Assembly: GCA_030524635.1 (NCBI GenBank)
Contig: JAUNGG010000013.1
Coordinates: forward strand, 1 to 64,000
Origin: Lachnospiraceae bacterium
GTDB lineage: Bacteria; Bacillota; Clostridia; Lachnospirales; Lachnospiraceae
Length of the DNA: 64,000 nt
Reading direction: 5' to 3'
Below, in pieces: positions 1-64,000 of the stretch (positions are counted from its first letter, which is position 1; each line of letters starts with the position of its first letter). The notes below the pieces were generated by a model. The model saw only the letters and a list, made by a program, of their open reading frames with translations. It searched no databases and had not been told where the DNA came from. The translations under genes were made by a program, and so were the position numbers.

Positions 1-54
1 CATCTCATAATAGAGGTGGCAGATATACTAAATATCAATGATACAACACACTAG
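1..54 (+). pseudogene. N-terminal helix-turn-helix fragment of the PRD regulator, out of frame with the rest
   Basis: Frame 1 reads HLIIEVADILNIN and then stops at 52-54. This is the first half of the helix-turn-helix that opens LicR/ManR-type regulators. The second half (ISNRTLRTLIKEVN) lies in frame 3 from position 66. Removing 35 bases joins the two into the expected motif ADILNISNRTLR. The gene therefore starts upstream of the window and its reading frame is broken here. Seen directly; that it belongs to the same gene is inferred from the motif. Confidence 0.6.
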
Positions 55-72
55 AAGCAAAATTGAATATCA
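31..72 (+). repeat. 7-bp direct repeat flanking a 28-bp insert inside the HTH coding region
   Basis: AATATCA occurs at 31-37 and again at 66-72 with 28 bases between. The repeat unit plus insert is 35 bases, which is not a multiple of three, so it shifts the reading frame. The arrangement resembles a target-site duplication or a small tandem-duplication scar. Confidence 0.6.
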
Positions 73-1910
73 GCAATCGTACCTTGCGTACGCTGATAAA
101 AGAAGTGAATCATTCCCTGCTTTCTCACGGGGCAGAAGTTGTAAGAAGGAGGGGGATCGGATACCGACTGGAAATCAAGAATGAAGCAGTTTTTGCATCC
201 TTTCTGAACAAAATCGAAGAGGAAGAGAAAAGCGGAACCATAATTCCTGCAACACCGTCGGAGCGGGTGCAGTACATACTGGGTCTGTTGCTGCAGGCAG
301 ACCATTATATGAAACTGGATGAGATCAGCGATATGTTATATATATCAAAACGGGTCATTTCAGATGATTTGAAAGAAGTAGAACAGATTTTAAACGGTTA
401 TCATTTGAAGCTGATGAGACGGGCCAACTATGGAGTACGCATTACAGGGGATGAGCCAAGCTATCGGAGATGCCTGATTGAATGTGTATTTGAAAATCAG
501 ATGCGGCCGTTAAAGAATGATGCGGAACGGGAGCTGGATCAGATTGCTGGATTGGTTCGAAAAAGTGTAGAAGAACATAATCTGACCATGTCGGAGATTG
601 CCATCAGGAATCTTGTGATCCATATTTATGCAGCAATTTGCCGGGTCCGCAACCTTCACTTTACTGCGGAAAACTGTAGGTTCGATAAAACACAGTATGG
701 AGAGAATTTCCAGATTGCTTGTCAGATTGCAGATGTGATCAAGGAAATGTTTGATATCGATTTCCCAGAAAGTGAGATTGGCTATATCACAGTTCGGCTG
801 GCAGGGCTCCAAACACTGAATGAAAAGGCAGGCAATGAAAATAACCTGATTGTGACACAGGAAATCAGTGATCTGGTTACGGAGATGTTGGAAAAGGTGA
901 ATGAGGCATTCCAGATTGATTTCAGTAATAATCTGGAGCTCAGGATGTCATTAAGCCAGCATATCGTTCCTATGCAGGTGAGAATCCAGTTTGGGTTAAA
1001 ATTGAATAACCCGCTGCTCATTGATATCAAAAAGAAATTTGCATTGGCATATGCAATGGCCGGACAGGCCTGTACTGTAATCAACCGGCATTTTGATACG
1101 CAGCTGTCTGATGATGAAATCGGATATATTGCGCTGGTCTTTGCATTAGCCCTTGAATCCAGAAAAAAGAAGCCGGAAGGGAAAAATGTTTTAGTGGTCT
1201 GCGGCACTGGAAAAGGAAGTGCCAGGCTTCTGAAATACAAGTATCAGCAGGAGTTTGGCGATTATATCCGTCATATTGAGATTTGTGATGTTAATGAAAT
1301 TGACAAGATCAATTTTCAAAACTTTGATTATCTGTTTACGACAGTGACGATTCCGATCGCAGTACCCATTCCGATTCAGGAAGTAAATGTTTTTTTGGGC
1401 CAGTCTGATATATCAAGGATAAAACGGGTGCTGTCAGAGGAAGCAGGATCTGGTATGAAACAGTATATATTTCCGGAACTGTTTCTGCCGGAGCTGGATC
1501 AGAAGAGCAAAGAAGAAGTATTAAAAGCCATGTGTACCATTGCAGAGCAGCAGGGCTTTGTGGAAGATGATTTTTATGAGGCAGTACTTAGACGGGAACA
1601 GCTGGCAAATACCGATTATGGCGAACTGGTGGCGATGCCTCATCCGGACCGCTGTGTCAGCAAAAAAACGTTTGTGTGTGTAGGTATTTTAAAGGAACCT
1701 GTATTTTGGGGAAAACAAAATGTACAGGTAATCTTTTTGATGGCCATATCAGACAGACCAGATAAAAGGCTGCAGACCTTTTATCAGACCATAGCCAGAT
1801 ATCTGCTTGATGAAAAGCAGATACAGGAATTGATTGAAAAAAGGGACTACCAGGAATTTGTACACCAGCTCAGCTGTGTGGAAGAGGAGGTTAGAAATGG
1901 AGGAAATTAA
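63..1910 (+). CDS. PRD-domain PTS-controlled transcriptional activator, LicR/ManR type (5' end disrupted)
   Basis: The open frame encodes 615 residues. It holds the rest of an HTH region, two PTS regulation domains (about residues 165-260 and 280-370), an EIIB-like domain with Cys380 in VVCGTGKGSARLL, and a C-terminal EIIA-like domain with His527 in MPHPD. Such proteins activate sugar PTS operons when phosphorylated or dephosphorylated by HPr and the cognate EIIB. It lies directly upstream of a lichenan/cellobiose-type PTS operon and overlaps the EIIA gene by 14 bases, so it is most likely its regulator. The apparent TTG start at 63 has no convincing ribosome site. The true start is probably before the window, and a 35-base duplication separates the two parts. 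The gene is either a pseudogene or makes a protein with no complete DNA-binding domain. Confidence 0.8.
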   Translation: MNISNRTLRTLIKEVNHSLLSHGAEVVRRRGIGYRLEIKNEAVFASFLNKIEEEEKSGTIIPATPSERVQYILGLLLQADHYMKLDEISDMLYISKRVISDDLKEVEQILNGYHLKLMRRANYGVRITGDEPSYRRCLIECVFENQMRPLKNDAERELDQIAGLVRKSVEEHNLTMSEIAIRNLVIHIYAAICRVRNLHFTAENCRFDKTQYGENFQIACQIADVIKEMFDIDFPESEIGYITVRLAGLQTLNEKAGNENNLIVTQEISDLVTEMLEKVNEAFQIDFSNNLELRMSLSQHIVPMQVRIQFGLKLNNPLLIDIKKKFALAYAMAGQACTVINRHFDTQLSDDEIGYIALVFALALESRKKKPEGKNVLVVCGTGKGSARLLKYKYQQEFGDYIRHIEICDVNEIDKINFQNFDYLFTTVTIPIAVPIPIQEVNVFLGQSDISRIKRVLSEEAGSGMKQYIFPELFLPELDQKSKEEVLKAMCTIAEQQGFVEDDFYEAVLRREQLANTDYGELVAMPHPDRCVSKKTFVCVGILKEPVFWGKQNVQVIFLMAISDRPDKRLQTFYQTIARYLLDEKQIQELIEKRDYQEFVHQLSCVEEEVRNGGN

Positions 1911-2238
1911 GATGGATGAAGAAAAGTATCTCCCTGCGTTTCAGATGATTATGAATGCCGGAAATTCACGTTCTAAATCGATGGAGGCATTGGAGGCAGC
2001 AAGAAACTATGATTTTGAACTGGCAAGAGTATGCTTAAAGGAAGCGGAAGACGAGCTGCACCAAGCTCATGAGGCACAGACTGAGATGATATCCGCAGAA
2101 GCAGGAGGAAATGCAGTAGAAGTCAATATTATTCTGGTGCATTCCCAGGACCATCTGACGATGGCAATGATGGCAAGGGATTTTGCAGAAGAAATGATTC
2201 ATGTATATGAAGCAATGAAAGAACTGAAAGGAGAATAA
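1897..2238 (+). CDS. licA: PTS lactose/cellobiose-type EIIA component
   Basis: A 113-residue all-helical EIIA of the Lac/Cel family. It passes phosphate from HPr to the EIIB partner in the cytoplasm. The signature VHSQDHLTMAM holds two histidines (82 and 86 counted from this start), one of which is the phospho-acceptor. ATG 1897 has GAGG upstream; ATG 1912 has GGAGG eight bases upstream and gives a 108-residue protein nearer the family length, so either start is possible. The gene overlaps the regulator and is followed after two bases by EIIB. The symbol is by analogy with the lichenan operon; cellobiose or another beta-glucoside could equally be the substrate. Confidence 0.88.
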   Translation: MEEIKMDEEKYLPAFQMIMNAGNSRSKSMEALEAARNYDFELARVCLKEAEDELHQAHEAQTEMISAEAGGNAVEVNIILVHSQDHLTMAMMARDFAEEMIHVYEAMKELKGE

Positions 2239-2240
2239 TT

Positions 2241-2543
2241 ATGAATATTATGTTAGCATGTGCACAAGGGTTATCAACCAGTTTATTGGTGGAAAAAATG
2301 AAGAAATGTGCTGCTGATGAGGGGAAAAATTATAAGATCTGGGCAGTGGATCAGGCGGCAATCGAGGGAGAACTTGGAAACTTTGATGTGGTTCTGTTAG
2401 GGCCGCAGGTACAGCATATCAGAAAAAGAGTTGCAGCAATTGTTGGTGATGCAGCACCGGTAGCAGTGATTAAACCTACGGATTACGGCAGAATGAATGC
2501 AGCAGGCATTCTTCGCCAGGCAGAGGAATTGTGCGGAAAATAA
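2241..2543 (+). CDS. licB: PTS lactose/cellobiose-type EIIB component
   Basis: A 100-residue EIIB of the Lac/Cel family. The phosphocysteine is Cys7 in LACAQGLSTSLLV, the usual loop just after strand 1. It takes phosphate from EIIA and gives it to the incoming sugar bound by EIIC. A strong AAAGGAG lies ahead of the ATG. It sits between EIIA and EIIC in one operon. The length is normal for the family, and nothing odd is seen. Confidence 0.9.
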   Translation: MNIMLACAQGLSTSLLVEKMKKCAADEGKNYKIWAVDQAAIEGELGNFDVVLLGPQVQHIRKRVAAIVGDAAPVAVIKPTDYGRMNAAGILRQAEELCGK

Positions 2544-2561
2544 TACCAGGGGGATAAAAAT

Positions 2562-3851
2562 ATGATGGAGAAATTTACCGAGAAGCTGACTGATGCTGCA
2601 GCGGTATTTGAGAACAACAAGCATCTGATGGTGATTAAAAATGCATTCGTAGGGATTATGGGATTTATTATTGTAGGATCCTTTGCAACCCTTTTTAACG
2701 CAATTCTTTGTAGCACGACCACTGGTTTGGCCCGCTTTTCCGCATTTTCATGGCTGGCCAATTTATCTGGAATGTTTTCTACAATCAATAATGCAGCCAT
2801 GAATATTCTGGCAATTATGATTGCAGTTCTGATGGGATTCCTGTATGGGAAGAAAAATAAGGTGAATGAAATTACAAGCGCAATGGTCTGCCTGGTATCC
2901 TTTTTATGTGTTTCTCCCATGTTTACAGAGGTAAAGGTTGGGGAAGTGGTTCAGACTGTGGGAAAGGTGCTCCCCTTTTCCTCTATTAATGCAGAAGGAT
3001 TATTTGCTGCTATGTTGATTTCCATTCTGGCTTCGGAAATGTTTTACCGTCTGACAAAAGTAGAGAAAATCAAGATCAAGATGCCGCCACAAGTTCCCAA
3101 AAACATTGCAAATACTTTTAATGACCTGATTCCGGTGGCTCTGACCATTCTGGTGATTGCTGGAGTGGGAGAGGGAATCCGTGCGGTTACTGGTACGTAT
3201 GTTACTAATATCATTTATAAGCTGGTTCAGATTCCGCTGCAGAAGGTAATTACTACACCAGTGGGAATTGTGGTTATGACCTTTGTTTCCCTGCTGTTCT
3301 GGAGCGTAGGGGTTCACGGAAATCAGCTGATTGCTTCTGTGAGAAGTCCGCTGGGTGCCAGTGCCTTAGCAACCAATATTGCCCTGGTAGAGGCAGGAAT
3401 GGCAGCAACTGAGGTGTATACAGGAGCCATGTGGACTGTTTTCATTACCATGACCGGTTCTGGTATTACATTATCTTTGATTCTGGCAATTCTTGCTTTC
3501 TCAAAGAGAGAGGATTATCGTGCCATTGCAAAGCTGGGATTCGTTCCTGGAATTTTCGGGGTCAATGAACCGATTATTTTCGGACTTCCAATCGTATTAA
3601 ATCCGCTGATGTTGGTACCATTCATTTTCTCCGGCTGTCTGGCAGCAGGCGTTTCCTATTTTGCCATCGCAAGTGGATTTTTGCCTTGTAACTACGTAGC
3701 AACACCATGGGGACTTCCGCTGTTTGTGAATGCCTTTATTGCTTATGGAACCTGGAAGGCTATTCTGGTACAGATCATCATTCTGGCCCTTTGCTTCCTG
3801 GTATACGCTCCGTTTGTAAAGGCCGCAAACCATATGAAGGAAACGGAGTAG
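2562..3851 (+). CDS. licC: PTS lactose/cellobiose-type EIIC permease
   Basis: A 429-residue polytopic membrane protein of the EIIC Lac/Cel family, with about ten hydrophobic segments. It opens with MMEKFTEKLTDAA and has the conserved cytoplasmic stretch GVNEPIIFGLPIVLNP near residues 325-345, where the substrate-binding His/Glu loop lies in the family. It carries a beta-glucoside across the membrane while EIIB phosphorylates it. GGGGGAT precedes the start, and the next gene begins 15 bases downstream. Substrate identity cannot be read from sequence; the neighbouring 6-phospho-beta-glucosidase argues for a beta-linked glucoside. Confidence 0.9.
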   Translation: MMEKFTEKLTDAAAVFENNKHLMVIKNAFVGIMGFIIVGSFATLFNAILCSTTTGLARFSAFSWLANLSGMFSTINNAAMNILAIMIAVLMGFLYGKKNKVNEITSAMVCLVSFLCVSPMFTEVKVGEVVQTVGKVLPFSSINAEGLFAAMLISILASEMFYRLTKVEKIKIKMPPQVPKNIANTFNDLIPVALTILVIAGVGEGIRAVTGTYVTNIIYKLVQIPLQKVITTPVGIVVMTFVSLLFWSVGVHGNQLIASVRSPLGASALATNIALVEAGMAATEVYTGAMWTVFITMTGSGITLSLILAILAFSKREDYRAIAKLGFVPGIFGVNEPIIFGLPIVLNPLMLVPFIFSGCLAAGVSYFAIASGFLPCNYVATPWGLPLFVNAFIAYGTWKAILVQIIILALCFLVYAPFVKAANHMKETE

Positions 3852-3862
3852 AGAGGAGATAG

Positions 3863-5328
<1,466 letters not shown>

Positions 5329-5329
<1 letters not shown>

Positions 5330-6225
5330 TGAAACAATACCTGGCATTTGATATTGGCGGAACGTTTATCAAGTTTGCTGTCATGGATGAAGCCGCTCAT
5401 GTGCTGATGAAAGGAAAATTTCCGACGCCCTCAAATGAGATGGAAATTCTCAGGAGTATGCAGAACATTTATCAATCCACACAGGAATATCAGATTAGAG
5501 GAATTGCGGTTTCAGTTCCTGGATTAACCGATGTAAAGAATGGAATTTTATTAACTGCTGGAACGGTGCATGGTCTGGACGGCTGTCACTTAGGAGAAAA
5601 ACTGTCGGCTGTCTGTGACGGAAAGCCGGTTGTAATTGAAAATGACGGAAAGGCGGCAGGACTGGCAGAGGCTTGGCTTGGTGCGGCTAAGGGTGCAGAA
5701 AGCTGCTGTGTTCTTGTATTTGGAACCGGAGTAGGCAGTGTGAGCATTCGAAATGGAGAGGTGCTGCGGGGAAGCCATCTGATTGCAGGAGAGGCGAGCC
5801 ATTGGATCATCGGCGGAACCAGGGAGCAGATCAAACCACAAAAGTTCCATTATTATGGAACAGTTCCAACGGTACATCGGATAGAGAAGCTTCTGCAGAT
5901 GGAAAATAACTCACTTAGTGGGGAAGAAGTGTTCTGGCTTTACCGAGACGGTAATGAGATTGTACGGAATGAGATTGAAGACTGGTGGTATGCGATCGCA
6001 CTGCAATGCTATAACATTTCTCTTATGCTGGATCCGGATGTGATCTGCATTGGCGGTGGTGTCAGTGAAGAGTCTCTGTTTGTAGATGGGATTCGAAAGT
6101 ATGTTCATCTGATTTATCAGTCATCCAGGCAATTTGTAGAGCCGGAAGTGGTTCCATGCAGATTTCATAATGACAGCAATTTGATTGGTGCATTGTACCA
6201 GCTGCTGAGGGTTTTAGAAAAATAA
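5329..6225 (+). CDS. ROK-family sugar kinase
   Basis: A 298-residue ROK kinase. It starts with the ATP-binding loop AFDIGGTFIKFAV, then has ENDGKAAGLAE (catalytic Asp) and FGTGVGSVSI. The cysteine zinc knuckle found in many ROK glucokinases is absent; in its place is GGTREQIKPQKFHYYG. It is translationally coupled to the GH1 gene by a one-base overlap. It probably phosphorylates the glucose released by the hydrolase, or a beta-glucoside directly as BglK does. The choice between these is not possible from sequence. It is the last gene of the PTS operon, followed by a terminator. Confidence 0.85.
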
Positions 6226-6309
6226 CACGAAAGAAATTGCCTTGTGCGGTTTTTGAAATAGATCTGCATTAGGTAAGCAAAAGGTGCAAAGAAAATAAGA
6301 AACACGCGA

Positions 6310-6352
6310 GCCTGCCTGTATGGAATGGTTTCCAACAGGCAGGCATTTTATT
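6310..6352 (+). terminator. Rho-independent terminator of the PTS operon
   Basis: A 10-bp perfect stem, GCCTGCCTGT (6310-6319) with ACAGGCAGGC (6335-6344), is followed by ATTTTATT. It lies 85 bases after the ROK gene. The rest of the 6226-6608 gap holds one lone DnaA-box match (6425-6433) and a short ORF. Confidence 0.85.
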
Positions 6353-6424
6353 GTCTGTAAAATAGCAGATTAATCCCCGAAATTTATCTACAATCAGGAG
6401 AAATAGCGCAAATTAGTTGATTTA

Positions 6425-6433
6425 TGTGGATAA
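6425..6433 (-). other. Isolated DnaA-box 9-mer
   Basis: TGTGGATAA, the reverse complement of the perfect box TTATCCACA, lies alone in the gap before cutC. A single 9-mer may be chance, but the same word is clustered 3.4 kb downstream. Confidence 0.35.
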
Positions 6434-6443
6434 AGTTGATAAG

Positions 6444-6581
6444 ATGGATGCAATAGCACTTGATTGGTTTGCTGGAGTTCAGAAATTTGAAGGAGGATAT
6501 GAGCTGCTGTTTCGACTGGAGGGAAATGGAGAAGAGGAAGGTGTCAGGAGCCTTAGGCAGGTGGTGAAGGAGGTTCTGTAG
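6444..6581 (+). CDS. Short hypothetical ORF (45 residues), possible gene remnant
   Basis: ATG 6444 to TAG 6581 gives a 45-residue reading frame beginning MDAIALDWFAGVQKFEGGYE. The composition looks coding (tryptophan, a balanced charge pattern, end in VVKEVL), but there is no good ribosome site. I do not recognise the family. It may be the C-terminal remnant of a decayed gene upstream of cutC, or a real small protein in the cutC operon. Confidence 0.3.
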   Translation: MDAIALDWFAGVQKFEGGYELLFRLEGNGEEEGVRSLRQVVKEVL

Positions 6582-6608
6582 GATTAAGAAGAAAGGAGGT
6601 ATAAGGAC

Positions 6609-7370
6609 ATGAAACGATTGGCAGAGATTTGCTGCGGGAGCTATTATGATGCAAAGCAGGCAGCGCTGGGCGGAGCACAGCGGATTGAATTAAACAGTGC
6701 TTTGATGCTGGGCGGGCTGACCCCCACAGAGACGACCCTTTCCATGGTGAAGGAGGAGCTTCCCCTGAAGGTGGTGGCGATGGTTCGTCCCAGAGGAGCC
6801 GGATTTTGCTACCTGGAGGATGAGTTCCAGGTAATGGAGCAGGAATGCAAGCGGCTGCTGCAGTGCGGCGCAGACGGGATCGCATTTGGGTGTCTGACGG
6901 CAGATGGAAATTTGGATGTGGAGAAAAACAGGCGCCTTCTGGAGCTGATCAAGGGCATGGGGAGAGAAGCAGTATTTCACCGGGCATTTGACTGCACGGC
7001 AGACCCCTTTGCTGCCTTGGAGCAGCTGATTGCCATGGGTGTGGACCGTGTGCTGACCAGTGGCCTGCAGCTGAAGGCCGCAGAGGGCCGGGATATGATC
7101 CGCAGGCTTCAGAAGGAGTATGGAACCGAGATTCAGCTTCTGGCGGGAAGCGGCATCAATGCGCAGAATGCGGTAGCGCTGATGGAATACACCGGCATTT
7201 CCCAGGTACACAGTTCCTGCAAGGCATGGAATTGGGATCCCACCACCGTGAGGAACGGAGTGTCCTACAGCATCGCCTCCGGGGAACATGCCATGTGTTA
7301 TGATGCAGTCTCCGCGGAGCTGGTAAAAATATTGGTGGAGACAGTGAGAGGAAGTGAGGTTCAGGCATGA
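6609..7370 (+). CDS. cutC: CutC family protein
   Basis: A 253-residue TIM-barrel protein of the CutC family. It opens with LAEICCGSYYDAKQAALGGAQRIEL-type sequence and carries MVRPRGAGFCY, ADGIAFGCL and FHRAFD, all typical of the family. The length is standard. CutC was named for copper homeostasis, but the role is unsettled and a metabolic enzyme is possible. AGGAGGT lies ahead of the start. Its stop overlaps the next start as ATGA, so it is coupled to the YitT-family membrane protein. Confidence 0.88.
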   Translation: MKRLAEICCGSYYDAKQAALGGAQRIELNSALMLGGLTPTETTLSMVKEELPLKVVAMVRPRGAGFCYLEDEFQVMEQECKRLLQCGADGIAFGCLTADGNLDVEKNRRLLELIKGMGREAVFHRAFDCTADPFAALEQLIAMGVDRVLTSGLQLKAAEGRDMIRRLQKEYGTEIQLLAGSGINAQNAVALMEYTGISQVHSSCKAWNWDPTTVRNGVSYSIASGEHAMCYDAVSAELVKILVETVRGSEVQA

Positions 7371-8239
7371 TCGCAAAATATAAGCATAATGTAGTGGTGC
7401 GGCGCATGATCACCATTGTGGCAGTGATTGCCTCTGCGCTGCTCCAGGCCTTTGTTATCCAGACCTTTATCCGTCCGGCAAATCTTTTGTCCAGCGGTTT
7501 TACTGGAGTGGCGATTCTGATCGATGACATTGCCTCCCTGTACGGCAGAAGCTTTTCCACCTCGCTGGGAATGCTGGCACTGAATATTCCGGTTGCCATC
7601 CTGTGCAGCCGCAGCATCAGCGTCCGGTTTACCTTTTATTCTATGCTGCAGGTATTCCTGGCCAGCTTTTTTCTGAAGGTCTGCCGGTTTTCACCGCTGT
7701 TTGATGATATTCTGCTGAACGTGATTTTCGGAGGCTTCCTGTATGGGCTGGCCATCGCCATTGCCCTGAGAGGCAACGCCTCCACTGGAGGAACTGACTT
7801 TATTGCCCTGTATGTGTCCAATAAGATGGGACGTTCCATCTGGGAGTATGTGTTTGCTGGAAATGTGGTGATCCTTTGTATCTTTGGATATTTGTTTGGC
7901 TGGATGTATGCAGGCTATTCCATCTTGTTCCAGTTTATCTCTACCAAGGCGATTTCCGCATTCCATCACCGGTATGAGCGGGTGACGCTGCAGATCACAA
8001 CCACAAAGGCGGAGGAGGTAATCAAGGCATACGTGGCCCAGTACCGGCACGGGATTTCCTGCGTGGATGCAGTGGGCGGCTACAGCCATAAGAAAATGTA
8101 TTTGCTGCATACAGTCGTTTCCTCCTACGAGGTATCGGATATCGTGGCTCTGATGCACAGCCAGGATCCGCATATCATTATCAATATGATTAAAACTGAG
8201 AATTTTTATGGGGGATTTTATCAGGCGCCCATTGAGTGA
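7367..8239 (+). CDS. YitT family membrane protein (DUF161/DUF2179)
   Basis: A 290-residue protein with five or six hydrophobic segments in residues 15-205 (YitT membrane domain) and a soluble C-terminal DUF2179 domain (about 210-288, from RVTLQITTTKAEEVI to NFYGGFY). The GNASTGGTDFIA loop is characteristic. The function is unknown; the C-terminal domain looks like a small-ligand sensor. It overlaps cutC by four bases and is followed by a strong terminator. Confidence 0.87.
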   Translation: MIAKYKHNVVVRRMITIVAVIASALLQAFVIQTFIRPANLLSSGFTGVAILIDDIASLYGRSFSTSLGMLALNIPVAILCSRSISVRFTFYSMLQVFLASFFLKVCRFSPLFDDILLNVIFGGFLYGLAIAIALRGNASTGGTDFIALYVSNKMGRSIWEYVFAGNVVILCIFGYLFGWMYAGYSILFQFISTKAISAFHHRYERVTLQITTTKAEEVIKAYVAQYRHGISCVDAVGGYSHKKMYLLHTVVSSYEVSDIVALMHSQDPHIIINMIKTENFYGGFYQAPIE

Positions 8240-8307
8240 GGACGGTTATGATTCCTGACTGGATTGGTTCTTGCTGTAAAAATCCGGTATTTGCTGATGC
8301 ACAGCCA

Positions 8308-8349
8308 GGGCAGAGAATCCATACAGCCTATGGATTTTCTGCCCTTTTT
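8308..8349 (+). terminator. Strong Rho-independent terminator
   Basis: A 16-bp stem pairs 8308-8323 (GGGCAGAGAATCCATA) with 8329-8344 around a five-base loop, with one wobble or mismatch at most. TTTTTG follows. It ends the cutC-yitT unit and insulates murC. Confidence 0.9.
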
Positions 8350-8438
8350 GTTGTATACTTAAACCGCAGTATCATCATTGCAGTACCTTACACATAAAAA
8401 ATAAGATAGGCGTAAGAAACGCCGGAAAGTGGAAAATT

Positions 8439-9821
8439 ATGTATCAGATAGATTTTAATAAACCGGAAACCATCCATTTTATCGGAATCGGAGGCATCAG
8501 CATGAGCGGGCTGGCAGAGATTTTGCTGGACGAGGGGTTTACCGTGTACGGTTCCGATGCCCATAAGACTGATCTTACCGAGCATCTGGAGAAGAAAGGT
8601 GCCAGAGTGAATTACGGCCAGCGGGCATCGAATATTACCGATGACATCGATGTAGTTGTCTATACGGCCGCCATCCACCCGGATAATCCGGAGTTTCAGG
8701 AGGTGCAGAGAAGAAATATCCCCATGCTGACCAGAGCGGAGCTTTTGGGAGAGATGATGCGCAATTACAAGCATGCTGTCAATATTTCCGGCACTCATGG
8801 GAAGACTACCACCACCTCCATGCTGACGGAGATCTTAATGGCAGCGAAAAAGAACCCTACCGTTTCAGTAGGAGGGATTCTCCCTACCATTGGAGGAAAT
8901 ATCCGGGTAGGCGGTTCTGAGCTTTTTGTGACGGAGGCGTGTGAATATACCAACAGCTTCCTTTCCTTCTTCCCTACCATGGAGATCATTCTGAATGTGG
9001 AAGCGGACCACCTGGATTTCTTTAAGGACCTGGATGATATCCGTCATTCCTTCCGGCTTTTTGCCGAAAAGCTGGATGAGAAGGGAATCTTGATCATCAA
9101 CAGCGATATTAAGGATCTGGAAGCGCTTACCGGCGGACTGCTATGCCGGATCATCACCTTCGGCAGAGAGCCGGAGAAGAGCAATTACAGTGCGGCGGAC
9201 ATTACCTATGATGCCTATGCGAAGGCTACCTACACATTGCTGATCGACGGAAAGGCGGAGGGAACGGTTACCCTGGGAGTTCCAGGTGAGCACAATGTGT
9301 ATAACTCTCTGTCGGCCATTGCGGCGGCCAGAGAGCTTGGTGTTCCCATGGAACAGATCCGGGACGGACTGCTGCATTTTACCGGAACCAACCGGAGATT
9401 TGAGAAAAAGGGTGAGATCGGCGGAGTGACCATCATCGATGATTATGCCCATCATCCCCAGGAAATCGCAGCCACCCTGGCGACTGCCAAGAATTATCCA
9501 CATAAGAAGCTGTGGTGCATTTTCCAGCCTCACACCTACACCAGAACGGCAGCCTTGTTAGATGACTTTGCACAGGCCCTTCTGGCAGCAGATGAGGTGG
9601 TTCTGGCAGATATCTATGCAGCCAGAGAAATCAACACCATCGGCATCAGCTCCAACGATATTGCAGAGAGAATCGTGAATGCCGGGGGAAAGGCGCACTA
9701 TATCCCGTCTTTTGACGAAATTGAGACCTTTATTTTAGAAAATTGTGTTCCCGGAGATTTGTTGATAACTATGGGGGCCGGAGATATTGTAAAAGTGGGC
9801 GAAAAACTGCTTGGCATGTAA
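8439..9821 (+). CDS. murC: UDP-N-acetylmuramate--L-alanine ligase
   Basis: A 460-residue Mur ligase that adds L-alanine to UDP-MurNAc in the cytoplasm, with ATP. The N-terminal Rossmann motif is IHFIGIGGISMSGLA (residues 6-20), the ATP loop is SGTHGKTTTTS near 113-123, and the C-terminal domain has TNRRFEKKGE and DDYAHHPQEI. Length and order are normal. It is monocistronic or heads a unit with the downstream replication genes; a 409-base gap with DnaA boxes lies between. Confidence 0.95.
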   Translation: MYQIDFNKPETIHFIGIGGISMSGLAEILLDEGFTVYGSDAHKTDLTEHLEKKGARVNYGQRASNITDDIDVVVYTAAIHPDNPEFQEVQRRNIPMLTRAELLGEMMRNYKHAVNISGTHGKTTTTSMLTEILMAAKKNPTVSVGGILPTIGGNIRVGGSELFVTEACEYTNSFLSFFPTMEIILNVEADHLDFFKDLDDIRHSFRLFAEKLDEKGILIINSDIKDLEALTGGLLCRIITFGREPEKSNYSAADITYDAYAKATYTLLIDGKAEGTVTLGVPGEHNVYNSLSAIAAARELGVPMEQIRDGLLHFTGTNRRFEKKGEIGGVTIIDDYAHHPQEIAATLATAKNYPHKKLWCIFQPHTYTRTAALLDDFAQALLAADEVVLADIYAAREINTIGISSNDIAERIVNAGGKAHYIPSFDEIETFILENCVPGDLLITMGAGDIVKVGEKLLGM

Positions 9822-9822
9822 G

Positions 9823-9840
9823 TTATCCACATTATCCACA
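9823..9840 (+). promoter_or_regulatory. Tandem pair of perfect DnaA boxes
   Basis: Two TTATCCACA 9-mers abut head to tail at 9823-9831 and 9832-9840, starting two bases after the murC stop. They match the DnaA-box consensus at all positions. Confidence 0.65.
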
Positions 9841-9852
9841 TAGTTTTCAACA

Positions 9853-9895
9853 TTTTATGTAAAGAGGCTATGTGGATTCTTTTATTTACATAAAA
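9853..9895. repeat. Inverted repeat after murC
   Basis: TTTTATGTAAA (9853-9863) and TTTACATAAAA (9885-9895) form a perfect 11-bp stem with a 21-base loop in an AT-rich stretch. It may end murC transcription weakly. The loop contains TGTGGATTC, a degenerate reverse DnaA box. Confidence 0.5.
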
Positions 9896-9978
9896 AATTA
9901 GCTGACAATTTTAGAAATCCTTGATTTTCCTATGTTTCGACAGGATTCGCCGGGAAAAAGAAACAGAAATCCACGATA

Positions 9979-10022
9979 TTATCCACATTATCCACAATAT
10001 CCACAGCAGATATGGTGGATAA
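9979..10022. promoter_or_regulatory. DnaA-box cluster upstream of the primosome genes
   Basis: Perfect boxes TTATCCACA lie at 9979-9987 and 9988-9996, then ATATCCACA (8 of 9) at 9997-10005, and a reverse GGTGGATAA (8 of 9) at 10014-10022. The cluster ends just before a weak possible promoter with TATGAT at 10055-10060. Together with 9823-9840 this gives four perfect and two near-perfect boxes in 200 bases. Binding by DnaA is inferred. It could regulate the downstream dnaD-like/dnaI-like genes or titrate DnaA. Confidence 0.6.
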
Positions 10023-10230
10023 GTCTGGCTATTTTCTTTTTTTCGACGATATGTTATGATGGACGGAGAAAAAGATTTGGTATCGCTGTGGATGAATCGT
10101 GACAGCGGCTGCTGTCAGGGCGGGAGATCAGATCGAAGATAAGGGATACCGAATGGATCCGGGAAGGCAGGCGGCATGTATTTTGCGTGCCGGAACCTGC
10201 AGCGTCATAGAACAGGAAGGATGAAACGGA

Positions 10231-11295
10231 ATGGCGTGGGAGTTTAACAGCATGTTCCAGGTGAATGCCACACTGGTTGCAAATGCGTTTATTGATGAAT
10301 ATATGGCAGGAGCCAGCGGGGAATATGTGAAGGTGTATCTGTACCTGCTCCGCCACTGGGACACCAGGCCGGATGCGGCTGAGGTGGCAGAGGCGCTGCA
10401 TTATACAGAGGGCGATGTGAAGCGGGCGATTGCCTACTGGGAAAAGATGGGGGTTTTGGTCTCCGGACAGAAGGCGGCGGCTTCCGCCCCGGTGGAGCGT
10501 CCGGCAGCGCCTTCTGCGCCAATCCATTCGAAGGACCAGGTAAGCCGGCTGGCAGATGATGAGGATTTTGCCCAGCTTCTCTATATTGCCCAGAAGTTGA
10601 TGAATAAGGTGTTTACCCAGAGGGAGTGCCAGGTCTTTGCTTATCTGTACGGAGAGCTGAAGCTTTCTGCAGAGCTGTTAGAGTATCTGGTGGAGTATTG
10701 TGTGCAGAATGGGCATACCAGCATCCGGTACATGGAGACGGTCGCCATCAACTGGCATCAGAAGGGCATGGTGACGGTGGAAGCGGCCAAGGCCTACTGC
10801 GCCGGGTTTAACAAGGACGCCTTCGCCGTGATGAAGGCCTTCGGTCTGAATGACAGACGGCCCGGAGAGGCGGAAAAGCGGTTTATCGATACCTGGTTTG
10901 GGGCGTATGGATTTACCAGGGAGGTAGTTTTAGAGGCCTGCAACCGGACCATCGGGGCGACCCATTCCCCAAGCTTTCAATATGCGGACAAGATCCTTTC
11001 GGAGTGGAAGAAGGCGGGGGTGAAAAGTTTGTCGGATGTAGAAGATCTGGACATGATCCGCCGGAAGCAGGAGACAGAGCGGAGTGCTGCCGCAAAATCA
11101 GGCGCTTCTGAGGGACCGGGTGCTTCCGGAGGAGAAGGAGGCAGGGCCGGAAAGGGCGGCACAGGAGGGAGCAGCGTTAACAGCGGCAAGACCAGAAAAA
11201 GCGGTGCAGCCAACCGGTTCCATAATTTTGAGCAGAGCACCACGGATTATGATTCTCTTATGATGGAGCGTGTCCGGGCAAGGATGAAGGAGTAG
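10231..11295 (+). CDS. DnaD-domain replication initiation protein
   Basis: A 354-residue DnaD/DnaB-type protein that helps load the replicative helicase. Residues 1-80 form the winged-helix N-terminal domain (FQVNATLVANAFIDEYM to YWEKMGVLV). Two DnaB_2/DnaD C-terminal domains follow, at about 120-190 (ending YMETVAINWHQKG) and 205-275 (with FQYADKILSEWKK). Residues 285-330 are a low-complexity Gly/Ser/Ala linker. It lies 16 bases ahead of the dnaI/dnaC-like gene, a standard clostridial primosome pair, and behind a DnaA-box cluster. Confidence 0.85.
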   Translation: MAWEFNSMFQVNATLVANAFIDEYMAGASGEYVKVYLYLLRHWDTRPDAAEVAEALHYTEGDVKRAIAYWEKMGVLVSGQKAAASAPVERPAAPSAPIHSKDQVSRLADDEDFAQLLYIAQKLMNKVFTQRECQVFAYLYGELKLSAELLEYLVEYCVQNGHTSIRYMETVAINWHQKGMVTVEAAKAYCAGFNKDAFAVMKAFGLNDRRPGEAEKRFIDTWFGAYGFTREVVLEACNRTIGATHSPSFQYADKILSEWKKAGVKSLSDVEDLDMIRRKQETERSAAAKSGASEGPGASGGEGGRAGKGGTGGSSVNSGKTRKSGAANRFHNFEQSTTDYDSLMMERVRARMKE

Positions 11296-11311
11296 GAGGG
11301 CGAAAAAACAG

Positions 11312-12292
11312 ATGGCACTCAGCAATTCCCAGTATCAGGAGATCATGCGGGATTACCAGGCCCAGCAGCTTCGGAACAAGCATGAGCAGGATGAACGGGT
11401 GAAGGAGATCTATGAAAGGATCCCGGCCATTAAGGAGCTGGATCAGGCGGTAAGCACCCGGGCGGTGATTCGGGCCAAAGAGCTTCTAAATGGCGATAAG
11501 CAGGCGCTGGAACGGCTTCGGGAGGAGATCGGGGATCTGAGGGAACAGAAGACGCTGCTTCTGGCTTCCCGGGGCTATCCGGCGGATTACATGGAGATGA
11601 AATACCGCTGCCCGGACTGCCGGGACACCGGCTACACCGGGGAGGGCAGGAAATGCCATTGCTTCCGGCGGGCGCAGATCCGGCTGCTTTATGCCCAGTC
11701 TAATCTGGAGGCTGTGCTGAAGCGGGAGAATTTCAGCACATTTTCCTATGAATATTTTGATGACAGCCAGATCGAGCCGGCTATCGGGACAACGGTAGCC
11801 AAGTATATGAGGCAGGTATACCGCTGGTGTAAGGATTTTGCAGAGCAGTTTGATGAGAAGGGCGGAAATCTTCTTTTTACAGGAACCACGGGAAGAGGAA
11901 AGACGTTTCTCACCAACTGCATTGCCAGGGAGCTGATGGACAGCTATCATTCGGTAATCTATCTGTCTGCCCATGACCTGTTTGAGGTGTTTTCCAAGTA
12001 CCGGTTTGATCATCAGACGGAAGAGGAGATGAAGGACATGTATCAGTTTATTCTGGACTGTGACCTTCTGATCATTGACGATCTGGGAACGGAGTTAAAC
12101 AACAGCTTTACGTCCTCGCAGCTGTTCTTCTGCGTGAACCAGAGGCTTTTATCTAACCGTTCTACCATCATCTCCACCAACCTGTCCTTAGACCGGCTGC
12201 GGGATGAGTACACGGACCGGGTGGCCTCCAGGATCATCAGCAGCTACACGGTGATCCCGCTGTATGGAGCGGATATCCGGCTGCGGCTGTAA
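11312..12292 (+). CDS. DnaI/DnaC-like helicase loader ATPase
   Basis: A 326-residue AAA+ ATPase that loads DnaB-type helicase. A zinc-binding segment with CPDCRDTGYTG and KCHCF lies at about residues 98-115. Walker A FTGTTGRGKTFL is near 188, Walker B LLIIDDLGTE near 251, and the sensor/arginine-finger region with STNLSLDRLRDEYTDRVASR near 290. The zinc knuckle matches the DnaI N-terminal domain that contacts the helicase. It follows the DnaD-like gene in the same operon. Confidence 0.88.
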   Translation: MALSNSQYQEIMRDYQAQQLRNKHEQDERVKEIYERIPAIKELDQAVSTRAVIRAKELLNGDKQALERLREEIGDLREQKTLLLASRGYPADYMEMKYRCPDCRDTGYTGEGRKCHCFRRAQIRLLYAQSNLEAVLKRENFSTFSYEYFDDSQIEPAIGTTVAKYMRQVYRWCKDFAEQFDEKGGNLLFTGTTGRGKTFLTNCIARELMDSYHSVIYLSAHDLFEVFSKYRFDHQTEEEMKDMYQFILDCDLLIIDDLGTELNNSFTSSQLFFCVNQRLLSNRSTIISTNLSLDRLRDEYTDRVASRIISSYTVIPLYGADIRLRL

Positions 12293-12320
12293 AAAGTGGC
12301 AGGAAAACGCCGGGATTAGC

Positions 12321-12349
12321 TTGACGAATAAAGTACATAATGATATAAA
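12321..12349 (+). promoter_or_regulatory. Sigma-A type promoter of prs
   Basis: TTGACG (12321-12326), a 17-base spacer, then TATAAA (12344-12349). This gives a leader of about 135 bases before prs. I see no known riboswitch in the leader. Confidence 0.75.
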
Positions 12350-12492
12350 GGATACGTTGGCAGGATCAGAAACGTCCTGAAATGCAGGGAAATGTGAAAG
12401 AGGAATCCTGCCTGAGAGGGCATAATTTCTGTACCTGATTGTAAGGGCTTACAGTATTTCATAATTAAAATTAAAATAAATGGAGGAAAGAC

Positions 12493-13665
12493 ATGCTGTA
12501 CGAAGAGAAGATCATTGAAACCATTCCGGTAGGGCCGTTAGGATTGATTCCGTTGAAGAGCTGTGCGGAGCTGGGCAAGAAGGTGGATGAGTATCTGGTA
12601 ACCTGGAGAAAGGAAAGAGAAAGCGAGCATAAATCGACCATTGCATTTTCCGGCTATCAGAGAGACAGCTATATTATTGATGCTAAGACGCCCCGGTTTG
12701 GCTCTGGTGAAGGAAAGGGAACCATTGAAGAATCGATCCGCGGCGATGATTTATATATCATGGTTGATGTGTGCAACTATAGCCTGACCTATTCTCTCTG
12801 CGGCATGACCAACCACATGTCCCCTGATGATCATTTCCAGGATTTAAAGAGAGTGATCGCAGCGGCAGCAGGAAAGGCAAGAAGAATCAATGTGATCATG
12901 CCCTTCCTGTATGAGAGCCGCCAGCATAAGCGCTCCAGCCGGGAATCCTTAGACTGTGCGCTGGCTCTGGAGGAACTGGTACGGATGGGCGTGGAGAACA
13001 TTATCACCTTTGATGCCCATGATCCTCGTGTCCAGAATGCCATCCCGTTAAAGGGCTTCGAGACGGTTCAGCCGATCTATCAGTTTATCAAGCACCTGTT
13101 AAAGCATGAAACAGAGCTGCAGATCGACAGCGATCATATGATGGTGATCAGCCCGGATGAGGGCGGTATGAGCCGTGCCGTTTACTTTGCCAATGTGCTG
13201 GGCCTGGATATGGGCATGTTCTACAAGCGCCGCGATTACACCAGGATCGTAAACGGACGCAATCCCATCGTGGCTCATGAGTTCCTTGGCTCTGATGTGG
13301 AGGGCAAGGATGTGCTGATCATTGATGATATGATCTCCTCCGGCGAGAGCATGCTGGATGTAGCCAAGGAATTAAAGAAGAGAAAGGCCAGAAAGGTATT
13401 TATCTGCGCCACCTTCGGCCTGTTTACCAATGGTCTTGCCAAGTTTGATGAATACTATGAGAATGGGCTGATCGACCGGATCCTGACCACCAACCTGGTT
13501 TACCAGACTCCGGAGCTGCTTTCCAGACCATACTACATTGATGTGGATATGAGCAAATATATTGCTTTGATCATCGACAACTTAAATCATGATGCTTCCT
13601 TAAGCGAGCTGCTGAATCCTACCAAGCGGATCAACCGCTGCCTGGATGCATACCGAAATCGGTAA
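12493..13665 (+). CDS. prs: Ribose-phosphate pyrophosphokinase
   Basis: A 390-residue PRPP synthetase (phosphoribosyltransferase fold) that makes PRPP from ribose 5-phosphate and ATP for nucleotide, histidine and tryptophan synthesis. The PRPP loop is DVLIIDDMISSGESM near residues 272-287, and the flexible-loop region with YESRQHKRSSRE lies near 140-150. It is about 70 residues longer than the classical form, with an N-terminal extension, as in the second type of Prs seen in Clostridia. GGAGGAAAG precedes the ATG. It has its own promoter. Confidence 0.9.
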   Translation: MLYEEKIIETIPVGPLGLIPLKSCAELGKKVDEYLVTWRKERESEHKSTIAFSGYQRDSYIIDAKTPRFGSGEGKGTIEESIRGDDLYIMVDVCNYSLTYSLCGMTNHMSPDDHFQDLKRVIAAAAGKARRINVIMPFLYESRQHKRSSRESLDCALALEELVRMGVENIITFDAHDPRVQNAIPLKGFETVQPIYQFIKHLLKHETELQIDSDHMMVISPDEGGMSRAVYFANVLGLDMGMFYKRRDYTRIVNGRNPIVAHEFLGSDVEGKDVLIIDDMISSGESMLDVAKELKKRKARKVFICATFGLFTNGLAKFDEYYENGLIDRILTTNLVYQTPELLSRPYYIDVDMSKYIALIIDNLNHDASLSELLNPTKRINRCLDAYRNR

Positions 13666-13720
13666 TCGCTGCGATGCGAAGGCTTTGCGTGTTAGAATAG
13701 TTGAAAAGGCAGGTTGATGA

Positions 13721-16198
13721 ATGAAACGAGTGCTGCAGCGGCTGGGCATTCTGTTTGTGATTTTTATTGCGGCAGGTGCCGGATATTTTTACTGGATGCA
13801 GAACAGGACATCCAGGGGGGATACGTTATACATTTCTATGGAGGAAGGCTCTCTGCCCGTAGTCTATATGGACATGCTGGGGCGGGAGATGAATTGTCTT
13901 CACGGATATGTGCAGGAGATGGCTGATGCCGGATTGCGGGGCAGCCTTACGGTACTTCCCGAGGATCGAAACCTGAACATCCGGATAGCCCGCTGTCAGG
14001 GAAACGTGACAGGAATCTACTACGAGATACGGACGCTGGACCAAAGCCGGCTGATCGAGCGGACCAGTGTGGAAGGCTGGACCAGCGCGGAGGATGGAGT
14101 GAGGGCAGCTCTCCCCATCCAGAATCTTCTGTCCAGAGATCAGGAATACCAGATGACGCTGACGGTGGATACGGACAGTGAAGGCGCAGTCCGCTACTAC
14201 ACCAGGCTGATCTGGACAGAAGCGGAAGGGATCCGGCAGATGGTAGATCTGGCGGCTGACTTTTCTGCCAAAACCTTCCATTATGAGGATGCCAGAACAC
14301 TGGTAACCTACTTAGAGAGCGACAATACAGGTGATAATACCAACTTAGGCCATGTGGATATCCATTCCAGCTTTTCTCAGATCACCTGGGGAGGCCTTGC
14401 CATGGAGCCGGCAGGGGAGGTATTTGTTACCTTAAATGAGCTGGACGGCACCATGGCCCAGGTCACTCTGGAGTACCTGGCTCTCCGTCAGGATGAGGAA
14501 GGCGTTTCGGAAACCTATGAGGTGGAGGACAGCTTCACCATGCGAAAAGGCCAGCAGCGGGTTTACATGATGGATTTTGACCGTCAGGCGGATCAGATTT
14601 TCCAGGGGGAGGAAACAGCATTTACCGGAAGCCGCATTCTGCTGGGTGTGACGGATGATCATAAGGTGCAGGCGGTGACTAGTGAAAATGGGAAGATCCG
14701 CGCTTTTGTCACCAATCATGATCTTTGGAGCTATGATGAGACGGAGCGTCAGGCGGTCAGCATTTTCTCCTTCCGCAGCAGAATGGAGGAGGGGATCCGG
14801 CCGGCTTACCGGGACCATGCCATTAAGATCCTGCGCGCAGGGGACAATGGGGACGTGGATTTCCTGGTTTACGGCTACATGAACCGGGGGCGGCATGAGG
14901 GGTGTATGGGAATTGCCATGTACCGCTACAGCCGTCAGAATGATGCCCTGGAGGAGCGGTTCTTCGCCCCGGTGACAGAGAGCTTTGAGAAGCTTTCCTT
15001 GGATATGGGAGAACTTTCCTATTTGAGCGGGGGAGATATGCTGTATCTGAAGGTTGGCTCCGGCATTTACGGCGTTGACTTAACCAGCAATGAATTTATG
15101 GCAGTGGCAGAGGGGCTTCCAGAGGGCGGCTATGCCATCAGCCAGAACGGACAGAGGATGGCCTGGCAGGAAGGAACCAATGTCTACCAGTCCAGACTGA
15201 TCCATCTGATGGATCTGGAGACCGGGGAGAAGAACGAGGTAACCTCTGCAGGAGGTGACTGTCTGCGGGCCTTAGGCTTCGTGGGCAATGACTTTATCTA
15301 CGGTCTGGCCAGAGCGGACAGCCAGTGGGTGATCAATGGCCGGATGGAGGAGCTTCCCATGTATGCCCTGGAGATCCTGGGGGAGGATATGATCGTTCAG
15401 ACCCGGTACGAGAAGGCAGGCTACTATATTTCCGGCGTATCGGTAGGCGACAGCCGGATCCATTTAAAGCGGATCGTGCCCCTTGCCGGGGATGCATACC
15501 AGATGGTGGATGAGGATACCATCGTCTGCAATGAGGAGATTCCGGATGACAGGCTGGCAAACATCGGCTGGTATGCAGACAGTGTCCGGCAGAAGCTGTA
15601 TTTTGTGCAGCTTGGCACAGAGCTGCGCAACGGACATCGGGTGCATTCCTCCTCGCCGGAGCGGATCACCTACGAAACCTCGGAAATTCTGAAGCTGGGA
15701 TCTTCAGTGGCAGTTCCAGGCATGGAGTTTCTGGCTTACGGCGGCGGGCATCTCCTTGGGATCACCCAGGATTTCTCCCGCGCAGTGGAGTTAGCCTACC
15801 CGGAGATGGGAATCGTGACAGATGCAGACGGCCGGATTCTGTGGAGCCGGGTGAACCGTCCCTCTGCCAGCACCATCCGCAGCCAGAACGATGCTGCATC
15901 CCGGTTTATGAAGAACATGGCTGACTTTACCGGAAGCAAGGGATTCCCGGACGGAACCCTGCTTTTAGATGCCAGAGGCTGCAGTTTAAGCCAGGTGCTG
16001 TATTTCCTGGGACAGGGATACCCGGTTCTGGCTTACGGGGAAGGAGGCATCGGATATCTTTTAATGGGATATGATGCCTACAATGTGACGATTTACCAGC
16101 CGGAAACCGGCGAGAGCTGGAAGATGGGTCTGAATGATGCCACAAATTATTTTACATCGGCAGGAAATGATTTTATCTGCGGGATTTTTTCGGAGTAA
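13721..16198 (+). CDS. Large membrane-anchored extracellular protein of unknown function
   Basis: An 825-residue protein with a single N-terminal membrane segment (residues 8-24, LGILFVIFIAAGAGYFYW) and a long extracytoplasmic part rich in beta-type sequence. The last 90 residues (LDARGCSLSQVLYFLGQGYPVL, then YLLMGYDAYNVTIYQPETG) look like the C-terminal half of a peptidase C39-like (papain-fold) domain. The usual histidine before GYD is a tyrosine-containing GIGYLLM here, and no catalytic cysteine is placed as expected. I do not recognise a named family. It stands between prs and murA, so a cell-envelope role is plausible but unproven. Confidence 0.7.
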   Translation: MKRVLQRLGILFVIFIAAGAGYFYWMQNRTSRGDTLYISMEEGSLPVVYMDMLGREMNCLHGYVQEMADAGLRGSLTVLPEDRNLNIRIARCQGNVTGIYYEIRTLDQSRLIERTSVEGWTSAEDGVRAALPIQNLLSRDQEYQMTLTVDTDSEGAVRYYTRLIWTEAEGIRQMVDLAADFSAKTFHYEDARTLVTYLESDNTGDNTNLGHVDIHSSFSQITWGGLAMEPAGEVFVTLNELDGTMAQVTLEYLALRQDEEGVSETYEVEDSFTMRKGQQRVYMMDFDRQADQIFQGEETAFTGSRILLGVTDDHKVQAVTSENGKIRAFVTNHDLWSYDETERQAVSIFSFRSRMEEGIRPAYRDHAIKILRAGDNGDVDFLVYGYMNRGRHEGCMGIAMYRYSRQNDALEERFFAPVTESFEKLSLDMGELSYLSGGDMLYLKVGSGIYGVDLTSNEFMAVAEGLPEGGYAISQNGQRMAWQEGTNVYQSRLIHLMDLETGEKNEVTSAGGDCLRALGFVGNDFIYGLARADSQWVINGRMEELPMYALEILGEDMIVQTRYEKAGYYISGVSVGDSRIHLKRIVPLAGDAYQMVDEDTIVCNEEIPDDRLANIGWYADSVRQKLYFVQLGTELRNGHRVHSSSPERITYETSEILKLGSSVAVPGMEFLAYGGGHLLGITQDFSRAVELAYPEMGIVTDADGRILWSRVNRPSASTIRSQNDAASRFMKNMADFTGSKGFPDGTLLLDARGCSLSQVLYFLGQGYPVLAYGEGGIGYLLMGYDAYNVTIYQPETGESWKMGLNDATNYFTSAGNDFICGIFSE

Positions 16199-16256
16199 AT
16201 GTAATACAAAAGATGTCAAAACTGTGACAAAAAATTCTGGGTTTCCAGTTATAACC

Positions 16257-16286
16257 TTTACAAATTGCGTTTGTTTGGTATATAAT
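16257..16286 (+). promoter_or_regulatory. Promoter of murA
   Basis: TTTACA (16257-16262), an 18-base spacer, then TATAAT (16281-16286). The leader is about 135 bases and contains two hairpins, including the dispersed palindrome at 16380-16407. Confidence 0.7.
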
Positions 16287-16379
16287 GGCTTGAAGGCTTT
16301 TTTATATCATAGCTGTATTCTGTTTGACGTTAACGCATTTTAGGCAGCCTGGGGCTGCCTGTAAGGAAAGCTTAATTTG

Positions 16380-16407
16380 GTAACAGGGATGGTATCTGAG
16401 CTGTTAC
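16380..16407. repeat. Dispersed palindromic repeat, copy 1 (divergent)
   Basis: GTAACAG (16380-16386) pairs with CTGTTAC (16401-16407) around GGATGGTATCTGAG. The loop resembles the other copies, and the stem differs by a pairing-preserving change. It lies 22 bases before the murA start. Confidence 0.45.
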
Positions 16408-16429
16408 GATAGATAGTACGAGGTGTAAG

Positions 16430-17722
16430 ATGGAACAATATATCATGAAAGGCGGCAATCCCCTTGTTGGTGAAGTTACCATAGGCGGTGCGAAGAATGC
16501 TGCCTTGGGAATCCTGACCGCAGCGATCATGACAGATGATAACGTATTGATTGAGAACCTGCCCGATGTGCGGGATATCAATGTAATGCTGGAGGCCATT
16601 CAGGAAATCGGTGCCGACGTAGATCGGATCGACCGGCATACGGTAAAGATTAACGCCTCAAATATTGGTGAAGTGTCCGTAGACGACGAGTATATCCGGC
16701 GGATCCGCGCATCCTATTACTTTATCGGTGCGCTGCTGGGTAAGTATAAAAGCGCCCAGGTTCCCCTTCCCGGCGGGTGCAATATCGGAAGCAGGCCCAT
16801 CGACCTGCATTTGAAGGGCTTCCGCGCATTAGGTGCGGATATTTCGGTGGAGCGGGGAGCGGTAGTTGCCCACGCCATCGATCTGGTAGGTGCACACATT
16901 TATCTGGATAAGGTATCGGTAGGGGCCACCATCAATGTGATGATGGCAGCTACTCTGGCGGAGGGCCAGACCATCATCGAGAATGCGGCCAAGGAGCCTC
17001 ATGTGGTAGATGTGGCAAACTTTTTAAACAGCATGGGAGCGAATATCAAGGGTGCCGGCACGGATATCATCCGGATCCGGGGCGTGAGAAAGCTTCATGG
17101 AACCGAGTATTCCATCATTCCGGATCAGATCGAGGCAGGCACTTTTATGTGCGCCGCCGCCATCACCCGGGGCGATGTGATGGTAAGGAATGTGATTCCC
17201 AAGCATCTGGAGGCGATCTCTGCCAAGCTGATCGAGATCGGCTGCGAGGTGATCGAGTTTGACGATGCTGTGCGGGTGGTAGGAAAGCCGGTTCAGCATC
17301 ACACCAACATCAATACTCTGCCGTATCCAGGCTTCCCTACAGATATGCAGCCTCAGATTACCGTGACTCTGGCTCTGGCAAAGGGAACCAGCATTGTGAC
17401 AGAGAGTATTTTTGAGAACCGCTTTAAATATGTGGATGAGCTGGCACGGATGGGCAGCAATATTAAGGTGGAAGGCAATGTAGCCATCATTGACGGCGTC
17501 AAAAGCTTTTCCGGCGCTTCTGTCAATGCTCCCGATCTTCGTGCCGGTGCGGCGCTGGTGATCGCAGGGCTGGCAGCAGATGGTTATACCACCGTAGATG
17601 AGATCGGCTATATCCAGAGAGGCTACGAATGCTTCGAGGAGAAGCTGAGAGCATTGGGAGCGATGATCGAGAAGGTGGATTCTGAGAGAGAGGCCCAGAA
17701 GTTTCGGCTTCAGGTTGGGTGA
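16430..17722 (+). CDS. murA: UDP-N-acetylglucosamine 1-carboxyvinyltransferase
   Basis: A 430-residue enolpyruvyl transferase catalysing the first committed step of peptidoglycan synthesis. The active cysteine is C117 in PLPGGCNIGSRPIDLH, the fosfomycin-sensitive form. It opens with GGNPLVGEVTIGGAKNAAL (Lys22/Asn23 motif) and ends with DLRAGAALVIAGLAADG and IQRGYECFEEKL, all standard. Low-GC bacteria often have two MurA copies, and which one this is cannot be told here. Confidence 0.94.
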   Translation: MEQYIMKGGNPLVGEVTIGGAKNAALGILTAAIMTDDNVLIENLPDVRDINVMLEAIQEIGADVDRIDRHTVKINASNIGEVSVDDEYIRRIRASYYFIGALLGKYKSAQVPLPGGCNIGSRPIDLHLKGFRALGADISVERGAVVAHAIDLVGAHIYLDKVSVGATINVMMAATLAEGQTIIENAAKEPHVVDVANFLNSMGANIKGAGTDIIRIRGVRKLHGTEYSIIPDQIEAGTFMCAAAITRGDVMVRNVIPKHLEAISAKLIEIGCEVIEFDDAVRVVGKPVQHHTNINTLPYPGFPTDMQPQITVTLALAKGTSIVTESIFENRFKYVDELARMGSNIKVEGNVAIIDGVKSFSGASVNAPDLRAGAALVIAGLAADGYTTVDEIGYIQRGYECFEEKLRALGAMIEKVDSEREAQKFRLQVG

Positions 17723-17767
17723 TGCCAGACAGCGGCGCCAGGACAGAAAAGATTCTCATAAAAACAC

Positions 17768-17796
17768 TTGACATGCGTATAAAAAACCCTTAGTAT
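17768..17796 (+). promoter_or_regulatory. Promoter of the metK transcript
   Basis: TTGACA (17768-17773), a 17-base spacer, then TAGTAT (17791-17796). It drives a leader of about 430 bases that carries the SAM riboswitch. Confidence 0.8.
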
Positions 17797-17874
17797 ATGT
17801 CTTACAGCAGATGCTGTTTGCGATGGAAGATCAGGCGTAAGCGCATCTCTAAAAATTGAAAAGTTCGTTAATAT

Positions 17875-18082
17875 CCCTTATTCAGAGTGATGGAGATACA
17901 AAGGATCTGTGAAGTCACGGCAACCCCGGTTAATCCGGTTGGGAAGAGGATTCCCGACAGAGGAAGGAGAGGGCCGGAAGGTGCCAGCCTGAGCGAGGGC
18001 AGACGGTGTGGGAAAGGTTCAGCTTTGTTTTACTGATTGGCTGCAGCTTTTGTCAGGCCGGCTGCGCATCGAGCAATAAGAG
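17875..18082 (+). ncRNA. SAM-I (S-box) riboswitch aptamer
   Basis: The conserved core is present in order: CTTATTCAGAG at the 5' side, GGAG, TGAAGTCACGGCAACC at 17911-17926, and GGAAGGTGCCA at 17975-17985. P1 can form between CTTATT (17877-17882) and AATAAG (18075-18080), enclosing about 200 nt. This is longer than usual because of an extended arm after the GGTGCCA motif. SAM binding would stabilise P1 and allow the terminator at 18105 to form, shutting off metK. Confidence 0.9.
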
Positions 18083-18104
18083 GATTTGAATGTTGTCTGC
18101 TTTC

Positions 18105-18134
18105 AAGTCCGCTCGTATGCGGACTTTTCTTTTT
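18105..18134 (+). terminator. Riboswitch-controlled terminator before metK
   Basis: AAGTCCGC (18105-18112) pairs perfectly with GCGGACTT (18119-18126), followed by a TTTTCTTTTT tract. It lies 23 bases after the P1 strand of the SAM-I aptamer and 95 bases before metK, as expected for transcriptional attenuation. Confidence 0.9.
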
Positions 18135-18228
18135 CACAGCAAAGGTCCTGCCGCCGGGGAGCGGCCTGGACTTGACTTTCTTTTATACAGGTGCCAAATC
18201 ACCATAAATCGAACACAAGGAGGAAACG

Positions 18229-19425
18229 ATGGAAAAATTATTATTTACTTCTGAATCAGTAACCGAAGGTCATCCGGATAAAATGTGCGATCAGATCTCG
18301 GATGCAATTCTGGATGCTTTGTTAGAGCAGGATCCCATGAGCCGCGTGGCCTGCGAGACGGCTGTTACTACTGGTCTGGTATTGGTAATGGGCGAGATCA
18401 CCACCAATGCCTATGTGGATATCCAGAAGACGGTGCGTGAGACGGTACGGGAGATTGGATATGACAGAGCAAAATATGGCTTTGACTGCGACACCTGCGG
18501 CGTGATCGTTGCCATTGATGAGCAGTCTGCCGATATTGCCATGGGCGTGGATAAAGCGCTGGAAGCGAAGAAGGCGGAGGAGAACCAGATGTCCGAGGAG
18601 GAGCTGGATGCCATCGGCGCCGGTGATCAGGGTATGATGTTTGGCTTTGCTTCCAATGAAACAGAGGAGTACATGCCGTACCCCATCGCCCTGGCGCACA
18701 AGCTGGCTTTAAAGCTGACTGAGGTCCGCAAGAACGGTACGCTGCCTTACCTTCGTCCAGATGGAAAGACCCAGGTTACGGTGGAGTATGACGAGAACGG
18801 CAGGCCGGTTCGCCTGGATGCTGTGGTGCTGTCCACCCAGCATGACGAGGCGGTGACCCAGGAGCAGATCCATAAGGATATTAGAAAGTATGTGTTTGAT
18901 ACGGTGCTTCCCGGTGAACTGGTAGATGACGATACCAAGTTCTTTATTAACCCCACCGGACGGTTCGTTATCGGCGGTCCTCACGGCGACAGCGGACTGA
19001 CCGGACGGAAAATCATCGTGGACACCTACGGCGGCTATGCACGTCACGGCGGCGGCGCCTTCTCCGGCAAGGACTGCACCAAGGTAGACCGTTCTGCAGC
19101 GTATGCAGCCCGCTATGTGGCAAAAAATATTGTGGCGGCAGGGCTGGCGGACAAGTGCGAGATCCAGCTTTCCTATGCCATCGGTGTAGCCCATCCTACC
19201 TCCATCATGGTAGATACCTTTGGAACCGGCAGGGTAAGCAATGAGCGTCTGGTGGAGATCGTTCGTGAGAATTTTGACCTGCGTCCGGCGGGAATCATTA
19301 AGATGCTGGATTTAAGACGGCCGATCTACAAGCAGACCGCCGCTTACGGACATTTCGGAAGAAATGATCTGGATCTTCCCTGGGAGAAGCTGGATAAGGT
19401 AGATGCGCTGAAGCAGTATTGTTAA
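18229..19425 (+). CDS. metK: S-adenosylmethionine synthetase
   Basis: A 398-residue methionine adenosyltransferase. It carries [20 protein letters not shown] at the N-terminus, [12 protein letters not shown] (the MetK signature) near residue 125, and a [17 protein letters not shown]-loop region near 250. Product SAM is sensed by the upstream S-box, so the gene is feedback controlled at transcription. AAGGAGGAAACG precedes the ATG. Family length is normal. Confidence 0.96.
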
Positions 19426-19452
19426 GGATCATTAAAAAACCATAAATAGTAG

Positions 19453-19492
19453 AAAAAACTTCCTGTAAATTACTTGCAGGAAGTTTTTCTTT
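19453..19492 (+). terminator. metK terminator
   Basis: AACTTCCTG (19457-19465) pairs with CAGGAAGTT (19477-19485) and is flanked by A and T runs that extend the stem. The tract TTTTTCTTTT follows. Confidence 0.85.
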
Positions 19493-19518
19493 TCATTTAT
19501 TCTGGGGAATGTTATAAT
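19490..19518 (+). promoter_or_regulatory. Possible promoter of the exonuclease III/ABC-F unit
   Basis: TTTTCA (19490-19495), a 17-base spacer, then TATAAT (19513-19518). The -10 is perfect and the -35 weak. It overlaps the end of the metK terminator T-tract. Confidence 0.5.
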
Positions 19519-19561
19519 TTATAAACCAGATATTTTTTTTAAACAGGAGAGTGCAAAAAAC

Positions 19562-20386
19562 ATGAAAAAACTGATATCCTGGAATGTTAACGGATTGCGG
19601 GCCTGTGTAGGAAAGGGCTTTGTAGATTATATGAAACAGGCGGATGCAGATGTATTCTGCATTCAGGAAAGCAAGCTGCAGGAGGGGCAGATCCAGCTGG
19701 ATCTGCCTGGCTATCATCAATATTGGAACTATGCCCAGAAGAAGGGATATTCCGGAACTGCCATCTTTACTAAGGTGGAACCGGTTTCCGTGACTTATGG
19801 CCTGGGGATCGAGGAACATGACCATGAGGGACGGGTGATCACAGCAGAATTTGCCGATTACTATGTGGTGACCTGCTATACGCCCAATTCCCAGGACGGG
19901 TTAGCCAGACTGGATTACCGGATGACCTGGGAGGATGCCTTCCGCAGCTATTTAAAGAAGCTGGAGGAGAAGAAGCCGGTGGTTTTCTGCGGGGATCTGA
20001 ATGTAGCCCATAAGGAGATCGACCTAAAGAATCCGAAAACCAACCGGAAGAATGCCGGCTTTACCGATGAGGAGAGAGGCAAGTTTACAGAGCTTCTGAA
20101 TGCCGGATTTATCGATACCTTCCGCTACTTTTATCCGGACATGGAGGGAATCTATTCCTGGTGGTCCTACCGTTTTTCTGCCCGTGCCAAGAATGCAGGG
20201 TGGCGCATCGACTATTTCTGTGTTTCGGAGTGCTTAAAGGACAGGCTGGCAGGGGCGGCCATCCATACGGAGGTATTCGGCTCTGATCATTGCCCGGTGG
20301 AGCTGACGCTGCTGGATGAAGAAGACAGCGCAGAAAATGATTCAGCTCATAAGGATGCTGCAGAAGAAAAGGGGAGCGAAGCATGA
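19562..20386 (+). CDS. xth: Exodeoxyribonuclease III
   Basis: A 274-residue endonuclease/exonuclease/phosphatase-fold enzyme for base excision repair (AP endonuclease and 3'-5' exonuclease). Motifs run in order: SWNVNGLRA (Asn ligand), [11 protein letters not shown] (catalytic Glu), [15 protein letters not shown], and [11 protein letters not shown] at the end (catalytic His). The last 20 residues are an acidic/Lys tail outside the fold. Its stop overlaps the ABC-F start by four bases. Confidence 0.93.
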
Positions 20387-22209
20387 ACCTGATCACCATA
20401 GAGCATTTAACAAAATCATATACCGAGCGGCTGCTGTTTGATGATACCAGCTTTGCCATCAATGAGGGAGAGAAGGTAGGTCTGATCGGCATCAACGGCA
20501 CCGGGAAGTCCACCTTGCTTAGGATTGCAGCTGGATTGGAGGAGCCGGATGAGGGCACTGTGGTGCGGGGGCGGAATCTGGATATCCGCTTTCTCTCCCA
20601 GACACCGGTGTTCCAGGAGGGAGAGACGGTTCTGGAGGCAGTACTCCGGGACAATGAGGGCCATGAGCATGTGTGGGATTTAGAGGCGCAGGCCAAGTCC
20701 ATCTTAAATAAGCTTGGGATCACCGACCACGGTGCCGTGGTGGATACCCTGTCCGGCGGTCAGCGGAAGCGTGTAGCATTGGCCGGTGTCCTTTTGTCCA
20801 CAGCAGATATCCTGGTGCTGGATGAGCCTACCAACCATCTGGACAGTGAGATGGCGGACTGGCTGGAGGAATATTTAAAGAAATTTAAGGGCGCGCTGCT
20901 GATGGTGACCCATGACCGGTATTTTCTGGACAGTGTGACCAACCGGATCGTGGAGCTGGATAAGGGAAAGCTTTACAGCTACCAGACCAATTATGAGGGA
21001 TTTGTGAAGCTGAAGGCAGAGCGGCTGGATATGGCACTGGCCTCAGAGCGGAAGCGTCAGTCGATCCTGCGGGTGGAGTTAGAGTGGATGCAGCGGGGCG
21101 CCAGAGCCCGCTCCACCAAGCAGAAGGCACATATCCAGCGGTATGAATCCCTGCGGGACCAGAAGGCGCCGGAGTTTGATAAGCAGGTGGAACTGGAATC
21201 TCTTTCCAGCCGCCTGGGACGGACTACCGTGGAGGTGGAGGGATTATCCAAAGCCTATGGGGATAAGGTGCTGATCTCTGATTTTACTTACATTTTCCTG
21301 AAAGATGACCGGATCGGCATTATCGGCCCTAACGGGGCGGGCAAATCCACGCTGATGAAAATGATCGCCGGATGGGTGGAGCCGGATTCCGGCACCATTC
21401 AGATTGGGCAGACGGTAAAAATGGGATACTTCTCCCAGGAAAATGAAGAGATGGATCTGTCGAAGCGGGTGATCGATTATATCCGGGATGTGGCAGAGTA
21501 TGTGAAGACGAAGGACGGCAGCGTAAGTGCCAGCCAGATGCTGGAGCGGTTTCTGTTCCCCTCTTCCATGCAGTATACCACCATCGGCAAGCTGTCCGGC
21601 GGTGAGCGGAGAAGGCTTTATCTGCTCCGGATCCTGATGGATGCGCCTAATGTGCTGATGCTGGACGAGCCTACCAACGATCTGGATATCCAGACGCTGA
21701 CCATCCTGGAGGATTATCTGGACAGCTTCCAGGGAATTGTGATTGCCGTGTCCCATGACCGGTATTTCCTGGACCGTGTGGTGCGGCGCATCTTTGCACT
21801 GGAAGGTCAGGGAAAGGTGACGCAGTATGAGGGCGGATTTACCGATTATCAGGCGGCGCTGGCAAGAAAGCAGGCGGAGCTTGAAGAGGCGGCCGGAAAC
21901 CGAGACTCAGGGGCCGGAGATAAGGTGCCCGGCAGCCGCAGCTTTTGGAAGCAGGATGCTCCGAAAAAATTGAAATTCACCTACAAGGAGCAGAAGGAAT
22001 GGGAGACCATCGAGGATGACATGGCTGCCTTGGAGGAGCGGATCGGAGAGCTGGAAGCGGAGATGGAGCAGGCTGCCAGCAGCTACAGCAGGCTGCAGGA
22101 GCTGATAGCGGAAAAGGAAGAGAAGGAGAGCCTTCTGGAGGAAAAAATGGAGCGGTGGATGTATCTGAATGACCTGGCAGAGCAGATCGAGGCGCAAAAG
22201 CAGGGGTAA
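20383..22209 (+). CDS. ABC-F family ATPase, Uup/YdiF type
   Basis: A 608-residue protein with two ABC ATPase domains and no membrane segments. The first has GINGTGKST near residue 38 and [12 protein letters not shown] near 124. The second has GPNGAGKST near 314 and [12 protein letters not shown] near 405. The interdomain linker (about 230-275) is the Arg-rich P-site tRNA interaction motif region with [22 protein letters not shown]-terminal charged coiled coil (from about 550) matches Uup/YdiF-type members. ABC-F proteins act on stalled ribosomes. This is more likely a housekeeping type than an antibiotic-resistance type. Confidence 0.9.
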
Positions 22210-22254
22210 GGCAGATCCCTGCATCAGATAGAAGGACAGAATGATAAAAGATGG

Positions 22255-22280
22255 GAACTGTGAGGGTATTGAGCCATTAC
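22255..22280. repeat. Dispersed palindromic repeat, copy 2
   Basis: GAACTGTGAGGGTATTGAGCC and the following ATTAC match the better preserved copies at 31515 and 49576, with a weakened 3' stem. It lies 46 bases before the GH13-like gene. Confidence 0.45.
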
Positions 22281-22326
22281 AGATTCTGATAGGACACAAT
22301 GTGAGCGGCATAAGAAGGAGAGGGCA

Positions 22327-24405
22327 ATGGAAGACTACAGAGTGATTCAGGATAATCGATGCTACCCGATGGGAACTGTGGCGGTTGAAGAAGGCGTACA
22401 TTTTTCGGTTATATCCCAGGGGGAGAGCTGCAGTCTGGTACTGTATCAGGCAGGCGGGAAAGCTCCTGTAAAGCAGATCCCATTTCCGGAGGAAAACCGG
22501 GTGGGCGATGTGTGGAGCATGACGGTGACCGGAGATTTCCGGGGAATGGAATACTGCTTTGAGCTGGATGGAAAGATGACAGAGGATCCATTTGGAAAGC
22601 ATTTTACAGGCAGAGAGGTTTGGGGAAGTGAAACGCATTTGAATCAGGTGCTCCGTGCATCCATCGTTCAGGAGGAGTATGACTGGGAGACAGACCGGCG
22701 GCCGGAGATCCCCTATGAGGACTGTATCCTTTACCGCATCCATCCAAGGGGTTTTACCCGGCATCCATCCTCTAAGGTGGAAAACCGGGGAACCTTTGCA
22801 GGGATCGCAGAGAAGATTCCGTACTTAAAGGAGCTGGGGATCACCACAGTGGAGCTTCTTCCGGCCGTGGAGTTTCAGGAGGTAATGACAGCACCAGGAA
22901 CATTTCCGGAGAAATCCAGCCAGGAGCTTAAGCCCAGCGGAAAGCTGAATTACTGGGGCTTTGTCCCGGCACTGTACTTTGCGCCGAAGGCATCCTACTG
23001 CTCAGGAAAGGAGAAGCATCCGGAGCGGGAATTTAAGGATCTGGTGAAGGCGCTGCACCGGGCAGGGCTGGAGCTTGTGATGGACTTTTTCTTCACCGGG
23101 CAGGAGGTGGAAACCTTTGTGCTGGAGGTGCTTCGGTTCTGGGCAAGGGAGTATCACGTGGACGGCTTCCATCTGATCGGCTTTCCGCCCTGCAGGCTGA
23201 TCGGCAATGACCCCTACTTAAGCCGGGTGAAGTTGTTTGCCCAGTCCTGGGACGGTGTAAACGGCGGCCGCAATAAGCATCTGGCACGGTACAATGACGG
23301 CTTTGCCATTGACATGAAACGGGTGTTAAAGGGCGATGAGGGCATGGTAAGCAGTCTGGCCTTCCATATCCGGAATAATCCAAAGGAACAGGCCGTGATC
23401 AATTTTATGGCTAATGTGAACGGCTTTACCCTGATGGACAACGTCTGCTACGACCAGAAGCACAATGAGGCCAACGGAGAGAACAATCAGGACGGAACAG
23501 ATTACAACTACTCCTGGAACTGCGGTGTGGAGGGCCCCACCAGAAAGAAAAAGGTGGTGGATATGCGCCGGAAGCTTCTCCGCGATGCCTATCTTCTGAC
23601 CTTCTTAAGCCAGGGAACCCCGCTTCTGATGGCCGGTGATGAGTTTGGAAATACTCAGAACGGAAACAACAATGCCTACTGCCAGGACAATGAGATCTCC
23701 TGGCTGAACTGGAATCTGACAGAGACCAACCGGGATCTGCTGGAATTCGTGAAGGCAGTGATCCGCTTCCGCAAGGCTCACCCTATGTTCCATATGCCTC
23801 AGGAGCCGAAGATCATGGATTATTTATCCTGCGGCCAGCCGGATGTATCCTACCATGGCGTGAAGGCATGGTGCCCGGAGTTTGAAAGCTTCCGCCGCCA
23901 GCTGGGGATTCTGTACTGCGGCAAATATGGAAAGCTGCCGGATGGAACTTGTGACGACTATTTCTTCGTGGTCTACAACCTGCACTGGGAGCCCCATGAA
24001 TTCTCACTGCCAAACCTTCCAAAAGGCCGCTACTGGCACATTGCCATAGATACAGATGCCAAGGCGGTAAACGGCATCTACCCGGCAGGAGAAGAGCCTT
24101 TCTTAGAGAAGCAGAAGCTTTACCTGGTAGAGCCCCGGACGATCATGGTCTTTGTGGGCAAGGCTGCATCCCCTGAAATTCTTGCCAGACTGGAGGAGCA
24201 GGAGCGTCAGCGGGCAGCAGAGGAGAAGGAGAGGAAGGAAAAGGAGAAGCGGAGGAAGGCGGAAAACGCCAAGAAACGGCCGAAGGCGAAGGGAGAAGCA
24301 AAGATTAAGGAAGAAGCCGGGCAAAAGGCAGAAGCTGCAGAAACCAGGGAAACAACGGAAGCGGCAGAAGTCAAGGGAAAAGCAGAAGCTGGCGAACAGG
24401 AGTAA
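22327..24405 (+). CDS. GH13_11 (isoamylase/GlgX-like) homologue lacking catalytic residues
   Basis: A 692-residue protein with an N-terminal CBM48-like region (about 10-110), a GH13 barrel like that of glycogen debranching enzymes (about 130-560), and a 75-residue Lys/Glu/Ala-rich tail. Family landmarks are clear (NYWGFVPALYFAPKASY, KHNEANGENNQDGTDYNYSW, GTPLLMAGDEFGNTQNGNNNAYCQDNEISW). All four catalytic regions are changed: region I ends FFFTGQ instead of NH, region II is DGFHLIGF instead of GFRxD, region III is AQSWD instead of AEPWD, and region IV is NVNGF instead of AHDGF. The fold is probably kept but hydrolysis is not, so a glycan-binding or regulatory role is inferred. AAGGAGAGGGCA precedes the ATG. 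Confidence 0.85.
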   Translation: MEDYRVIQDNRCYPMGTVAVEEGVHFSVISQGESCSLVLYQAGGKAPVKQIPFPEENRVGDVWSMTVTGDFRGMEYCFELDGKMTEDPFGKHFTGREVWGSETHLNQVLRASIVQEEYDWETDRRPEIPYEDCILYRIHPRGFTRHPSSKVENRGTFAGIAEKIPYLKELGITTVELLPAVEFQEVMTAPGTFPEKSSQELKPSGKLNYWGFVPALYFAPKASYCSGKEKHPEREFKDLVKALHRAGLELVMDFFFTGQEVETFVLEVLRFWAREYHVDGFHLIGFPPCRLIGNDPYLSRVKLFAQSWDGVNGGRNKHLARYNDGFAIDMKRVLKGDEGMVSSLAFHIRNNPKEQAVINFMANVNGFTLMDNVCYDQKHNEANGENNQDGTDYNYSWNCGVEGPTRKKKVVDMRRKLLRDAYLLTFLSQGTPLLMAGDEFGNTQNGNNNAYCQDNEISWLNWNLTETNRDLLEFVKAVIRFRKAHPMFHMPQEPKIMDYLSCGQPDVSYHGVKAWCPEFESFRRQLGILYCGKYGKLPDGTCDDYFFVVYNLHWEPHEFSLPNLPKGRYWHIAIDTDAKAVNGIYPAGEEPFLEKQKLYLVEPRTIMVFVGKAASPEILARLEEQERQRAAEEKERKEKEKRRKAENAKKRPKAKGEAKIKEEAGQKAEAAETRETTEAAEVKGKAEAGEQE

Positions 24406-24436
24406 GTTAAACAACCAATAATAACAACAAGAAAAG

Positions 24437-24474
24437 AAAATGCGCGGAAGCCTTTCCAGGCAGCCGCGCATTTT
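24437..24474. terminator. Bidirectional terminator between the GH13 homologue and luxS
   Basis: AAAATGCGCGG (24437-24447) pairs perfectly with CCGCGCATTTT (24464-24474). Flanking A and T runs allow it to work for both convergent genes. Confidence 0.88.
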
Positions 24475-24550
24475 CTTGATTCAATATGTCACTCAATCAG
24501 TCGTTTCCTCTGCAGATGGCGCGTTATTAAAAGCTTGTCCTGACAGCATG

Positions 24551-25030
24551 TTATTCCGGGTAAACCAGCCGCTCCTCTGTAATGGATTGAAGAACTTCTT
24601 TCAGATACCGGTCGGCCAGGTACTTTGCCATGGGCAGATTCATATCCAGATAATTTCCGCAGTCCCTTGCCGCAGCCCCAGGCACCTGCCCTTCAAAATC
24701 ACGGATAAAGGAAAACATTTCCTTCATCAGCGGAACCATATCTCTGGATTCATAGTCCCCGTTCAATAAAAGATAAAATCCTGTCCGGCATCCCATAGGA
24801 CCGAAATAAAGCACCTTATGGCCAAACAGCGGATGGTTGCGGAGAAACGTGGCCCCCAGATGCTCAATGGTATGCACCTCTGCTGTATTCATGACCGGTT
24901 CGTAATTGGGACGAGTCATACGAATGTCAAATGTGGTAATAACCGCATCCCCAGCCTGATCCTTTCTGGAAACATAAATTCCAGGAAGCAAAGATAAATG
25001 ATTAATGGTAAAACTGGTAATCTTTTCCAT
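24551..25030 (-). CDS. luxS: S-ribosylhomocysteine lyase (LuxS)
   Basis: A 159-residue metalloenzyme that splits S-ribosylhomocysteine into homocysteine and DPD, the AI-2 precursor, in the activated methyl cycle. Metal ligands H53 and H57 lie in HTIEH and C124 in RDCGN; the catalytic cysteine is C81 in PMGCRTGF. The start at 25030 (MEKITSFTINH) matches the family N-terminus and has AAAGGA upstream; the longer open frame to 25129 is not coding. It is convergent to the GH13-like gene and divergent from the P-type ATPase. Confidence 0.96.
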   Translation of the reverse strand: MEKITSFTINHLSLLPGIYVSRKDQAGDAVITTFDIRMTRPNYEPVMNTAEVHTIEHLGATFLRNHPLFGHKVLYFGPMGCRTGFYLLLNGDYESRDMVPLMKEMFSFIRDFEGQVPGAAARDCGNYLDMNLPMAKYLADRYLKEVLQSITEERLVYPE

Positions 25031-25064
25031 ACTAAAATCCTTTCTGAAATACGATAACACCCAC

Positions 25065-25093
25065 ATTATATCATACCACATCCAAAAGGAAAA
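25065..25093 (-). promoter_or_regulatory. luxS promoter with extended -10
   Basis: On the minus strand TGATATAAT gives an extended -10 (TATAAT at 25070-25065). The region 17 bases upstream (TTTTCC) is a poor -35. Confidence 0.55.
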
Positions 25094-25226
25094 GCCAAAT
25101 CTTTTGTTCTGAATTCGTCCCACCTCCAATATGTATGATATCAGGATGAAAGGCGGAAATCCGATGCAAGCCTGCTTGCAAGAGGATTTTTGAACTTGGA
25201 ACCCGCCAAAAACAGGAATAAGCAGA

Positions 25227-27929
25227 ATGGAAACAGCAGCAAAAGGAAAGGCGGTGCTTGAAATGGAATGGTTTCGAATCCCATCAGGTCAGACACTGGA
25301 AGAATTAGGAAGCAGCCGCCAGGGACTTTCCCACCAGGAAGCGGCAGTACGGCTGATCAAGTATGGAAAAAATGTGCTTCAGGAAAGGCAGAAGAAAGCC
25401 TGGTGGCAGGTGTTCCTGGAACAGTTTCAGGATCTTCTGGTGTGGATCCTGATTGCTGCGGCTATTGTTTCGGCCCTTACCGATAATGGAGAAAGCTCTC
25501 TGGTCATTGGGGCGGTGCTCCTTCTCAATGCAGTTCTGGGGACGGCGGAGCATCAGAAGGCAGAAAAATCCCTGGAAAGCTTAAGGGCGCTTTCAGCACC
25601 GGAGGCAGAGGTGATCCGGGAGGGAAGGCGGGAAAAAATCCCGGCAGAGGAGGTGGTACCTGGAGACATTCTGGTTCTGGAGGCAGGAGATCTGGCAGCG
25701 GCGGACGGCAGGCTTCTGGAAGCGGTGGAGCTTCGGGTCAATGAAAGCTCTCTTACCGGGGAGGCGGCAGAGGTGGAGAAGGGGACAATTCCGCTGAAAG
25801 GTGCAGAGATTCCCCTGGCAGCCCGGAATAATATGATATTTTCCGGTTCTCTGGTAACAGGCGGCAGGGGGCTTGCAGTGGTTACTGCCGTGGGGATGGA
25901 CACGGAGATCGGAAGGATTGCGGATCTGATGAATGCCACCGAGGAAAAGCGGACGCCCCTTGAGGTCAGCCTGGATGCTTTCTCCGGAAAGCTGGCAGCA
26001 GGGATCCTGGCAGTCTGTGTGATGGTGTTCTGGCTGGATATCTACCGGGGGGAGCCTCTGCTGGATGCAGTTATGTTTGCCGTGGCCCTGGCAGTAGCTG
26101 CGATTCCTGAGGCATTAGGCTCCATTGTAACCATTGTCCAGGCCATGGGGACCCAGAAGATGGCACGGGAGCATGCCATTATTAAGGAGCTGAAGGCGGT
26201 GGAAAGCCTGGGCTGCGTTTCTGTAATCTGCACCGATAAGACGGGAACCCTGACGCAAAACCGGATGGAGGCAGAGGAGATCTTTTATGATTTTCAGACA
26301 GAAGGGATTGGGTCAGAAAAGGGGAAGGCAGATGGAAGGGAGCTTTTGTGGCGGACGGCTCTGCTGGCGAACAATTCCTCCGGCGAGAGCGGGGAACCTA
26401 CGGAGCAGGCTCTCTGCCGCGGCGGGGAAGCCGCAGGGGTGAGAGGCTCCCAGTTAGAGCGCCGGTATCTGCGGAAAGGGGAGATTCCCTTTGATTCCAG
26501 GAGAAAGCGAATGAGTGTGTGCTGTCTGGACCGGGAAACCGGGAGAGAGGAGATCTACGCAAAGGGAGCGCTGGAGGCGCTGCTGCCCTGCTGTGACCGG
26601 ATTTTTGATCGGGGACGGATTCGGGAGCTGACAGGGGAGGACAGGAACCGGCTGAAGGAGGCAAATCAGCGCTGGAGTTCAGAAGGAATGCGGGTGCTGG
26701 CATTCGCCTGCCGGATTCTGGACGGCAGCGGGGCAGAGAGAACAGAACGGCCATCTTTTATAAAGGATTGGGAGCAGGGGCTGATCTTTGTTGGAATGGC
26801 GGCCCTAACCGATCCGCTGCGCCCGGAGACGAAGGCAGCCGTGGCAGCAGCCAGGGAAGCGGGAATCCGGCCGGTGATGATCACCGGCGATCATCCGGTG
26901 ACAGCATCATCGATTGCACGAAAGGCGGGGATTCTTAAGCCAGGCGGCCTTACCATCACCGGGCCGGAGCTGGACCGGATGGGGGAGAAGGAGCTGGCAG
27001 AGAAGCTGGAGCAGATCGCAGTTTACGCCAGAGTGTCACCGGAGCATAAGCTGCGGATCGTGGAGGCATGGCAGCGAAAGGGGAGGATCACAGCCATGAC
27101 CGGAGACGGGGTCAATGACGCACCTGCCTTGAAAAAGGCAGATATTGGAATTGCCATGGGCCGCTCGGGAACGGAGGTGTCAAAGGATGCAGCGGCAATG
27201 ATCCTGGCAGATGACAATTTTGCAACCATCATCAAGGCGGTTTCTAACGGAAGAAATGTGTACCGGAATATTAAAAATGCCATTGGGTTTCTCCTGTCCG
27301 GAAATATGGCCGGAATATTCTGCGTCCTTTATGCATCCCTGGCGGCGCTTCCCATGCCCTTTCTTCCGGTGCACCTTTTGTTTATCAACCTGGTCACAGA
27401 CTCCCTGCCGGCTCTTGCCATCGGAATGGAGCCGCCGGAGGAAGGCCTGTTAAAGCAGCCGCCCAGAAGCGGAAAGGAAGGGATCCTGACGGTCAACTTT
27501 GTGAAGGATCTGCTGGTGCAGGGATTTTTAATCGCAATTTGTACCATGGCAGCCTTCCGGATGGGGTGGGCCAGCAAAGCTGGACCGGGAATGGGCCTTG
27601 GCCCTGGCGGAGAGCTGGCTCGTGACCCGGAGGCAGTGGCAAGCACCATGGCATTTACCACGCTGACCCTGGCAAGGCTGTTTCATGGCTTTAACTGCCG
27701 CAGCGCACACTCGATCCTGCGGCTGGGATTTAGCAGCAATCTGTACAGTGTAATGGCCTTTGAGGCCGGTGTACTGCTTCTGGCGGCCGTTCTGTTCGTA
27801 CCTGGCTTGCAGACGCTGTTTGCTGCGGCCGACCTGCGGTCCTACGAGATCGCAGCGGTTATGATCTGCGCACTGATCCCAACCATACTGATCCAGGCGC
27901 AGAAGATATTGAGAGAGGGCCGTACCTGA
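25227..27929 (+). CDS. P-type cation-transporting ATPase, Ca2+ type (IIA)
   Basis: A 900-residue P-type ATPase. An N-terminal cation ATPase segment (about 15-75) leads to paired membrane helices, the actuator domain with NESSLTGEA (TGE motif), and M4 with IPEALGSIVTIV, where IPEAL gives a Ca2+ ligand. The phosphorylated Asp is D337 in CTDKTGTLTQNRM. The nucleotide-binding domain, TGDGVNDAPALKKADIG, and six C-terminal helices follow. It most resembles bacterial Ca2+ exporters, but Mn2+ or another divalent ion cannot be excluded. It is monocistronic, with a terminator overlapping its stop. Confidence 0.88.
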   Translation: METAAKGKAVLEMEWFRIPSGQTLEELGSSRQGLSHQEAAVRLIKYGKNVLQERQKKAWWQVFLEQFQDLLVWILIAAAIVSALTDNGESSLVIGAVLLLNAVLGTAEHQKAEKSLESLRALSAPEAEVIREGRREKIPAEEVVPGDILVLEAGDLAAADGRLLEAVELRVNESSLTGEAAEVEKGTIPLKGAEIPLAARNNMIFSGSLVTGGRGLAVVTAVGMDTEIGRIADLMNATEEKRTPLEVSLDAFSGKLAAGILAVCVMVFWLDIYRGEPLLDAVMFAVALAVAAIPEALGSIVTIVQAMGTQKMAREHAIIKELKAVESLGCVSVICTDKTGTLTQNRMEAEEIFYDFQTEGIGSEKGKADGRELLWRTALLANNSSGESGEPTEQALCRGGEAAGVRGSQLERRYLRKGEIPFDSRRKRMSVCCLDRETGREEIYAKGALEALLPCCDRIFDRGRIRELTGEDRNRLKEANQRWSSEGMRVLAFACRILDGSGAERTERPSFIKDWEQGLIFVGMAALTDPLRPETKAAVAAAREAGIRPVMITGDHPVTASSIARKAGILKPGGLTITGPELDRMGEKELAEKLEQIAVYARVSPEHKLRIVEAWQRKGRITAMTGDGVNDAPALKKADIGIAMGRSGTEVSKDAAAMILADDNFATIIKAVSNGRNVYRNIKNAIGFLLSGNMAGIFCVLYASLAALPMPFLPVHLLFINLVTDSLPALAIGMEPPEEGLLKQPPRSGKEGILTVNFVKDLLVQGFLIAICTMAAFRMGWASKAGPGMGLGPGGELARDPEAVASTMAFTTLTLARLFHGFNCRSAHSILRLGFSSNLYSVMAFEAGVLLLAAVLFVPGLQTLFAAADLRSYEIAAVMICALIPTILIQAQKILREGRT

Positions 27930-27950
27930 TGGACGGTCCTTTATTTTATT
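27917..27950 (+). terminator. Terminator overlapping the ATPase stop codon
   Basis: GGGCCGT (27917-27923) pairs with ACGGTCC (27933-27939) with one wobble, followed by TTTATTTTATT. The stem starts inside the last codons of the gene. Confidence 0.6.
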
Positions 27951-28066
27951 CCGGGAACCCTTCCGTGAAAGGACAGTTTCTCCATCCGTTTCTGTTGTAT
28001 GGATAAAATGGCAGAACAGTGGGAATGATAGGGAAGCGCAGAGAAAAATACAGGAGGTCTTATCGT

Positions 28067-29095
28067 ATGAGGAAAACGTTGACACGGACATGGATCCTGG
28101 TGTGTGGGGCTGCTTTCATGTGCTGGGCATTGACTGGCTGTGTCGGCAGCCAGGACAGGAAAATCGTCCGGATCGGCCACAATCAGTCTACCAATCATCC
28201 GACTCACATAGCATTGACGGCATTCCAGGATTTTATTAACGAAAAGCTGGGGGACCGGTATGTGGTGGAGGTATATCCCAGTGAGCTGTTAGGCTCGCAG
28301 ACAGATATGGTCCAGCTGACGCAGACGGGAGCCATTGATTTCTGTGTGGCAAGCAATGCGATCCTGGAAACCTTCAGCAAAAACTATGAGATTTTCAATC
28401 TGCCTTACCTGTTTGCCAGCACAGAAGCCTATCATCATGTAATGGATGATGCGGCGGTGACCGGGCCTATTTTTGACTCCACGGTAAAGGCAGGTTTTAC
28501 GGCAGTGACCTGGCTGGATGCCGGCACCAGGAACTTTTATACCCTGAACCGTCCCATTGAGAGTCCGGCAGATCTGAAGGGACTTAAGATTCGTGTACAG
28601 CAGTCGCCCACAAACATCGAGATGATGCGGCTGTTAGGCGGCTCGGCCACGCCGATGGGGTTCGGAGAGGTATATACTGCACTTCAGTCTGGTATTATCG
28701 ATGGAGCGGAGAATAATGAAATGGCATTGACGGACAATGGACATGGTGATGTTTGTAAATACTATTCCTATGATATGCACCAGATGGTGCCGGATATCCT
28801 GATTGGAAACAACGCATTTATGGAAGGATTGTCTGAGGAAGAACGGGCGATATTTGAGGAGGGCTTTCAGATCGTGAATCAGGTAGAGCGGGAGGAATGG
28901 ATCAAGGCCGTGGAAGGCGCCAAGGAGCGCTCCGCCAGGGAGCAGCAGGTGAACTTTATTTACCCGGATCAAAAACCCTTTGTAGAAGCCTGCCTGCCTC
29001 TTCATGACAAGGTTTTAAGCAATAATACGGCGTTGCAGCCGATCTATGATGCAATTCAGGTCTATAATCAATTATATCCTGCGGCGGCAGAGTAG
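28067..29095 (+). CDS. dctP: TRAP transporter substrate-binding lipoprotein (DctP family)
   Basis: A 342-residue extracytoplasmic solute receptor with a lipoprotein signal (MRKTLTRTWILVCGAAFMCW, then LTGC as lipobox). The DctP fold is shown by TNHPTHIALTAFQDFINEKLG, GTRNFYTLNRPIESPADLKG and KIRVQQSPTNIEMMRLLGGS; the arginine of KIRVQQS is the usual carboxylate-binding residue. The ligand is therefore probably an organic acid such as a C4-dicarboxylate or sugar acid. AGGAGG at 28052-28057 supports the start at 28067 rather than the longer frame from 28019. It is the first gene of dctPQM. Confidence 0.9.
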   Translation: MRKTLTRTWILVCGAAFMCWALTGCVGSQDRKIVRIGHNQSTNHPTHIALTAFQDFINEKLGDRYVVEVYPSELLGSQTDMVQLTQTGAIDFCVASNAILETFSKNYEIFNLPYLFASTEAYHHVMDDAAVTGPIFDSTVKAGFTAVTWLDAGTRNFYTLNRPIESPADLKGLKIRVQQSPTNIEMMRLLGGSATPMGFGEVYTALQSGIIDGAENNEMALTDNGHGDVCKYYSYDMHQMVPDILIGNNAFMEGLSEEERAIFEEGFQIVNQVEREEWIKAVEGAKERSAREQQVNFIYPDQKPFVEACLPLHDKVLSNNTALQPIYDAIQVYNQLYPAAAE

Positions 29096-29108
29096 GAGGA
29101 GAGAATAC

Positions 29109-29633
29109 ATGAAGCAGTTTCGAAATCGATTGACACAAATATTACAGGCTCTTGCCGGAATCAGCTTCCTGGCCATGGTGGTCCTGACCTGCTGGCAGGT
29201 ATTGACCCGGTATGTGCTGCAGAATCCATCATCCTGGTCCGAGGAGCTGGTTTCCTACCTGTTTGCCTGGATGGCTTTGCTGGGAGCCAGTCTGATCACC
29301 AGTGAGCGAGGCCACATGAATATCCCGGCAGTGGTGGAGCGGATGCCTGGCGGCGTTAAGACAGGCTTTTCCATCTTCGCGGAGGTGGTGGCTTTTATCT
29401 TTTCTGCAGTTATCCTGCTGTACGGCGGCGTGCAGATCACCAGCCTGGCTATGGGGCAGATGACCTCCTCCCTGGGAATTGCTATTGGTGTATTTTATGT
29501 GGTGCTTCCGGTCTGCGGTATTTTAAACATGGTGTTTACCGCCATGAACATATACGATATCCGGAAGGGTAATATTCCAGTGCTGCCAGGTGAGGAAAAT
29601 CAGGCAGAAAATCTGGAAAAGGGGGAGGCGTAA
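29109..29633 (+). CDS. dctQ: TRAP transporter small permease (DctQ family)
   Basis: A 174-residue protein with four membrane helices, the small subunit of a TRAP transporter. It contains the family pattern WQVLTRYVLQNPSSWSEELVSYLF. It joins DctM in the membrane to accept substrate from the receptor, driven by a sodium or proton gradient. AGGAGGAGAG just before the ATG at 29109 fixes the start. It lies 13 bases after dctP and is nearly contiguous with dctM. Confidence 0.9.
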   Translation: MKQFRNRLTQILQALAGISFLAMVVLTCWQVLTRYVLQNPSSWSEELVSYLFAWMALLGASLITSERGHMNIPAVVERMPGGVKTGFSIFAEVVAFIFSAVILLYGGVQITSLAMGQMTSSLGIAIGVFYVVLPVCGILNMVFTAMNIYDIRKGNIPVLPGEENQAENLEKGEA

Positions 29634-29636
29634 GTG

Positions 29637-30941
29637 ATGGCAATGCAATCATTGGCAATTATTATGATCGTTCTTGCAGCATTGCTGATCATGGGAATCC
29701 CGATCTCCTATGCCATCGGTGTTTCTGCCCTGGCAGCGATCCTGCAGACCGTGCCCCTTGACGTTTCTGTGCTGACGGCAGCTCAGAGAACCTTTGTGGG
29801 TATGAGCAAGTTCAGCTTGACTGCGATTCCCTTCTTTGTGCTGGCCGGCAATCTGATGAATCAGGGCGGCATCGCCAGGCGGCTGGTTGACTTTGTGCTT
29901 GCTATTCTGGGCAAGCTTCCCGGTGCGCTGCTGGTGACCAATGTGGGGGCCAATGCCTTGTTCGGCGCCATTTCCGGCTCCGCATCTGCAGCGGCTGCCG
30001 CCGTAGGAAGCATGGTTCAGGAGGGCGAGGAGGAGCAGGGCTATGACCGGGCTCTCTGCGCGGCAACCAACGGCGCATCAGCACCATCCGGACTTTTGAT
30101 TCCTCCCTCCAATGCGCTGATTACTTATTCTCTGGTATCCGGCGGCACATCAGTGGCAGCCTTGTTTCTGGCCGGTTATCTTCCAGGAATCCTGTGGGCA
30201 GTCTGCTGTATCGCAGTAGCCGTTATCATCGCAAAACAAAAGGGGTACAGGGGAACCCCTGGGAAATTTAACTGGAAGAACCTGGGAACTGCAACGTTAA
30301 GGGCCATTCCCTCCTTATCCCTGATTATTGTGGTAATCGGCGGTATCATTGCAGGTGTATTCACTGCAACGGAAGGCTCGGCGATTGCAGTTGCCTACGC
30401 ATTGCTGCTGGGCATCTGTTACCGGAATATCACCTTGAGGAGCTTCTGGAGGATCGTGGTAGACAGCGCCAAGATGAGCGGCATGATCGTGTTCCTGATC
30501 GGCGTGTCCAATATCCTTGGCTGGGTTATGGCATTTACCCAGATTCCTCAGGCCATCTCCGCCGCCCTTCTGGGCCTGACCAACAGCCGGATTATTATTC
30601 TGCTGATCATGAACCTGATTCTGTTGGTTGCCGGAACCTTTATGGATGTTACCCCGGCAATCTTGATCTTCACTCCGCTGTTTCTGCCTATTGTGAAAAC
30701 CTTCGGCATGCATCCGGTTCAATTCGGCCTGATTCTGGTATATAACCTGTGTATTGGAAATATCACGCCGCCAGTTGGAAATACCTTGTTTGTGGCGATC
30801 AAGGTCGGAAGGACATCACTGTCGAAGGTAATGCCCTATATGTTGATGTATTATGGAGCCATTCTTGCAGGGCTTTTGCTGATTACCTATATCCCGGCCA
30901 TCAGCATGGCACTGCCTGGTATGGCGGGAATGATCAAGTAA
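29637..30941 (+). CDS. dctM: TRAP transporter large permease (DctM family)
   Basis: A 434-residue polytopic protein with about twelve hydrophobic segments, the transport-catalysing TRAP subunit. Family hallmarks include GIPISYAIGVSALAA, FFVLAGNLMNQGGIARRLVDF, and NLCIGNITPPVGNTLFVA near the C-terminus. GGGGGAGG precedes both the GTG at 29634 and the ATG at 29637; the ATG is preferred. It ends the dctPQM operon and is followed by a good terminator. Confidence 0.92.
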   Translation: MAMQSLAIIMIVLAALLIMGIPISYAIGVSALAAILQTVPLDVSVLTAAQRTFVGMSKFSLTAIPFFVLAGNLMNQGGIARRLVDFVLAILGKLPGALLVTNVGANALFGAISGSASAAAAAVGSMVQEGEEEQGYDRALCAATNGASAPSGLLIPPSNALITYSLVSGGTSVAALFLAGYLPGILWAVCCIAVAVIIAKQKGYRGTPGKFNWKNLGTATLRAIPSLSLIIVVIGGIIAGVFTATEGSAIAVAYALLLGICYRNITLRSFWRIVVDSAKMSGMIVFLIGVSNILGWVMAFTQIPQAISAALLGLTNSRIIILLIMNLILLVAGTFMDVTPAILIFTPLFLPIVKTFGMHPVQFGLILVYNLCIGNITPPVGNTLFVAIKVGRTSLSKVMPYMLMYYGAILAGLLLITYIPAISMALPGMAGMIK

Positions 30942-30956
30942 TATGCAGAGGAGTTT

Positions 30957-31001
30957 CCGGCAGCTTCAGGCCGATAAGTCTAAGGCTGCCGGATCTTTTC
31001 T
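30957..31001 (+). terminator. dctPQM terminator
   Basis: CCGGCAGC (30957-30964) pairs with GCTGCCGG (30985-30992), followed by ATCTTTTCT. Confidence 0.75.
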
Positions 31002-31011
31002 GTGGAAGATT

Positions 31012-31235
31012 TTGATGAAGACAAGGGGGAAGGAAAAATAAGGTAAAAATAATAAGAACCAGTTGCGTTTTTCACAGATTTTGCTATAATGGAAATATCT
31101 GGATGATTCGCATTCCGCATAGAAAACTTAAGGTCCTGTACGGGAAGATATAAGGCAGAAGGCCGAGCAGTTGCTGATTTCTGTGATCAGTTATAAGGCG
31201 GCAAATACAAGGTGGATGCTGCCCCTGTTTTGAAT
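31012..31235 (+). repeat. Rpn-element leader, copy A (promoter plus structured RNA)
   Basis: This stretch is shared with 37836-38028 and 39166-39395. It begins with AAGATTTTGATGAAG, which resembles the last codons of the nucleotidyltransferase gene at 36596. It then has a promoter, TTGCGT (31063-31068), 16 bases, TATAAT (31085-31090, extended -10 TGC), and a conserved stretch with several hairpins. In this copy the first hairpin is damaged. It runs directly into the Rpn C-terminal remnant at about 31235. Confidence 0.7.
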
Positions 31236-31489
31236 TCTTAACGGAATTTTTGACCAAGCACAAGGCGGAGGTGAGAAAGATGATTTTAAGCGAATACGAT
31301 GAAGAACTGCATTTGAAGGATACGTATCATTGTGGGTATGAGGATGGGAGATCGGAAGGAGAAAGCCTATTTGCATCGCTGACAGCGAAGCTGATCGGAG
31401 ACTCCCGGCTGGATGATCTGACAAACGCATTAAAGGATGAGGAATTCCGCCGTTGCTTATATCGCGAATATGGAATTAAGAAGGAATAA
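31236..31489 (+). pseudogene. Truncated Rpn-family gene, C-terminal part only; possible solo RpnS-like antitoxin
   Basis: The sequence from TTAACGGAATTTTTGACC onward matches the last 85 residues of the two full copies at 38159 and 39500; the first 220 or so residues are deleted, with a junction about 31235. The intragenic ribosome site GGAGGTGA (31267-31274) and ATG 31280 are intact, so a 69-residue protein beginning MILSEYDEELHLKDTYHCGY could be made from the leader promoter. Its EG linker is the shortest of the three copies. It is either a dead remnant or a free-standing small C-terminal protein. Confidence 0.7.
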
Positions 31490-31514
31490 ACAGCAGATGA
31501 TTTGTTAGATTTAT

Positions 31515-31543
31515 AGTAACTGTGAGGGTACTGAACAGTTACT
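31515..31543. repeat. Dispersed palindromic repeat, copy 3 (best preserved)
   Basis: AGTAACTGT (31515-31523) pairs perfectly with ACAGTTACT (31535-31543) around GAGGGTACTGA. The same motif occurs at 22255 and 49576, and a divergent form at 16380. Confidence 0.6.
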
Positions 31544-31558
31544 ACTTATAAATGAGAA

Positions 31559-31595
31559 GCAAACAGGCAGACCAACAAAGGGCCTGCCTGTTTGC
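31559..31595. repeat. Stem-loop ending Rpn copy A
   Basis: GCAAACAGGCAG (31559-31570) pairs perfectly with CTGCCTGTTTGC (31584-31595). Equivalent stem-loops follow the other two Rpn copies. There is no strong T-tract, so termination is uncertain. Confidence 0.55.
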
Positions 31596-31638
31596 GTTAG
31601 AAGGAATGAGCAACGCGAATATCATTTAAAACCATCAG

Positions 31639-31821
31639 TCACTCATTTTCTGATAACGTATTCTTACCCTGCTCTTTTTTCAGCGATTCCAGGCCTAAGC
31701 GTATCAGCTCTACTGTTGCCTCGGAGCGGGTCTGAAAACGGTTTTCAAAACGGAAATCTTCAATCCGTTTAAACAACTCATTGTCTACAGAAACCGTATA
31801 TCTTGGCTTATCCGTTGCCAT
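31639..31821 (-). CDS. Ribbon-helix-helix DNA-binding protein
   Basis: A 60-residue protein of the ribbon-helix-helix (CopG/Arc-like) type. Residues 6-13 (PRYTVSVD) form the DNA-reading strand, followed by helix A (NELFKRIEDFRFENRF) and helix B (TRSEATVELIRLGLESL). The start at 31821 is set by GAGGTG seven bases upstream; the frame is open to 31830. It is transcribed away from a second RHH gene. No toxin partner lies next to it, so a plain regulator is more likely than a type II antitoxin, though the latter is not excluded. Confidence 0.75.
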   Translation of the reverse strand: MATDKPRYTVSVDNELFKRIEDFRFENRFQTRSEATVELIRLGLESLKKEQGKNTLSENE

Positions 31822-31889
31822 ATTCATCACCTCACTTACTATTATGCACCAGTGATGCAGAGATGTAAAGATGTAATTTTAATTTTTTC

Positions 31890-31918
31890 TTGACAGTGAA
31901 TCACTGAACCATTACAAT
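31890..31918 (+). promoter_or_regulatory. Promoter of the RHH/peptide operon
   Basis: TTGACA (31890-31895), exactly 17 bases, then TACAAT (31913-31918). It is the strongest promoter in this accessory region. The spacer contains TGAATCACTGAA, part of a repeated operator-like word. Confidence 0.8.
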
Positions 31919-31946
31919 AAAAGAGTAAAAGATTCACTGAATCACC
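31896..31946. promoter_or_regulatory. Palindromic operator-like repeats between the divergent RHH genes
   Basis: GATTCACTGAATC (31931-31943) is a perfect palindrome around one central base. TGAATCACTGAAC (31897-31909), inside the promoter spacer, repeats the same half-sites. RHH dimers bind such short repeats in tandem, so autoregulation by one or both RHH proteins is inferred. Confidence 0.55.
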
Positions 31947-31986
31947 AAATAAAACGCGATTCTGTGCTGGAAAAGGAGGAAATGGT

Positions 31987-32178
31987 ATGGCTACGAACCT
32001 GAAACGATTTACAATATCGGTAACCCCCAAAATGGAGGAAGCTTTGGATGCGGTAAAGAAGGAACGTTACTATAACACCTCACATAATGAGATGATCCGG
32101 GATCTGATTCGGATGGGACTGAATGTTCTTAAGACAGAACACGGGGAAGACCGGTATAAGCAGGAGAGAACTGCGTAA
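31987..32178 (+). CDS. Ribbon-helix-helix DNA-binding protein, first gene of the peptide operon
   Basis: A 63-residue RHH protein. LKRFTISVTPKMEEALDAVKK gives the beta strand and first helix, and SHNEMIRDLIRMGLNVLK the second. AAAAGGAGG lies ten bases before the ATG. A consensus promoter and palindromic repeats lie directly upstream, which fits self-repression. The peptide gene starts 92 bases downstream on the same strand without an intervening terminator, so this protein may control the whole operon. That link is inferred. Confidence 0.75.
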   Translation: MATNLKRFTISVTPKMEEALDAVKKERYYNTSHNEMIRDLIRMGLNVLKTEHGEDRYKQERTA

Positions 32179-32270
32179 GGATGTAGAGCGGTGCGGACTG
32201 CAACATCTGTAATCAGGAGAATCGGGATGGTTTCCTGGGTGATTCATGACAGTTAGAGGAGGAGAAAGCA

Positions 32271-32393
32271 ATGGAGAAGAAAAATTATGAAAGACCTGTG
32301 ATGGAAGTAATCCGGATGGAGCAGGAGGATGTGATTCGGACGAGTGATCCCAATGGAAACAGTATAAGCAGTACTAGTCTCGATGCATTTTAA
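32271..32393 (+). CDS. Putative RiPP precursor peptide (40 residues, YxxP leader motif)
   Basis: A 40-residue ORF behind a very strong ribosome site (AGAGGAGGAGAAAGCA before ATG). It begins MEKKNYERPVMEVIRMEQED and ends in a Ser/Thr-rich tail, DPNGNSISSTSLDAF. Y6-x-x-P9 followed by hydrophobic and acidic residues resembles the leader motif bound by PqqD-like recognition elements in lasso-type systems. The tail has five Ser/Thr after residue 30 and no Cys, so thioether or Cys-derived azole rings are not possible. Its stop lies inside the start region of the kinase gene (11-base overlap), giving translational coupling. Assignment as a modified-peptide precursor is inferred from context. Confidence 0.7.
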   Translation: MEKKNYERPVMEVIRMEQEDVIRTSDPNGNSISSTSLDAF

Positions 32394-33132
32394 ACCAATG
32401 AAGTTTAACATAAGATTAGCCGGTTTAACAATCGGGCTGAACAGTGAATACCCGGCGCTTAAGGACTTCTGTCAGGATTATCTGGCAGAGGAAAAGGCGC
32501 CGGATTTTTCTGTTTCCATTACCCGAAAAGAATGTATGGAGGAGCAAAAGCACTCTTTTGAAGCAGGTCAGGAGTATTCCTTTGATTACCTGGCGCAGCT
32601 GGCGCTTCTCCGCCGGATTGGGAATATCCTTCCGGCTTATGGGCGTTGTCTGCTTCACGGGGCGTCCATCACCTATCAGAGCTCGGCATACCTATTTACC
32701 GCACCTAGCGGAACCGGGAAATCCACTCACATCCGATTGTGGAAGGAGTATCTGGGAAGTGGAGTGGAGATTGTCAATGGCGATAAGCCGATCCTGTCCT
32801 TAGAGGATTCACAGATTTGGATTCACGGAACTCCCTGGGCGGGAAAGGAAGGCTGGCAGCGGAACCGAAGCGCAGTTTTAAGGGGCATATGCCTGTTAAA
32901 GCAGGGAAAGGAGAACCGGATTGAGAGACAGCAGCCATGGAGTTGCCTGCCCCGTCTGTTAAAGCAGATTTATCTGCCCCAGGAGGAAGGGATGGCCGGT
33001 GAAACCCTCAGGCTTTTAGACCGGCTGCTGGATATTGTTCCGGTGTACCAGTTGGAATGTGACCGAGCAGAGGAGGCGGTTCGCTGCAGCTTTGAGGCGA
33101 TGACAGGGCTGCCTTATAAGGAAGGGAGATAG
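32383..33132 (+). CDS. HPr-kinase-like P-loop kinase of the peptide locus
   Basis: A 249-residue protein of the HprK-related kinase group (PEPCK-like P-loop fold). It carries LLHGASITYQSSAYLFTAPS, then GTGKSTH as the P-loop near residues 110-116, and EIVNGDKPILSL, the position of the HprK acidic metal site, at about 128-140. Such kinases in lasso-type clusters phosphorylate a serine of the peptide. The Ser/Thr-rich peptide upstream is the obvious candidate substrate. The start is ATG 32383 or 32398; neither has a clear ribosome site because of coupling to the peptide gene. Confidence 0.75.
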   Translation: MHFKPMKFNIRLAGLTIGLNSEYPALKDFCQDYLAEEKAPDFSVSITRKECMEEQKHSFEAGQEYSFDYLAQLALLRRIGNILPAYGRCLLHGASITYQSSAYLFTAPSGTGKSTHIRLWKEYLGSGVEIVNGDKPILSLEDSQIWIHGTPWAGKEGWQRNRSAVLRGICLLKQGKENRIERQQPWSCLPRLLKQIYLPQEEGMAGETLRLLDRLLDIVPVYQLECDRAEEAVRCSFEAMTGLPYKEGR

Positions 33133-33136
33133 GAGC

Positions 33137-33412
33137 ATGAGAATGAAAAAAGGATTTGTCCTGCGGGAGGTGGCCGGACAGTTTATGGTGATCGCCACCG
33201 GGGAGGCCAGCAGGCAGTTTCACGGTATGATTCGTCTGAACCAGACCGGTAAAGAGATCTGGCAGGGACTTTCTGATGGGTTGACAGAGGAAGAGATTGC
33301 GGGGAAGCTTGTCCAATCCTATGGGATTGAGAAGAGTCAGGCAGCAGAGGATGTAAGGAACATGATTCGGCAAATGACAGAGGAAGGATTTTTGCAGAAT
33401 GAAGAGCCATGA
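33137..33412 (+). CDS. PqqD-family peptide-recognition protein (RRE)
   Basis: A 91-residue stand-alone PqqD-fold protein. It shows the winged-helix pattern of RiPP recognition elements: a strand region to VIATGEASRQFHGMIRLNQTG, then KEIWQGLSDGLTEEEIAGKL and a final helix ending MIRQMTEEGFL. Such proteins bind the leader peptide through a beta strand and deliver it to the modifying enzymes. TAGGAG precedes the start. It lies 4 bases after the kinase and overlaps the peptidase gene by 14 bases. Confidence 0.82.
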   Translation: MRMKKGFVLREVAGQFMVIATGEASRQFHGMIRLNQTGKEIWQGLSDGLTEEEIAGKLVQSYGIEKSQAAEDVRNMIRQMTEEGFLQNEEP

Positions 33413-33887
33413 ACATGAAATGGAGCCGGCGGTTAAGGCAGAAGAAGGCAGCAGAACCATAGAGGATATTCTGCAGAAGGAAGGGATATATGTAGGAACC
33501 ACAGCCGGTGTCAGCATGTACCCCATGCTGAGAGACCGGCGGGATACCATCGTGATAAGGCCCTGCCGGGGGCGGCTTAAGAAGTATGATGTGCCGCTGT
33601 ACCGTCGGGGAGATGCCTATATTCTGCACCGGATCGTCCGGGTGCTGCCGGATTCTTATGTGATCTGCGGCGATAACTGCCTGAGGCGGGAGTATGGAGT
33701 GACAGACCAGCAGATTTTTGGAGTTTTGACTGAGTTTTACCGGGGAGATACCTGGATCAACATGAACGGCCTGGCATACAAGGGGTATGTCAGGTTTTGG
33801 TGTTTTATATACCCGGCGCGCTTCTGCTGTAAAGTGCTTTTGGGCAGGGTAAAATGCTTGTTGAAGGGAGAAAGGATAGGATGCTGA
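33399..33887 (+). CDS. S24/S26-type peptidase, signal-peptidase-like (ER-type His variant)
   Basis: A 162-residue protein. The catalytic serine is S39 in AGVSMYPMLRDRRDT. The general base position reads YILHRIVRV with H77, as in the SipW/ER-type signal peptidases that use His instead of Lys, and VICGDNCLRREYG is the conserved GDN box. Residues 128-148 are hydrophobic and may form a membrane anchor. In this operon it is the best candidate for leader removal from the 40-residue peptide. A cryptic regulatory role is less likely. Confidence 0.75.
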   Translation: MKSHEHEMEPAVKAEEGSRTIEDILQKEGIYVGTTAGVSMYPMLRDRRDTIVIRPCRGRLKKYDVPLYRRGDAYILHRIVRVLPDSYVICGDNCLRREYGVTDQQIFGVLTEFYRGDTWINMNGLAYKGYVRFWCFIYPARFCCKVLLGRVKCLLKGERIGC

Positions 33888-34822
33888 AGCGAGTGATCAT
33901 AATACTGACGATTCTGCTTGCGGCAGTTATGACCGTTTTTTTCTGGCAGGGAAGACGGGAGGAACAAAATAAGCAGGCTCAGTACCGGCAGATGGAATTG
34001 GAGGCACAGCCTCTGAATGTAAAAAAACAGGGAATTCAGCAGGAGATATGGCGGCTGGAGGCAGATTATTCGAAACAGCTGTCGCCCATGGGAACGGCTG
34101 TGATTTTATTTACCTCACCGGATGCGGAAGTGTATACGAAGTGTTATCCGGTGATGCGGGAGCACGGCTATCTGGGCGTAGTGGCATTGTCTGCGTCCAA
34201 GTTTCCTGGAGAGGAGGGCTGTATGACCCAGGAGCAGTTTGCAGAGCTGCTGCGGATGGGATGGCGCTTCTGTGTGATCTGGGAGCCGCCTGTGGAGCGG
34301 ACAGCAGAGCGTCTGCAGTCTGCCGGAATGAGTTTGAGTGAGGTTGTTTATTTCCCGGAGGGGACTTATGCTTCTCAGTATGACAAGGAACTGAAGGAGA
34401 TGGGATTTTCCGTGGCGGTTCATCATGGAGAGGAGAGCGGCAACATTCTCACGCTGGAGGACGAGGAGGAGATCTGGCACCCCGGAGCGGTAGGATTACG
34501 GGGAAGTCAGGCAAAATATTGGCTGAGAGAGGCAGTATCCCAGAAGGGAAATATGGTGTTTGCAGTAGGCTTTGAGCAGCAGGAGGAGCTGTACGATGAG
34601 CGGAAGTTTCAGAATATGATCGACAGCCTGGACAGTTATCGAACCGAGGGCAGCATTATGGTAACTGATTTTGCCGGGGCCAGGTCATTAAGCGGGGAAG
34701 CGGCCTTGAAAAAAATTACGTTGGAGCCGGAATATAACAAAAATCGAGAGGAGCTGGAGGAGGAGCTTCGCCAGGTCAATGAGGAGCTTGACGCTGTTTA
34801 CAAAAAATATCTGGAAAATTAG
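33881..34822 (+). CDS. Membrane-anchored NodB-fold (polysaccharide deacetylase-like) protein, degenerate
   Basis: A 313-residue protein with an N-terminal membrane helix (residues 4-22, RVIIILTILLAAVMTVFFW), a short coiled coil, and a domain with NodB-like layout: AVILFTSPDAEVYTKCYPVM, HGYLGVVALSA, TQEQFAELLRMGWRFCVIWE. The Asp/His/His metal site of polysaccharide deacetylases is not present. A second coiled coil closes the protein (EELEEELRQVNEELDAVYKK). AAAGGATAGG supports the start at 33881. Its role in a peptide locus is unknown; it may be a carrier or scaffold outside the membrane. Confidence 0.6.
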   Translation: MLKRVIIILTILLAAVMTVFFWQGRREEQNKQAQYRQMELEAQPLNVKKQGIQQEIWRLEADYSKQLSPMGTAVILFTSPDAEVYTKCYPVMREHGYLGVVALSASKFPGEEGCMTQEQFAELLRMGWRFCVIWEPPVERTAERLQSAGMSLSEVVYFPEGTYASQYDKELKEMGFSVAVHHGEESGNILTLEDEEEIWHPGAVGLRGSQAKYWLREAVSQKGNMVFAVGFEQQEELYDERKFQNMIDSLDSYRTEGSIMVTDFAGARSLSGEAALKKITLEPEYNKNREELEEELRQVNEELDAVYKKYLEN

Positions 34823-34830
34823 AGAAATTG

Positions 34831-36522
34831 ATGAAGACAATCAAATGGATAAACAATACAGTTGGGACAGCCAGGTGGCTGGTAGTGCTTTTAAGCCTGC
34901 AGAAAAGCCTGCTGGCATTATGCGGCATCGGATATGCTCTTTTTATGCGCCGGATCATAGATGACGCTGTTGCTGGAAATCAAGCCGGGTTTGTCAGATG
35001 GGCAGCAGCGCTGGGCGGGGTGATATTGCTTCAGCTTCTGATACAGGCAGCAGCACGTTTCTGCCTGGAAGAGAGCACATCGGCTGTGACAAATAAGCTC
35101 CGTCAGGCAGTATTTCATGGAATTATGACACAGGATTACCGGACTGTTGCATCATGTCATACAGGAGAGCTGATGAACCGGATCACCTCAGACGTTACGG
35201 CGGTGTCTGATGGAGTGACAGCGCTGATTCCCGATGTGATCTCCATGGTACTGCGGGTCATTGGAATATTGGCAGTACTGTATCAGGTAGAGAAGAGGCT
35301 GGCTGTTCTGCTGGTAATCGGAGGAGGAATTCTGACAGCGCTGTCATTTTTTCCAAGAAAACTGATGAAGAAACTATATCATTGGGTGCAGGAGCAGGAA
35401 GGAAAGGTGCGGTGCCTGATACAGGAATGCTTAGAAAGCCTGCTGATCATACATTGCTTTCAGTGTGAAGAGAAGATGGAAAAGGAAGCTGGAAAACAGA
35501 TGAGAATCCAGCGGATGGTGAGAAGGCGGAGAGGAGCATTTGCCAACTTATTTAATATCGGGCTGAACGCAGCAATGCAGTGGGGATACCTGCTGGGTGC
35601 AGTCTGGTGCGGATGGGGAATCCTGCAGGGGTGGCTGAGCTATGGAACCATGATGGCTGTTCTTCAGCTGATTGGTCAGATTCAGGCGCCCTTTGTCAAT
35701 CTAGGAAATGCATTTCCAAAGTGGACGGCGATGACAGCCAGCGGGGAACGCCTGATGGAGCTGACACTCCATTTACAGCAGTCAGAACAACCATCTGTAA
35801 GGCTGTCAGAGAAGCAGAGAGAGTTATATTCGGCACTTACAAGGGAAGAAATTTACCAGCAGATGGAATCAATCTCGTTCGAACAGGTATCCTTCCAATA
35901 TAAAAGTGGAAGACAAGTGCTGGAGCAGGAATCTTTTCAGATTCGAAAGGGAGAGGTGGTGGCAATGACGGGTTCCAGCGGCATTGGAAAAAGCACGATC
36001 ATGAAGCTTTTGCTGTCAGTTTATGAGCCGGACAGCGGCAGGATCGTACTCCGTTTCAACCATGCGGATGAATCCGGACAGATACCATCTATCCCGGTAT
36101 CTCAGCTTCCACCAGGAATCTTTGCTTATGTGCCTCAGGGAAATTGTCTGATGAGCGGAACGATCCGGGAAGTGGTAGGCTTTTCCCAGCAGGCAGGAGC
36201 AATCGATCAAAGGGATGTGGAGGAAGCCTGCGGCATTGCATGTGCCCATGAATTTATTCAGCTTCTCCCGGATGGATATGATACGGTGCTTGGAGAACGA
36301 GGAGCCGGTCTGTCAGAAGGGCAGATGCAGCGGCTGGCTGTAGCAAGGGCGATCTACAGCCGCTGTCCCATTTTGCTTTTGGATGAAGCTACATCGGCAT
36401 TAGATGGAGAAACAGAGGGAAGGCTGATGAATGCTTTGAGAGCATTGCCGGACAGAACGATACTGATTGTAACCCACCGTGCAGATACGTGGAAACGATG
36501 CGACAGAGTTTTAACTCAATAA
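34831..36522 (+). CDS. ABC transporter, fused permease and ATPase, of the peptide locus
   Basis: A 563-residue half-transporter with about six membrane helices in residues 15-300 and an ATPase domain in 345-563. Walker A is MTGSSGIGKST near 380, the signature is LSEGQMQRLAVARA with LSEGQ in place of LSGGQ, Walker B is ILLLDEATSALD and the H-loop IVTHR. There is no N-terminal C39 peptidase domain, consistent with a separate S26-like peptidase in the operon. It would export the processed peptide as a homodimer. It begins eight bases after the previous gene. Confidence 0.86.
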   Translation: MKTIKWINNTVGTARWLVVLLSLQKSLLALCGIGYALFMRRIIDDAVAGNQAGFVRWAAALGGVILLQLLIQAAARFCLEESTSAVTNKLRQAVFHGIMTQDYRTVASCHTGELMNRITSDVTAVSDGVTALIPDVISMVLRVIGILAVLYQVEKRLAVLLVIGGGILTALSFFPRKLMKKLYHWVQEQEGKVRCLIQECLESLLIIHCFQCEEKMEKEAGKQMRIQRMVRRRRGAFANLFNIGLNAAMQWGYLLGAVWCGWGILQGWLSYGTMMAVLQLIGQIQAPFVNLGNAFPKWTAMTASGERLMELTLHLQQSEQPSVRLSEKQRELYSALTREEIYQQMESISFEQVSFQYKSGRQVLEQESFQIRKGEVVAMTGSSGIGKSTIMKLLLSVYEPDSGRIVLRFNHADESGQIPSIPVSQLPPGIFAYVPQGNCLMSGTIREVVGFSQQAGAIDQRDVEEACGIACAHEFIQLLPDGYDTVLGERGAGLSEGQMQRLAVARAIYSRCPILLLDEATSALDGETEGRLMNALRALPDRTILIVTHRADTWKRCDRVLTQ

Positions 36523-36595
36523 GAAGGTTACTATAAAAGTCTGCTGTCGAATAGGCGGCTTACGTTCATTCGGGAAGAAGGGAATTGTAAAAAGG

Positions 36596-37861
36596 ATGAT
36601 AAGGGAGAAGAAAACAGAATTTAATTGGCCAGCGGGCCACTATCTGGTTTTTTTGATGGGGTGTGCTCTGCAGGATACATTAGGGAAAGAAAAGTGGAAG
36701 AGGAAACCGGAAGCAGTCACCTGGGAGCAGGTGTATGCATTGTCTAAGCATTGCGGAGTAGAAGGTATCAGTTACTTTGGCGTGAAAAAATTGGAAGAAC
36801 AGGAGGGGAAGAAAGCAGATTTGCCTGCAGACCCGCTTATGAAGGCATGGAAGCAGGAGGCTGACCAGATCTGTTATCGAACCCTTTGCTTTGATGAAGA
36901 GCGCAATGCAATCTTAAAGGAAATGGAAGCCCAAGGACTTTCTTATTTGCCATTGAAGGGAATCCGTCTGGCGGAACATTATCCTCATCCGGGAATGCGG
37001 CTGATGGCAGATAATGATATTTTATATGGATTTATAGAACCGGGGCTGGATGGAGGATATCAAATAGCCGGAGCGGATGAGAGCAGCCGGGACAGATCGG
37101 TGCTGAGCGCTCAGAAGGTAATGCGGGAAATTATGAATCAAAAGGGATACAAAACGGAGAACCTGAAAGGAAACCATGATGTATATTTAAAAAAGCCCTT
37201 CTATAATTTTGAGATGCATCGTATGCTGATGGGAGAAGGGCAGCCGAATTATGAATATTATAAGAATCCATGGAAGCGGGCGATCCAGGATACTGCGAAC
37301 CCATATGCCTATTTTTTCTCTGATGAGGATGAGTACTTGTATCTGCTGGCACATGCTTTTAAGCATTTTTATCATGGAGGCTGCGGAATCCGTTTTCTGG
37401 CGGATCTATATGTATTTCAAAAGAGTAAGGGAGATAGCCTGGACCGCAGATACCTGACGCAGGAACTGCGGAAGATGGGAATGGAGGATTTTGAGGCAAA
37501 GATGAGCCAGCTTTCTATTGCCGCGCTGGAAGGAAAACTGCTGAATCGAAAAGAAGCCGAACTGCTCCGGGAGCTTCTTGGATGCGGAACCTATGGAACC
37601 ATCCGTACTCATGTAGAAAAGAAACTGGAGCGGCTGTCTGATTCTGACAACAGTTTCAAACATGCAAAATGGCGCTATATTTGGAAACGAATTGTGCCGG
37701 AGAAGGAGTTTTGTAAAAACTATTTTCCATTTTTTTATCGCCATCGGTATTTGATGCCGGTTCTTTTCCTTTATCGAGTAGGAAAGGGTGTGATTCAGCA
37801 TCCAAAAAAGCTGTGGGCAGAGTGTAAGATTTTAATGGAGACCGGGAGGAAGGAAAAATAA
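36596..37861 (+). CDS. Nucleotidyltransferase family protein (NTP_transf_5 type)
   Basis: A 421-residue protein of the uncharacterised NTP_transf_5 group, often found in lasso-peptide and PqqD-containing loci. The core motif YLPLKGIRLAEHYPHPGMRL is followed by MADNDILY (about residues 136-143), where the acidic pair matches the DxD of the nucleotidyltransferase fold. DVYLKKPFYNFEMHR follows. The rest is helical with LYLLAHAFKHFYHGG. It could nucleotidylate or otherwise modify the peptide, or work with the kinase. Its last codons and stop lie in a repeat shared with the Rpn leaders. Confidence 0.75.
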   Translation: MIREKKTEFNWPAGHYLVFLMGCALQDTLGKEKWKRKPEAVTWEQVYALSKHCGVEGISYFGVKKLEEQEGKKADLPADPLMKAWKQEADQICYRTLCFDEERNAILKEMEAQGLSYLPLKGIRLAEHYPHPGMRLMADNDILYGFIEPGLDGGYQIAGADESSRDRSVLSAQKVMREIMNQKGYKTENLKGNHDVYLKKPFYNFEMHRMLMGEGQPNYEYYKNPWKRAIQDTANPYAYFFSDEDEYLYLLAHAFKHFYHGGCGIRFLADLYVFQKSKGDSLDRRYLTQELRKMGMEDFEAKMSQLSIAALEGKLLNRKEAELLRELLGCGTYGTIRTHVEKKLERLSDSDNSFKHAKWRYIWKRIVPEKEFCKNYFPFFYRHRYLMPVLFLYRVGKGVIQHPKKLWAECKILMETGRKEK

Positions 37862-38028
37862 GGTAAAAATACGAGAAGTTGTTGCATTTTCTGCAAATTT
37901 TGCTATAATGGAAATATCTGGATACTATGCATTCCGCATAGAAAACTTAAGGCCCTGCACGAGAAGATATGAGGCAGAGGGCCGAGCAGTTGCTGATTTC
38001 TGTGATCAGTTATAAGGCGGCAAACATA
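37836..38028 (+). repeat. Rpn-element leader, copy B (promoter plus structured RNA)
   Basis: This is homologous to copies A and C. The promoter is TTGCAT (37882-37887), 16 bases, TATAAT (37904-37909). After it, CTATGC/GCATAG, GGCCCT/AGGGCC and CTGAT/ATCAG stems can form. The next 75 bases diverge from copy C, then similarity resumes at CTTTGCAAAACAGACAG before the Rpn start. This fills the 37862-38158 gap. Confidence 0.7.
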
Positions 38029-38158
38029 AGATTGCTTTGCCCTGATGGGAATTGGTTATAGATTCCTGAGTGATCGTCTTCGAAAAAATGATAATTCCAA
38101 TTATTTCCACTCTTTGCAAAACAGACAGATTATAGTAAAATAAAAGGAGAACGTGCAT

Positions 38159-39076
38159 ATGACAGTTACAAAAGAGGCGGCAGGAAACCGTCAGCATAAG
38201 GATCGGCTGTTCCGCAGGATCTTTCAGGAGAAGGAAGATCTGTTAAGCTTGTATAATGCGGTGAATGGTTCTCATTATACCGACCCGGAGGAACTTGAGA
38301 TCACAACCATTGAGGATGTCCTTTACATGGGAATTAAGAATGATATCTCGTTTCTGATCGATGATTATCTGAATTTATATGAGGCCCAGTCCAGCTGGAA
38401 TCCCAACATGCCGCTGAGAGGAATCTTTTATTTTTCCAGCCTGTATTCCGGGTATGTGAAGGTGCGGAAGCTGGATCTTTATTCACGGAGCCGGATTATG
38501 ATTCCTACTCCAAGGTTTGTAGTGTTTTATAACGGAACCCGGAGGGAACCGGAGAGAAGGGAACTTCGTCTGTCCGATTCCTTTATCAAATCCGACAACC
38601 AGCCGCCCAGCCTGGAGTGTGTGGCAGTGGTGCTGAACATTAATTACGGACAGAATAAGGAATTAATGAAAAACTGCCGGAAGCTGTACGAATACGCGTT
38701 TCTAGTCAATCAGATCCGGATTCATATTGGGAAGGGACTGACGCTGGAGGCAGCGATTGATGAAGGGATTGCAGTTTGTGTGGAGCAGGATATCTTAACG
38801 GAATTTTTGACCAAGCATAAAGCGGAGGTGAGAGAGATGATCTTAAGCGAATACGATGAGGAACTGCATTTGAAGGATACGTATCATTGTGGATATGAGG
38901 ATGGGAGATCGGAAGGAAGAAAAGAAGGAAGGATAGAGGGAGAAATGAAGGGCGAAAGCTTATTTGCATCCCTGGCGGCGAAGCTTATAAAGGATTCACG
39001 GATGGATGATTTGACAAATGCATTAAAGGATGAGGAATTCCGCCGTCGCTTATATCGCGAATATGGCATTAAATAA
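38159..39076 (+). CDS. Rpn-family PD-(D/E)XK nuclease, copy B
   Basis: A 305-residue protein of the Rpn/PD-(D/E)XK transposase-like family. The N-terminal half holds HKDRLFRRIFQEKEDLLSLY and the nuclease core DISFLIDDYLNLYEAQSSW with NMPLR (about residues 62-85; E-x-Q variant of the catalytic motif). The C-terminal part is helical with an EG-rich linker of four repeats (EGRKEGRIEGEMKGE). E. coli Rpn proteins are DNA nucleases with antiphage and recombination-promoting activity. ATG 38159 has AAGGAG ten bases upstream; GTG 38153 is less likely. It is almost identical to copy C. Confidence 0.85.
   Translation: MTVTKEAAGNRQHKDRLFRRIFQEKEDLLSLYNAVNGSHYTDPEELEITTIEDVLYMGIKNDISFLIDDYLNLYEAQSSWNPNMPLRGIFYFSSLYSGYVKVRKLDLYSRSRIMIPTPRFVVFYNGTRREPERRELRLSDSFIKSDNQPPSLECVAVVLNINYGQNKELMKNCRKLYEYAFLVNQIRIHIGKGLTLEAAIDEGIAVCVEQDILTEFLTKHKAEVREMILSEYDEELHLKDTYHCGYEDGRSEGRKEGRIEGEMKGESLFASLAAKLIKDSRMDDLTNALKDEEFRRRLYREYGIK
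38837..39076 (+). CDS. Possible intragenic RpnS-like small protein, copy B
   Basis: Inside the Rpn gene, GGAGGTGA (38824-38831) lies eight bases before an in-frame ATG at 38837. This is a near-perfect Shine-Dalgarno in a coding region. The product would be the last 79 residues, MILSEYDEEL onward, with the EG linker. In E. coli, shorter RpnS proteins made from within rpn genes block the full-length nuclease. Translation here is inferred from the site and its conservation in all three copies. Confidence 0.5.
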   Translation: MILSEYDEELHLKDTYHCGYEDGRSEGRKEGRIEGEMKGESLFASLAAKLIKDSRMDDLTNALKDEEFRRRLYREYGIK

Positions 39077-39095
39077 AATGGAATCAATACAATAA

Positions 39096-39131
39096 AGCAA
39101 GCAGGCAGGCCAATCAGCGGTCTGCTTGTTT
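39096..39131. repeat. Stem-loop ending Rpn copy B
   Basis: AAGCAAGCAG (39096-39105) can pair with CTGCTTGTTT (39122-39131). It occupies the same place as the stem-loops after copies A and C. Confidence 0.5.
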
Positions 39132-39165
39132 GATTTAGAAGGATTGAGAAACGAAAAATCATTCA

Positions 39166-39395
39166 AAATTTTGATGAAGACAGGGGGAAGGAAAAATAAG
39201 GTAAAAATAATAAGAACCAGTTGCGTTTTCTGTATATTCTGCTATAATGGAAATATCTGGATGCTATGCATTCCGCATAGAAAACTTAAGGCCTTGCACA
39301 GGAAGATATAAGGCGGAGGGCCGAGCAGTTGCTGATTTCTGTGATCAGTTATAAGGCGGCAAATACAAGGTGGATGCTGCCCCTGTTTTGAATTT
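39166..39395 (+). repeat. Rpn-element leader, copy C (promoter plus structured RNA)
   Basis: It begins with AAAATTTTGATGAAGACAGG, which again resembles the 3' end of the nucleotidyltransferase gene. The promoter is TTGCGT (39221-39226), 16 bases, TATAAT (39243-39248). It closely resembles copy A up to TTTTGAATT, where copy A is deleted. The 39077-39499 gap holds this leader, the copy B stem-loop and a variable spacer. Confidence 0.7.
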
Positions 39396-39499
39396 TCTCA
39401 TTGATTCAGGATTAATGATTCCTGAAATATAATCATTTCATTCATCCCCAGTCTTTGCAAAACAGACAGATTATAGTAAAATAAAAGGAGAACGTGCAT

Positions 39500-40399
39500 A
39501 TGACAAATACAAAAGAAGCGGCAGGAAACCGTCAGCATAAGGATCGGCTGTTCCGCAGGATCTTTCAGGAGAAGGAAGATCTGTTAAGCTTGTATAATGC
39601 GGTGAATGGTTCTCATTATACCGACCCGGAGGAACTTGAGATCACAACCATTGAGGATGTCCTTTACATGGGAATTAAGAATGATATCTCGTTTCTGATC
39701 GATGATTATCTGAATTTATATGAGGCCCAGTCCAGCTGGAATCCCAACATGCCGCTGAGAGGAATCTTTTATTTTTCCAGCCTGTATTCCGGGTATGTGA
39801 AGGTGCGGAAGCTGGATCTTTATTCACGGAGCCGGATTATGATTCCTACTCCAAGGTTTGTAGTGTTTTATAACGGAACCCGGAGGGAACCGGAGAGAAG
39901 GGAACTTCGTCTGTCCGATTCCTTTATCAAATCCGACAACCAGCCGCCCAGCCTGGAGTGTGTGGCAGTGGTGCTGAACATTAATTACGGACAGAATAAG
40001 GAATTAATGAAAAACTGCCGGAAGCTGTACGAATACGCGTTTCTAGTCAATCAGATCCGGATTCATATTGGGAAGGGACTGACGCTGGAGGCAGCGATTG
40101 ATGAAGGGATTGCAGTTTGTGTGGAGCAGGATATCTTAACGGAATTTTTGACCAAGCACAAAGCGGAGGTGAGAGAGATGATCTTAAGCGAATACGATGA
40201 GGAACTGCACTTGAAGGATACGTATCATTGTGGGTATGAGGATGGGAGATCGGAAGGAAAAGCAGAGGGCGAAAGCTTATTTGCATCCCTGACGACGAAA
40301 CTTATAAAGGATTCACGGATGGATGATTTGACAAATGCATTGAAGGATAAGGAGCTTCGCCAGCGCTTATATCGCGAATATGGCATTAAGAATGAATAA
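39500..40399 (+). CDS. Rpn-family PD-(D/E)XK nuclease, copy C
   Basis: A 299-residue protein, nearly identical to copy B over residues 8-235, including the core DISFLIDDYLNLYEAQSSW. The EG linker is shorter (EGKAEGE) and the last 40 residues carry several substitutions (for example TTKLIKDSR, DKELRQRLYREYGIKNE). AAGGAGAACGTGCAT precedes the ATG. The near identity over about 700 bases and change in the C-terminal tail suggest recent duplication or gene conversion, with the C-terminal region evolving faster. Confidence 0.85.
   Translation: MTNTKEAAGNRQHKDRLFRRIFQEKEDLLSLYNAVNGSHYTDPEELEITTIEDVLYMGIKNDISFLIDDYLNLYEAQSSWNPNMPLRGIFYFSSLYSGYVKVRKLDLYSRSRIMIPTPRFVVFYNGTRREPERRELRLSDSFIKSDNQPPSLECVAVVLNINYGQNKELMKNCRKLYEYAFLVNQIRIHIGKGLTLEAAIDEGIAVCVEQDILTEFLTKHKAEVREMILSEYDEELHLKDTYHCGYEDGRSEGKAEGESLFASLTTKLIKDSRMDDLTNALKDKELRQRLYREYGIKNE
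40178..40399 (+). CDS. Possible intragenic RpnS-like small protein, copy C
   Basis: GGAGGTGA (40165-40172) precedes an in-frame ATG at 40178, as in copies A and B. The product would be a 73-residue C-terminal protein with the copy C linker. Translation is inferred. Confidence 0.5.
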   Translation: MILSEYDEELHLKDTYHCGYEDGRSEGKAEGESLFASLTTKLIKDSRMDDLTNALKDKELRQRLYREYGIKNE

Positions 40400-40433
40400 A
40401 CAGCGGATAATCTAAATTCATGAATACAATAAA

Positions 40434-40470
40434 GCAAACAGGCAGGCTCACAAAGGGCCTGCCTGTCTGC
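40434..40470. terminator. Stem-loop between Rpn copy C and the convergent FAH gene
   Basis: GCAAACAGGCAGGC (40434-40447) pairs with GCCTGCCTGTCTGC (40457-40470) with one mismatch. On the minus strand it is followed by TTTATTG, so it may end the FAH transcript. Confidence 0.6.
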
Positions 40471-40500
40471 ATGAAAAGGATGACATAACATTCTCAGCCA

Positions 40501-41397
40501 TTACACAACCGGATTAGAAAGAACACCGATACCTTCTACGATGCATTCTACCACATCCCCAGCTTTCAGGAATTTCGGCGGGTCAAAGCCCATTCCCACA
40601 CCGGCGGGGGTTCCCATGGAGATGATCGTTCCTGGCCTTAAGGTCATTCCTTTAGAAAGCTCGCTGATTACATAGCTGATGTCAAAGATCAAAAGCTCTG
40701 TATTGCTGTTCTGGCGCAGCTCACCGTTTACTTTGGATTGGATGGACAGCTTTGGCGGATAGGGCAGGGCGTCTGCAGTTGTGATGCAGGGGCCCATAGG
40801 CAGGAAGCCGTCCAGGCTTTTTCCGAAGTACCACTGTTTATGGCGGTTCTGGATATTCCGTGCGCTCACATCATTGATAATGGTATAGCCAAAGATATGA
40901 TCCAGTGCCTGTTCCTCCGGAACATTCTTTGCTTCCTTTCCGATGATGACAGCCAGCTCTGCTTCATAATCCAGACTGTCCACAATGTCGGCATGGCTCT
41001 GGATGCCCTCGCCTGGATTCACAGCCTCGTTTACGCGCTTGGAAAAGTAGATGGCATAAGGACGTTCACCGTTAAAGGCTTCCTTTTTGTATCGGGCTGA
41101 TTCTTCAGCATGAGCCATGTAGTTGATGCCTAAGCAGATCACATCCTGCTTTGGGTTTGGAATTGGCGCTAAAAGCCTGGCATCTGAAAGAGGGGCGGCA
41201 CCCCGGACCTGCTCCGGCTGCTGGGATGCGCCGTATGCGATTCTCTGCAGCTCCCCCTCGCTGATTTCTTCAATCAGCTGCTGCATGGATGGGTAGTCGA
41301 TTTCAAATGATTTTAACGGGTAAACCCAGGTTTCATCGGCATTGAGAACGCCTAAAAGTGTATTAAAACGGTCTACCTGGTAGGTTACAAATTTCAT
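40501..41397 (-). CDS. Fumarylacetoacetate hydrolase family protein
   Basis: A 298-residue FAH-superfamily enzyme (hydrolase, decarboxylase or isomerase of 2-oxo or acylpyruvate acids). The metal site is in DYEAELAVIIGKEA (E-x-E), with GYTIINDVSARNIQ and the C-terminal GTIISMGTPAGVGMGFDPP typical of the family. AGGAGG lies eight bases before ATG 41397; the upstream ATG at 41403 is too close to it. It faces away from the tctCBA operon together with msrA and a LysR gene. The substrate is unknown. Confidence 0.85.
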   Translation of the reverse strand: MKFVTYQVDRFNTLLGVLNADETWVYPLKSFEIDYPSMQQLIEEISEGELQRIAYGASQQPEQVRGAAPLSDARLLAPIPNPKQDVICLGINYMAHAEESARYKKEAFNGERPYAIYFSKRVNEAVNPGEGIQSHADIVDSLDYEAELAVIIGKEAKNVPEEQALDHIFGYTIINDVSARNIQNRHKQWYFGKSLDGFLPMGPCITTADALPYPPKLSIQSKVNGELRQNSNTELLIFDISYVISELSKGMTLRPGTIISMGTPAGVGMGFDPPKFLKAGDVVECIVEGIGVLSNPVV

Positions 41398-41513
41398 AGT
41401 CATATCCTCCTGATTTTGTCAGTCTTCTGTTGTGATTCAGCTTTCATTCTTGCCGGCTGCCAGTGCCTTCCATTGGTATGGTGCAGGCAGAGGTTTCATC
41501 AGACGGCGCTTCG

Positions 41514-42188
41514 TTAGTTTTTAAACTCGGATAATCCGGAAAAATCTACATGGCAATAGCCTCCTGGGTTTTTTTCAAGATAATCCTGGTGATATTCCTC
41601 AGCCAGATAGTAGCAGGTGAGAGGAAGGAGCTCCACAGCCAGTGGGGAATCATATTTTTTCTGCTCATCAGCCATGATGCCTTTTAATGTTTCCAGATCA
41701 TCTTCGTCTGTATAATAGATACCGGTGCGGTACTGGCTGCCTACATCGTTGCCCTGCCGGTTAACGGACAGAGGGTCGATAATTTTGAAAAAATGCTTTG
41801 TCAAGGTCTGCAGGCTGACGCAGCTTGGGTCATATTGAACATGGACAGTTTCTGCGTGCCCGGTTCTGTGGCTGCATACTTCTTCATATGTAGGATTTTC
41901 AGTGGAACCATTGGCATAACCAACGGTTACATCATATACACCGGGGATCTGGGAAAAGTAGGATTCATCGCCCCAGAAACATCCGCCGGCGTAGTAGATC
42001 TCCCGCAGGGAAGATGGATCTGCCTGTGTTTTCCATGCTTCCTCCTGGGGAGGGGCAGAGGTATCCAGTCTGCCGGATGTGCCGGGATTTTTTGTTTCAG
42101 AGTTATTTTTCTGGCGGAGATTTCCGGCGGCACAAAAAACGACACAGGCAAAAATAATAACTCCAAAAGGTTTCCATAGTTGTTTCAT
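41514..42188 (-). CDS. msrA: Peptide-methionine (S)-S-oxide reductase, exported
   Basis: A 224-residue MsrA that repairs oxidised methionine. The catalytic cysteine is C70 in YYAGGCFWGDESYF, and GHAETVHVQYDP and NDVGSQYRTGIYY are standard. The first 25 residues form a signal or anchor helix (FGVIIFACVVFCAAG), followed by a Ser/Pro-rich linker, so the enzyme acts outside the membrane. AAGGAGG before ATG 42188 fixes the start. Extracytoplasmic MsrA needs an electron donor, and none is encoded nearby. Confidence 0.9.
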   Translation of the reverse strand: MKQLWKPFGVIIFACVVFCAAGNLRQKNNSETKNPGTSGRLDTSAPPQEEAWKTQADPSSLREIYYAGGCFWGDESYFSQIPGVYDVTVGYANGSTENPTYEEVCSHRTGHAETVHVQYDPSCVSLQTLTKHFFKIIDPLSVNRQGNDVGSQYRTGIYYTDEDDLETLKGIMADEQKKYDSPLAVELLPLTCYYLAEEYHQDYLEKNPGGYCHVDFSGLSEFKN

Positions 42189-42345
42189 AGAGCCTCCTTT
42201 TTGCAAGAATCTTTTCGGTTCGTCATAGTGCAGATTATAGCACAGAACGGCTCCTTTTACTATCCTTCAGGTGAATTTAGTGTCTTGCATGCAATAAGAC
42301 GGTTGCTGTGAACGCATGTGAAAGTAACATAAGACCGGTGCCCGG

Positions 42346-43296
42346 TCACAGATTCCCGGTGAGCATAACAGTATCCGCTTCCTCCAATCTCCCCTGGGTA
42401 TACAGCGTCGCCAGCCGGATAAAGTATTTCTCCGGCTTTGTGAGATAGCTGCCCTTTAGGTAAGCCACACAGCGCATCCAGGTCTGGCGTGGCGCTACGG
42501 TAAAGTATACAATAGGTGCATCCGGATCCACATAAGACTGCGGAAAAAAGGCAGGGCTGACCTGGTTTTTTACAATATTGATCACCGTCATGGTGCTGGT
42601 GGATTCGAACAGGATCTTTGGGCGGAAGCCGGCATGCTCAAAGGCAATATCTACCATATCACGCATTCGTGTTTCCTTGGAGATCAGGGTAAAGCTTTCA
42701 TCCCGGAGAAGGCGAAGATCGATCTCCGGAAAGGTTTCATAGCTTTTTTCGCCGGCCAGATAGGCCAGAGGGTGGGTTTTCGGCAGCCCCAGGATCATCA
42801 GCTCTTCTTTCATTTCCCAGAATTCCAGCTCTGGATTCCGGTGCGTTCCTGTGTAGGTGGTGCAGGCAAGGGTCACTTCTTTCTGGAGAAGGAGCTGCTC
42901 CATTTTCTTGACCCGGGCCTCATGGATCTTAAAGGAAACGTTAGGGAATTTTTTGTGAAAAATGGGATAAATATGGGAAAACATCAAAGAGCCCCGTTCC
43001 GGCGTATAGGCAACGGAGATTTCCCCGGTGGTTTCTTCTGAGATATCATGAATGATCTTGTAGGTTTCCCGCTTCATATCCAGCATCTGATGGGCGGTGC
43101 TTAAATAGATCCTTCCGGCAAAGGTGGGGATCATGCTGTGCTTCCTGCGCTCGAACAGCTGAACCCCCAGCTCCTTTTCTAATTTCAGAAGCTGCTGGTT
43201 TAAGGCGGATTGAGTGAGAAACAGTTTTTCAGCGGCTTTGGAGATGCTCTGCTCCTGTTCGATGGCGACAATATTTTCAATCTGACGCAGATCCAT
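42346..43296 (-). CDS. LysR-family transcriptional regulator
   Basis: A 316-residue LysR regulator. The winged HTH is in residues 1-60 (MDLRQIENIVAIEQEQSIS, KAAEKLFLTQSALNQQLLKLEKELG), and the effector domain follows from about 90. AAGGAG before ATG 43296 supports this start; the open frame to 43356 is not coding. It is divergent from tctCBA, so it probably controls that operon in response to its substrate. A 16-base palindrome, TTTTTTGTACAAAAAA, lies 14 bases ahead of its start. Confidence 0.88.
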   Translation of the reverse strand: MDLRQIENIVAIEQEQSISKAAEKLFLTQSALNQQLLKLEKELGVQLFERRKHSMIPTFAGRIYLSTAHQMLDMKRETYKIIHDISEETTGEISVAYTPERGSLMFSHIYPIFHKKFPNVSFKIHEARVKKMEQLLLQKEVTLACTTYTGTHRNPELEFWEMKEELMILGLPKTHPLAYLAGEKSYETFPEIDLRLLRDESFTLISKETRMRDMVDIAFEHAGFRPKILFESTSTMTVINIVKNQVSPAFFPQSYVDPDAPIVYFTVAPRQTWMRCVAYLKGSYLTKPEKYFIRLATLYTQGRLEEADTVMLTGNL

Positions 43297-43602
43297 AATC
43301 TTTTTCTCCTTTTTTGTACAAAAAAATCTGGTTTCATCCGTTTTATGGAAAATCAATTGCGTTAAATAAATAACAAAAAGAAGGAATTATCAAACAATAA
43401 TATCAAAAACAAATCCTGTACAAAAATTAACTGAAATGTAAGAACTTTCAATAAACAATGACGTGTCAACTTAAATGAATTAAGATAAAATATAAAAATC
43501 AATAAGTTGAAGTAAGCCAACGATTTTATTATAATCAAATTACATAAAGAGTTCAAGCTAATCAAGAAAAAAACATGAAAAATCAACAAAGGAGAGGGAA
43601 AG
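43297..43602. promoter_or_regulatory. Divergent control region between the LysR gene and tctCBA
   Basis: The 306-base gap is AT-rich. The tctC promoter is TTGAAG (43507-43512), 17 bases, TATAAT (43530-43535). CTTAAATGAATTAAG (43470-43484) is a near-palindrome of the T-N11-A type upstream of it, a plausible LysR site. TTTTTTGTACAAAAAA (43310-43325) is a perfect palindrome at the LysR gene start. Confidence 0.6.
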
Positions 43603-44598
43603 ATGAGAAAGAAATTATTGGCATTGGCACTGGCAGGCATTATGGCATGTTCGCTGGCAGGCTGCGGATCCGGCAAAGGCAAGGGCAGCGATTGGGCAAA
43701 GAGCGTGGAGATCCAGGTTCCAGCAAAGGCAGGCGGCGGTACGGATGTTATGGCGAGAGCACTTGGAACCCAGGTGGCAAAGGATTCCGGTTCTACCATC
43801 ACTATTGTAAATAACACCGACGGCGGCGGAGTGGTTGCCTGTGAGAAGGCGGCAGCAGGAAAGAAGGATGGCTCCACCTTGGTTCAGTTCCACACCACTC
43901 TGCTGATCAAGACGGCCACCGGTGTTTTAAAGAAATCGGCAGCAGATGATTTCACTGTTATCGCAGTTGGCGTTCCGGTTGATGAAGCAAATAACGTGTT
44001 AGTAGTTTCCGGCGATTCCCCGTACAATACTCTGGATGATCTGATTACAGATGCAAAGGCAAATCCAGGCAGCCTTTTAGTTGGAATCGAAACCGGCGGT
44101 ACCACCCACGTTCAGGCAGGTCTGTTTGCCAAGGCAGCAGACTTGGAGGTAAAGTACGTTGAAGCTGGCTCGGATACAGAGAAGCTGACAGCATTAGTAG
44201 GCAACAGCATTAATGCAGCACTTGTGAATGCAAACCAGGCAAAGCAGTACATTGAGTCCGGCAAGGCGAAGGCACTGGCAGTTGTTTCTAACAGCTCAGA
44301 GGGCGGACGCAGCTCTGTTCTTCCAGATGTTCCTTCTTTTGTAGAGCAGGGAGTCGACTGCTCCTTCCAGATGTTAAGTGTTCTGCTGTTAGGACCGAAG
44401 GATATGGATGCTGAATTAGTGACCAAGATCCATGATTACTATGCATCCGCTGCTGAGAATGATGAGGTAAAGGCAACTTTAGCTCCGGCTGGTATGGAGA
44501 TGACCTTTATGAGCGTTGAGGACGGCTTAAAGACGGTTCAGGATACACAGACCAGCATCAATGCAGTGGTTGAGGAATTAGGCTTAAAGCAGCAGTAA
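43603..44598 (+). CDS. tctC: Tripartite tricarboxylate transporter substrate-binding lipoprotein
   Basis: A 331-residue TctC/Bug-family receptor with a lipoprotein signal (MRKKLLALALAGIMACSLAG, then Cys). The family opening VEIQVPAKAGGGTDVMARAL and IVNNTDGGGVVACEKAA bind carboxylated ligands through a water-bridged loop. It captures an organic acid for the TctAB permease. GGAGAGGGAAAG precedes the ATG. It is the first gene of the operon and has its own promoter. Confidence 0.9.
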   Translation: MRKKLLALALAGIMACSLAGCGSGKGKGSDWAKSVEIQVPAKAGGGTDVMARALGTQVAKDSGSTITIVNNTDGGGVVACEKAAAGKKDGSTLVQFHTTLLIKTATGVLKKSAADDFTVIAVGVPVDEANNVLVVSGDSPYNTLDDLITDAKANPGSLLVGIETGGTTHVQAGLFAKAADLEVKYVEAGSDTEKLTALVGNSINAALVNANQAKQYIESGKAKALAVVSNSSEGGRSSVLPDVPSFVEQGVDCSFQMLSVLLLGPKDMDAELVTKIHDYYASAAENDEVKATLAPAGMEMTFMSVEDGLKTVQDTQTSINAVVEELGLKQQ

Positions 44599-44676
44599 TC
44601 GGATGCTGCAGGATGACGGAGGCAGGCATGCGGCGAGAGCCGTATGTCATGCCCTGCCAGGAAAGGAAGGAATAGA

Positions 44677-45141
44677 ATGAAGATAAAAAGGGATCAGCTG
44701 ACAGGAGCCGTTCTGGTGCTCCTGGGGATCGTGGTATTCCTTATGACCACCACATTTTCCATTCCCATCACCGCTTCTTATCCAGGACCAAGGATGCTGC
44801 CAAGCATCGCGGCCTTCGGATTTGTGGTGTGCGGTCTGGGAATTTTCGTGGAAGGAACCATGAGCAAAAAGGAAGAGAAGACCTTTCTGGTAAAGGAAGG
44901 CTGGATCCGGGTATTGTTAACCCTGGTAGTGATCGCAGCTTACATAGCAGGCATGACCGTGGTGGGCTATCTGATCACAACCCCGATTATACTGTATGTG
45001 CTGACCACCATGTTTGCAAAGGGAAGCAAAACCACCATAAAGGGAAGAGTAATCTTTTCAGTAGCGGTAGCGGTGATCATCTATGTAATTTATGTATTTG
45101 CCTTCGGCTTAACACTGCCGGCTGGCATGCTGTTTGATTAA
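44677..45141 (+). CDS. tctB: Tripartite tricarboxylate transporter small permease
   Basis: A 154-residue protein with four membrane helices of the TctB family. The N-terminus (MKIKRDQLTGAVLVLLGIVV) and SYPGPRMLPSIAAFG are typical. GGAAGGAATAG supports ATG 44677. It pairs with TctA in a secondary transporter. It lies between tctC and tctA. Confidence 0.87.
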   Translation: MKIKRDQLTGAVLVLLGIVVFLMTTTFSIPITASYPGPRMLPSIAAFGFVVCGLGIFVEGTMSKKEEKTFLVKEGWIRVLLTLVVIAAYIAGMTVVGYLITTPIILYVLTTMFAKGSKTTIKGRVIFSVAVAVIIYVIYVFAFGLTLPAGMLFD

Positions 45142-45155
45142 AGGAGGGGTTATCC

Positions 45156-46649
45156 ATGTTTGAATATATTCCATATATTGTAAGCCAGATTGCCCAGCCG
45201 TTTAATCTGGTTCTGTTATTTGCGGCTACCGTGATCGGTCTGATCTTCGGTGCGATTCCGGGACTTTCCGGAACGCTGGCGGTTATGCTGTTTATGCCGC
45301 TTACCTATTCCATGCAGGCCGGACCGGCCGTAATCTTCCTGATCGCCCTGTGGGTAGGCGGGTGCTCCGGTGCTTTTATTGGTTCTGTGCTGCTGGGAAT
45401 CCCAGGCTCTGCCTCTGCTGTGGCAACCTGTTGGGACGGTTACCCCATGGCTCAGAATGGAAAGGCAGGCAAAGCCCTTGCCATCGGTATGGTTGCCTCC
45501 TTCTTAGGTACCTTCCTCAGCGCATTATTTGCAGCGCTGTTAAGCCAGAAGATCGCTGATATTGCATTTGCCATGGGTCCGTGGGAGTATTTCTCTCTGT
45601 GCTTTGTAGCGATTACCATGGTGCTGGCGATCTCCAAGGGAAATATGTTTAAAGGTCTTGCATCAGCAGCAATCGGCCTGCTGTTTGCTTCCGTAGGCTT
45701 TTCTCCAATCGATGCGGAGCCTAGATTTGTATTTGATAATATGTATCTGATGAGCGGTCTGGGAATGACGGTAGTGTTGATCGGTATCTTCGGTGTGGCA
45801 CGTATTGTGGAGGAATATGGAAAAGGCTTCGGCGCTCTGCCGGAGGTGGATACCAAGTCCATCAAAGGTCTGGGTATTACCATAAAAGAGATTATGTCTC
45901 AGGGCGTCAACATCGTCCGCTCCTTCCTGATCGGTCTGGGAATCGGCTTCCTGCCAGGCATGGGTGCCGGCCTGTCCAATCTGGTTGCTTATTCCAGCGC
46001 AAAGAATGCCTCCAAGACACCGGAGCAGTTCGGTCACGGATGTCCTGATGGCATCTGGGCATCTGAGGTTTCCAACAATGCGGCCATCGGCGGTTCCATG
46101 ATCCCTATGGCAGCTCTTGGTATCCCAGGAGATTCCACCACAGCTCTGCTGATCGGTGCTTTGACCATTCACGGCCTGGAAATGGGTCCTATGGTATTTA
46201 AAAACAGCGGCAACGTGGTTTATCTGATGTTTGCTACGGTTATGGTGTGCGCCATTGTGGTGCTGGTTCTTCAGGCACTGGGAATGCGAGTTTTCCCGCT
46301 GATTCTGAAGGTTCCTTATCATTATATGTATCCGGCGCTGATCATCATTTCCTTTGTCAGTGCATATGTAGATTCCAGCAGCTTATATAAGTGCGGAATG
46401 ATGCTGGTATTCGTGATCATCGGTATTCTGATGAGCTACGGCGGACTTCCAACTGCTCCGTTGATTCTGGCATTTATTCTGGGACCCACATTAGAGAGCA
46501 ATATGCTTAAGTCCTTCCAGTATTCCGGCACAGCTGTAACCTTCTTTACCAGACCGATTTCCTGTATCTTTATGATCATCGGTATCGCCTGCGTTTTCTC
46601 TCCGGTGCTGCGGATGGCAATGGAAAAGATGAAAGGAAAGAAGGCTTAA
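45156..46649 (+). CDS. tctA: Tripartite tricarboxylate transporter large permease
   Basis: A 497-residue protein of the TctA family with about eleven membrane helices. Signature regions are FGAIPGLSGTLAVMLFMPLTY and GIGFLPGMGAGLSNLVAYSSAKNAS, together with NNAAIGGSMIPMAALGIPGD, the repeated GxPG motifs of the transport path. AAAGGAGGGG precedes the ATG. A terminator follows 50 bases after the stop. Confidence 0.92.
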   Translation: MFEYIPYIVSQIAQPFNLVLLFAATVIGLIFGAIPGLSGTLAVMLFMPLTYSMQAGPAVIFLIALWVGGCSGAFIGSVLLGIPGSASAVATCWDGYPMAQNGKAGKALAIGMVASFLGTFLSALFAALLSQKIADIAFAMGPWEYFSLCFVAITMVLAISKGNMFKGLASAAIGLLFASVGFSPIDAEPRFVFDNMYLMSGLGMTVVLIGIFGVARIVEEYGKGFGALPEVDTKSIKGLGITIKEIMSQGVNIVRSFLIGLGIGFLPGMGAGLSNLVAYSSAKNASKTPEQFGHGCPDGIWASEVSNNAAIGGSMIPMAALGIPGDSTTALLIGALTIHGLEMGPMVFKNSGNVVYLMFATVMVCAIVVLVLQALGMRVFPLILKVPYHYMYPALIIISFVSAYVDSSSLYKCGMMLVFVIIGILMSYGGLPTAPLILAFILGPTLESNMLKSFQYSGTAVTFFTRPISCIFMIIGIACVFSPVLRMAMEKMKGKKA

Positions 46650-46698
46650 GACCTGTAACCCAAGCCCATATCAACATTTTTGATACCCCTATAAAGAG

Positions 46699-46734
46699 CA
46701 CCGAAAGAGGAGCCATCCTCTTCGGTGTTTCTTT
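46699..46734 (+). terminator. tctCBA terminator
   Basis: CACCGAAAGAGG (46699-46710) pairs with CCTCTTCGGTG (46717-46727) with a small bulge. GTTTCTTT follows. It lies only 28 bases ahead of the next gene. Confidence 0.75.
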
Positions 46735-46754
46735 AAGAAGAAAGGAGCCTTTTT

Positions 46755-47591
46755 ATGTCATTTCGATGTACCCCAGCCATCCAGCAGCCGGTGGCAAAGC
46801 TGGCCTATGAGCCATGGACCTTGTCCGTTCTGCCGTTTCAGGTATCCCCAAGAACCTGGTATGTGGCAGGACAGACCTGGGTGGGCTGTTATCTGATCGA
46901 TTCCGGAGACGGCCTGATCCTTCTTGATACGGCCATCGCAGAGAGCGTGTACCTGCTGGTGGATTCGATTTACCGGGCAGGCTTTCAGCTGAAGGATATT
47001 AAGAAGATTTTGATCAGCCATGCTCATTTTGACCACTGCGGAGCGGCGGCAGCGATGAAGGCGCTGACCGGTGCCAAAGTTTACATGTCCAGAGAGGATT
47101 ACGAATTTATGAAAACCTGCCCGGAGGAAACCATGGTGCTGGATCCGGATTCCCATCCCCAGATGTTTGAGCCGGATTGCTTTTATTCCGATGAGGAGCC
47201 GATCACATTGGGAGAACTCACCATTAAGACGATGCTGACACCAGGACATACCATCGGCTGCACCAGTTTTTTCTGGGAGGAAGAGAATCCGGTGAATGGC
47301 CAGCGGTATACCATCGCCATGCACGGCGGCGTAGGTGCCAATACAATGAATGATGAATATTATTCCACCAGCAAATATCTGACGCCGGCACTTCGGGAGC
47401 GGTTCTTTGCAGATGCAGAAAAATTAAAGCAGATCCATGTGGATATTGCGCTGCCAAGCCACCCCAACCAGATCGAGATCATCGACCGGGCCGGACAGTA
47501 TACCCATGAAAGCCAGCCTTATCTGGATGATACGGTGTGGGCAGAATTTATCGATGAGCGGGTGCGCCAGGTGAAGGTGCTGATGAAATAA
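46755..47591 (+). CDS. Metallo-beta-lactamase-fold hydrolase
   Basis: A 278-residue MBL-fold protein. The zinc site HAHFDHCG is near residue 93, with LTPGHTIGCTSFFW and MHGGVGAN later in the chain. Overall it resembles subclass B3-like hydrolases. No signal peptide is seen, so it acts in the cytoplasm and is unlikely to be a true beta-lactamase. AAGGAGCC precedes the start. It follows tctCBA after a terminator and may hydrolyse a related ester or lactone, but this is inference. Confidence 0.82.
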   Translation: MSFRCTPAIQQPVAKLAYEPWTLSVLPFQVSPRTWYVAGQTWVGCYLIDSGDGLILLDTAIAESVYLLVDSIYRAGFQLKDIKKILISHAHFDHCGAAAAMKALTGAKVYMSREDYEFMKTCPEETMVLDPDSHPQMFEPDCFYSDEEPITLGELTIKTMLTPGHTIGCTSFFWEEENPVNGQRYTIAMHGGVGANTMNDEYYSTSKYLTPALRERFFADAEKLKQIHVDIALPSHPNQIEIIDRAGQYTHESQPYLDDTVWAEFIDERVRQVKVLMK

Positions 47592-47595
47592 AAAA

Positions 47596-47636
47596 GAAGC
47601 CGCCCTGATGGATCAGAAACAGGGCGGCTTCATTAT
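47596..47636. terminator. Terminator between convergent MBL and rubrerythrin genes
   Basis: GAAGCCGCCCTG (47596-47607) pairs perfectly with CAGGGCGGCTTC (47620-47631). An A-run precedes the stem, giving T-runs on the minus strand, so it can serve both genes. Confidence 0.8.
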
Positions 47637-47688
47637 GTGCAGGACAGCTTATGCGTGTGTCAGAAAAAGCAGGCTGTCAGCGGCAGGA

Positions 47689-48228
47689 TCAATAATTTTC
47701 CACCTTCCGCTCAAAATAGGACTTGGGATGGGCACAGCAGGGGCAGATCTCAGGTGCTTCATCGCCTTCATGGATGTATCCGCAGTTGCGGCACTTCCAG
47801 CCCAGAGGGGCATCGCCCTTAAAGGTTTTGTCGGCCTTCAGGCTTTCCAGGAGCTTTAAGTACCGCTTCTCATGAGCAGCCTCAACCTTTGCCACCAGCT
47901 CAAATTTTACGGCAAGCTCCTCAAAGCCTTCTTCTCTGGCTTCTCTTGCCATCCGTGCGTACATATCGGTCCACTCATAATTTTCTCCTGCTGCCGCGTC
48001 GATCAGATTCTGCTCTGTAGTTCCGATGCCGCCGTGCAGCTCCTTGAACCACATCTTTGCATGTTCCTTCTCCTGATCAGCCGTTTCCAGATACAGGGCA
48101 GCCATCTGCTCATAGCCGGCCTTCTTGGCAGCGGATGCGTAGAAGGTGTACTTGTTTCTTGCCTCAGATTCTCCTGCAAATGCAGTTTTTAAGTTCTGTT
48201 CTGTTTTCGTTCCTGCGTATTTGGACAT
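47689..48228 (-). CDS. Rubrerythrin
   Basis: A 179-residue rubrerythrin, a peroxide-reducing diiron protein of anaerobes. The N-terminal four-helix domain carries the ligands in [15 protein letters not shown] and [14 protein letters not shown], with [13 protein letters not shown] later. The C-terminal rubredoxin domain has [10 protein letters not shown] and [26 protein letters not shown] precedes the ATG. It lies downstream of the reverse rubrerythrin, separated by a terminator. Confidence 0.93.
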
Positions 48229-48274
48229 TGTGGTTTCCTCCTTGTGATTTTATGTGTTATGTTGTAATAAAAAA

Positions 48275-48302
48275 CGGGTGTCCGACTTCCGTCAGACACC
48301 CG
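48275..48302 (-). terminator. Terminator of the reverse rubrerythrin gene
   Basis: CGGGTGTC (48275-48282) pairs with GACACCCG (48295-48302). On the minus strand a TTTTTTATTA tract follows. Confidence 0.8.
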
Positions 48303-48320
48303 GTAGTGATCGGCAATGAA

Positions 48321-48869
48321 TTAGCCAAAGTATCTCTTTAATAAGCCCTGGAAAGCACAGCCATGACGAGCCTCGTCCTTAGCCATCTCATGAACGGTGT
48401 CATGGATTGCATCTAAGTTAGCCTTCTTAGCGCGGCCTGCTAAATCTAACTTGCCAGCGGTAGCGCCGTTCTCAGCAGCAACTCTTAACTCCAGGTTCTT
48501 CTTGGTGCTGGTGGTAACTACTTCGCCTAACAGCTCAGCGAACTTAGCTGCATGCTCAGCTTCCTCGAAAGCAGCGGTCTTGTAGTACTCGCCGATCTCT
48601 GGATAGCCTTCACGATATGCCTGACGGGACATAGCCAGATACATACCAACCTCAGAGCACTCGCCCTCAAAGTTTGCTCTTAAATCAGCGATGATGTCCT
48701 CAGAAACGCCCTCTGCCTTGCCTACACCGATCTCATGCTGGCAAGCCCAGGTCATCTCTGCTTCCTGTAATTTGAACTTATCAGCAGGAACCTTACATAC
48801 TGGACATACCTCTGGTGGATTCTCTCCCTCGTAGATGTAACCGCATACTGTACATACCCATTTCTTCAT
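48321..48869 (-). CDS. Reverse rubrerythrin (NADH peroxidase)
   Basis: A 182-residue protein with an N-terminal rubredoxin domain ([20 protein letters not shown]) and a C-terminal diiron four-helix domain ([53 protein letters not shown]). This is the order of clostridial reverse rubrerythrin, the terminal component of NADH peroxidase. The start at 48869 follows AAAGGAGAAC; the longer frame to 48947 is not coding. The promoter holds a perfect PerR-like palindrome. Confidence 0.92.
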
Positions 48870-48960
48870 AATGTTGTTCTCCTTTTCTTTAAATTGAATT
48901 TGTTGAATTTGAATTACATAGCAAGCTGTATCAGCTTTGTTTCTCATTTGCTGTAATCAA

Positions 48961-48979
48961 ATCAGTAATGATTACTGAT
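48961..48979. promoter_or_regulatory. PerR/Fur-type operator at the reverse rubrerythrin promoter
   Basis: ATCAGTAAT-G-ATTACTGAT is a perfect 9-1-9 palindrome with the half-site spacing of PerR/Fur boxes. It lies immediately downstream of the predicted -10, so a bound repressor would block transcription. Confidence 0.7.
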
Positions 48980-48982
48980 ATC

Positions 48983-49011
48983 ACTTTATCACATCCATAA
49001 CACTCTGTCAA
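48983..49011 (-). promoter_or_regulatory. Promoter of the reverse rubrerythrin gene
   Basis: On the minus strand TTGACA (49011-49006), 17 bases, then TAAAGT (48988-48983). The -35 is perfect and the -10 weaker. Confidence 0.65.
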
Positions 49012-49057
49012 GTACTTTGCAGAAATTATTGAGAATATTTTTCTTTTTCCTAGTTCC

Positions 49058-49450
49058 TCAGGATTTTTTCTCCCTGCAGGTCTGACACAGTCCATAGAAT
49101 GTGGTGGTGTGACTTTCAATGACCCCATCATAATACCGCTGTGCCAGTGAGTTGATCTCATCCAGAGGGCTCATGGGAAGATCGCTGACCTGACGGCAGC
49201 ATTTGCAGACAAAATGATAATGGGGGGTGATCCGGCTGTCGAAATGATCGGAACCGTCACCAAAATTCAGCTTTTGGATCTCACCTAATTCTACCAGAAG
49301 GTTCAGATTCCGGTATACAGTTCCCAGGCTGATATTGGGAAATTCTTCCCGGATACTGGCGTATAAGGCATCGGCCGTAGGATGGTCGCAGCGTGCGGCG
49401 AGACAGTTTTTGATCGATTCCCGCTGTCGGCTATACTTCAGTGTCTTCAT
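49058..49450 (-). CDS. perR: Fur-family regulator, PerR-like
   Basis: A 130-residue Fur-family repressor. The winged HTH is in residues 8-75 (HPTADALYASIREEFPNISL, GTVYRNLNLLVELGEI). The regulatory metal site is around HFDSRITPHYHFVC, and structural zinc is bound by CKCC and CQTC. The presence of DSRITPHYH and the neighbouring peroxide reductases favours PerR over Fur. ATG 49450 is preceded by a good ribosome site (AAAGGAG), and the promoter region contains a Fur/PerR-type box. Confidence 0.83.
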   Translation of the reverse strand: MKTLKYSRQRESIKNCLAARCDHPTADALYASIREEFPNISLGTVYRNLNLLVELGEIQKLNFGDGSDHFDSRITPHYHFVCKCCRQVSDLPMSPLDEINSLAQRYYDGVIESHTTTFYGLCQTCREKKS

Positions 49451-49470
49451 GTTGACTCCTTTCTGATAGT

Positions 49471-49487
49471 AATAATGATTATCATTT
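49471..49487. promoter_or_regulatory. Fur/PerR-type box upstream of perR
   Basis: AATAATGATTATCATTT is a near-perfect palindrome matching the Fur/PerR consensus core (AATGATNATCATT). It lies 21 bases ahead of perR and suggests autorepression. Confidence 0.7.
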
Positions 49488-49575
49488 ATAGTATAAACAA
49501 AAATCCCAGCGGTGTCAATATGGTTTTCGGCGGGTTTGGACTTTCGTTTTCCGGTTAAGTATGATATGATAGATG

Positions 49576-49602
49576 ATAGCTGTGAGGATACTGAACAGTT
49601 AT
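49576..49602. repeat. Dispersed palindromic repeat, copy 4
   Basis: ATAGCTGT (49576-49583) pairs with ACAGTTAT (49595-49602), with one G-T wobble, around GAGGATACTGA. It lies 22 bases before the S1-domain gene. Confidence 0.6.
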
Positions 49603-49624
49603 GATAGAAAGGAAGTGTTTTAGC

Positions 49625-50560
49625 ATGAGCGAAGAGCAGAAGAACACAGAAGCAGCCCTGGAGACTGAGGTTACAGAGACCATGGCAGATTATGAGGCAG
49701 AGCTGGAGGCATCATTTAAGCGGGTAAAAGAAGGAGATATCCTGACCGGAACGGTGATCAGTGTGGAGGATGACCGGGTGATCCTGGATTTAAAATATTA
49801 TGCAGAAGGAATTATTGCCAAGGACGATCTGTCCAATGACCCGGATTTCCAGTTAAAGGAGGAGATCCATCCAGGAGATGAGATTACAGCAACCGTGGTA
49901 AAGACGGATGATGGAGAGGGAAATATCGTCCTTTCCAAAAAGGAGGCCAATGATGTTCTGGCCTGGGATAAGTTAAAGCAGATGATGGAGGACAGGACCA
50001 TCGTTAAGGTGAAGGTGGCCGAGATCGTCAAGGGCGGTGCAGTTGCCTATCTGGAAGGAATCCGTGCCTTTATTCCGGCTTCCAAGCTGGCAGCAGAGTA
50101 CGTGGAGGACTTGGAGGAGTGGAACGGAAAGACCCTGGAGGTGACCGTGATCACCGCAGAAGAGGAGAATAAGCGTCTGGTACTTTCCGGCAGAGAAGTG
50201 GCCAGAGAGAAGCTGGCAGATGAGACACGTAAGAAAGTGGCGAAGTGCCAGGTAGGCGCTGTGGTAGAGGGTACTGTGGAAACCCTGAAGGATTATGGTG
50301 CATTCGTCACTCTGGAGAATGGCCTGACCGGACTGCTTCACATCTCTCAGATCAGCAGCCAGCGGATCAAGCATCCTGGTGTGGTGTTAAAGGAAGGCCA
50401 GACCGTGAAGGTGAAGATCCTTTCCGCTGAGAATGGAAAGATCAGCCTTTCCATGAAGGCCATCGAGGCGGAGGATGAGCCGGAGGAGGTATTTGATTAT
50501 AAAGAAGAAGGCGCTGCCACAACAGGGCTGGGTGCGCTGCTGAAGGGATTCAAGTTTTAA
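49625..50560 (+). CDS. S1 RNA-binding domain protein (ribosomal protein S1 homologue)
   Basis: A 311-residue protein with an acidic N-terminus and three S1 OB-fold domains at about 33-105 (VKEGDILTGTVISVEDDRV), 120-190 (IVKVKVAEIVKGGAVAYLEG) and 205-280 (GAVVEGTVETLKDYGAFVTL). It is the short S1 type of low-GC Gram-positives and binds mRNA. The start at 49625 (MSEEQKNTE) follows AAAGGAAG; an upstream ATG at 49601 lies inside the palindromic repeat. The third domain is closest to the consensus. Confidence 0.88.
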   Translation: MSEEQKNTEAALETEVTETMADYEAELEASFKRVKEGDILTGTVISVEDDRVILDLKYYAEGIIAKDDLSNDPDFQLKEEIHPGDEITATVVKTDDGEGNIVLSKKEANDVLAWDKLKQMMEDRTIVKVKVAEIVKGGAVAYLEGIRAFIPASKLAAEYVEDLEEWNGKTLEVTVITAEEENKRLVLSGREVAREKLADETRKKVAKCQVGAVVEGTVETLKDYGAFVTLENGLTGLLHISQISSQRIKHPGVVLKEGQTVKVKILSAENGKISLSMKAIEAEDEPEEVFDYKEEGAATTGLGALLKGFKF

Positions 50561-50600
50561 GAGTTAAAGAGTTAAAATGTAGTAAGGAGAGACGACCAGA

Positions 50601-51254
50601 TTGAAAAATGTCTTGAAAAGTCAGGAGGAAGTGGACCGATGGGAGGAGGCCATGTTCCTCTATGATTCCGCTTTAAAGAAGATGAAGCTTAAGGCGGAGA
50701 TGATGAATGATGAATTTGTTCATCGGTATCGGTATAACCCCATTGAGCACATCAAGGCGCGGCTGAAAACGGCGGACAGCATTGTCCGGAAGCTGCAGCA
50801 GGATGGCTATGAGGTGACCATCGACAACATGGAAACCAAGCTCAGTGATATTGCCGGAGTGCGGATCATCTGCTCCTTTACTTCTGATATTTATCAGATC
50901 GCAGATGTGATCGGGCGGCAGGAGGATATCACGGTGCTGTATGTAAAGGACTTTATCCGCCACCCCAAGCCCAATGGCTATAAGAGCTATCATATGGTGG
51001 TATCTGTGCCCATTTTCCTGAGCGACAGCCGGAGAAATGTAAAGGTGGAGGTGCAGATCCGGTCGGTAGCCATGGACTTCTGGGCCAGCTTAGAGCATAA
51101 GATCGCCTACAAATTCGAGGGGGATCCGCCGGAGGCGCTGCTGCGGGATCTGAAGGCCTGTGCAGATATGGTGGACATGCTGGATAATAAAATGTACTCG
51201 TTAAATGAAGCGATCCTTGCCATTTCAGAGGAAAAGAGGAAGCACTGGGAATAG
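50601..51254 (+). CDS. Small alarmone synthetase (RelQ/YjbM type GTP pyrophosphokinase)
   Basis: A 217-residue stand-alone (p)ppGpp synthetase with only the RelA/SpoT synthetase domain. Motifs are YNPIEHIKARLKTADSIVRK, LSDIAGVRIICSF (metal Asp), NGYKSYHMVVSVP and KVEVQIRSVAMDFW (catalytic Glu). The start is TTG at 50601, with AAGGAGA about ten bases upstream; the ATG seven bases later is out of frame. It lies 40 bases after the S1 gene. It probably responds through transcription or allosteric control rather than ribosome sensing. Confidence 0.9.
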   Translation: MKNVLKSQEEVDRWEEAMFLYDSALKKMKLKAEMMNDEFVHRYRYNPIEHIKARLKTADSIVRKLQQDGYEVTIDNMETKLSDIAGVRIICSFTSDIYQIADVIGRQEDITVLYVKDFIRHPKPNGYKSYHMVVSVPIFLSDSRRNVKVEVQIRSVAMDFWASLEHKIAYKFEGDPPEALLRDLKACADMVDMLDNKMYSLNEAILAISEEKRKHWE

Positions 51255-51282
51255 AAGAACACGAAGGAGAGGATTGGACAGA

Positions 51283-53085
51283 ATGAAGCTGGTAAAGGAA
51301 AGCGTTCAGGTCATCAGGCTGAATTTTTTAAATGTACTTGGCTTTGAACTGCTTTACCGGTTTTTGACGGTTCCCTTGTTTTTAATGCTTGCAGACCGGG
51401 GGCTTGGCTTTGCGCTTAAGGCCTCCGGCTACAGCTATGTGACGGCCGGAAATCTGTTTGCCTTTCTGCTGAAGCCGTGGACGCTGCTGTTTCTGCTGGC
51501 TGCTGGCCTTATGGGCCTTTTCTTTTTGACTGTAGAGTGCGGCAGCCTGCTGACGGCTTATGAAGGAACCGTATACTTAAGAAAGGTGTCTCCTGCTGAA
51601 ATGCTGGCCGGCGGTCTGGAGAAGATAACCGATGAGTTTGAAAAGAAAAGCTGGAAGCTGCCGCTGGTGCTGACAGGAGATTACCTGCTGATCAATCTGT
51701 TTTTGATCTACCGGATATTCAGCCATGTAAAGCCGGTGAATTTTGTTATGGATGAACTGGCTGCCACTTCATTTGGAAGCCCGGTGACGGCTGCAGCCGT
51801 GATCGGGCTGGCAGCGTTGCTGCTTCCTGGTACCTTTACCCTTCATTTTTCCATGCTGGAGCAGAAATCTTTTGAGGACAGCTGGTGGAACAGCTGCCAG
51901 CTGATGAAGCAGAGGTTCTGGCAGGTGCTGTTTTTGCTGGGAATGGGAAACCTGCTGCTGACGGCAGCCATGGAAGCCGTTTATCTTTTGACGGTGACCG
52001 TTTCGGCAGTGCTGATCACATGCTTTGTCCAGAAAAGTCTTCAGTTAGCAGTGCTGCTTGGAGTGACAGAACGGATCGATCTGGTCATCTTGTTTCTTTT
52101 TAGTATGTTTACCTGCATTTTAAACCTGGGGATTCTGACGGTGGCCTACTACCGCATGCAGGAGAGGAAGCTGGGGCGGCCCTTCTGGAGCTCTTCCGGG
52201 AGAGTGCTGGGAGCCGGTTATCGGAAAAAGCTTTTGTGGCTTGGCATGGTGCTGGCTTTTATCAGTGCGTTTTTCGTGTTTGACCTTTCTTATAACGGCT
52301 CTCTTGCCGGAAGTGACGCCCTTTTGGAGATTCAGATCACAGCACATCGGGGAAGCTCCGGGGCAGCGCCGGAAAATACCATGGCAGCGATCCAGATGGC
52401 TGTGGAGGAGATGGCGGATTTTGTGGAGATCGATGTGCAGGAAAGCCTGGACGGAGCGGTGGTCCTGTGCCATGACAGGAACCTGGAACGGCTGGCGGGC
52501 GTGAACCGGAATGTTAAGGATATGACGCTTGAAGAGCTGCAGGCTCTGGATGTGGGAAGCAGCTATTCTGCTGAATTTGCAGGCGAACCGATTCCAACTC
52601 TGCAGGAAGTGCTGGAGTATGGAAAAGGCCGGATCAGCTTTAATATTGAACTGAAAAATATCGGGGACCAGACGGATCTGCCGGAACGGGTAGCTGCCAT
52701 GATCCAGGAGATGGATATGAAGGAGCAGTGCGTGGTTTCCTCCGTCTATATGAACTACCTGGAGCGGATGAAAGCGGCAGATCCGGATATTCGAACCGGA
52801 TATATTGTTGCGGCGGCCTACGGCAATTATTATAAAAATGAAAACTGGGATTTTATCAGTCTACGGTCCAGCTTTGTCACCAGGGAGCTGGTGGAGCGAG
52901 TGCATGAGGCCGGAAAAGCCATCCATGCCTGGACGGTGAACAGTACTGCTGAGCTGGAGGAAATGAAGCAGGCAGGCGTAGACAATATTATAACCGATTA
53001 CCCGGTACGTGCCAGAGAGATCTGCTTCCGGGAGGAGGCTACAGAAAATCTCCTGGAGTATATTCAGTTGATCTTTAAAAAATAG
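51283..53085 (+). CDS. Glycerophosphodiester phosphodiesterase with N-terminal membrane domain
   Basis: A 600-residue protein. Residues 1-345 contain about eight membrane helices (GDPD membrane domain), and residues 350-595 are the GDPD TIM barrel. Catalytic landmarks are ITAHRGSSGAAPENTM (His and Arg), VEIDVQESLDGAVVLCHD (metal Glu/Asp and second His) and FNIELKN. It hydrolyses glycerophosphodiesters or a polyglycerol-phosphate polymer outside the cell. GAAGGAGAGG before ATG 51283 sets the start. It belongs to a run of co-directional genes. Confidence 0.9.
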   Translation: MKLVKESVQVIRLNFLNVLGFELLYRFLTVPLFLMLADRGLGFALKASGYSYVTAGNLFAFLLKPWTLLFLLAAGLMGLFFLTVECGSLLTAYEGTVYLRKVSPAEMLAGGLEKITDEFEKKSWKLPLVLTGDYLLINLFLIYRIFSHVKPVNFVMDELAATSFGSPVTAAAVIGLAALLLPGTFTLHFSMLEQKSFEDSWWNSCQLMKQRFWQVLFLLGMGNLLLTAAMEAVYLLTVTVSAVLITCFVQKSLQLAVLLGVTERIDLVILFLFSMFTCILNLGILTVAYYRMQERKLGRPFWSSSGRVLGAGYRKKLLWLGMVLAFISAFFVFDLSYNGSLAGSDALLEIQITAHRGSSGAAPENTMAAIQMAVEEMADFVEIDVQESLDGAVVLCHDRNLERLAGVNRNVKDMTLEELQALDVGSSYSAEFAGEPIPTLQEVLEYGKGRISFNIELKNIGDQTDLPERVAAMIQEMDMKEQCVVSSVYMNYLERMKAADPDIRTGYIVAAAYGNYYKNENWDFISLRSSFVTRELVERVHEAGKAIHAWTVNSTAELEEMKQAGVDNIITDYPVRAREICFREEATENLLEYIQLIFKK

Positions 53086-53156
53086 ATAAAAGATAGATGA
53101 AAGGACGCGGCGGTGAAGGTACAAAAGCCGCTGTGAAAGGACATTAGGAGCAAAAG

Positions 53157-53609
53157 ATGAAGGTAGTATTGCAGAGAGTCCGGGAGGCAGCAGTGGCTGT
53201 GGACGGGCAGGAGATCGGGCGCATCGGGAAGGGATTCCTTCTGCTGGTGGGCGTTTCCAATGAGGATGATGAACAAATCGCAGACCGGATGATGGATAAG
53301 ATCTGTAAGCTGCGGATCTTTGAGGATGAAAATGGAAAAACCAATCTGTCTCTGGCAGATGTGGATGGCCAGGTGCTGGTAGTCAGCCAATTTACCTTGT
53401 ATGCAGACTGCCACAAGGGAAACCGGCCAAGCTTTATCGGCGCAGGGCAGCCGGATATGGCAGAGGCTCTGTACGAATATATGATAACAGGCTTTAAAGA
53501 GCGGGTGCCGGTGGTACAGCACGGCAGCTTCGGAGCTGACATGAAGGTCAGCCTGGTCAATGACGGGCCGTTTACCATTGTGCTGGACAGCAGGGAGTTA
53601 TTCCGGTAA
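53157..53609 (+). CDS. dtd: D-aminoacyl-tRNA deacylase
   Basis: A 150-residue DTD that removes D-amino acids (and glycine mis-charged on tRNA-Ala) from tRNA. The signature [17 protein letters not shown] and the cross-subunit NDGPFTI Gly-cisPro loop are present. It begins [17 protein letters not shown], as in the family. In low-GC bacteria it often follows relA; here it follows a GDPD and lies 550 codons after a small alarmone synthetase. Confidence 0.94.
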
Positions 53610-53648
53610 GCCGGAGAAAATAGACAGGAAATAACGGAGGATAAGAAC

Positions 53649-55043
53649 ATGGCAAGAAAGACAAAGGGCCAGGAGCTGGCTGAAAAATTAACCTGGAGTG
53701 CACCAAATATTGCAAAGGATGCGCCGAAGCAGATTAGCAAGGCACAGAAATTCTGTGAAGGCTACAAGAAGTTTTTGGATGAAGGAAAGACGGAGCGGGA
53801 GTGCGTCCGCTATGCCGTGAAGCTTCTGGAAAAGAGCGGATACCGCCCATTCTGTGCAGACGAAAGCTATGAGCCTGGCGATAAGGTTTACTTTGTGAAT
53901 CGGGGGAAAGCGCTGATTGCAACCACCTTCGGCACGGAATCCGTGGAGAAGGGTGTCCGCATTAACGGCGCTCATATTGACTCCCCAAGATTGGATCTGA
54001 AGCCCAATCCAATGTATGAGAAGGAGGACATGGCTTACTTTAAGACCCATTATTACGGCGGAATCCGCAAGTATCAGTGGGGAGCTACCCCTCTGGCTAT
54101 GCATGGCGTGGTGATCCGCAAGGATGGAACGGCTGTGGACATCTGTATCGGCGAGAAGCCGGATGAGCCGGTATTCTGCATTACCGACCTGCTGCCTCAT
54201 CTGGCAGGAAAGCAGAATGAGAGGCCGCTGGCAGAGGGACTTAAGGGAGAGGAATTGAATATCGTCATCGGCTCCCTTCCTTATCAGGATGAGTCTGTAA
54301 AGGAGCCGGTAAAGCTTCTGGCGCTGCAGCTGTTAAATGAAAAATACGGCATCACAGAGGCAGATTTCTACCGGGCTGAGATCGAGATGGTTCCGGCTGT
54401 GAAGGCAGCGGATGTAGGACTGGACCGCAGCATGATCGGCGCTTACGGGCAGGATGACCGCATTTGTGCTTACACGGCTCTGATGGCAGAGATCGATACC
54501 CAGATGCCGCCTCTGACCACCGTAACCATCCTGACAGACAAGGAGGAGATCGGCTCTGAGGGAAATACTGGCCTGAATTCCGACTATGTACTCCATTATC
54601 TGGAGGATCTGGCAGATCAGGCCTGCGTTCCGGTGCGGAAGGTGCTCCGCAATTCCACCTGCCTGTCCTCTGATGTAAATGCAGCATACGACCCTACCTT
54701 CCCGGAGGTATATGAAAGCCGCAATTCCTGCTATATCAACCGGGGCTGCGTGCTGACCAAGTATACCGGCGCCAGAGGCAAGAGTGCATCCAACGATGCC
54801 AGCGCAGAGCTGATGGCAAAGGTGATCCGTATCATGGATGCAGAGGGCGTGTACTGGCAGGCCGGTGAGCTGGGCAAGGTAGATGCCGGCGGCGGCGGAA
54901 CCATTGCCAAGTATGTGGCCCACATGGACGTGGATACCGTTGACCTTGGGGTGCCGATCTTGTCCATGCATTCGCCTTTTGAGCTGTCCTCCAAGCTGGA
55001 TGTCTGGAATACATATAAGGCGTTTAAGGCGTTCTATAAGTAG
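53649..55043 (+). CDS. M18 family aminopeptidase
   Basis: A 464-residue zinc aminopeptidase of the M18 family (aspartyl aminopeptidase-like). Metal and catalytic motifs are GAHIDSPRLDLKPNP, TDKEEIGSEGNTG (catalytic and ligand Glu) and the C-terminal SMHSPFELSSKLD (ligand His). The length matches the clostridial members. CGGAGGATAAG precedes the ATG. It probably trims acidic or neutral N-terminal residues in the cytoplasm. Confidence 0.92.
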   Translation: MARKTKGQELAEKLTWSAPNIAKDAPKQISKAQKFCEGYKKFLDEGKTERECVRYAVKLLEKSGYRPFCADESYEPGDKVYFVNRGKALIATTFGTESVEKGVRINGAHIDSPRLDLKPNPMYEKEDMAYFKTHYYGGIRKYQWGATPLAMHGVVIRKDGTAVDICIGEKPDEPVFCITDLLPHLAGKQNERPLAEGLKGEELNIVIGSLPYQDESVKEPVKLLALQLLNEKYGITEADFYRAEIEMVPAVKAADVGLDRSMIGAYGQDDRICAYTALMAEIDTQMPPLTTVTILTDKEEIGSEGNTGLNSDYVLHYLEDLADQACVPVRKVLRNSTCLSSDVNAAYDPTFPEVYESRNSCYINRGCVLTKYTGARGKSASNDASAELMAKVIRIMDAEGVYWQAGELGKVDAGGGGTIAKYVAHMDVDTVDLGVPILSMHSPFELSSKLDVWNTYKAFKAFYK

Positions 55044-55070
55044 AAGGATTTTTTATGTGGCGAGAGTACG

Positions 55071-55203
55071 CATCGGACGGGTACCTCCCTGTTCAGCGCG
55101 CTCTCGCTCTATTCAGCGCGCAGCGGTACATAAGGCGCGTGGGAGACCGCGCCTAAGTGCCGGCGGGCTGAAAAGGCATTCACAGGGAGCTACCCGTCCG
55201 ATG
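55071..55203. repeat. 133-nt imperfect palindrome with nested hairpins
   Basis: CATCGGACGGGTA-C-CTCCCTG at 55071-55091 pairs with CAGGGAG-C-TACCCGTCCGATG at 55183-55203, with one internal C-C mismatch, and the pairing extends by one more base pair (55092/55182). Inside are TTCAGC/GCTGAA (55092-55097, 55167-55172), GGCGCG/CGCGCC (55134-55153 region) and a direct repeat of TTCAGCGCGC (55092 and 55112). It has no T-tract, so it is not a usual terminator. The rest of the 55044-55479 gap is AT-rich and seems to hold only the next gene's leader. Confidence 0.65.
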
Positions 55204-55479
55204 CTGCTTGACTGGCAATGAATGAGGAAAACGGTTTAGGTTGTGTTATTGGCTGACGAAATGGTGGTGACGGAAGGCTTAAATTTTTATGAATTTGATG
55301 GAAATGCTTTTTTTTCTGGACTTCCTATGTTATAACTATAGAACGTAGCCTGGGAGCTTGCAGATGAGACAGCTCTGGGCGATTGCGTTCTGCGTGCTGA
55401 TTGTGAATACAGAGAAGCGGCCAGCATGGCAGGGGTTAGGAAGTGCATTGTATTTAGAAAGAGAAAAGGAATTGAAGTG

Positions 55480-56553
55480 ATGAGAAAATTTACAAAGTTA
55501 TGTTTATGCACCGTGGCAGCGGCGGCTTTGGCTGCCGGATGCGGGAAGAAGGATGTTCAGGAGACGACGGTGGCTGAGACTACGGCGGCCCAGACTCAGG
55601 AGGAGGTGCCGGAGGGCAAGGTGACTTTGGGTGAGTATAAGGGACTGGAGATCGCAGAGGTGGATACCACTGTGACAGATGAGCAGGTGGAGAACCAGAT
55701 CAGCTATGTTCTGGACAGCAATCCGGAAGAGGTTGAGGTAACGGACCGGGCTGCCAAGGACGGCGATGTGGTGAATATCGACTATGTTGGCATGAAGGAC
55801 GGAGAGGCGTTTGCAGGAGGTACTGCAGAGGGCTATGATCTGGAGTTAGGGTCCGGGACCTTTATCGATGGCTTTGAGGATGGGCTGATCGGTGCGAATG
55901 TGGGAGATGAGCTGAGTCTGAACCTGACATTCCCGGAGGACTACGGCAGTGCTGAGTTAGCTGGTCAGGATGTGGTGTTTGACGTTACGGTGAATGCCAT
56001 CAAGGAGAAGAAGGATGCGGTGCTGGATGATGCTTTTGTACAGCGGATTTCCCAGACCAGCAAGACCGTGGAGGAGTATCGGGCAGAGATCCGGACCATG
56101 CTGGAGGAGAACGCCAAGGAGAACGCAGAATATCAGAAACAGAATGATGTGATGGATCAGGTGATCGCAGCAAGCAGCTTCGAGGGACTGGATGCCCAGG
56201 TGGACGCCGAACTGGAGCAGCAGCTGGCACAGATGCAGCTGGCTCTGGATCAGAGCAGTATGAGTCTCAGCGATTATGCATCTATGTTTGGCATGGATGA
56301 GGATGGATTTAAGGATTATATGCGTTCGGATATTGAGAACAGCATTAAGATCAGCCTGGTAACAAAGGAGATTGCTGCACAGGAGAACATGGAAGTGGAT
56401 GATGATGCCAGGATGGACGTGGCTGCTATTTATGGACTTGACAGTCCGGATGAGCTGATTCAGACTTATGGACAGGAAGCATTGGATGAGGCAGCCCGGA
56501 ATATTATGGTTATGAATTTCCTGGTTGAAAATGCAAAAATCGTAGAAGAGTAG
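55480..56553 (+). CDS. Trigger-factor-like lipoprotein with FKBP domain
   Basis: A 357-residue lipoprotein. The signal MRKFTKLCLCTVAAAALAAG with Cys21 is followed by a Thr-rich linker. Residues 50-115 resemble trigger-factor helical and strand elements (KVTLGEYKGLEIAEVDTTVT). The FKBP peptidyl-prolyl isomerase domain (about 100-190) has GDVVNIDYVGMKDGEAFAGG and FIDGFEDGLIGANVGD. A trigger-factor-like C-terminal helical domain closes it. It lacks the ribosome-binding N-terminal domain, so it is probably a folding factor outside the membrane. AAAAGGAATTGAAGTG supports the start. Confidence 0.85.
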   Translation: MRKFTKLCLCTVAAAALAAGCGKKDVQETTVAETTAAQTQEEVPEGKVTLGEYKGLEIAEVDTTVTDEQVENQISYVLDSNPEEVEVTDRAAKDGDVVNIDYVGMKDGEAFAGGTAEGYDLELGSGTFIDGFEDGLIGANVGDELSLNLTFPEDYGSAELAGQDVVFDVTVNAIKEKKDAVLDDAFVQRISQTSKTVEEYRAEIRTMLEENAKENAEYQKQNDVMDQVIAASSFEGLDAQVDAELEQQLAQMQLALDQSSMSLSDYASMFGMDEDGFKDYMRSDIENSIKISLVTKEIAAQENMEVDDDARMDVAAIYGLDSPDELIQTYGQEALDEAARNIMVMNFLVENAKIVEE

Positions 56554-56577
56554 GATACAGGGCAGAGGAGAAAATTC

Positions 56578-57174
56578 ATGAAAGAGCTGAAGGACAGGAT
56601 CCGCAGGGACGGAATCGTTAAGGCAGGGAATGTATTAAAGGTAGACAGTTTTTTAAATCATCAGATGGATATTAAGTTATTTGAGGCGATCGGACGGGAG
56701 TTTAAGCGGCGTTTCGCGGATGCAGAGGTTAATAAGATCCTGACCATCGAGGCATCCGGTATCGGAATTGCCTGCGTGGTGGCCCAGAGTTTTGATGTGC
56801 CTGTGGTATTTGCCAAGAAGACCCAGACCAAGAATATTGCCGGTGAGGTTTATACCACAAAGGTAGAGTCCTTTACCCATGGAAGAATTTATGACATTAT
56901 CGTGTCAAAGAAATTTCTGGGAAAGGGCGATAAGGTGCTGCTGATCGATGATTTCCTTGCCAATGGAAAGGCTTTGGAGGGCCTGGTCCAGCTGGTAGAG
57001 GATTCCGGCGCTGAGCTGGTGGGAGCTGGAATCGTGATCGAGAAGGGCTTCCAGGTAGGCGGAGATGCACTTCGCTCCAAGGGAATCCGGATCGAATCCC
57101 TGGCGATCGTGGACAGCATGGATGAAGAAACAGGAACCATCGTCTTCCGGGGAGATGAACAGGATGAGCAGTAG
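56578..57174 (+). CDS. xpt: Xanthine phosphoribosyltransferase
   Basis: A 198-residue purine salvage enzyme that converts xanthine and PRPP to XMP. The N-terminus [20 protein letters not shown] is characteristic, [12 protein letters not shown] is the base-binding region, and [13 protein letters not shown] is the PRPP loop. It lies 24 bases after the lipoprotein gene, so the purine riboswitch common before xpt is absent. It overlaps the HAD gene by 11 bases. Confidence 0.94.
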
Positions 57175-57976
57175 GAAAGCACTGTTTTTTGATGTAGACG
57201 GAACCCTGCTCAGCGAGATCACCAGGCAGGTGCCGGAGAGCGCCGTAAAGGCGGTGGAGACGGCCAGAAGGCAGGGGCATCTGGTATTTATCAATTCCGG
57301 CCGGGTATCAAAGCTTCTGGATCCCATCCGGAAGCTGATCCAGGTGGACGGATATCTGTGCGGCTGCGGAACCTATATCGTCTTAGGAGATCAGGAGCTG
57401 TATGCCAGGAAAATCCCTCATGAGCAGGGCATTGCCATCAAGCAGGCGCTTAAGGTACATAAGATCCAGGGAATCCTGGAGGGAAAGGGCGGATGTCATT
57501 TCTTCAAGGATCTCTCCGGAATCCCCAGGCTGGAGCAGATGAGGGAGAACATTGGAAAAGAAGGAGCGGTTTCCCCTTATTTTATTGAAGATGACAATTA
57601 CGATTTTGATAAATTCTGCTGCGTGACGGATAAAAGCAGTGATAAAGAAGGCTTTTTCCAAACCATACAGGAGGATTTTCAGATCATTGATCGGGGAAAT
57701 GATTTCTGGGAATGTGTTCCAAAGGGACATTCCAAGGCCACTGCCATTCAGATGGTTTTGGATCATTATGGCCTGTCGCTGGAGGACGCCTACGTGTTCG
57801 GGGACAGCACCAATGACCTTCCTATGTTTACTTATGCAAAGCACACGGTCCTGATGGGACATCACGACAAGGAGCTGGAGCCCTATGCCTCCTTGATCAC
57901 CAGAACGGTGGAGGAAGATGGGGTGGCCTACGCCATGAAGGCGCTGGGCATCATTAATGAGGTTTTTTATTCGTAA
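57164..57976 (+). CDS. HAD-superfamily Cof-type phosphatase
   Basis: A 270-residue HAD hydrolase of the Cof/IIB type. Motif I is [11 protein letters not shown], motif II FINSGR, and motifs III/IV lie in [14 protein letters not shown] and [15 protein letters not shown]. The cap domain is the IIB insert. ATG 57164 has GGGGAG nine bases upstream and overlaps the end of xpt. It probably dephosphorylates a sugar phosphate or a nucleotide or cofactor phosphate. Confidence 0.9.
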
Positions 57977-57987
57977 CAAGATTTTGG

Positions 57988-58033
57988 ACGCAGCAGGAGA
58001 TCGGGGGAACGGACTTTTGCTGCGTTTTGTTTT
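57988..58033 (+). terminator. Terminator after xpt-HAD
   Basis: ACGCAGCA (57988-57995) pairs with TGCTGCGT (58018-58025), followed by TTTTGTTTTT. Confidence 0.8.
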
Positions 58034-58110
58034 TCGATGTTTCCGTTTTGGATGTCATGGAAAAGCATGAAGTTTCCAAAAAGAGTGAAGCTCTGGAAAA
58101 GAGGCTGTGA

Positions 58111-59700
58111 TTGAAAAAGAGATTATACAGGATTCTGATGGCTGTGCTGTGGATCTGTTTTCTGGCAGCAGCCGTAAGGATTCTTTTTATTTTAGATCCC
58201 GGTATGGGAAGAAAACCGAATGGGCAGTCTGCCGCAGCGGAAACGGAATTTCCCGGAGGGGAGCTGGATGGTCCGACAGAGGAGAAGGGACATTCCGGTG
58301 GGGAGGACAAAAGCCATGCACAGGAGACCGGTGGCGAAGAGGCTCTGGCAGAGGAGCAGGAGAGTCTGGCAGAGGAAACCGGCAGTACCGGGCAGGAGGC
58401 AGATCCGAAGCAGGCTGCAGGCAGCTGGAAGACGGTCATCGAGGGGACCGCATCGCCCTCTGATGCGGCAAAGCGGCCTCCGTGCATCGCCATCGCATCG
58501 GATCTGCATTATCAGTCTGCCCAGACCACCGATTACGGAAAAGCATTTGAAAAATTTGTAAAAGAGGGGGACGGCAAGGTTAATGCCTACCTGCCTCAGC
58601 TTTTGGATGCTCTGATCGACGAGCTGATTGCCCAGAAGCCAGATGCATTCCTGCTGACAGGCGATATTACCATCAATGGGGAGAAGATCAATCATCTGGA
58701 GCTGGCTGAGAAACTGGAAAGGCTGAACCAGGCCGGAATCCAGACGCTGATCATCCCAGGAAATCACGACATTAATAATTACCGGGGGCGGCTGTATTTC
58801 GGTGATGAGGAGACGGAGGCGGAAAGCATATCTCTGGAGGAATTTACCCAAATTTATGCAGACTTTGGGTGGAACCAGGCCATCAGCCGGGATGCAGCGT
58901 CATTCAGCTATGTGTATCCTTTAAGCGAAACGGTGTGGCTGATGCTTCTGGATACGGCCCAGTATGAGCCGCTCAATATTGTGGATGGAGCGGTAAGGCA
59001 GGAAACCCTTCTGTGGATGAGGAAAAATCTGGAAAGAGCCAGAGAGGCAGGAATCCAGATGATCGTGTCCGGCCATCACAATCTGCTGCAGGAGAGCCGG
59101 ATGTTTACCACGATGTGTGTGCTGGAGAACAGCAGGGAAGTGGTGGAGCTTCTGGAGGAGTATCAGGTTCCCCTGTATGTCAGCGGCCATCTCCATCTTC
59201 AGCGGATCCAGAAGCACAAAAGGGAGCCGGGAGCAGAAGGGTACGGGATCTGCGAGATCGTCAGTGATGCCGTCAGCATTCCGCCCTGCCAGTACGGGCT
59301 CTTATCCTGGGATACCAATGGTGCTCTTACCTATGAGACCCGGCAGACGGATGTGAGCGGCTGGGCAAGGCGGTCTGGACAGACTGATGAAAATCTCCTG
59401 GATTTTGAGGCCTATGAGAAGCGGTATGTGCGGGAATTAATCCGGGATCAGATCCTGGAGCAGACGGTCAGAGTGCCGGAGGCTATGGCTGGGACAATGG
59501 CAGACCTGTATGCAGAGATCTATGCGGATTACTGCGCCGGGATTCCCATCCACCGGCAGGCAGCAGAGCGCTCAGAGGGATATCAGAGCTGGGCCAGGTA
59601 TCTGCCGGACAGCAATTCCTTCCAGGAAATCAAGGCTATGCTGAAGGACAGCCTGCAGGACAACAACAGCTTCATTCTTCTGGGGGAGGAATGGGACTAA
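58111..59700 (+). CDS. Membrane-anchored metallophosphoesterase
   Basis: A 529-residue calcineurin-like phosphoesterase. An N-terminal membrane helix (about residues 5-28) and a Glu/Gly-rich linker (35-115) precede the domain. Metal motifs in order are IAIASDLHY, LLTGDITINGEK, IPGNHDINNYRG, IVSGHHNLL and VSGHLHLQRI. The start is TTG 58111, preceded by a stop in frame and GAGG; a later ATG would remove half of the membrane helix. It acts outside the cell. The substrate is unknown. Confidence 0.85.
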   Translation: MKKRLYRILMAVLWICFLAAAVRILFILDPGMGRKPNGQSAAAETEFPGGELDGPTEEKGHSGGEDKSHAQETGGEEALAEEQESLAEETGSTGQEADPKQAAGSWKTVIEGTASPSDAAKRPPCIAIASDLHYQSAQTTDYGKAFEKFVKEGDGKVNAYLPQLLDALIDELIAQKPDAFLLTGDITINGEKINHLELAEKLERLNQAGIQTLIIPGNHDINNYRGRLYFGDEETEAESISLEEFTQIYADFGWNQAISRDAASFSYVYPLSETVWLMLLDTAQYEPLNIVDGAVRQETLLWMRKNLERAREAGIQMIVSGHHNLLQESRMFTTMCVLENSREVVELLEEYQVPLYVSGHLHLQRIQKHKREPGAEGYGICEIVSDAVSIPPCQYGLLSWDTNGALTYETRQTDVSGWARRSGQTDENLLDFEAYEKRYVRELIRDQILEQTVRVPEAMAGTMADLYAEIYADYCAGIPIHRQAAERSEGYQSWARYLPDSNSFQEIKAMLKDSLQDNNSFILLGEEWD

Positions 59701-59726
59701 AGAGCAGGTAAAAAGGCAGCAAAGGG

Positions 59727-59773
59727 AAAATGGCTGGCATGCGGGAATTTCTTCCTGTATGCCAGCCATTTCT
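59727..59773. terminator. Bidirectional terminator before the transketolase genes
   Basis: AAATGGCTGGCAT near 59728 pairs with ATGCCAGCCATTT ending at 59772, with further imperfect pairing inward. It lies between convergent genes. Confidence 0.8.
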
Positions 59774-59791
59774 TCTAATAAGAATTTTTAA

Positions 59792-60715
59792 TTATAAGCT
59801 CTTTACTGCCTTCACAATATCTGCTGGGGTCAGGTTATACTCAGCCAGCAGGTCAAACGGCTTTCCGGACTGGCCGAAGCGGTCCTGAACGCCGATCTTC
59901 TTAAACTTGAAATCACCATTTCCTAATAATGCAGAAGCTACCGCGTCGCCTAAGCCGCCGATCACAGAATGCTCCTCTGCGGTCACTACCTTTTTGCACT
60001 TCTTTGCGTAGGTCAGGATGGTCTCCTCATCCAGAGGCTTGATGGTGTGGATGTTTACCACAGCGGCATGAATGCCCTCAGCCTGTAAGGTGTCAGCCGC
60101 CTGGAGAGCCGCTTCCACCATGATTCCGCAGGCGAAGATAACCGCATCGGTTCCCTCGCGGAGCACATTAGCCTTGCCGATCTCAAAGGGCATGTTCATA
60201 TCCAGAACCGGGGATGGCATGCGGGCCATGCGCAGGTAAGCCGGCCCCTGCATCTCGGTCATTGCCTTTACTGCACGCTTGGCCTCATTGGCATCACAGG
60301 GAACGATAACGGTCATATCCGGGATTACGCGCATCAGGGCGATATCCTCGATGGCCTGATGGGTGCCGCCGTCCTCGCCCAGGGTTACACCTGCGTGAGA
60401 CATGGCGAATTTTACATTAAAGCCGCCGTAAGCACAGCCGTTTCTCACCTGGTCGTAGGCGCGGCCGGTACCGAAGATGGCGAAGGTGCTGACGAATGGA
60501 ATATATCCCATGGAAGCCAGGCCAACTGCCATATCCACCATGTTAGCCTCTGCGATTCCTGCATTGAAGAACCGCTCCGGGAATTTATCTGCAAATTTAT
60601 AGGTCATTGTGGAGTGGGATAAGTCGGCGTCAAGTGCGACAATCTTGTCATTTACCTCTCCTAACTCTGCTAATGCCTCGCCGTAGGCAACTCGAATCGC
60701 TTTCTTCTCGCTCAT
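59792..60715 (-). CDS. Transketolase, C-terminal subunit
   Basis: A 307-residue protein equivalent to the pyrimidine-binding and C-terminal domains of transketolase. It opens with AIRVAYGEALAELGEVNDKI and has ERFFNAGIAEANMVDMAVGL (catalytic Glu of the Pyr domain) and VTAEEHSVIGGLGDAVA in the last domain. It forms the active enzyme with the N-terminal subunit encoded two bases upstream. It works in the non-oxidative pentose phosphate pathway. Confidence 0.92.
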   Translation of the reverse strand: MSEKKAIRVAYGEALAELGEVNDKIVALDADLSHSTMTYKFADKFPERFFNAGIAEANMVDMAVGLASMGYIPFVSTFAIFGTGRAYDQVRNGCAYGGFNVKFAMSHAGVTLGEDGGTHQAIEDIALMRVIPDMTVIVPCDANEAKRAVKAMTEMQGPAYLRMARMPSPVLDMNMPFEIGKANVLREGTDAVIFACGIMVEAALQAADTLQAEGIHAAVVNIHTIKPLDEETILTYAKKCKKVVTAEEHSVIGGLGDAVASALLGNGDFKFKKIGVQDRFGQSGKPFDLLAEYNLTPADIVKAVKSL

Positions 60716-60717
60716 GC

Positions 60718-61527
60718 TTAATCCTCCAATTCCTTTAACGCAATCTGACGTTCTTCTTCATTGGGGCCTTTACCGTGCCAGCCTACCTGGTTTTCCATGT
60801 AGGATACGCCCTTGCCCTTTACCGTGTGTGCCAGAATGCATTTCGGCTTGCCGGTAACGGCCACGTCTAACGCATCGCTGATCTGCTGTAAGTCGTTGCC
60901 GTCTGCCACCTCGATCACCTGGAAGCCAAAAGCTGTGAACTTGTCATTGATATTGCCAAGGCTCATAACCTGATCATTGGTGCCGTCGATCTGAAGACCA
61001 TTGTAATCGATGATAACTGTTAAATTATCCAGCTTATAGTGGGCAGCCGCCATGGCAGCCTCCCAAACCTGACCCTCCTGCAGCTCGCCGTCGCCTAACA
61101 GCGTGTATACCTTGGCACCATTCTTAGCCAGTCTGGCGCCTAAGGCCATACCGACTGCGATGGAGATGCCTTGTCCTAAGGAACCGGTGGATGCATCCAC
61201 GCCCGGACATTTCTTTACATCGGGATGTCCCTGCAGGATTCCGTTAATCTGGCGGAAACTCTTAAATTGTTCCTTATCAAAGAAACCGCGTTCTGCTAAA
61301 ACGCCGTAGTAGCAGGGAGCGGCATGTCCCTTGGATAATACAAAACGGTCACGGTTCTCCATCCTTGGATCAGCAGGGTCAATGTTCATCTTGTCAAAGA
61401 ACAGAGTAACCATAATCTCTACGGATGACAAGGAACCGCCTGGATGGCCGGAAGCAGCGTCCGCAGTTAAATTGATGATGTCGCGGCGCACTGCCCGGCA
61501 AGTTTTTTCTAAACTTGCAATGTTCAT
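60718..61527 (-). CDS. Transketolase, N-terminal (TPP-binding) subunit
   Basis: A 270-residue protein equivalent to the PP domain of transketolase. Motifs are ASGHPGGSLSSVEIM, LSKGHAAPCYYGVLAERG and GDGELQEGQVWEAAMAAAHY, the thiamine diphosphate/Mg2+ motif. ATG 61527 follows GGAGGTTAAGACC; the longer frame to 61641 is not coding. Split transketolases like this pair are common in Clostridia. Confidence 0.92.
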   Translation of the reverse strand: MNIASLEKTCRAVRRDIINLTADAASGHPGGSLSSVEIMVTLFFDKMNIDPADPRMENRDRFVLSKGHAAPCYYGVLAERGFFDKEQFKSFRQINGILQGHPDVKKCPGVDASTGSLGQGISIAVGMALGARLAKNGAKVYTLLGDGELQEGQVWEAAMAAAHYKLDNLTVIIDYNGLQIDGTNDQVMSLGNINDKFTAFGFQVIEVADGNDLQQISDALDVAVTGKPKCILAHTVKGKGVSYMENQVGWHGKGPNEEERQIALKELED

Positions 61528-61895
61528 GGTCTTAACCTCCATCTCAATCGTAAATGTTCTGATGTTATTATTCTTGCTGTTATGAATGCGTATACAAAGA
61601 TTCAGATGACATACGAAATATGTCGAAAAAAAACAGCGCAATCATACAAAGAATATCAAAAAAACGAAAGAATGTCAATGTGGCAGGTCGTTTTTTGGGA
61701 ATTTTGTTGGGCTTTTTGTTACGGTTCTGATGCAAAATCAGTTAGTATGCGTTGGCAGTATATTATTTCGTGGCCGAGTTGTTTGCACCGTAATAATATG
61801 CTAATATGATTAAGAAAAATTCGGAAATAGACCAACAAAAATCAAACGAACCTGCATCTTTATAATAAATAACAATTTTCCAGGAGGGTCATTAA
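61528..61895. other. Intergenic region between divergent transketolase and sigma-factor genes
   Basis: The 368-base gap is AT-rich. TATAAT at 61861-61866 may be the -10 of the sigma gene, without a clear -35; CGAAC at 61847-61851 could be an ECF-type -35 for autoregulation, but this is weak. A 75-codon open frame at 61582-61809 has no coding character. I see no RNA gene. Confidence 0.4.
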
Positions 61896-62645
61896 ATGGA
61901 TGCAAAAAACATCAAAGAAATAATCAGCATGATAAAGGGTAAAAACCCGCAAGGTTTTGAAATGCTTTACAATAAGTATTTCCGTTTTATGTTTGGGATT
62001 ACGTATGCTGTTTTAAAGAATGAAAATGATTGCTATGATGTTATTCAAAATGTTATGCTGCGGCTTTATGCACTTGACGAAGCACTTTTCCCCACGGACC
62101 ACGAATTCAAGTGGCTGCAGACAGTTGTAAAAAATGAAGCTCTCATGTATTTAAGAAGAGAAAAAGTCTCATCACCATTGGAAGATGCGTTTGAGCTGCC
62201 GATCCAAGATAAAGCGATTGAAGATTTTGTGGATATGGAATCCTTTTACTCTATGACGGCATCGCTGAACGAAAAGCAACGTACGGTAGTAACAATGAAG
62301 GTTTTGGGGGATATGACACATAAGGAAATATCGAATGTTCTTTCTCTTCCGATTGGAACTGTTCAATGGATTTACGCTACATCAATTAAGAAACTGCGCC
62401 ATACACTAACAGCCCTGACCGGCCTTGTTCTCGGCTTTGGCGGAGGCTTTTGGTATCAGCTATCTCAATATTTTGGAGCGAACACAGAACAACCGGGAGA
62501 TATTGGCATCAGCAGTATTCCGTCAGTGGAACCGTCCCTTTCCCCATGGCTAATTGCGTTTTCTATTTGTTTCCTTCTGACGGCTGCCGTCTGGATACTT
62601 TTTTTCAAATTTTCTGACAGGATACCAACAGATCGAAAGTCATAA
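61896..62645 (+). CDS. ECF-type sigma factor with C-terminal membrane segments
   Basis: A 249-residue sigma-70 family protein. Region 2 is in residues 20-90 (GFEMLYNKYFRFMFGITYAV, DVIQNVMLRLYAL) and region 4 in 120-168 (LNEKQRTVVTMKVLGDMTHK, EISNVLSLPIGTVQWIYATS). Two hydrophobic segments follow, at 172-193 (LTALTGLVLGFGGGFW) and 218-238 (WLIAFSICFLLTAAVWILFF), with a polar loop between. The protein is thus tethered to the membrane, with sigma domains in the cytoplasm. No separate anti-sigma gene is adjacent. CCAGGAGGGTC precedes the ATG. A lipoprotein gene follows after 62 bases. Confidence 0.82.
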   Translation: MDAKNIKEIISMIKGKNPQGFEMLYNKYFRFMFGITYAVLKNENDCYDVIQNVMLRLYALDEALFPTDHEFKWLQTVVKNEALMYLRREKVSSPLEDAFELPIQDKAIEDFVDMESFYSMTASLNEKQRTVVTMKVLGDMTHKEISNVLSLPIGTVQWIYATSIKKLRHTLTALTGLVLGFGGGFWYQLSQYFGANTEQPGDIGISSIPSVEPSLSPWLIAFSICFLLTAAVWILFFKFSDRIPTDRKS

Positions 62646-62707
62646 TGCATCTAAATAAATAGATACCCAACGAAACCAGAAAAACGGGTACTATAGGAGG
62701 ACTTTAT

Positions 62708-63436
62708 ATGAGATTACAAAAACTTCTTTCACTTGGTATGACTTCTGCGTTAACACTTGCTATGATGACAGGCTGTACATCTGCTGCGGCGGAAGCCAGT
62801 TCCGGCCTGCAATTTGATTTCGCTCAAAATGACAGCGGTTTTACTCCGATTTTTGCAGACTATCCTTACGATGAAGGCGTGGAGGAATTCTACCAGTTGC
62901 AGCACCGTTATGGGGAGGTTCCGATCCCCGGCGCCGGAAACGGAATTTTTATTTCCGGCAATAATCACAGCGCCGATCTCTTTATGGGATATGTAAAAAT
63001 GCTGGACGGTTTTGCACCAGCGAGGACTTACCATTTCACCGTGTCTTTCAAACTGGCAACCAATGTTGAAAGCAATCTGGTAGGAGCAGGAGGAGCACCC
63101 GGCGAAAGCGTTGCCGTGAAATGCGGTATTACACCTATGGAGCCTGTGGCTATGGCAGCAGAGAGCGAGGCTTTGAACTATTACCGTATGAACATTGACA
63201 CGGGCAGCCAAGGCAGCAGCGGAAAAGACATGGTTGTTGTGGGCGATATGGCCAAGACAGAAAACAATCGCCCTGGCGAGTATGAGTTCAAAGAGTTCCA
63301 GGCTGAGTTTGATGTAGCTGCTAATATTCAGGGAGAGGTCTTTTTGATCATCGGTACAGATTCTGGTTTTGAGGCAGCTACCTCCTATTACCTTGACGAT
63401 ATTTCTGTCAGTTGGGAGGATATTTCGCAGCCTTGA
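62708..63436 (+). CDS. Lipoprotein of unknown function
   Basis: A 242-residue protein with a lipoprotein signal (MRLQKLLSLGMTSALTLAMM, then TGC). The mature part looks like a beta-sandwich: GFTPIFADYPYDEGVEEFYQ, YHFTVSFKLATNVESNL, and a C-terminal VFLIIGTDSGFEAATSYYLD followed by DDISVSW, which resembles the end of carbohydrate-binding jelly-roll domains. I do not recognise the family. AGGAGGAC precedes the ATG. Its place after the membrane-tethered sigma factor suggests co-regulation. Confidence 0.7.
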   Translation: MRLQKLLSLGMTSALTLAMMTGCTSAAAEASSGLQFDFAQNDSGFTPIFADYPYDEGVEEFYQLQHRYGEVPIPGAGNGIFISGNNHSADLFMGYVKMLDGFAPARTYHFTVSFKLATNVESNLVGAGGAPGESVAVKCGITPMEPVAMAAESEALNYYRMNIDTGSQGSSGKDMVVVGDMAKTENNRPGEYEFKEFQAEFDVAANIQGEVFLIIGTDSGFEAATSYYLDDISVSWEDISQP

Positions 63437-63622
63437 TAATGGGATTTCGATACAATTTTATATATAAATGGAATATTCTGGAAAACAGCTGCAGCATAAT
63501 GAATAGAAAATTAAAAAATAGAAAAAAAAGGACAGCAATTTCAATAAAAAGGGTTTACAAAATGAAAAATCTGTGTTATCTTAATATTACAAAATAAACG
63601 CGCGTTCACAAGAAGGAGATAT
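63437..63622 (+). promoter_or_regulatory. Promoter and operator of the LacI-family gene
   Basis: TTTACA (63554-63559), 17 bases, then TATCTT (63577-63582). AACGCGCGTT (63597-63606) is a perfect palindrome with a central CG, like LacI-family operators, just ahead of the start. The rest of this AT-rich gap shows nothing recognisable. Confidence 0.6.
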
Positions 63623-64000
63623 ATGAGAATTACCAGTGAAGAAATTGCTAGATTAGCCAATGTCTCCAGGAGCACCGTATCCCGGGTAGTGAACAATTAT
63701 TCGAATGTTCCGGAAGAAACCAGAAAAAAGGTTATGGATGTGATTGAAGCATATGGGTATGAGCCAAATTCCTATGCCCGTGTGCTTGCTGGGAAGTCCA
63801 GCATGGAAATCGCATTGTTTATATCCGATTATAATATTGGAGATGTGCGTTGGAAGGGAATGGCATCCGGATATTTTATGAGGTTAATTGCGGAACTGAT
63901 TTCCAAAAGCAAGGAATATGGAAGTATGATTTCTGTCTTTATTGTTGCTGGGAAATCGGATTATATAAAAATTGAAAATATGTACTTAAACCGGCAGATC
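63623..64000 (+). CDS. LacI-family transcriptional regulator (truncated by window end)
   Basis: The frame from ATG 63623 is open to the window end (126 codons). It starts with the LacI HTH, ITSEEIARLANVSRSTVSRV, followed by a hinge helix region YARVLAGKSS and the first strand of the periplasmic-binding-like domain (IALFISDYNIG). AGAAGGAGATAT precedes the start. An operator-like palindrome upstream suggests self-repression. The regulated genes lie beyond the window. Confidence 0.88.
   Translation, partial: MRITSEEIARLANVSRSTVSRVVNNYSNVPEETRKKVMDVIEAYGYEPNSYARVLAGKSSMEIALFISDYNIGDVRWKGMASGYFMRLIAELISKSKEYGSMISVFIVAGKSDYIKIENMYLNRQI

Follow-up and report, generated by a model that had tools for sequence, protein, structure and literature searches.

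Which class of peptide is made by a RiPP locus that combines a PqqD-like protein, an HprK-like kinase, a signal-peptidase-like protease and a nucleotidyltransferase, with no known cyclase? We analyzed such a locus within a 64-kb window (the whole stretch of DNA under study) from a Lachnospiraceae genome. As the first-pass annotation of this DNA had described, eight co-directional ORFs lie at positions 31987-37861, all on the + strand. Seven of the eight form one unit, which encodes a peptide, an HprK-like kinase, a PqqD/RRE protein, an S26 peptidase, a degenerate NodB-fold membrane protein, an ABC exporter, and an NTP_transf_5 protein. Their order on the DNA is A-K-B-S-(NodB)-D-N; the annotation's title named parts that are all present but listed them in a different order. 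Copies of a repeated element flank the cluster in the window.

A conserved precursor peptide and its leader

The first gene of the unit (32271..32393, +) has a strong SD (aggaggag), and its stop and the kinase ORF (from 32383) overlap by 11 bp. It encodes an lppA-like precursor of 40 aa, MEKKNYERPVMEVIRMEQEDVIRTSDPNGNSISSTSLDAF, assigned by a family profile. The leader carries Y6xxP9, followed by conserved D20 and S25 and a variable core, which reads DPNGNSISSTSLDAF after S25. The signature of this sub-branch is Y..P.(M/I)E(V/I).....(E)D(V/I)I.(T/A)S. The Ser after D[VI]I.[TA] is present in 52 of 53 peptides, where the spacing from Tyr to Ser is 18-21 residues and mostly 19, while the cores are hypervariable among family members.

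The 40-residue ORF with its YxxP leader is conserved in homologous loci, the opposite of an outcome that had been named as fatal to it. The peptide profile finds credible matches in 20 of 299 Lachnospiraceae genomes, and the kinase is present in all 20 of these versus 73 of the 299 overall (Fisher p=6e-14); thus, the peptide locus is not a product of chance. In the whole source genome, PqqD, kinase, and peptide each occur once, which argues that these parts serve each other. Searches of the PDB with the peptide profile gave no match, and plasmid searches gave distant relatives only. A further profile match in genome G149, in a 646-aa frame, was judged spurious.

Kinase, PqqD/RRE protein, and peptidase

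As single sequences, the kinase and the peptidase score below Pfam/NCBIfam thresholds, and their assignments are supported by profile, fold, or invariant catalytic residues. Single-sequence PDB searches were also weak for the kinase, the NodB-like protein, and the RRE, so these needed profiles and fold comparison. The lppK-like kinase (32383..33132, +) has a Walker A motif GTGKSTH, a conserved H92, and NGDKP, with the motif residues invariant in alignment A9. Its AlphaFold model (pLDDT 95.6) adopts the PEPCK/HprK fold by Foldseek, and its relatives match the families HprK_rel_A/B, ScmC, and hpr-ser.

The stand-alone lppB-like PqqD/RRE protein (33137..33412, +) matches PF05402 (E=4.7e-15). Its profile matches TbiB1, TfuB1, LppB (9x8z), and PbaB1 (9x90), with TbiB1, a lasso B1, scoring better (2e-10) than LppB (5e-7), which speaks against a firm placement in the LPP clade of RREs. 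In LppB, N33 and D70 hold the Tyr-type leader (PMC13381572). The equivalent residues are present here and are found in Y-type lasso RREs too. The protein is the predicted discrete reader of the YxxP leader.

The lppS-like protein (33399..33887, +) matches SEC11 and SPase I profiles, and its Ser39, His77, and Asp92 are invariant in 27 sequences, which points to an S26/SipW-like leader peptidase. It shares the Ser-His-Asp residues and the fold family with SipW and archaeal-type signal peptidases; however, no membrane segment was detected in the source-locus protein, which is encoded within a RiPP operon.

NodB-like protein, exporter, and nucleotidyltransferase

The next gene (33881..34822, +) has its best start at 33881, with a good SD. 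The protein has an N-terminal anchor with one TM and a NodB/CE4 fold flanked by long helices. Its predicted model (pLDDT 84.9) matches PdaC and other CE4 deacetylases by Foldseek, but unlike these enzymes, it is membrane-anchored, has the long flanking helices, and lacks the family's motifs: the CE4 catalytic Asp, the His-metal motif, and the others are not recognizable in an alignment of nine members. It is probably a non-catalytic accessory on the envelope side. The lppD-like exporter (34831..36522, +) comprises ABC_membrane and ABC_tran domains with MsbA-type NCBIfam matches and is without a C39 peptidase domain, and the lppN-like NTP_transf_5 protein (36596..37861, +) matches PF14907 (E=2e-38). 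Altogether, the readings that the first-pass annotation had given for the kinase, the PqqD-like protein, the protease, the degenerate NodB-fold protein, the C39-less exporter, and the NTP_transf_5 protein hold up.

The cluster as a probable variant of the linear polyphosphorylated peptides

Linear polyphosphorylated peptides (LPP) were first described by Popov et al. [Nat Commun, May 2026; PMC13381572] from the lppA-K-B-S-D-N cluster of Paenibacillus alginolyticus, where the kinase and the leader peptidase were tested by deletion and binding of LppB to the LppA leader was shown experimentally. LPPs are (poly)phosphorylated on the core Ser, and LppS acts with LppB in the cleavage; the phosphoserine of LppA lies 18 residues after the Tyr and is core residue 3 (PMC13381572). 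Our locus has the same six core genes in identical order, including the HprK-like kinase, discrete RRE, S26/SipW (SpI)-like peptidase, MsbA-like exporter, and NTP_transf protein. It also shares the YxxP leader, the variable C-terminus, and a conserved Ser 18-19 residues after the Tyr, and, like the LPP clusters, it is without a dedicated macrolactam cyclase or B2 protease. Judged by sequence comparison, the cluster very likely encodes an LPP-family RiPP of a divergent Lachnospiraceae sub-branch, made by an LPP-type pathway. The earlier reading as a RiPP locus is borne out. Its expectation that the product is linear and phosphorylated appears essentially right; its proposal of a candidate new type has been overtaken by the May 2026 description of the same six genes in order (PMC13381572).

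There are also differences from the described LPPs. The leader here reads D[VI]I.[TA]S rather than FETxxS, while only the Y, the P, and, one position later, the Ser agree. The published logo, YxxPxVLxHQxIxFETxxS, is the consensus of a Bacilli-centred set and no strict requirement (PMC13381572); we therefore file the locus as an LPP variant. In addition, the NodB-like membrane gene is an insertion outside the described core, the precursor is shorter (40 aa), the host belongs to the Clostridia rather than the Bacilli, and relatives in this branch have scattered precursors paired with secreted proteins. LPPs are stated to be restricted to Bacillota (PMC13381572), but the family of this cluster also occurs in Actinomycetota, which is new relative to that report. 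The locus is a compact, self-contained seven-gene version and would suit heterologous expression.

One alternative is a lasso cluster of the paeninodin or pseudomycoidin type that has decayed or works without its own cyclase, with C and B2 lost or supplied in trans. Such clusters have in common with our locus the discrete PqqD-type B1/RRE, the HprK-like kinase, NTP_transf_5, the ABC exporter, and a related YxxP-type leader, and the T-S-G around the cleavage region here is reminiscent of lasso leaders that have a Thr at -2. However, the AsnB-like cyclase (PF00733) is absent from all 64 related loci, and the only AsnB of the source genome is glutaminase-type (MCGI...) and lies on another contig. 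B2 (PF13471) is likewise missing: 34 of 35 genomes have none over the cut-off, the one match is a 41-codon fragment (Bifidobacterium L035), and the best score in the source genome is 22 bits against a cut-off of 26. The place of B2 is taken by the S26 peptidase. In none of the registers considered (I|RTS, T|S, and S|D) does the core of the source-locus peptide have an Asp/Glu ring acid at positions 7-9, and the leader has a Tyr where paeninodin leaders carry a Trp (PMC13381572). Finally, the kinase, PqqD, and S26 peptidase stay together in 32 loci, which argues against decay; Oscillospiraceae loci L037-L040, L042, and L043, which have a kinase relative without PqqD, were left out of the inferences drawn in this analysis. 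We therefore reject lasso decay, given the lack of a cyclase (64 loci) and of an intact B2 (35 genomes), and consider it highly improbable. The first-pass annotation had noted both genes as missing and had named a cyclase always near the relatives as an outcome against it; instead, none of the 64 loci has one. An even smaller probability attaches to a relative of the HprK-related-kinase-A/PqqD cassettes (TIGR04352/TIGR04353) rather than an LPP. Weak matches of kinase relatives to HprK_rel_A/B and ScmC would suit it, but the source-locus protein scores far under those cut-offs (12 vs 200 bits), and the locus has all the LPP genes in order, the one for the S26 peptidase among them.

Proposed pathway

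In the LPP-type pathway, the RRE (33137-33412) would bind the 40-aa precursor at its YERP segment, by analogy with LppB. The HprK-like kinase would then phosphorylate the near-invariant Ser25, perhaps repeatedly; this Ser sits 19 residues after the Tyr, compared with 18 for the phosphoserine of LppA. The S26-like peptidase may remove the leader beside Ser25, at I|RTS or T|S: in the first register the Ser becomes core residue 3, the position it has in LppA, and the second fits the -1/-3 rule. PsmN of the pseudomycoidin pathway adds hexose to phosphoserine (PMC9266682), and, by analogy, the NTP_transf_5 protein may transfer a sugar or a nucleotide onto the phosphate. The ABC protein would export the linear product. 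Less firmly, and by analogy with relatives, the product is one that probably remains on the cell surface and does not act as a diffusible antibiotic.

Scattered precursors and a possible surface role

PMC13381572, the one description of LPPs that we found, states that their role is unknown. Some Lachnospiraceae relatives combine one machinery with precursors dispersed over the genome; one of them has about 16. In relatives, the precursor genes lie <250 bp behind large secreted-protein genes in 28 of 63 cases versus 77 of 1196 other genes (p=1e-15). These partner proteins are diverse at the N-terminus (GH53, subtilase, F5/8C, and BspA LRR) but share a few C-terminal domains. Among best matches, C-terminal domain and peptide pair in 4/4, 12/13, and 9/9 cases, while weaker members of the C-terminal-domain families are often without a peptide. 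Many loci also carry a gene for a membrane-tethered linker with an aromatic tag at its end (WTGYY and similar), and a WTGYY-like tag is on some peptide cores as well. This dispersal and pairing had not been foreseen in the first-pass annotation.

One reading gives the mature peptide the role of a surface tag, with the pathway tethering or assembling surface proteins. A sugar or polymer of the envelope would be joined through the phosphate to its modified N-terminal Ser, and its C-terminal core would bind a secreted protein at the C-terminal domain. The enrichment behind secreted-protein genes, the domain composition of the partners, the domain-peptide pairing, the tags common to linkers and cores, and the hexose transfer by PsmN (PMC9266682) argue for it; the weaker family members without a peptide argue against it. 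The chances of this reading are somewhat short of even. At the source locus, four C-terminal-domain profiles recognized no partner for the peptide in the genome, and the locus has no tagged linker. With one precursor and no recognized partner there, a surface role extends to the source genome by analogy only. As a statement of role, the surface tag is compatible with the LPP pathway, and it is the best reading for the relatives.

More tentatively, LPP-type peptides in general might form the movable half of a system that tethers proteins to the surface, with a RiPP serving as a structural connector and not an antibiotic. One machinery would modify precursors that lie scattered and number up to a dozen or more, and each would be produced along with the secreted protein whose C-terminal domain matches it. 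Each peptide would be attached by its modified Ser end to a glycan of the envelope, and the secreted protein would be held by the C-terminal tag, which the membrane-tethered linkers carry too. If true, this would make a RiPP pathway a protein-anchoring pathway in abundant gut bacteria.

A diffusible linear phosphopeptide, acting as a bacteriocin or signal, appears unlikely. The dedicated ABC exporter, the hypervariable cores, the patchy distribution, and the flanking repeated-element copies, as often in mobile clusters, would suit it, but there is no recognizable immunity gene, and in the relatives the precursors go with secreted surface proteins, not with immunity or sensor genes. This pairing and the WTGYY-like tag common to RiPP core and linkers suggest a peptide attached to the surface, not a freely released bacteriocin, and make such a role directly testable.

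Putative regulators

The first of the eight co-directional genes (31987..32178, +) encodes a ribbon-helix-helix protein (RHH_1, E=0.004; NikR N-terminus) that is probably regulatory. Divergent to the cluster, a second such protein (31639..31830, -) with weak RHH/NikR N-terminal matches is a probable regulator and has its intergenic region in common with the RHH gene at 31987. Between these two RHH genes lies a direct repeat (D2; 31898..31944; 86%) of the motif GAATCACTGAACCA / GATTCACTGAATCA, in which we infer a candidate operator.

Gene content of the window cluster

All eight plus-strand genes described in the first-pass annotation are present in the window. A ribbon-helix-helix gene (31987-32178) precedes seven tightly packed genes (32271-37861), with overlaps between peptide and kinase (11 bp), PqqD and S26 (14 bp), and S26 and NodB (7 bp). 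For the NodB-like gene, 33881 is the better start; for the ABC gene, the most likely start codon is the ATG at 34831. The PqqD, ABC, and NTP_transf_5 proteins have Pfam support. Pfam alone gives no match for the kinase, which carries a Walker A motif (GTGKSTH), an invariant upstream His, and NGDKP; its relatives match HprK-related families, and its confident model (pLDDT 95.6) has structural matches to PEPCK and HprK. Ser39, His77, and Asp92 are retained in the S26-like protein and are invariant across 27 aligned sequences; a search with the profile of this protein recovered SEC11 and signal peptidase I. A single membrane segment lies at the N-terminus of the NodB-like protein, which by structure comparison has a NodB/CE4 fold (PdaC, E about 2e-5) but no recognizable catalytic motifs.

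Two divergent ribbon-helix-helix genes (31639-32178) lie immediately upstream of the precursor gene, and the region separating them contains a repeated GATTCACTGAATCA-like motif, a possible operator. Copies of an element of ~1.2 kb (31040-31500, 37861-39070, and 39200-40400) lie on both sides of the cluster; the element encodes a ~300-aa protein, which has no Pfam match and is possibly Rpn/PD-(D/E)XK-like. The two downstream copies are 92% identical and the upstream copy is internally deleted. These repeats suggest that the cluster arrived by a mobile element or by recombination between repeats.

A single PqqD, a single kinase relative, and a single peptide of the precursor family are encoded in the window genome (3.8 Mb, 100 contigs, 94% complete). 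Its sole AsnB-like protein is of the glutaminase type and lies on a contig other than that of the cluster, and no PF13471 protein scored above cut-off in this genome. The earlier observation that a cyclase is missing extends to relatives: none of the 64 loci studied, window included, has an AsnB relative.

Relationship to linear polyphosphorylated peptides

The cluster shares six identical gene types in identical order with the linear polyphosphorylated peptides (LPPs; lppA-K-B-S-D-N) of Popov et al. [Nat Commun, 20 May 2026; PMC13381572], the only paper we found describing this class. Thus, what had first been proposed as a candidate new type has a six-gene order that is already published. 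In the LPP system, LppK phosphorylates core Ser3 several times, the SipW-like LppS needs the RRE protein LppB to remove the leader, and no LppN activity was seen in the heterologous host; the biological role is given as unknown (PMC13381572). The window differs in having a NodB gene inserted between S and D. The LppA phosphoserine lies 18 residues past the leader Tyr, whereas the near-invariant Ser of the window branch lies 19 past it. The leader logo is FETxxS in published LPPs versus D[VI]I.[TA]S in the window branch, and we therefore class the window cluster as a variant. The window RRE has the Asn and Asp by which LppB holds its Tyr-type leader; because lasso RREs of the Tyr type share both residues, and TbiB1 scored above LppB in the RRE profile search, we regard it as only a possible member of the LPP clade.

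Altogether, the comparison supports the LPP pathway as the core of the window pathway. The RRE would guide phosphorylation of Ser25, the S26 protein would remove the leader, and the NTP_transf_5 protein may add a sugar or nucleotide, with the product then being exported. In pseudomycoidin, PsmN places a hexose onto phosphoserine (PMC9266682).

Gene sets and peptides in relatives

Kinase searches yielded 64 stretches, counting the window, and 44 of these include a PqqD relative. With two loci from plasmids and one from the peptide search included and duplicates dropped, kinase, PqqD, and S26 occur together in 32 loci; of these, 18 have NTP_transf_5, 24 ABC, 17 the peptide, and five NodB. Genes in fetched loci were called by a simple ORF method.

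Conservation of the peptide in homologous loci, proposed as a check in the first-pass annotation, is borne out by the leader, which is conserved across variable cores: Tyr, Pro usually three residues later, D (50/53), [VI]I, T or A (47/53), and S (52/53). The Tyr-Ser spacing is 19 in 37 of 53 peptides. A peptide profile, seeded from kinase loci yet run against whole genomes, identified 20 credible genomes among 299 from the window's taxonomic family. All 20 encode the kinase, which is found in 73 of the 299 (co-occurrence p=6e-14).

Secreted partners and aromatic tags

Several Lachnospiraceae genomes have dispersed precursor genes and few machinery loci, with about 16 precursor sites in genome G259, five in G266, and four in G282. 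Nearly all scattered precursors of G259 (loci L128-L139, L168, L169) lie directly 3' of a secreted-protein gene. Overall, 28 of 63 distinct peptides are encoded <250 bp behind a secreted-protein gene (>=300 aa) on the same strand, compared to 77 of 1196 other genes (p=1e-15). A simple in-house rule served to call signal peptides, and 28 is an undercount because several partners are cut at the N-terminus. Partner N-terminal domains are varied (GH53, subtilase, laminin-G, F5/8C, BspA repeats), and a few C-terminal domains are shared among them, in small groups of 12, 9, 8, and 6. Pairing was counted in peptide-bearing genomes, and a single domain group was also checked in eight control genomes. 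In G282, four domain proteins pair with four peptides (4/4), and in G259, a peptide gene follows 12 of the 13 members of one C-terminal-domain family. For a third group, the nine best hits are all paired (9/9) and weaker hits mostly unpaired. As the profiles were built from peptide-adjacent proteins, these should rank among the strongest hits; the telling result is how few strong extra domain copies lack a peptide. In Blautia L041, a NodB-containing relative, the peptide gene overlaps the beginning of the gene for a BspA-type secreted protein of 2667 aa. We infer that in relatives the peptide acts at the surface jointly with the secreted protein. The window genome encodes none of the four types of partner domain searched for; the window's membrane protein is the NodB-like one.

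Many loci have a linker gene directly before the kinase, encoding a single-span membrane protein or lipoprotein with a long disordered tail. Linkers of several loci end in aromatic tags (VWTGYY, RWTGYY, QWTGYY, GWTGYY, GFGRFF, KWGRIF). The W[TS]GYY ending occurs in five of 15,153 ORFs (L034 9302-9952, L035 9258-9944, L044 9459-9977, L068 3511-4248 and 6012-6158). Four of these encode linkers, drawn from two phyla, and the fifth encodes a precursor peptide (WSGYY) that shares its locus with one of the linkers. In locus L142, the linker and neighboring peptide end in DEDGWTTIIVKP and DEDGWTVIIVKP.

Distribution beyond Bacillota and other peptide types

LPPs were stated to be restricted to Bacillota (PMC13381572). 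The gene set is also found in Actinomycetota: Bifidobacterium tissieri L035 (N, B, S, peptide, K), B. pullorum L047 (N, B, D, S, K, peptide), Gordonibacter pamelaeae L044 (peptide, K, B, S, D), Olsenella L054 (K, B, S, with N and ABC-type labels nearby), and Eggerthellaceae L034 (K, B, S, at a contig end). A plasmid record labeled Phocaeicola massiliensis (L095, 354-8360) carries B-N-D-K-S (PqqD, NTP_transf_5, ABC, HprK-like, S26) together with a YxxP peptide; provided that its label is correct, this record would add a third phylum.

Six Oscillospiraceae loci (L037-L040, L042, L043) have a conserved HprK-like kinase of the window kinase family in a housekeeping-looking region, near NrdR-, methionine-biosynthesis-, and ATP-synthase-like genes; PqqD, S26, and peptide are absent beside it. 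A second YxxP peptide type (SIAHNCGE...TCGW / SSSISSSCEG; L087 9683-9979, L083 9007-9276, and L181 from about 2396, genome G007 contig C85) lies near other HprK-like kinases and is apparently a separate peptide class. Butyrivibrio fibrisolvens plasmid pNP243 (L096, 7370-9393) encodes kinase, PqqD, and S26, with a 57-aa, Cys/Pro-rich YxxP peptide (MKKAYVKPELKASMNG...CYDPCWNPCYNPCQPSYGRIW) of a different core type.

Follow-up and report, generated by a model that had tools for sequence, protein, structure and literature searches.

Conserved internal start sites in Rpn-like nuclease genes of a Lachnospiraceae bacterium suggest genes within genes of the toxin-antitoxin type

Three copies of an Rpn-like gene lie on the plus strand of the window, that is, the whole stretch of 64,000 nt that was analysed. 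Copy 2 (38159..39076, 305 aa) and copy 3 (39500..40399, 299 aa) are full-length genes for Rpn-like nucleases (RpnL). Copy 1 (31280..31489, 69 aa) is the C-terminal part alone, a solo RpnS-like gene without the nuclease domain. An earlier note on this DNA had claimed that GGAGGTGA precedes an in-frame ATG in all three (31267/31280, 38824/38837 and 40165/40178), and we found this to be so, with Shine-Dalgarno (SD) sequences at 31267..31274, 38824..38831 and 40165..40172. The spacing of six to eight bases given there needed correction: in all three copies the ATG follows GGAGGTGA at a distance of 5 nt, or 8 nt when counted from GGAGG. From the internal ATG, nested rpnS reading frames of 79 aa in copy 2 (38837..39076) and 73 aa in copy 3 (40178..40399) are open. 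The copies are otherwise near-identical in this part and differ in the number of extra tetrapeptides: none in copy 1, one in copy 3 (KAEG, 40259..40270) and three in copy 2 (RKEG-RIEG-EMKG, 38918..38953).

A promoter and 5′ leader precede each copy as a three-copy direct repeat (repeat family D1, 75-93% identical; 31024..31236, 37843..38055 and 39182..39394, all on the plus strand). The unit comprises a promoter (TTGCGT/TTGCAT ... TATAAT) and a leader of about 120 nt with a GCTATGC-ATTCC-GCATAG hairpin. It stands before every copy, the solo ones included, and also at 1216-1419 of L004, a related locus elsewhere in the genome. Weaker traces were seen upstream of the genus relatives L008, L009 and L015. 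Comparison of the leader with Rfam gave no family at the gathering level and noise only at a relaxed threshold, and the leader folded no better than shuffled sequences. Between copies 1 and 2 (32271-37861) there is a cluster that includes NTP_transf_5 (PF14907). Its other members, named from reading only, are a 40-aa precursor-like peptide (32271-32393), a kinase-like protein, a small PqqD-like protein, an S24-type peptidase-like protein and an ABC transporter. It is possible that this is a RiPP cluster which recombination between the directly repeated rpn units on either side could excise. Two small divergent ORFs beside the solo gene (31639-31830, minus strand; 31987-32178, plus strand) have, again from reading only, the look of ribbon-helix-helix DNA-binding proteins.

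The earlier note regarded such a strong site within a coding region as unlikely by chance. This could not be derived from the window alone, because GGAGGTGA occurs five times where 2.45 are expected and 12 of 100 shuffles also reached five. SD-like sequences ahead of ATG are common across the window. The three copies are paralogues, and thus they are not three independent observations. A chance origin of the octamer was possible on the window alone and was rejected by its conservation in relatives, which is where the claim held good. Pairing of the internal site with the anti-SD is predicted at -15.4 (the same dG as for copy 1), compared with -9.3 for the primary start. The internal SD sequences of copies 2 and 3 are recognised from sequence, synonymous conservation and this pairing together.

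We gathered relatives from the same genome, the genus, named bacterial genomes and the family, picking them by protein and not by codon. The site is spanned by 119 distinct long proteins, and a reduced set consisted of 37 sequences less than 50% identical. Glu and Val are nearly invariant at the site. The Glu codon is GAG in all 116 relatives that bear Glu, and the remaining three of the 119 have Val. Among the representatives, 37 of 37 use GAG, compared with 39% over the remainder of these genes (P = 1e-15.9, calculated from each gene's own usage). The highest GAG fraction at any other well-filled Glu column of this set is about 0.6, and only 47% of Glu codons before Val or Ala elsewhere in these genes are GAG. 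A start codon lies at most one codon from the Met column in 119/119; where Met is substituted, the codon is GTG for all 18 Val and TTG for both Leu residues. Pairing with the 16S tail averages -13.8 kcal/mol, whereas synonymous shuffles average -7.7 (z = -12). In 28 of 36 genes, the internal SD equals or exceeds the primary one in strength. Any SD with a start was found in the C-terminal zone of 97% of genes compared with 49% after shuffling, and in an upstream control zone the values were 16% and 19%. The site is fixed among window-family proteins that are as little as about 23-26% identical. The earlier note had proposed a survey of Lachnospiraceae Rpn genes and had named a lack of conservation in other homologues at synonymous positions as a refutation; the reading survived, with the site conserved at these positions. 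Three related genes (L066, L070 and L085) carry Val for Glu at the site (GGA GTG GTG or GGA GTA GTA), with a shifted or weaker SD. Their start may lie two codons earlier or their SD may be a weaker one, and the standard site may be in the process of being lost.

Loss of the upstream nuclease part did not remove the site, as was claimed earlier for copy 1, and the same holds for a second, independent internal deletion in this genome. In copy 1 the junction with the shared leader lies some 30 nt ahead of the SD; in L004, where 18 N-terminal codons remain, the junction lies some 20 nt ahead of it. Over the deleted copies, the deletion ends 20-34 nt before the site. In L060, L100, L120 and L017 the nuclease part is broken, yet the site and the C-terminal frame are intact. 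Over the short frame, copy 1 has a dN/dS of 0.065 against copy 2 and 0.09 against copy 3, which indicates that it is still under purifying selection as a protein. In another genome, L040 carries behind a full-length gene an additional C-terminal copy (3793-4159), which has its own SD and exceeds the nested copy by about four tetrapeptides. In L105 (3611-4124), long tandem repeats of the EKEKNAQALQA type replace the tetrapeptides behind a disrupted nuclease part. Copies 2 and 3 of the window form a mosaic (37843-40490): their nuclease parts are 99.4% identical, their leaders 82% and their C-terminal tails 91%. The codon differences are concentrated in the putative antitoxin part (11/67 compared with 3/226, P = 9e-6). 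The pattern looks like gene conversion that kept the toxin parts alike while the antitoxin parts drifted apart.

Similarly, a second family of the same genome carries the site. L005 scores 116 bits against TIGR01784 and passes the NCBI cut-off for Rpn. Rpn genes of this kind in the same genome (TIGR01784 / PF12784) share the catalytic pattern, the internal GGAGG and the Met position with the window genes. The spelling differs, with Trp-Arg-x-x-Tyr-Met in the canonical genes and Glu-Val-x-x-Met in the window genes, so that in L005 and its Lachnospiraceae relatives the same GGAGG ahead of an invariant Met is encoded by other residues. Where the spelling is Trp-Arg, Arg is AGG in 18/18 representatives, compared with 17% at other places, for which simple multiplication gives about 1e-14; in the alternative spellings (Met/Leu/Phe-Glu and the like), Glu is GAG in 6/6. 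The closer relative L216, which has AGA, is an exception. Further spellings occur in the phylum- and family-wide set, in which 71% of genes have an SD with ATG in the C-terminal zone compared with 27% of shuffles (control zone, 2% and 3%). The internal Met residues of the two families coincide in a profile-profile alignment over 241 columns (probability 97.8, E = 6.7e-13, 27% identity), which also shows full-length homology of the window family to canonical Rpn. Since the residues at the site vary and its nucleotides do not, selection acts on ribosome binding. Synonymous-site conservation in two divergent families very strongly supports a predicted internal translation start for a C-terminal protein of 69-79 aa.

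The name Rpn should be read with care for the window genes. Their proteins score 21.5 (copy 2, E = 1.7e-4) and 16.2 bits against TIGR01784, below the curated NCBI cut-off of 52.1, and among the 34 relatives 13 reach E 0.001, with a best value of 5.8e-9. No family of Pfam or PADLOC was matched by them. Judged by sequence, they are divergent Rpn homologues and not members of TIGR01784 by the NCBI threshold, so the label of the earlier note stands in the sense of a divergent relative. Both families carry the residues of a PD-(D/E)XK active site. D62 and E75 are invariant and Q77 is conserved in at least 90% of the 34 window-family relatives, and this conservation marks the putative active site of copy 2 (D-x12-E-x-Q, 38342..38389); the canonical family shows the same pattern with D69, E83 and Q85, all invariant. 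In the AlphaFold model of copy 3 (mean pLDDT 86.6), the C-terminal domain is a long helix (234-270) followed by two short ones, and the GGAGG falls at the junction between this domain and the nuclease. The list of fold matches is led by the PD-(D/E)XK nucleases McrC, Shedu and EndoMS, with modest scores (Z up to 6.4, Foldseek E above 0.06). A profile search of the PDB by sequence gave low-scoring unrelated chains only; RpnAS (7TH0) was absent from the lists, which is not counter-evidence. In phage and plasmid collections, the matches were five faecal phage contigs without annotation (38-46% identity) and two short stretches in plasmids.

This anatomy resembles that of the E. coli RpnL/RpnS systems (RpnA-E, RpnP2), which have an N-terminal PD-(D/E)XK nuclease, an internal ribosome-binding site and start near the gene end (Lys-Glu-x-x-Met in RpnA), a helical C-terminal domain in which the number of tetrapeptides varies, and solo or downstream RpnS copies. 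The arrangement of L040 mirrors rpnE plus rpnES. Zhong et al. (2023, PMC10327210) showed that E. coli rpn genes make RpnS from the internal start, and that RpnS binds RpnL and blocks cleavage, toxicity and SOS induction; one added repeat switches the partner of RpnS. For the repeats, which come soon after the RpnS start, their paper gives a range of 8-20 residues. In the short window proteins, the region of variable four-residue repeats, an RpnS-like trait, begins near residue 19, within the predicted long helix. Unlike E. coli Rpn, the window proteins are remote in sequence, their C-terminal proteins are larger (69-79 aa, compared with 5.4 kDa for RpnAS) and no internal promoter was recognised in the window genes by a consensus scan. 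The E. coli rpn genes do have an internal transcription start (PMC10327210), and the family-wide signal for an internal promoter was slight (z = 2.5). We consider it highly probable that the two full-length genes are genes within genes of the Rpn toxin-antitoxin type and that copy 1 is what remains, as a solo RpnS, of a gene that lost its nuclease part. By homology with E. coli RpnL/RpnS, the short product is most likely an intragenic antitoxin.

It is unlikely that the internal start is used for a structural partner or assembly factor instead of an inhibitor, as Cas11 is for Cascade. Cas11 is likewise a small C-terminal protein made from an internal start in a gene of a nuclease system, and the Cas10d/Cas11d internal product has a complementary role (PMC10327210). 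It differs in being a required subunit and not an inhibitor. The comparative data support the start and not its effect; however, the homologous E. coli product relieves growth inhibition, SOS induction and DNA cleavage, and purifying selection on solo copies that have no nuclease fits an inhibitor acting in trans. We think it very improbable that GGAGG is retained for ribosome pausing as a folding aid: the site does lie at the domain junction, but a start codon follows it in every one of the 119 proteins, the Val and Leu replacements are always start codons as well, and the site outlives the upstream domain. Slightly less credible still is a relic of two fused, formerly translationally coupled genes whose second start is now dispensable, because the synonymous positions of such a relic would be eroded and this site is fixed at very low protein identity, even though C-terminal units do exist alone and as downstream duplicates. 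We can practically dismiss an accident of protein constraint on Glu-Val-x-x-Met and G-rich codon bias, for which the near-invariant residues and the abundance of SD-like sequences before ATG in the window might speak, since GAA is just as frequent where these dipeptides occur at other places of the genes, other Glu columns show no fixation of GAG, synonymous shuffles fail to reproduce the motif and the canonical family writes GGAGG with Trp-Arg, Met-Glu, Leu-Glu or Phe-Glu.

Under the toxin-antitoxin reading, a single mRNA from the shared promoter and leader would give the full-length PD-(D/E)XK-type nuclease (RpnL), and the internal GGAGGTGA/ATG would give the C-terminal protein of 73-79 aa (RpnS), probably in larger amount. 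From the match in anatomy with the E. coli proteins (the D-x12-E-x-Q pattern, the weak fold list and the helical C-terminus), we infer that the mechanism is inhibitory: the long helix of RpnS would pair with the same helix of RpnL, and the nuclease would be blocked and held inactive. The number of tetrapeptides in the helix would decide which partners match, so that the paralogues would be insulated, and cross-neutralisation among paralogues with zero, one and three tetrapeptides may be absent. Copy 1, presumably the RpnS that remained after the nuclease part was lost, has no extra repeat and may fail to neutralise either neighbour. A role in phage defence may be suspected.

The earlier note suggested the same design in a distant Gram-positive family. 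For the internal start this is supported in two divergent families, and for the antitoxin role by homology to RpnS, but the Gram-positive extension is not wholly new. In the same paper (PMC10327210), expression of a Clostridioides difficile rpn gene in E. coli gave an internally started RpnS that was lost when the ribosome-binding site and start were mutated. That case is alike in its Gram-positive origin and internal start; it differs in being one gene in E. coli, and the text on it reports no survey of synonymous conservation. We found no later paper on this subject in the open-access papers searched. What the present analysis adds is evidence that synonymous positions are deeply conserved, together with a set of natural variants in repeat number.

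It is difficult to demonstrate a gene within a gene from sequence; here the choice of codons alone points to an internal start in families that have little sequence in common. Rpn is a very common gene family, often annotated as 'putative transposase', and the conservation extends what was found in E. coli, and in a single C. difficile gene, to a general rule for it. A GAG or AGG fixed just ahead of a start codon provides a simple annotation test. With middling confidence, we propose that the internal start is ancient and near-universal in Rpn genes of Bacillota and older than the split of the subfamilies, whose residues at the site are now different, that the need for GGAGG at the RNA level dictated the residues at the domain boundary (Glu-Val or Trp-Arg), and that the near-identical nuclease paralogues, with their different repeat numbers, and the solo antitoxin would make up a few toxin-antitoxin pairs insulated from one another. 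The window offers a natural experiment on antitoxin specificity, with near-identical nucleases, differing repeat numbers and a solo antitoxin.
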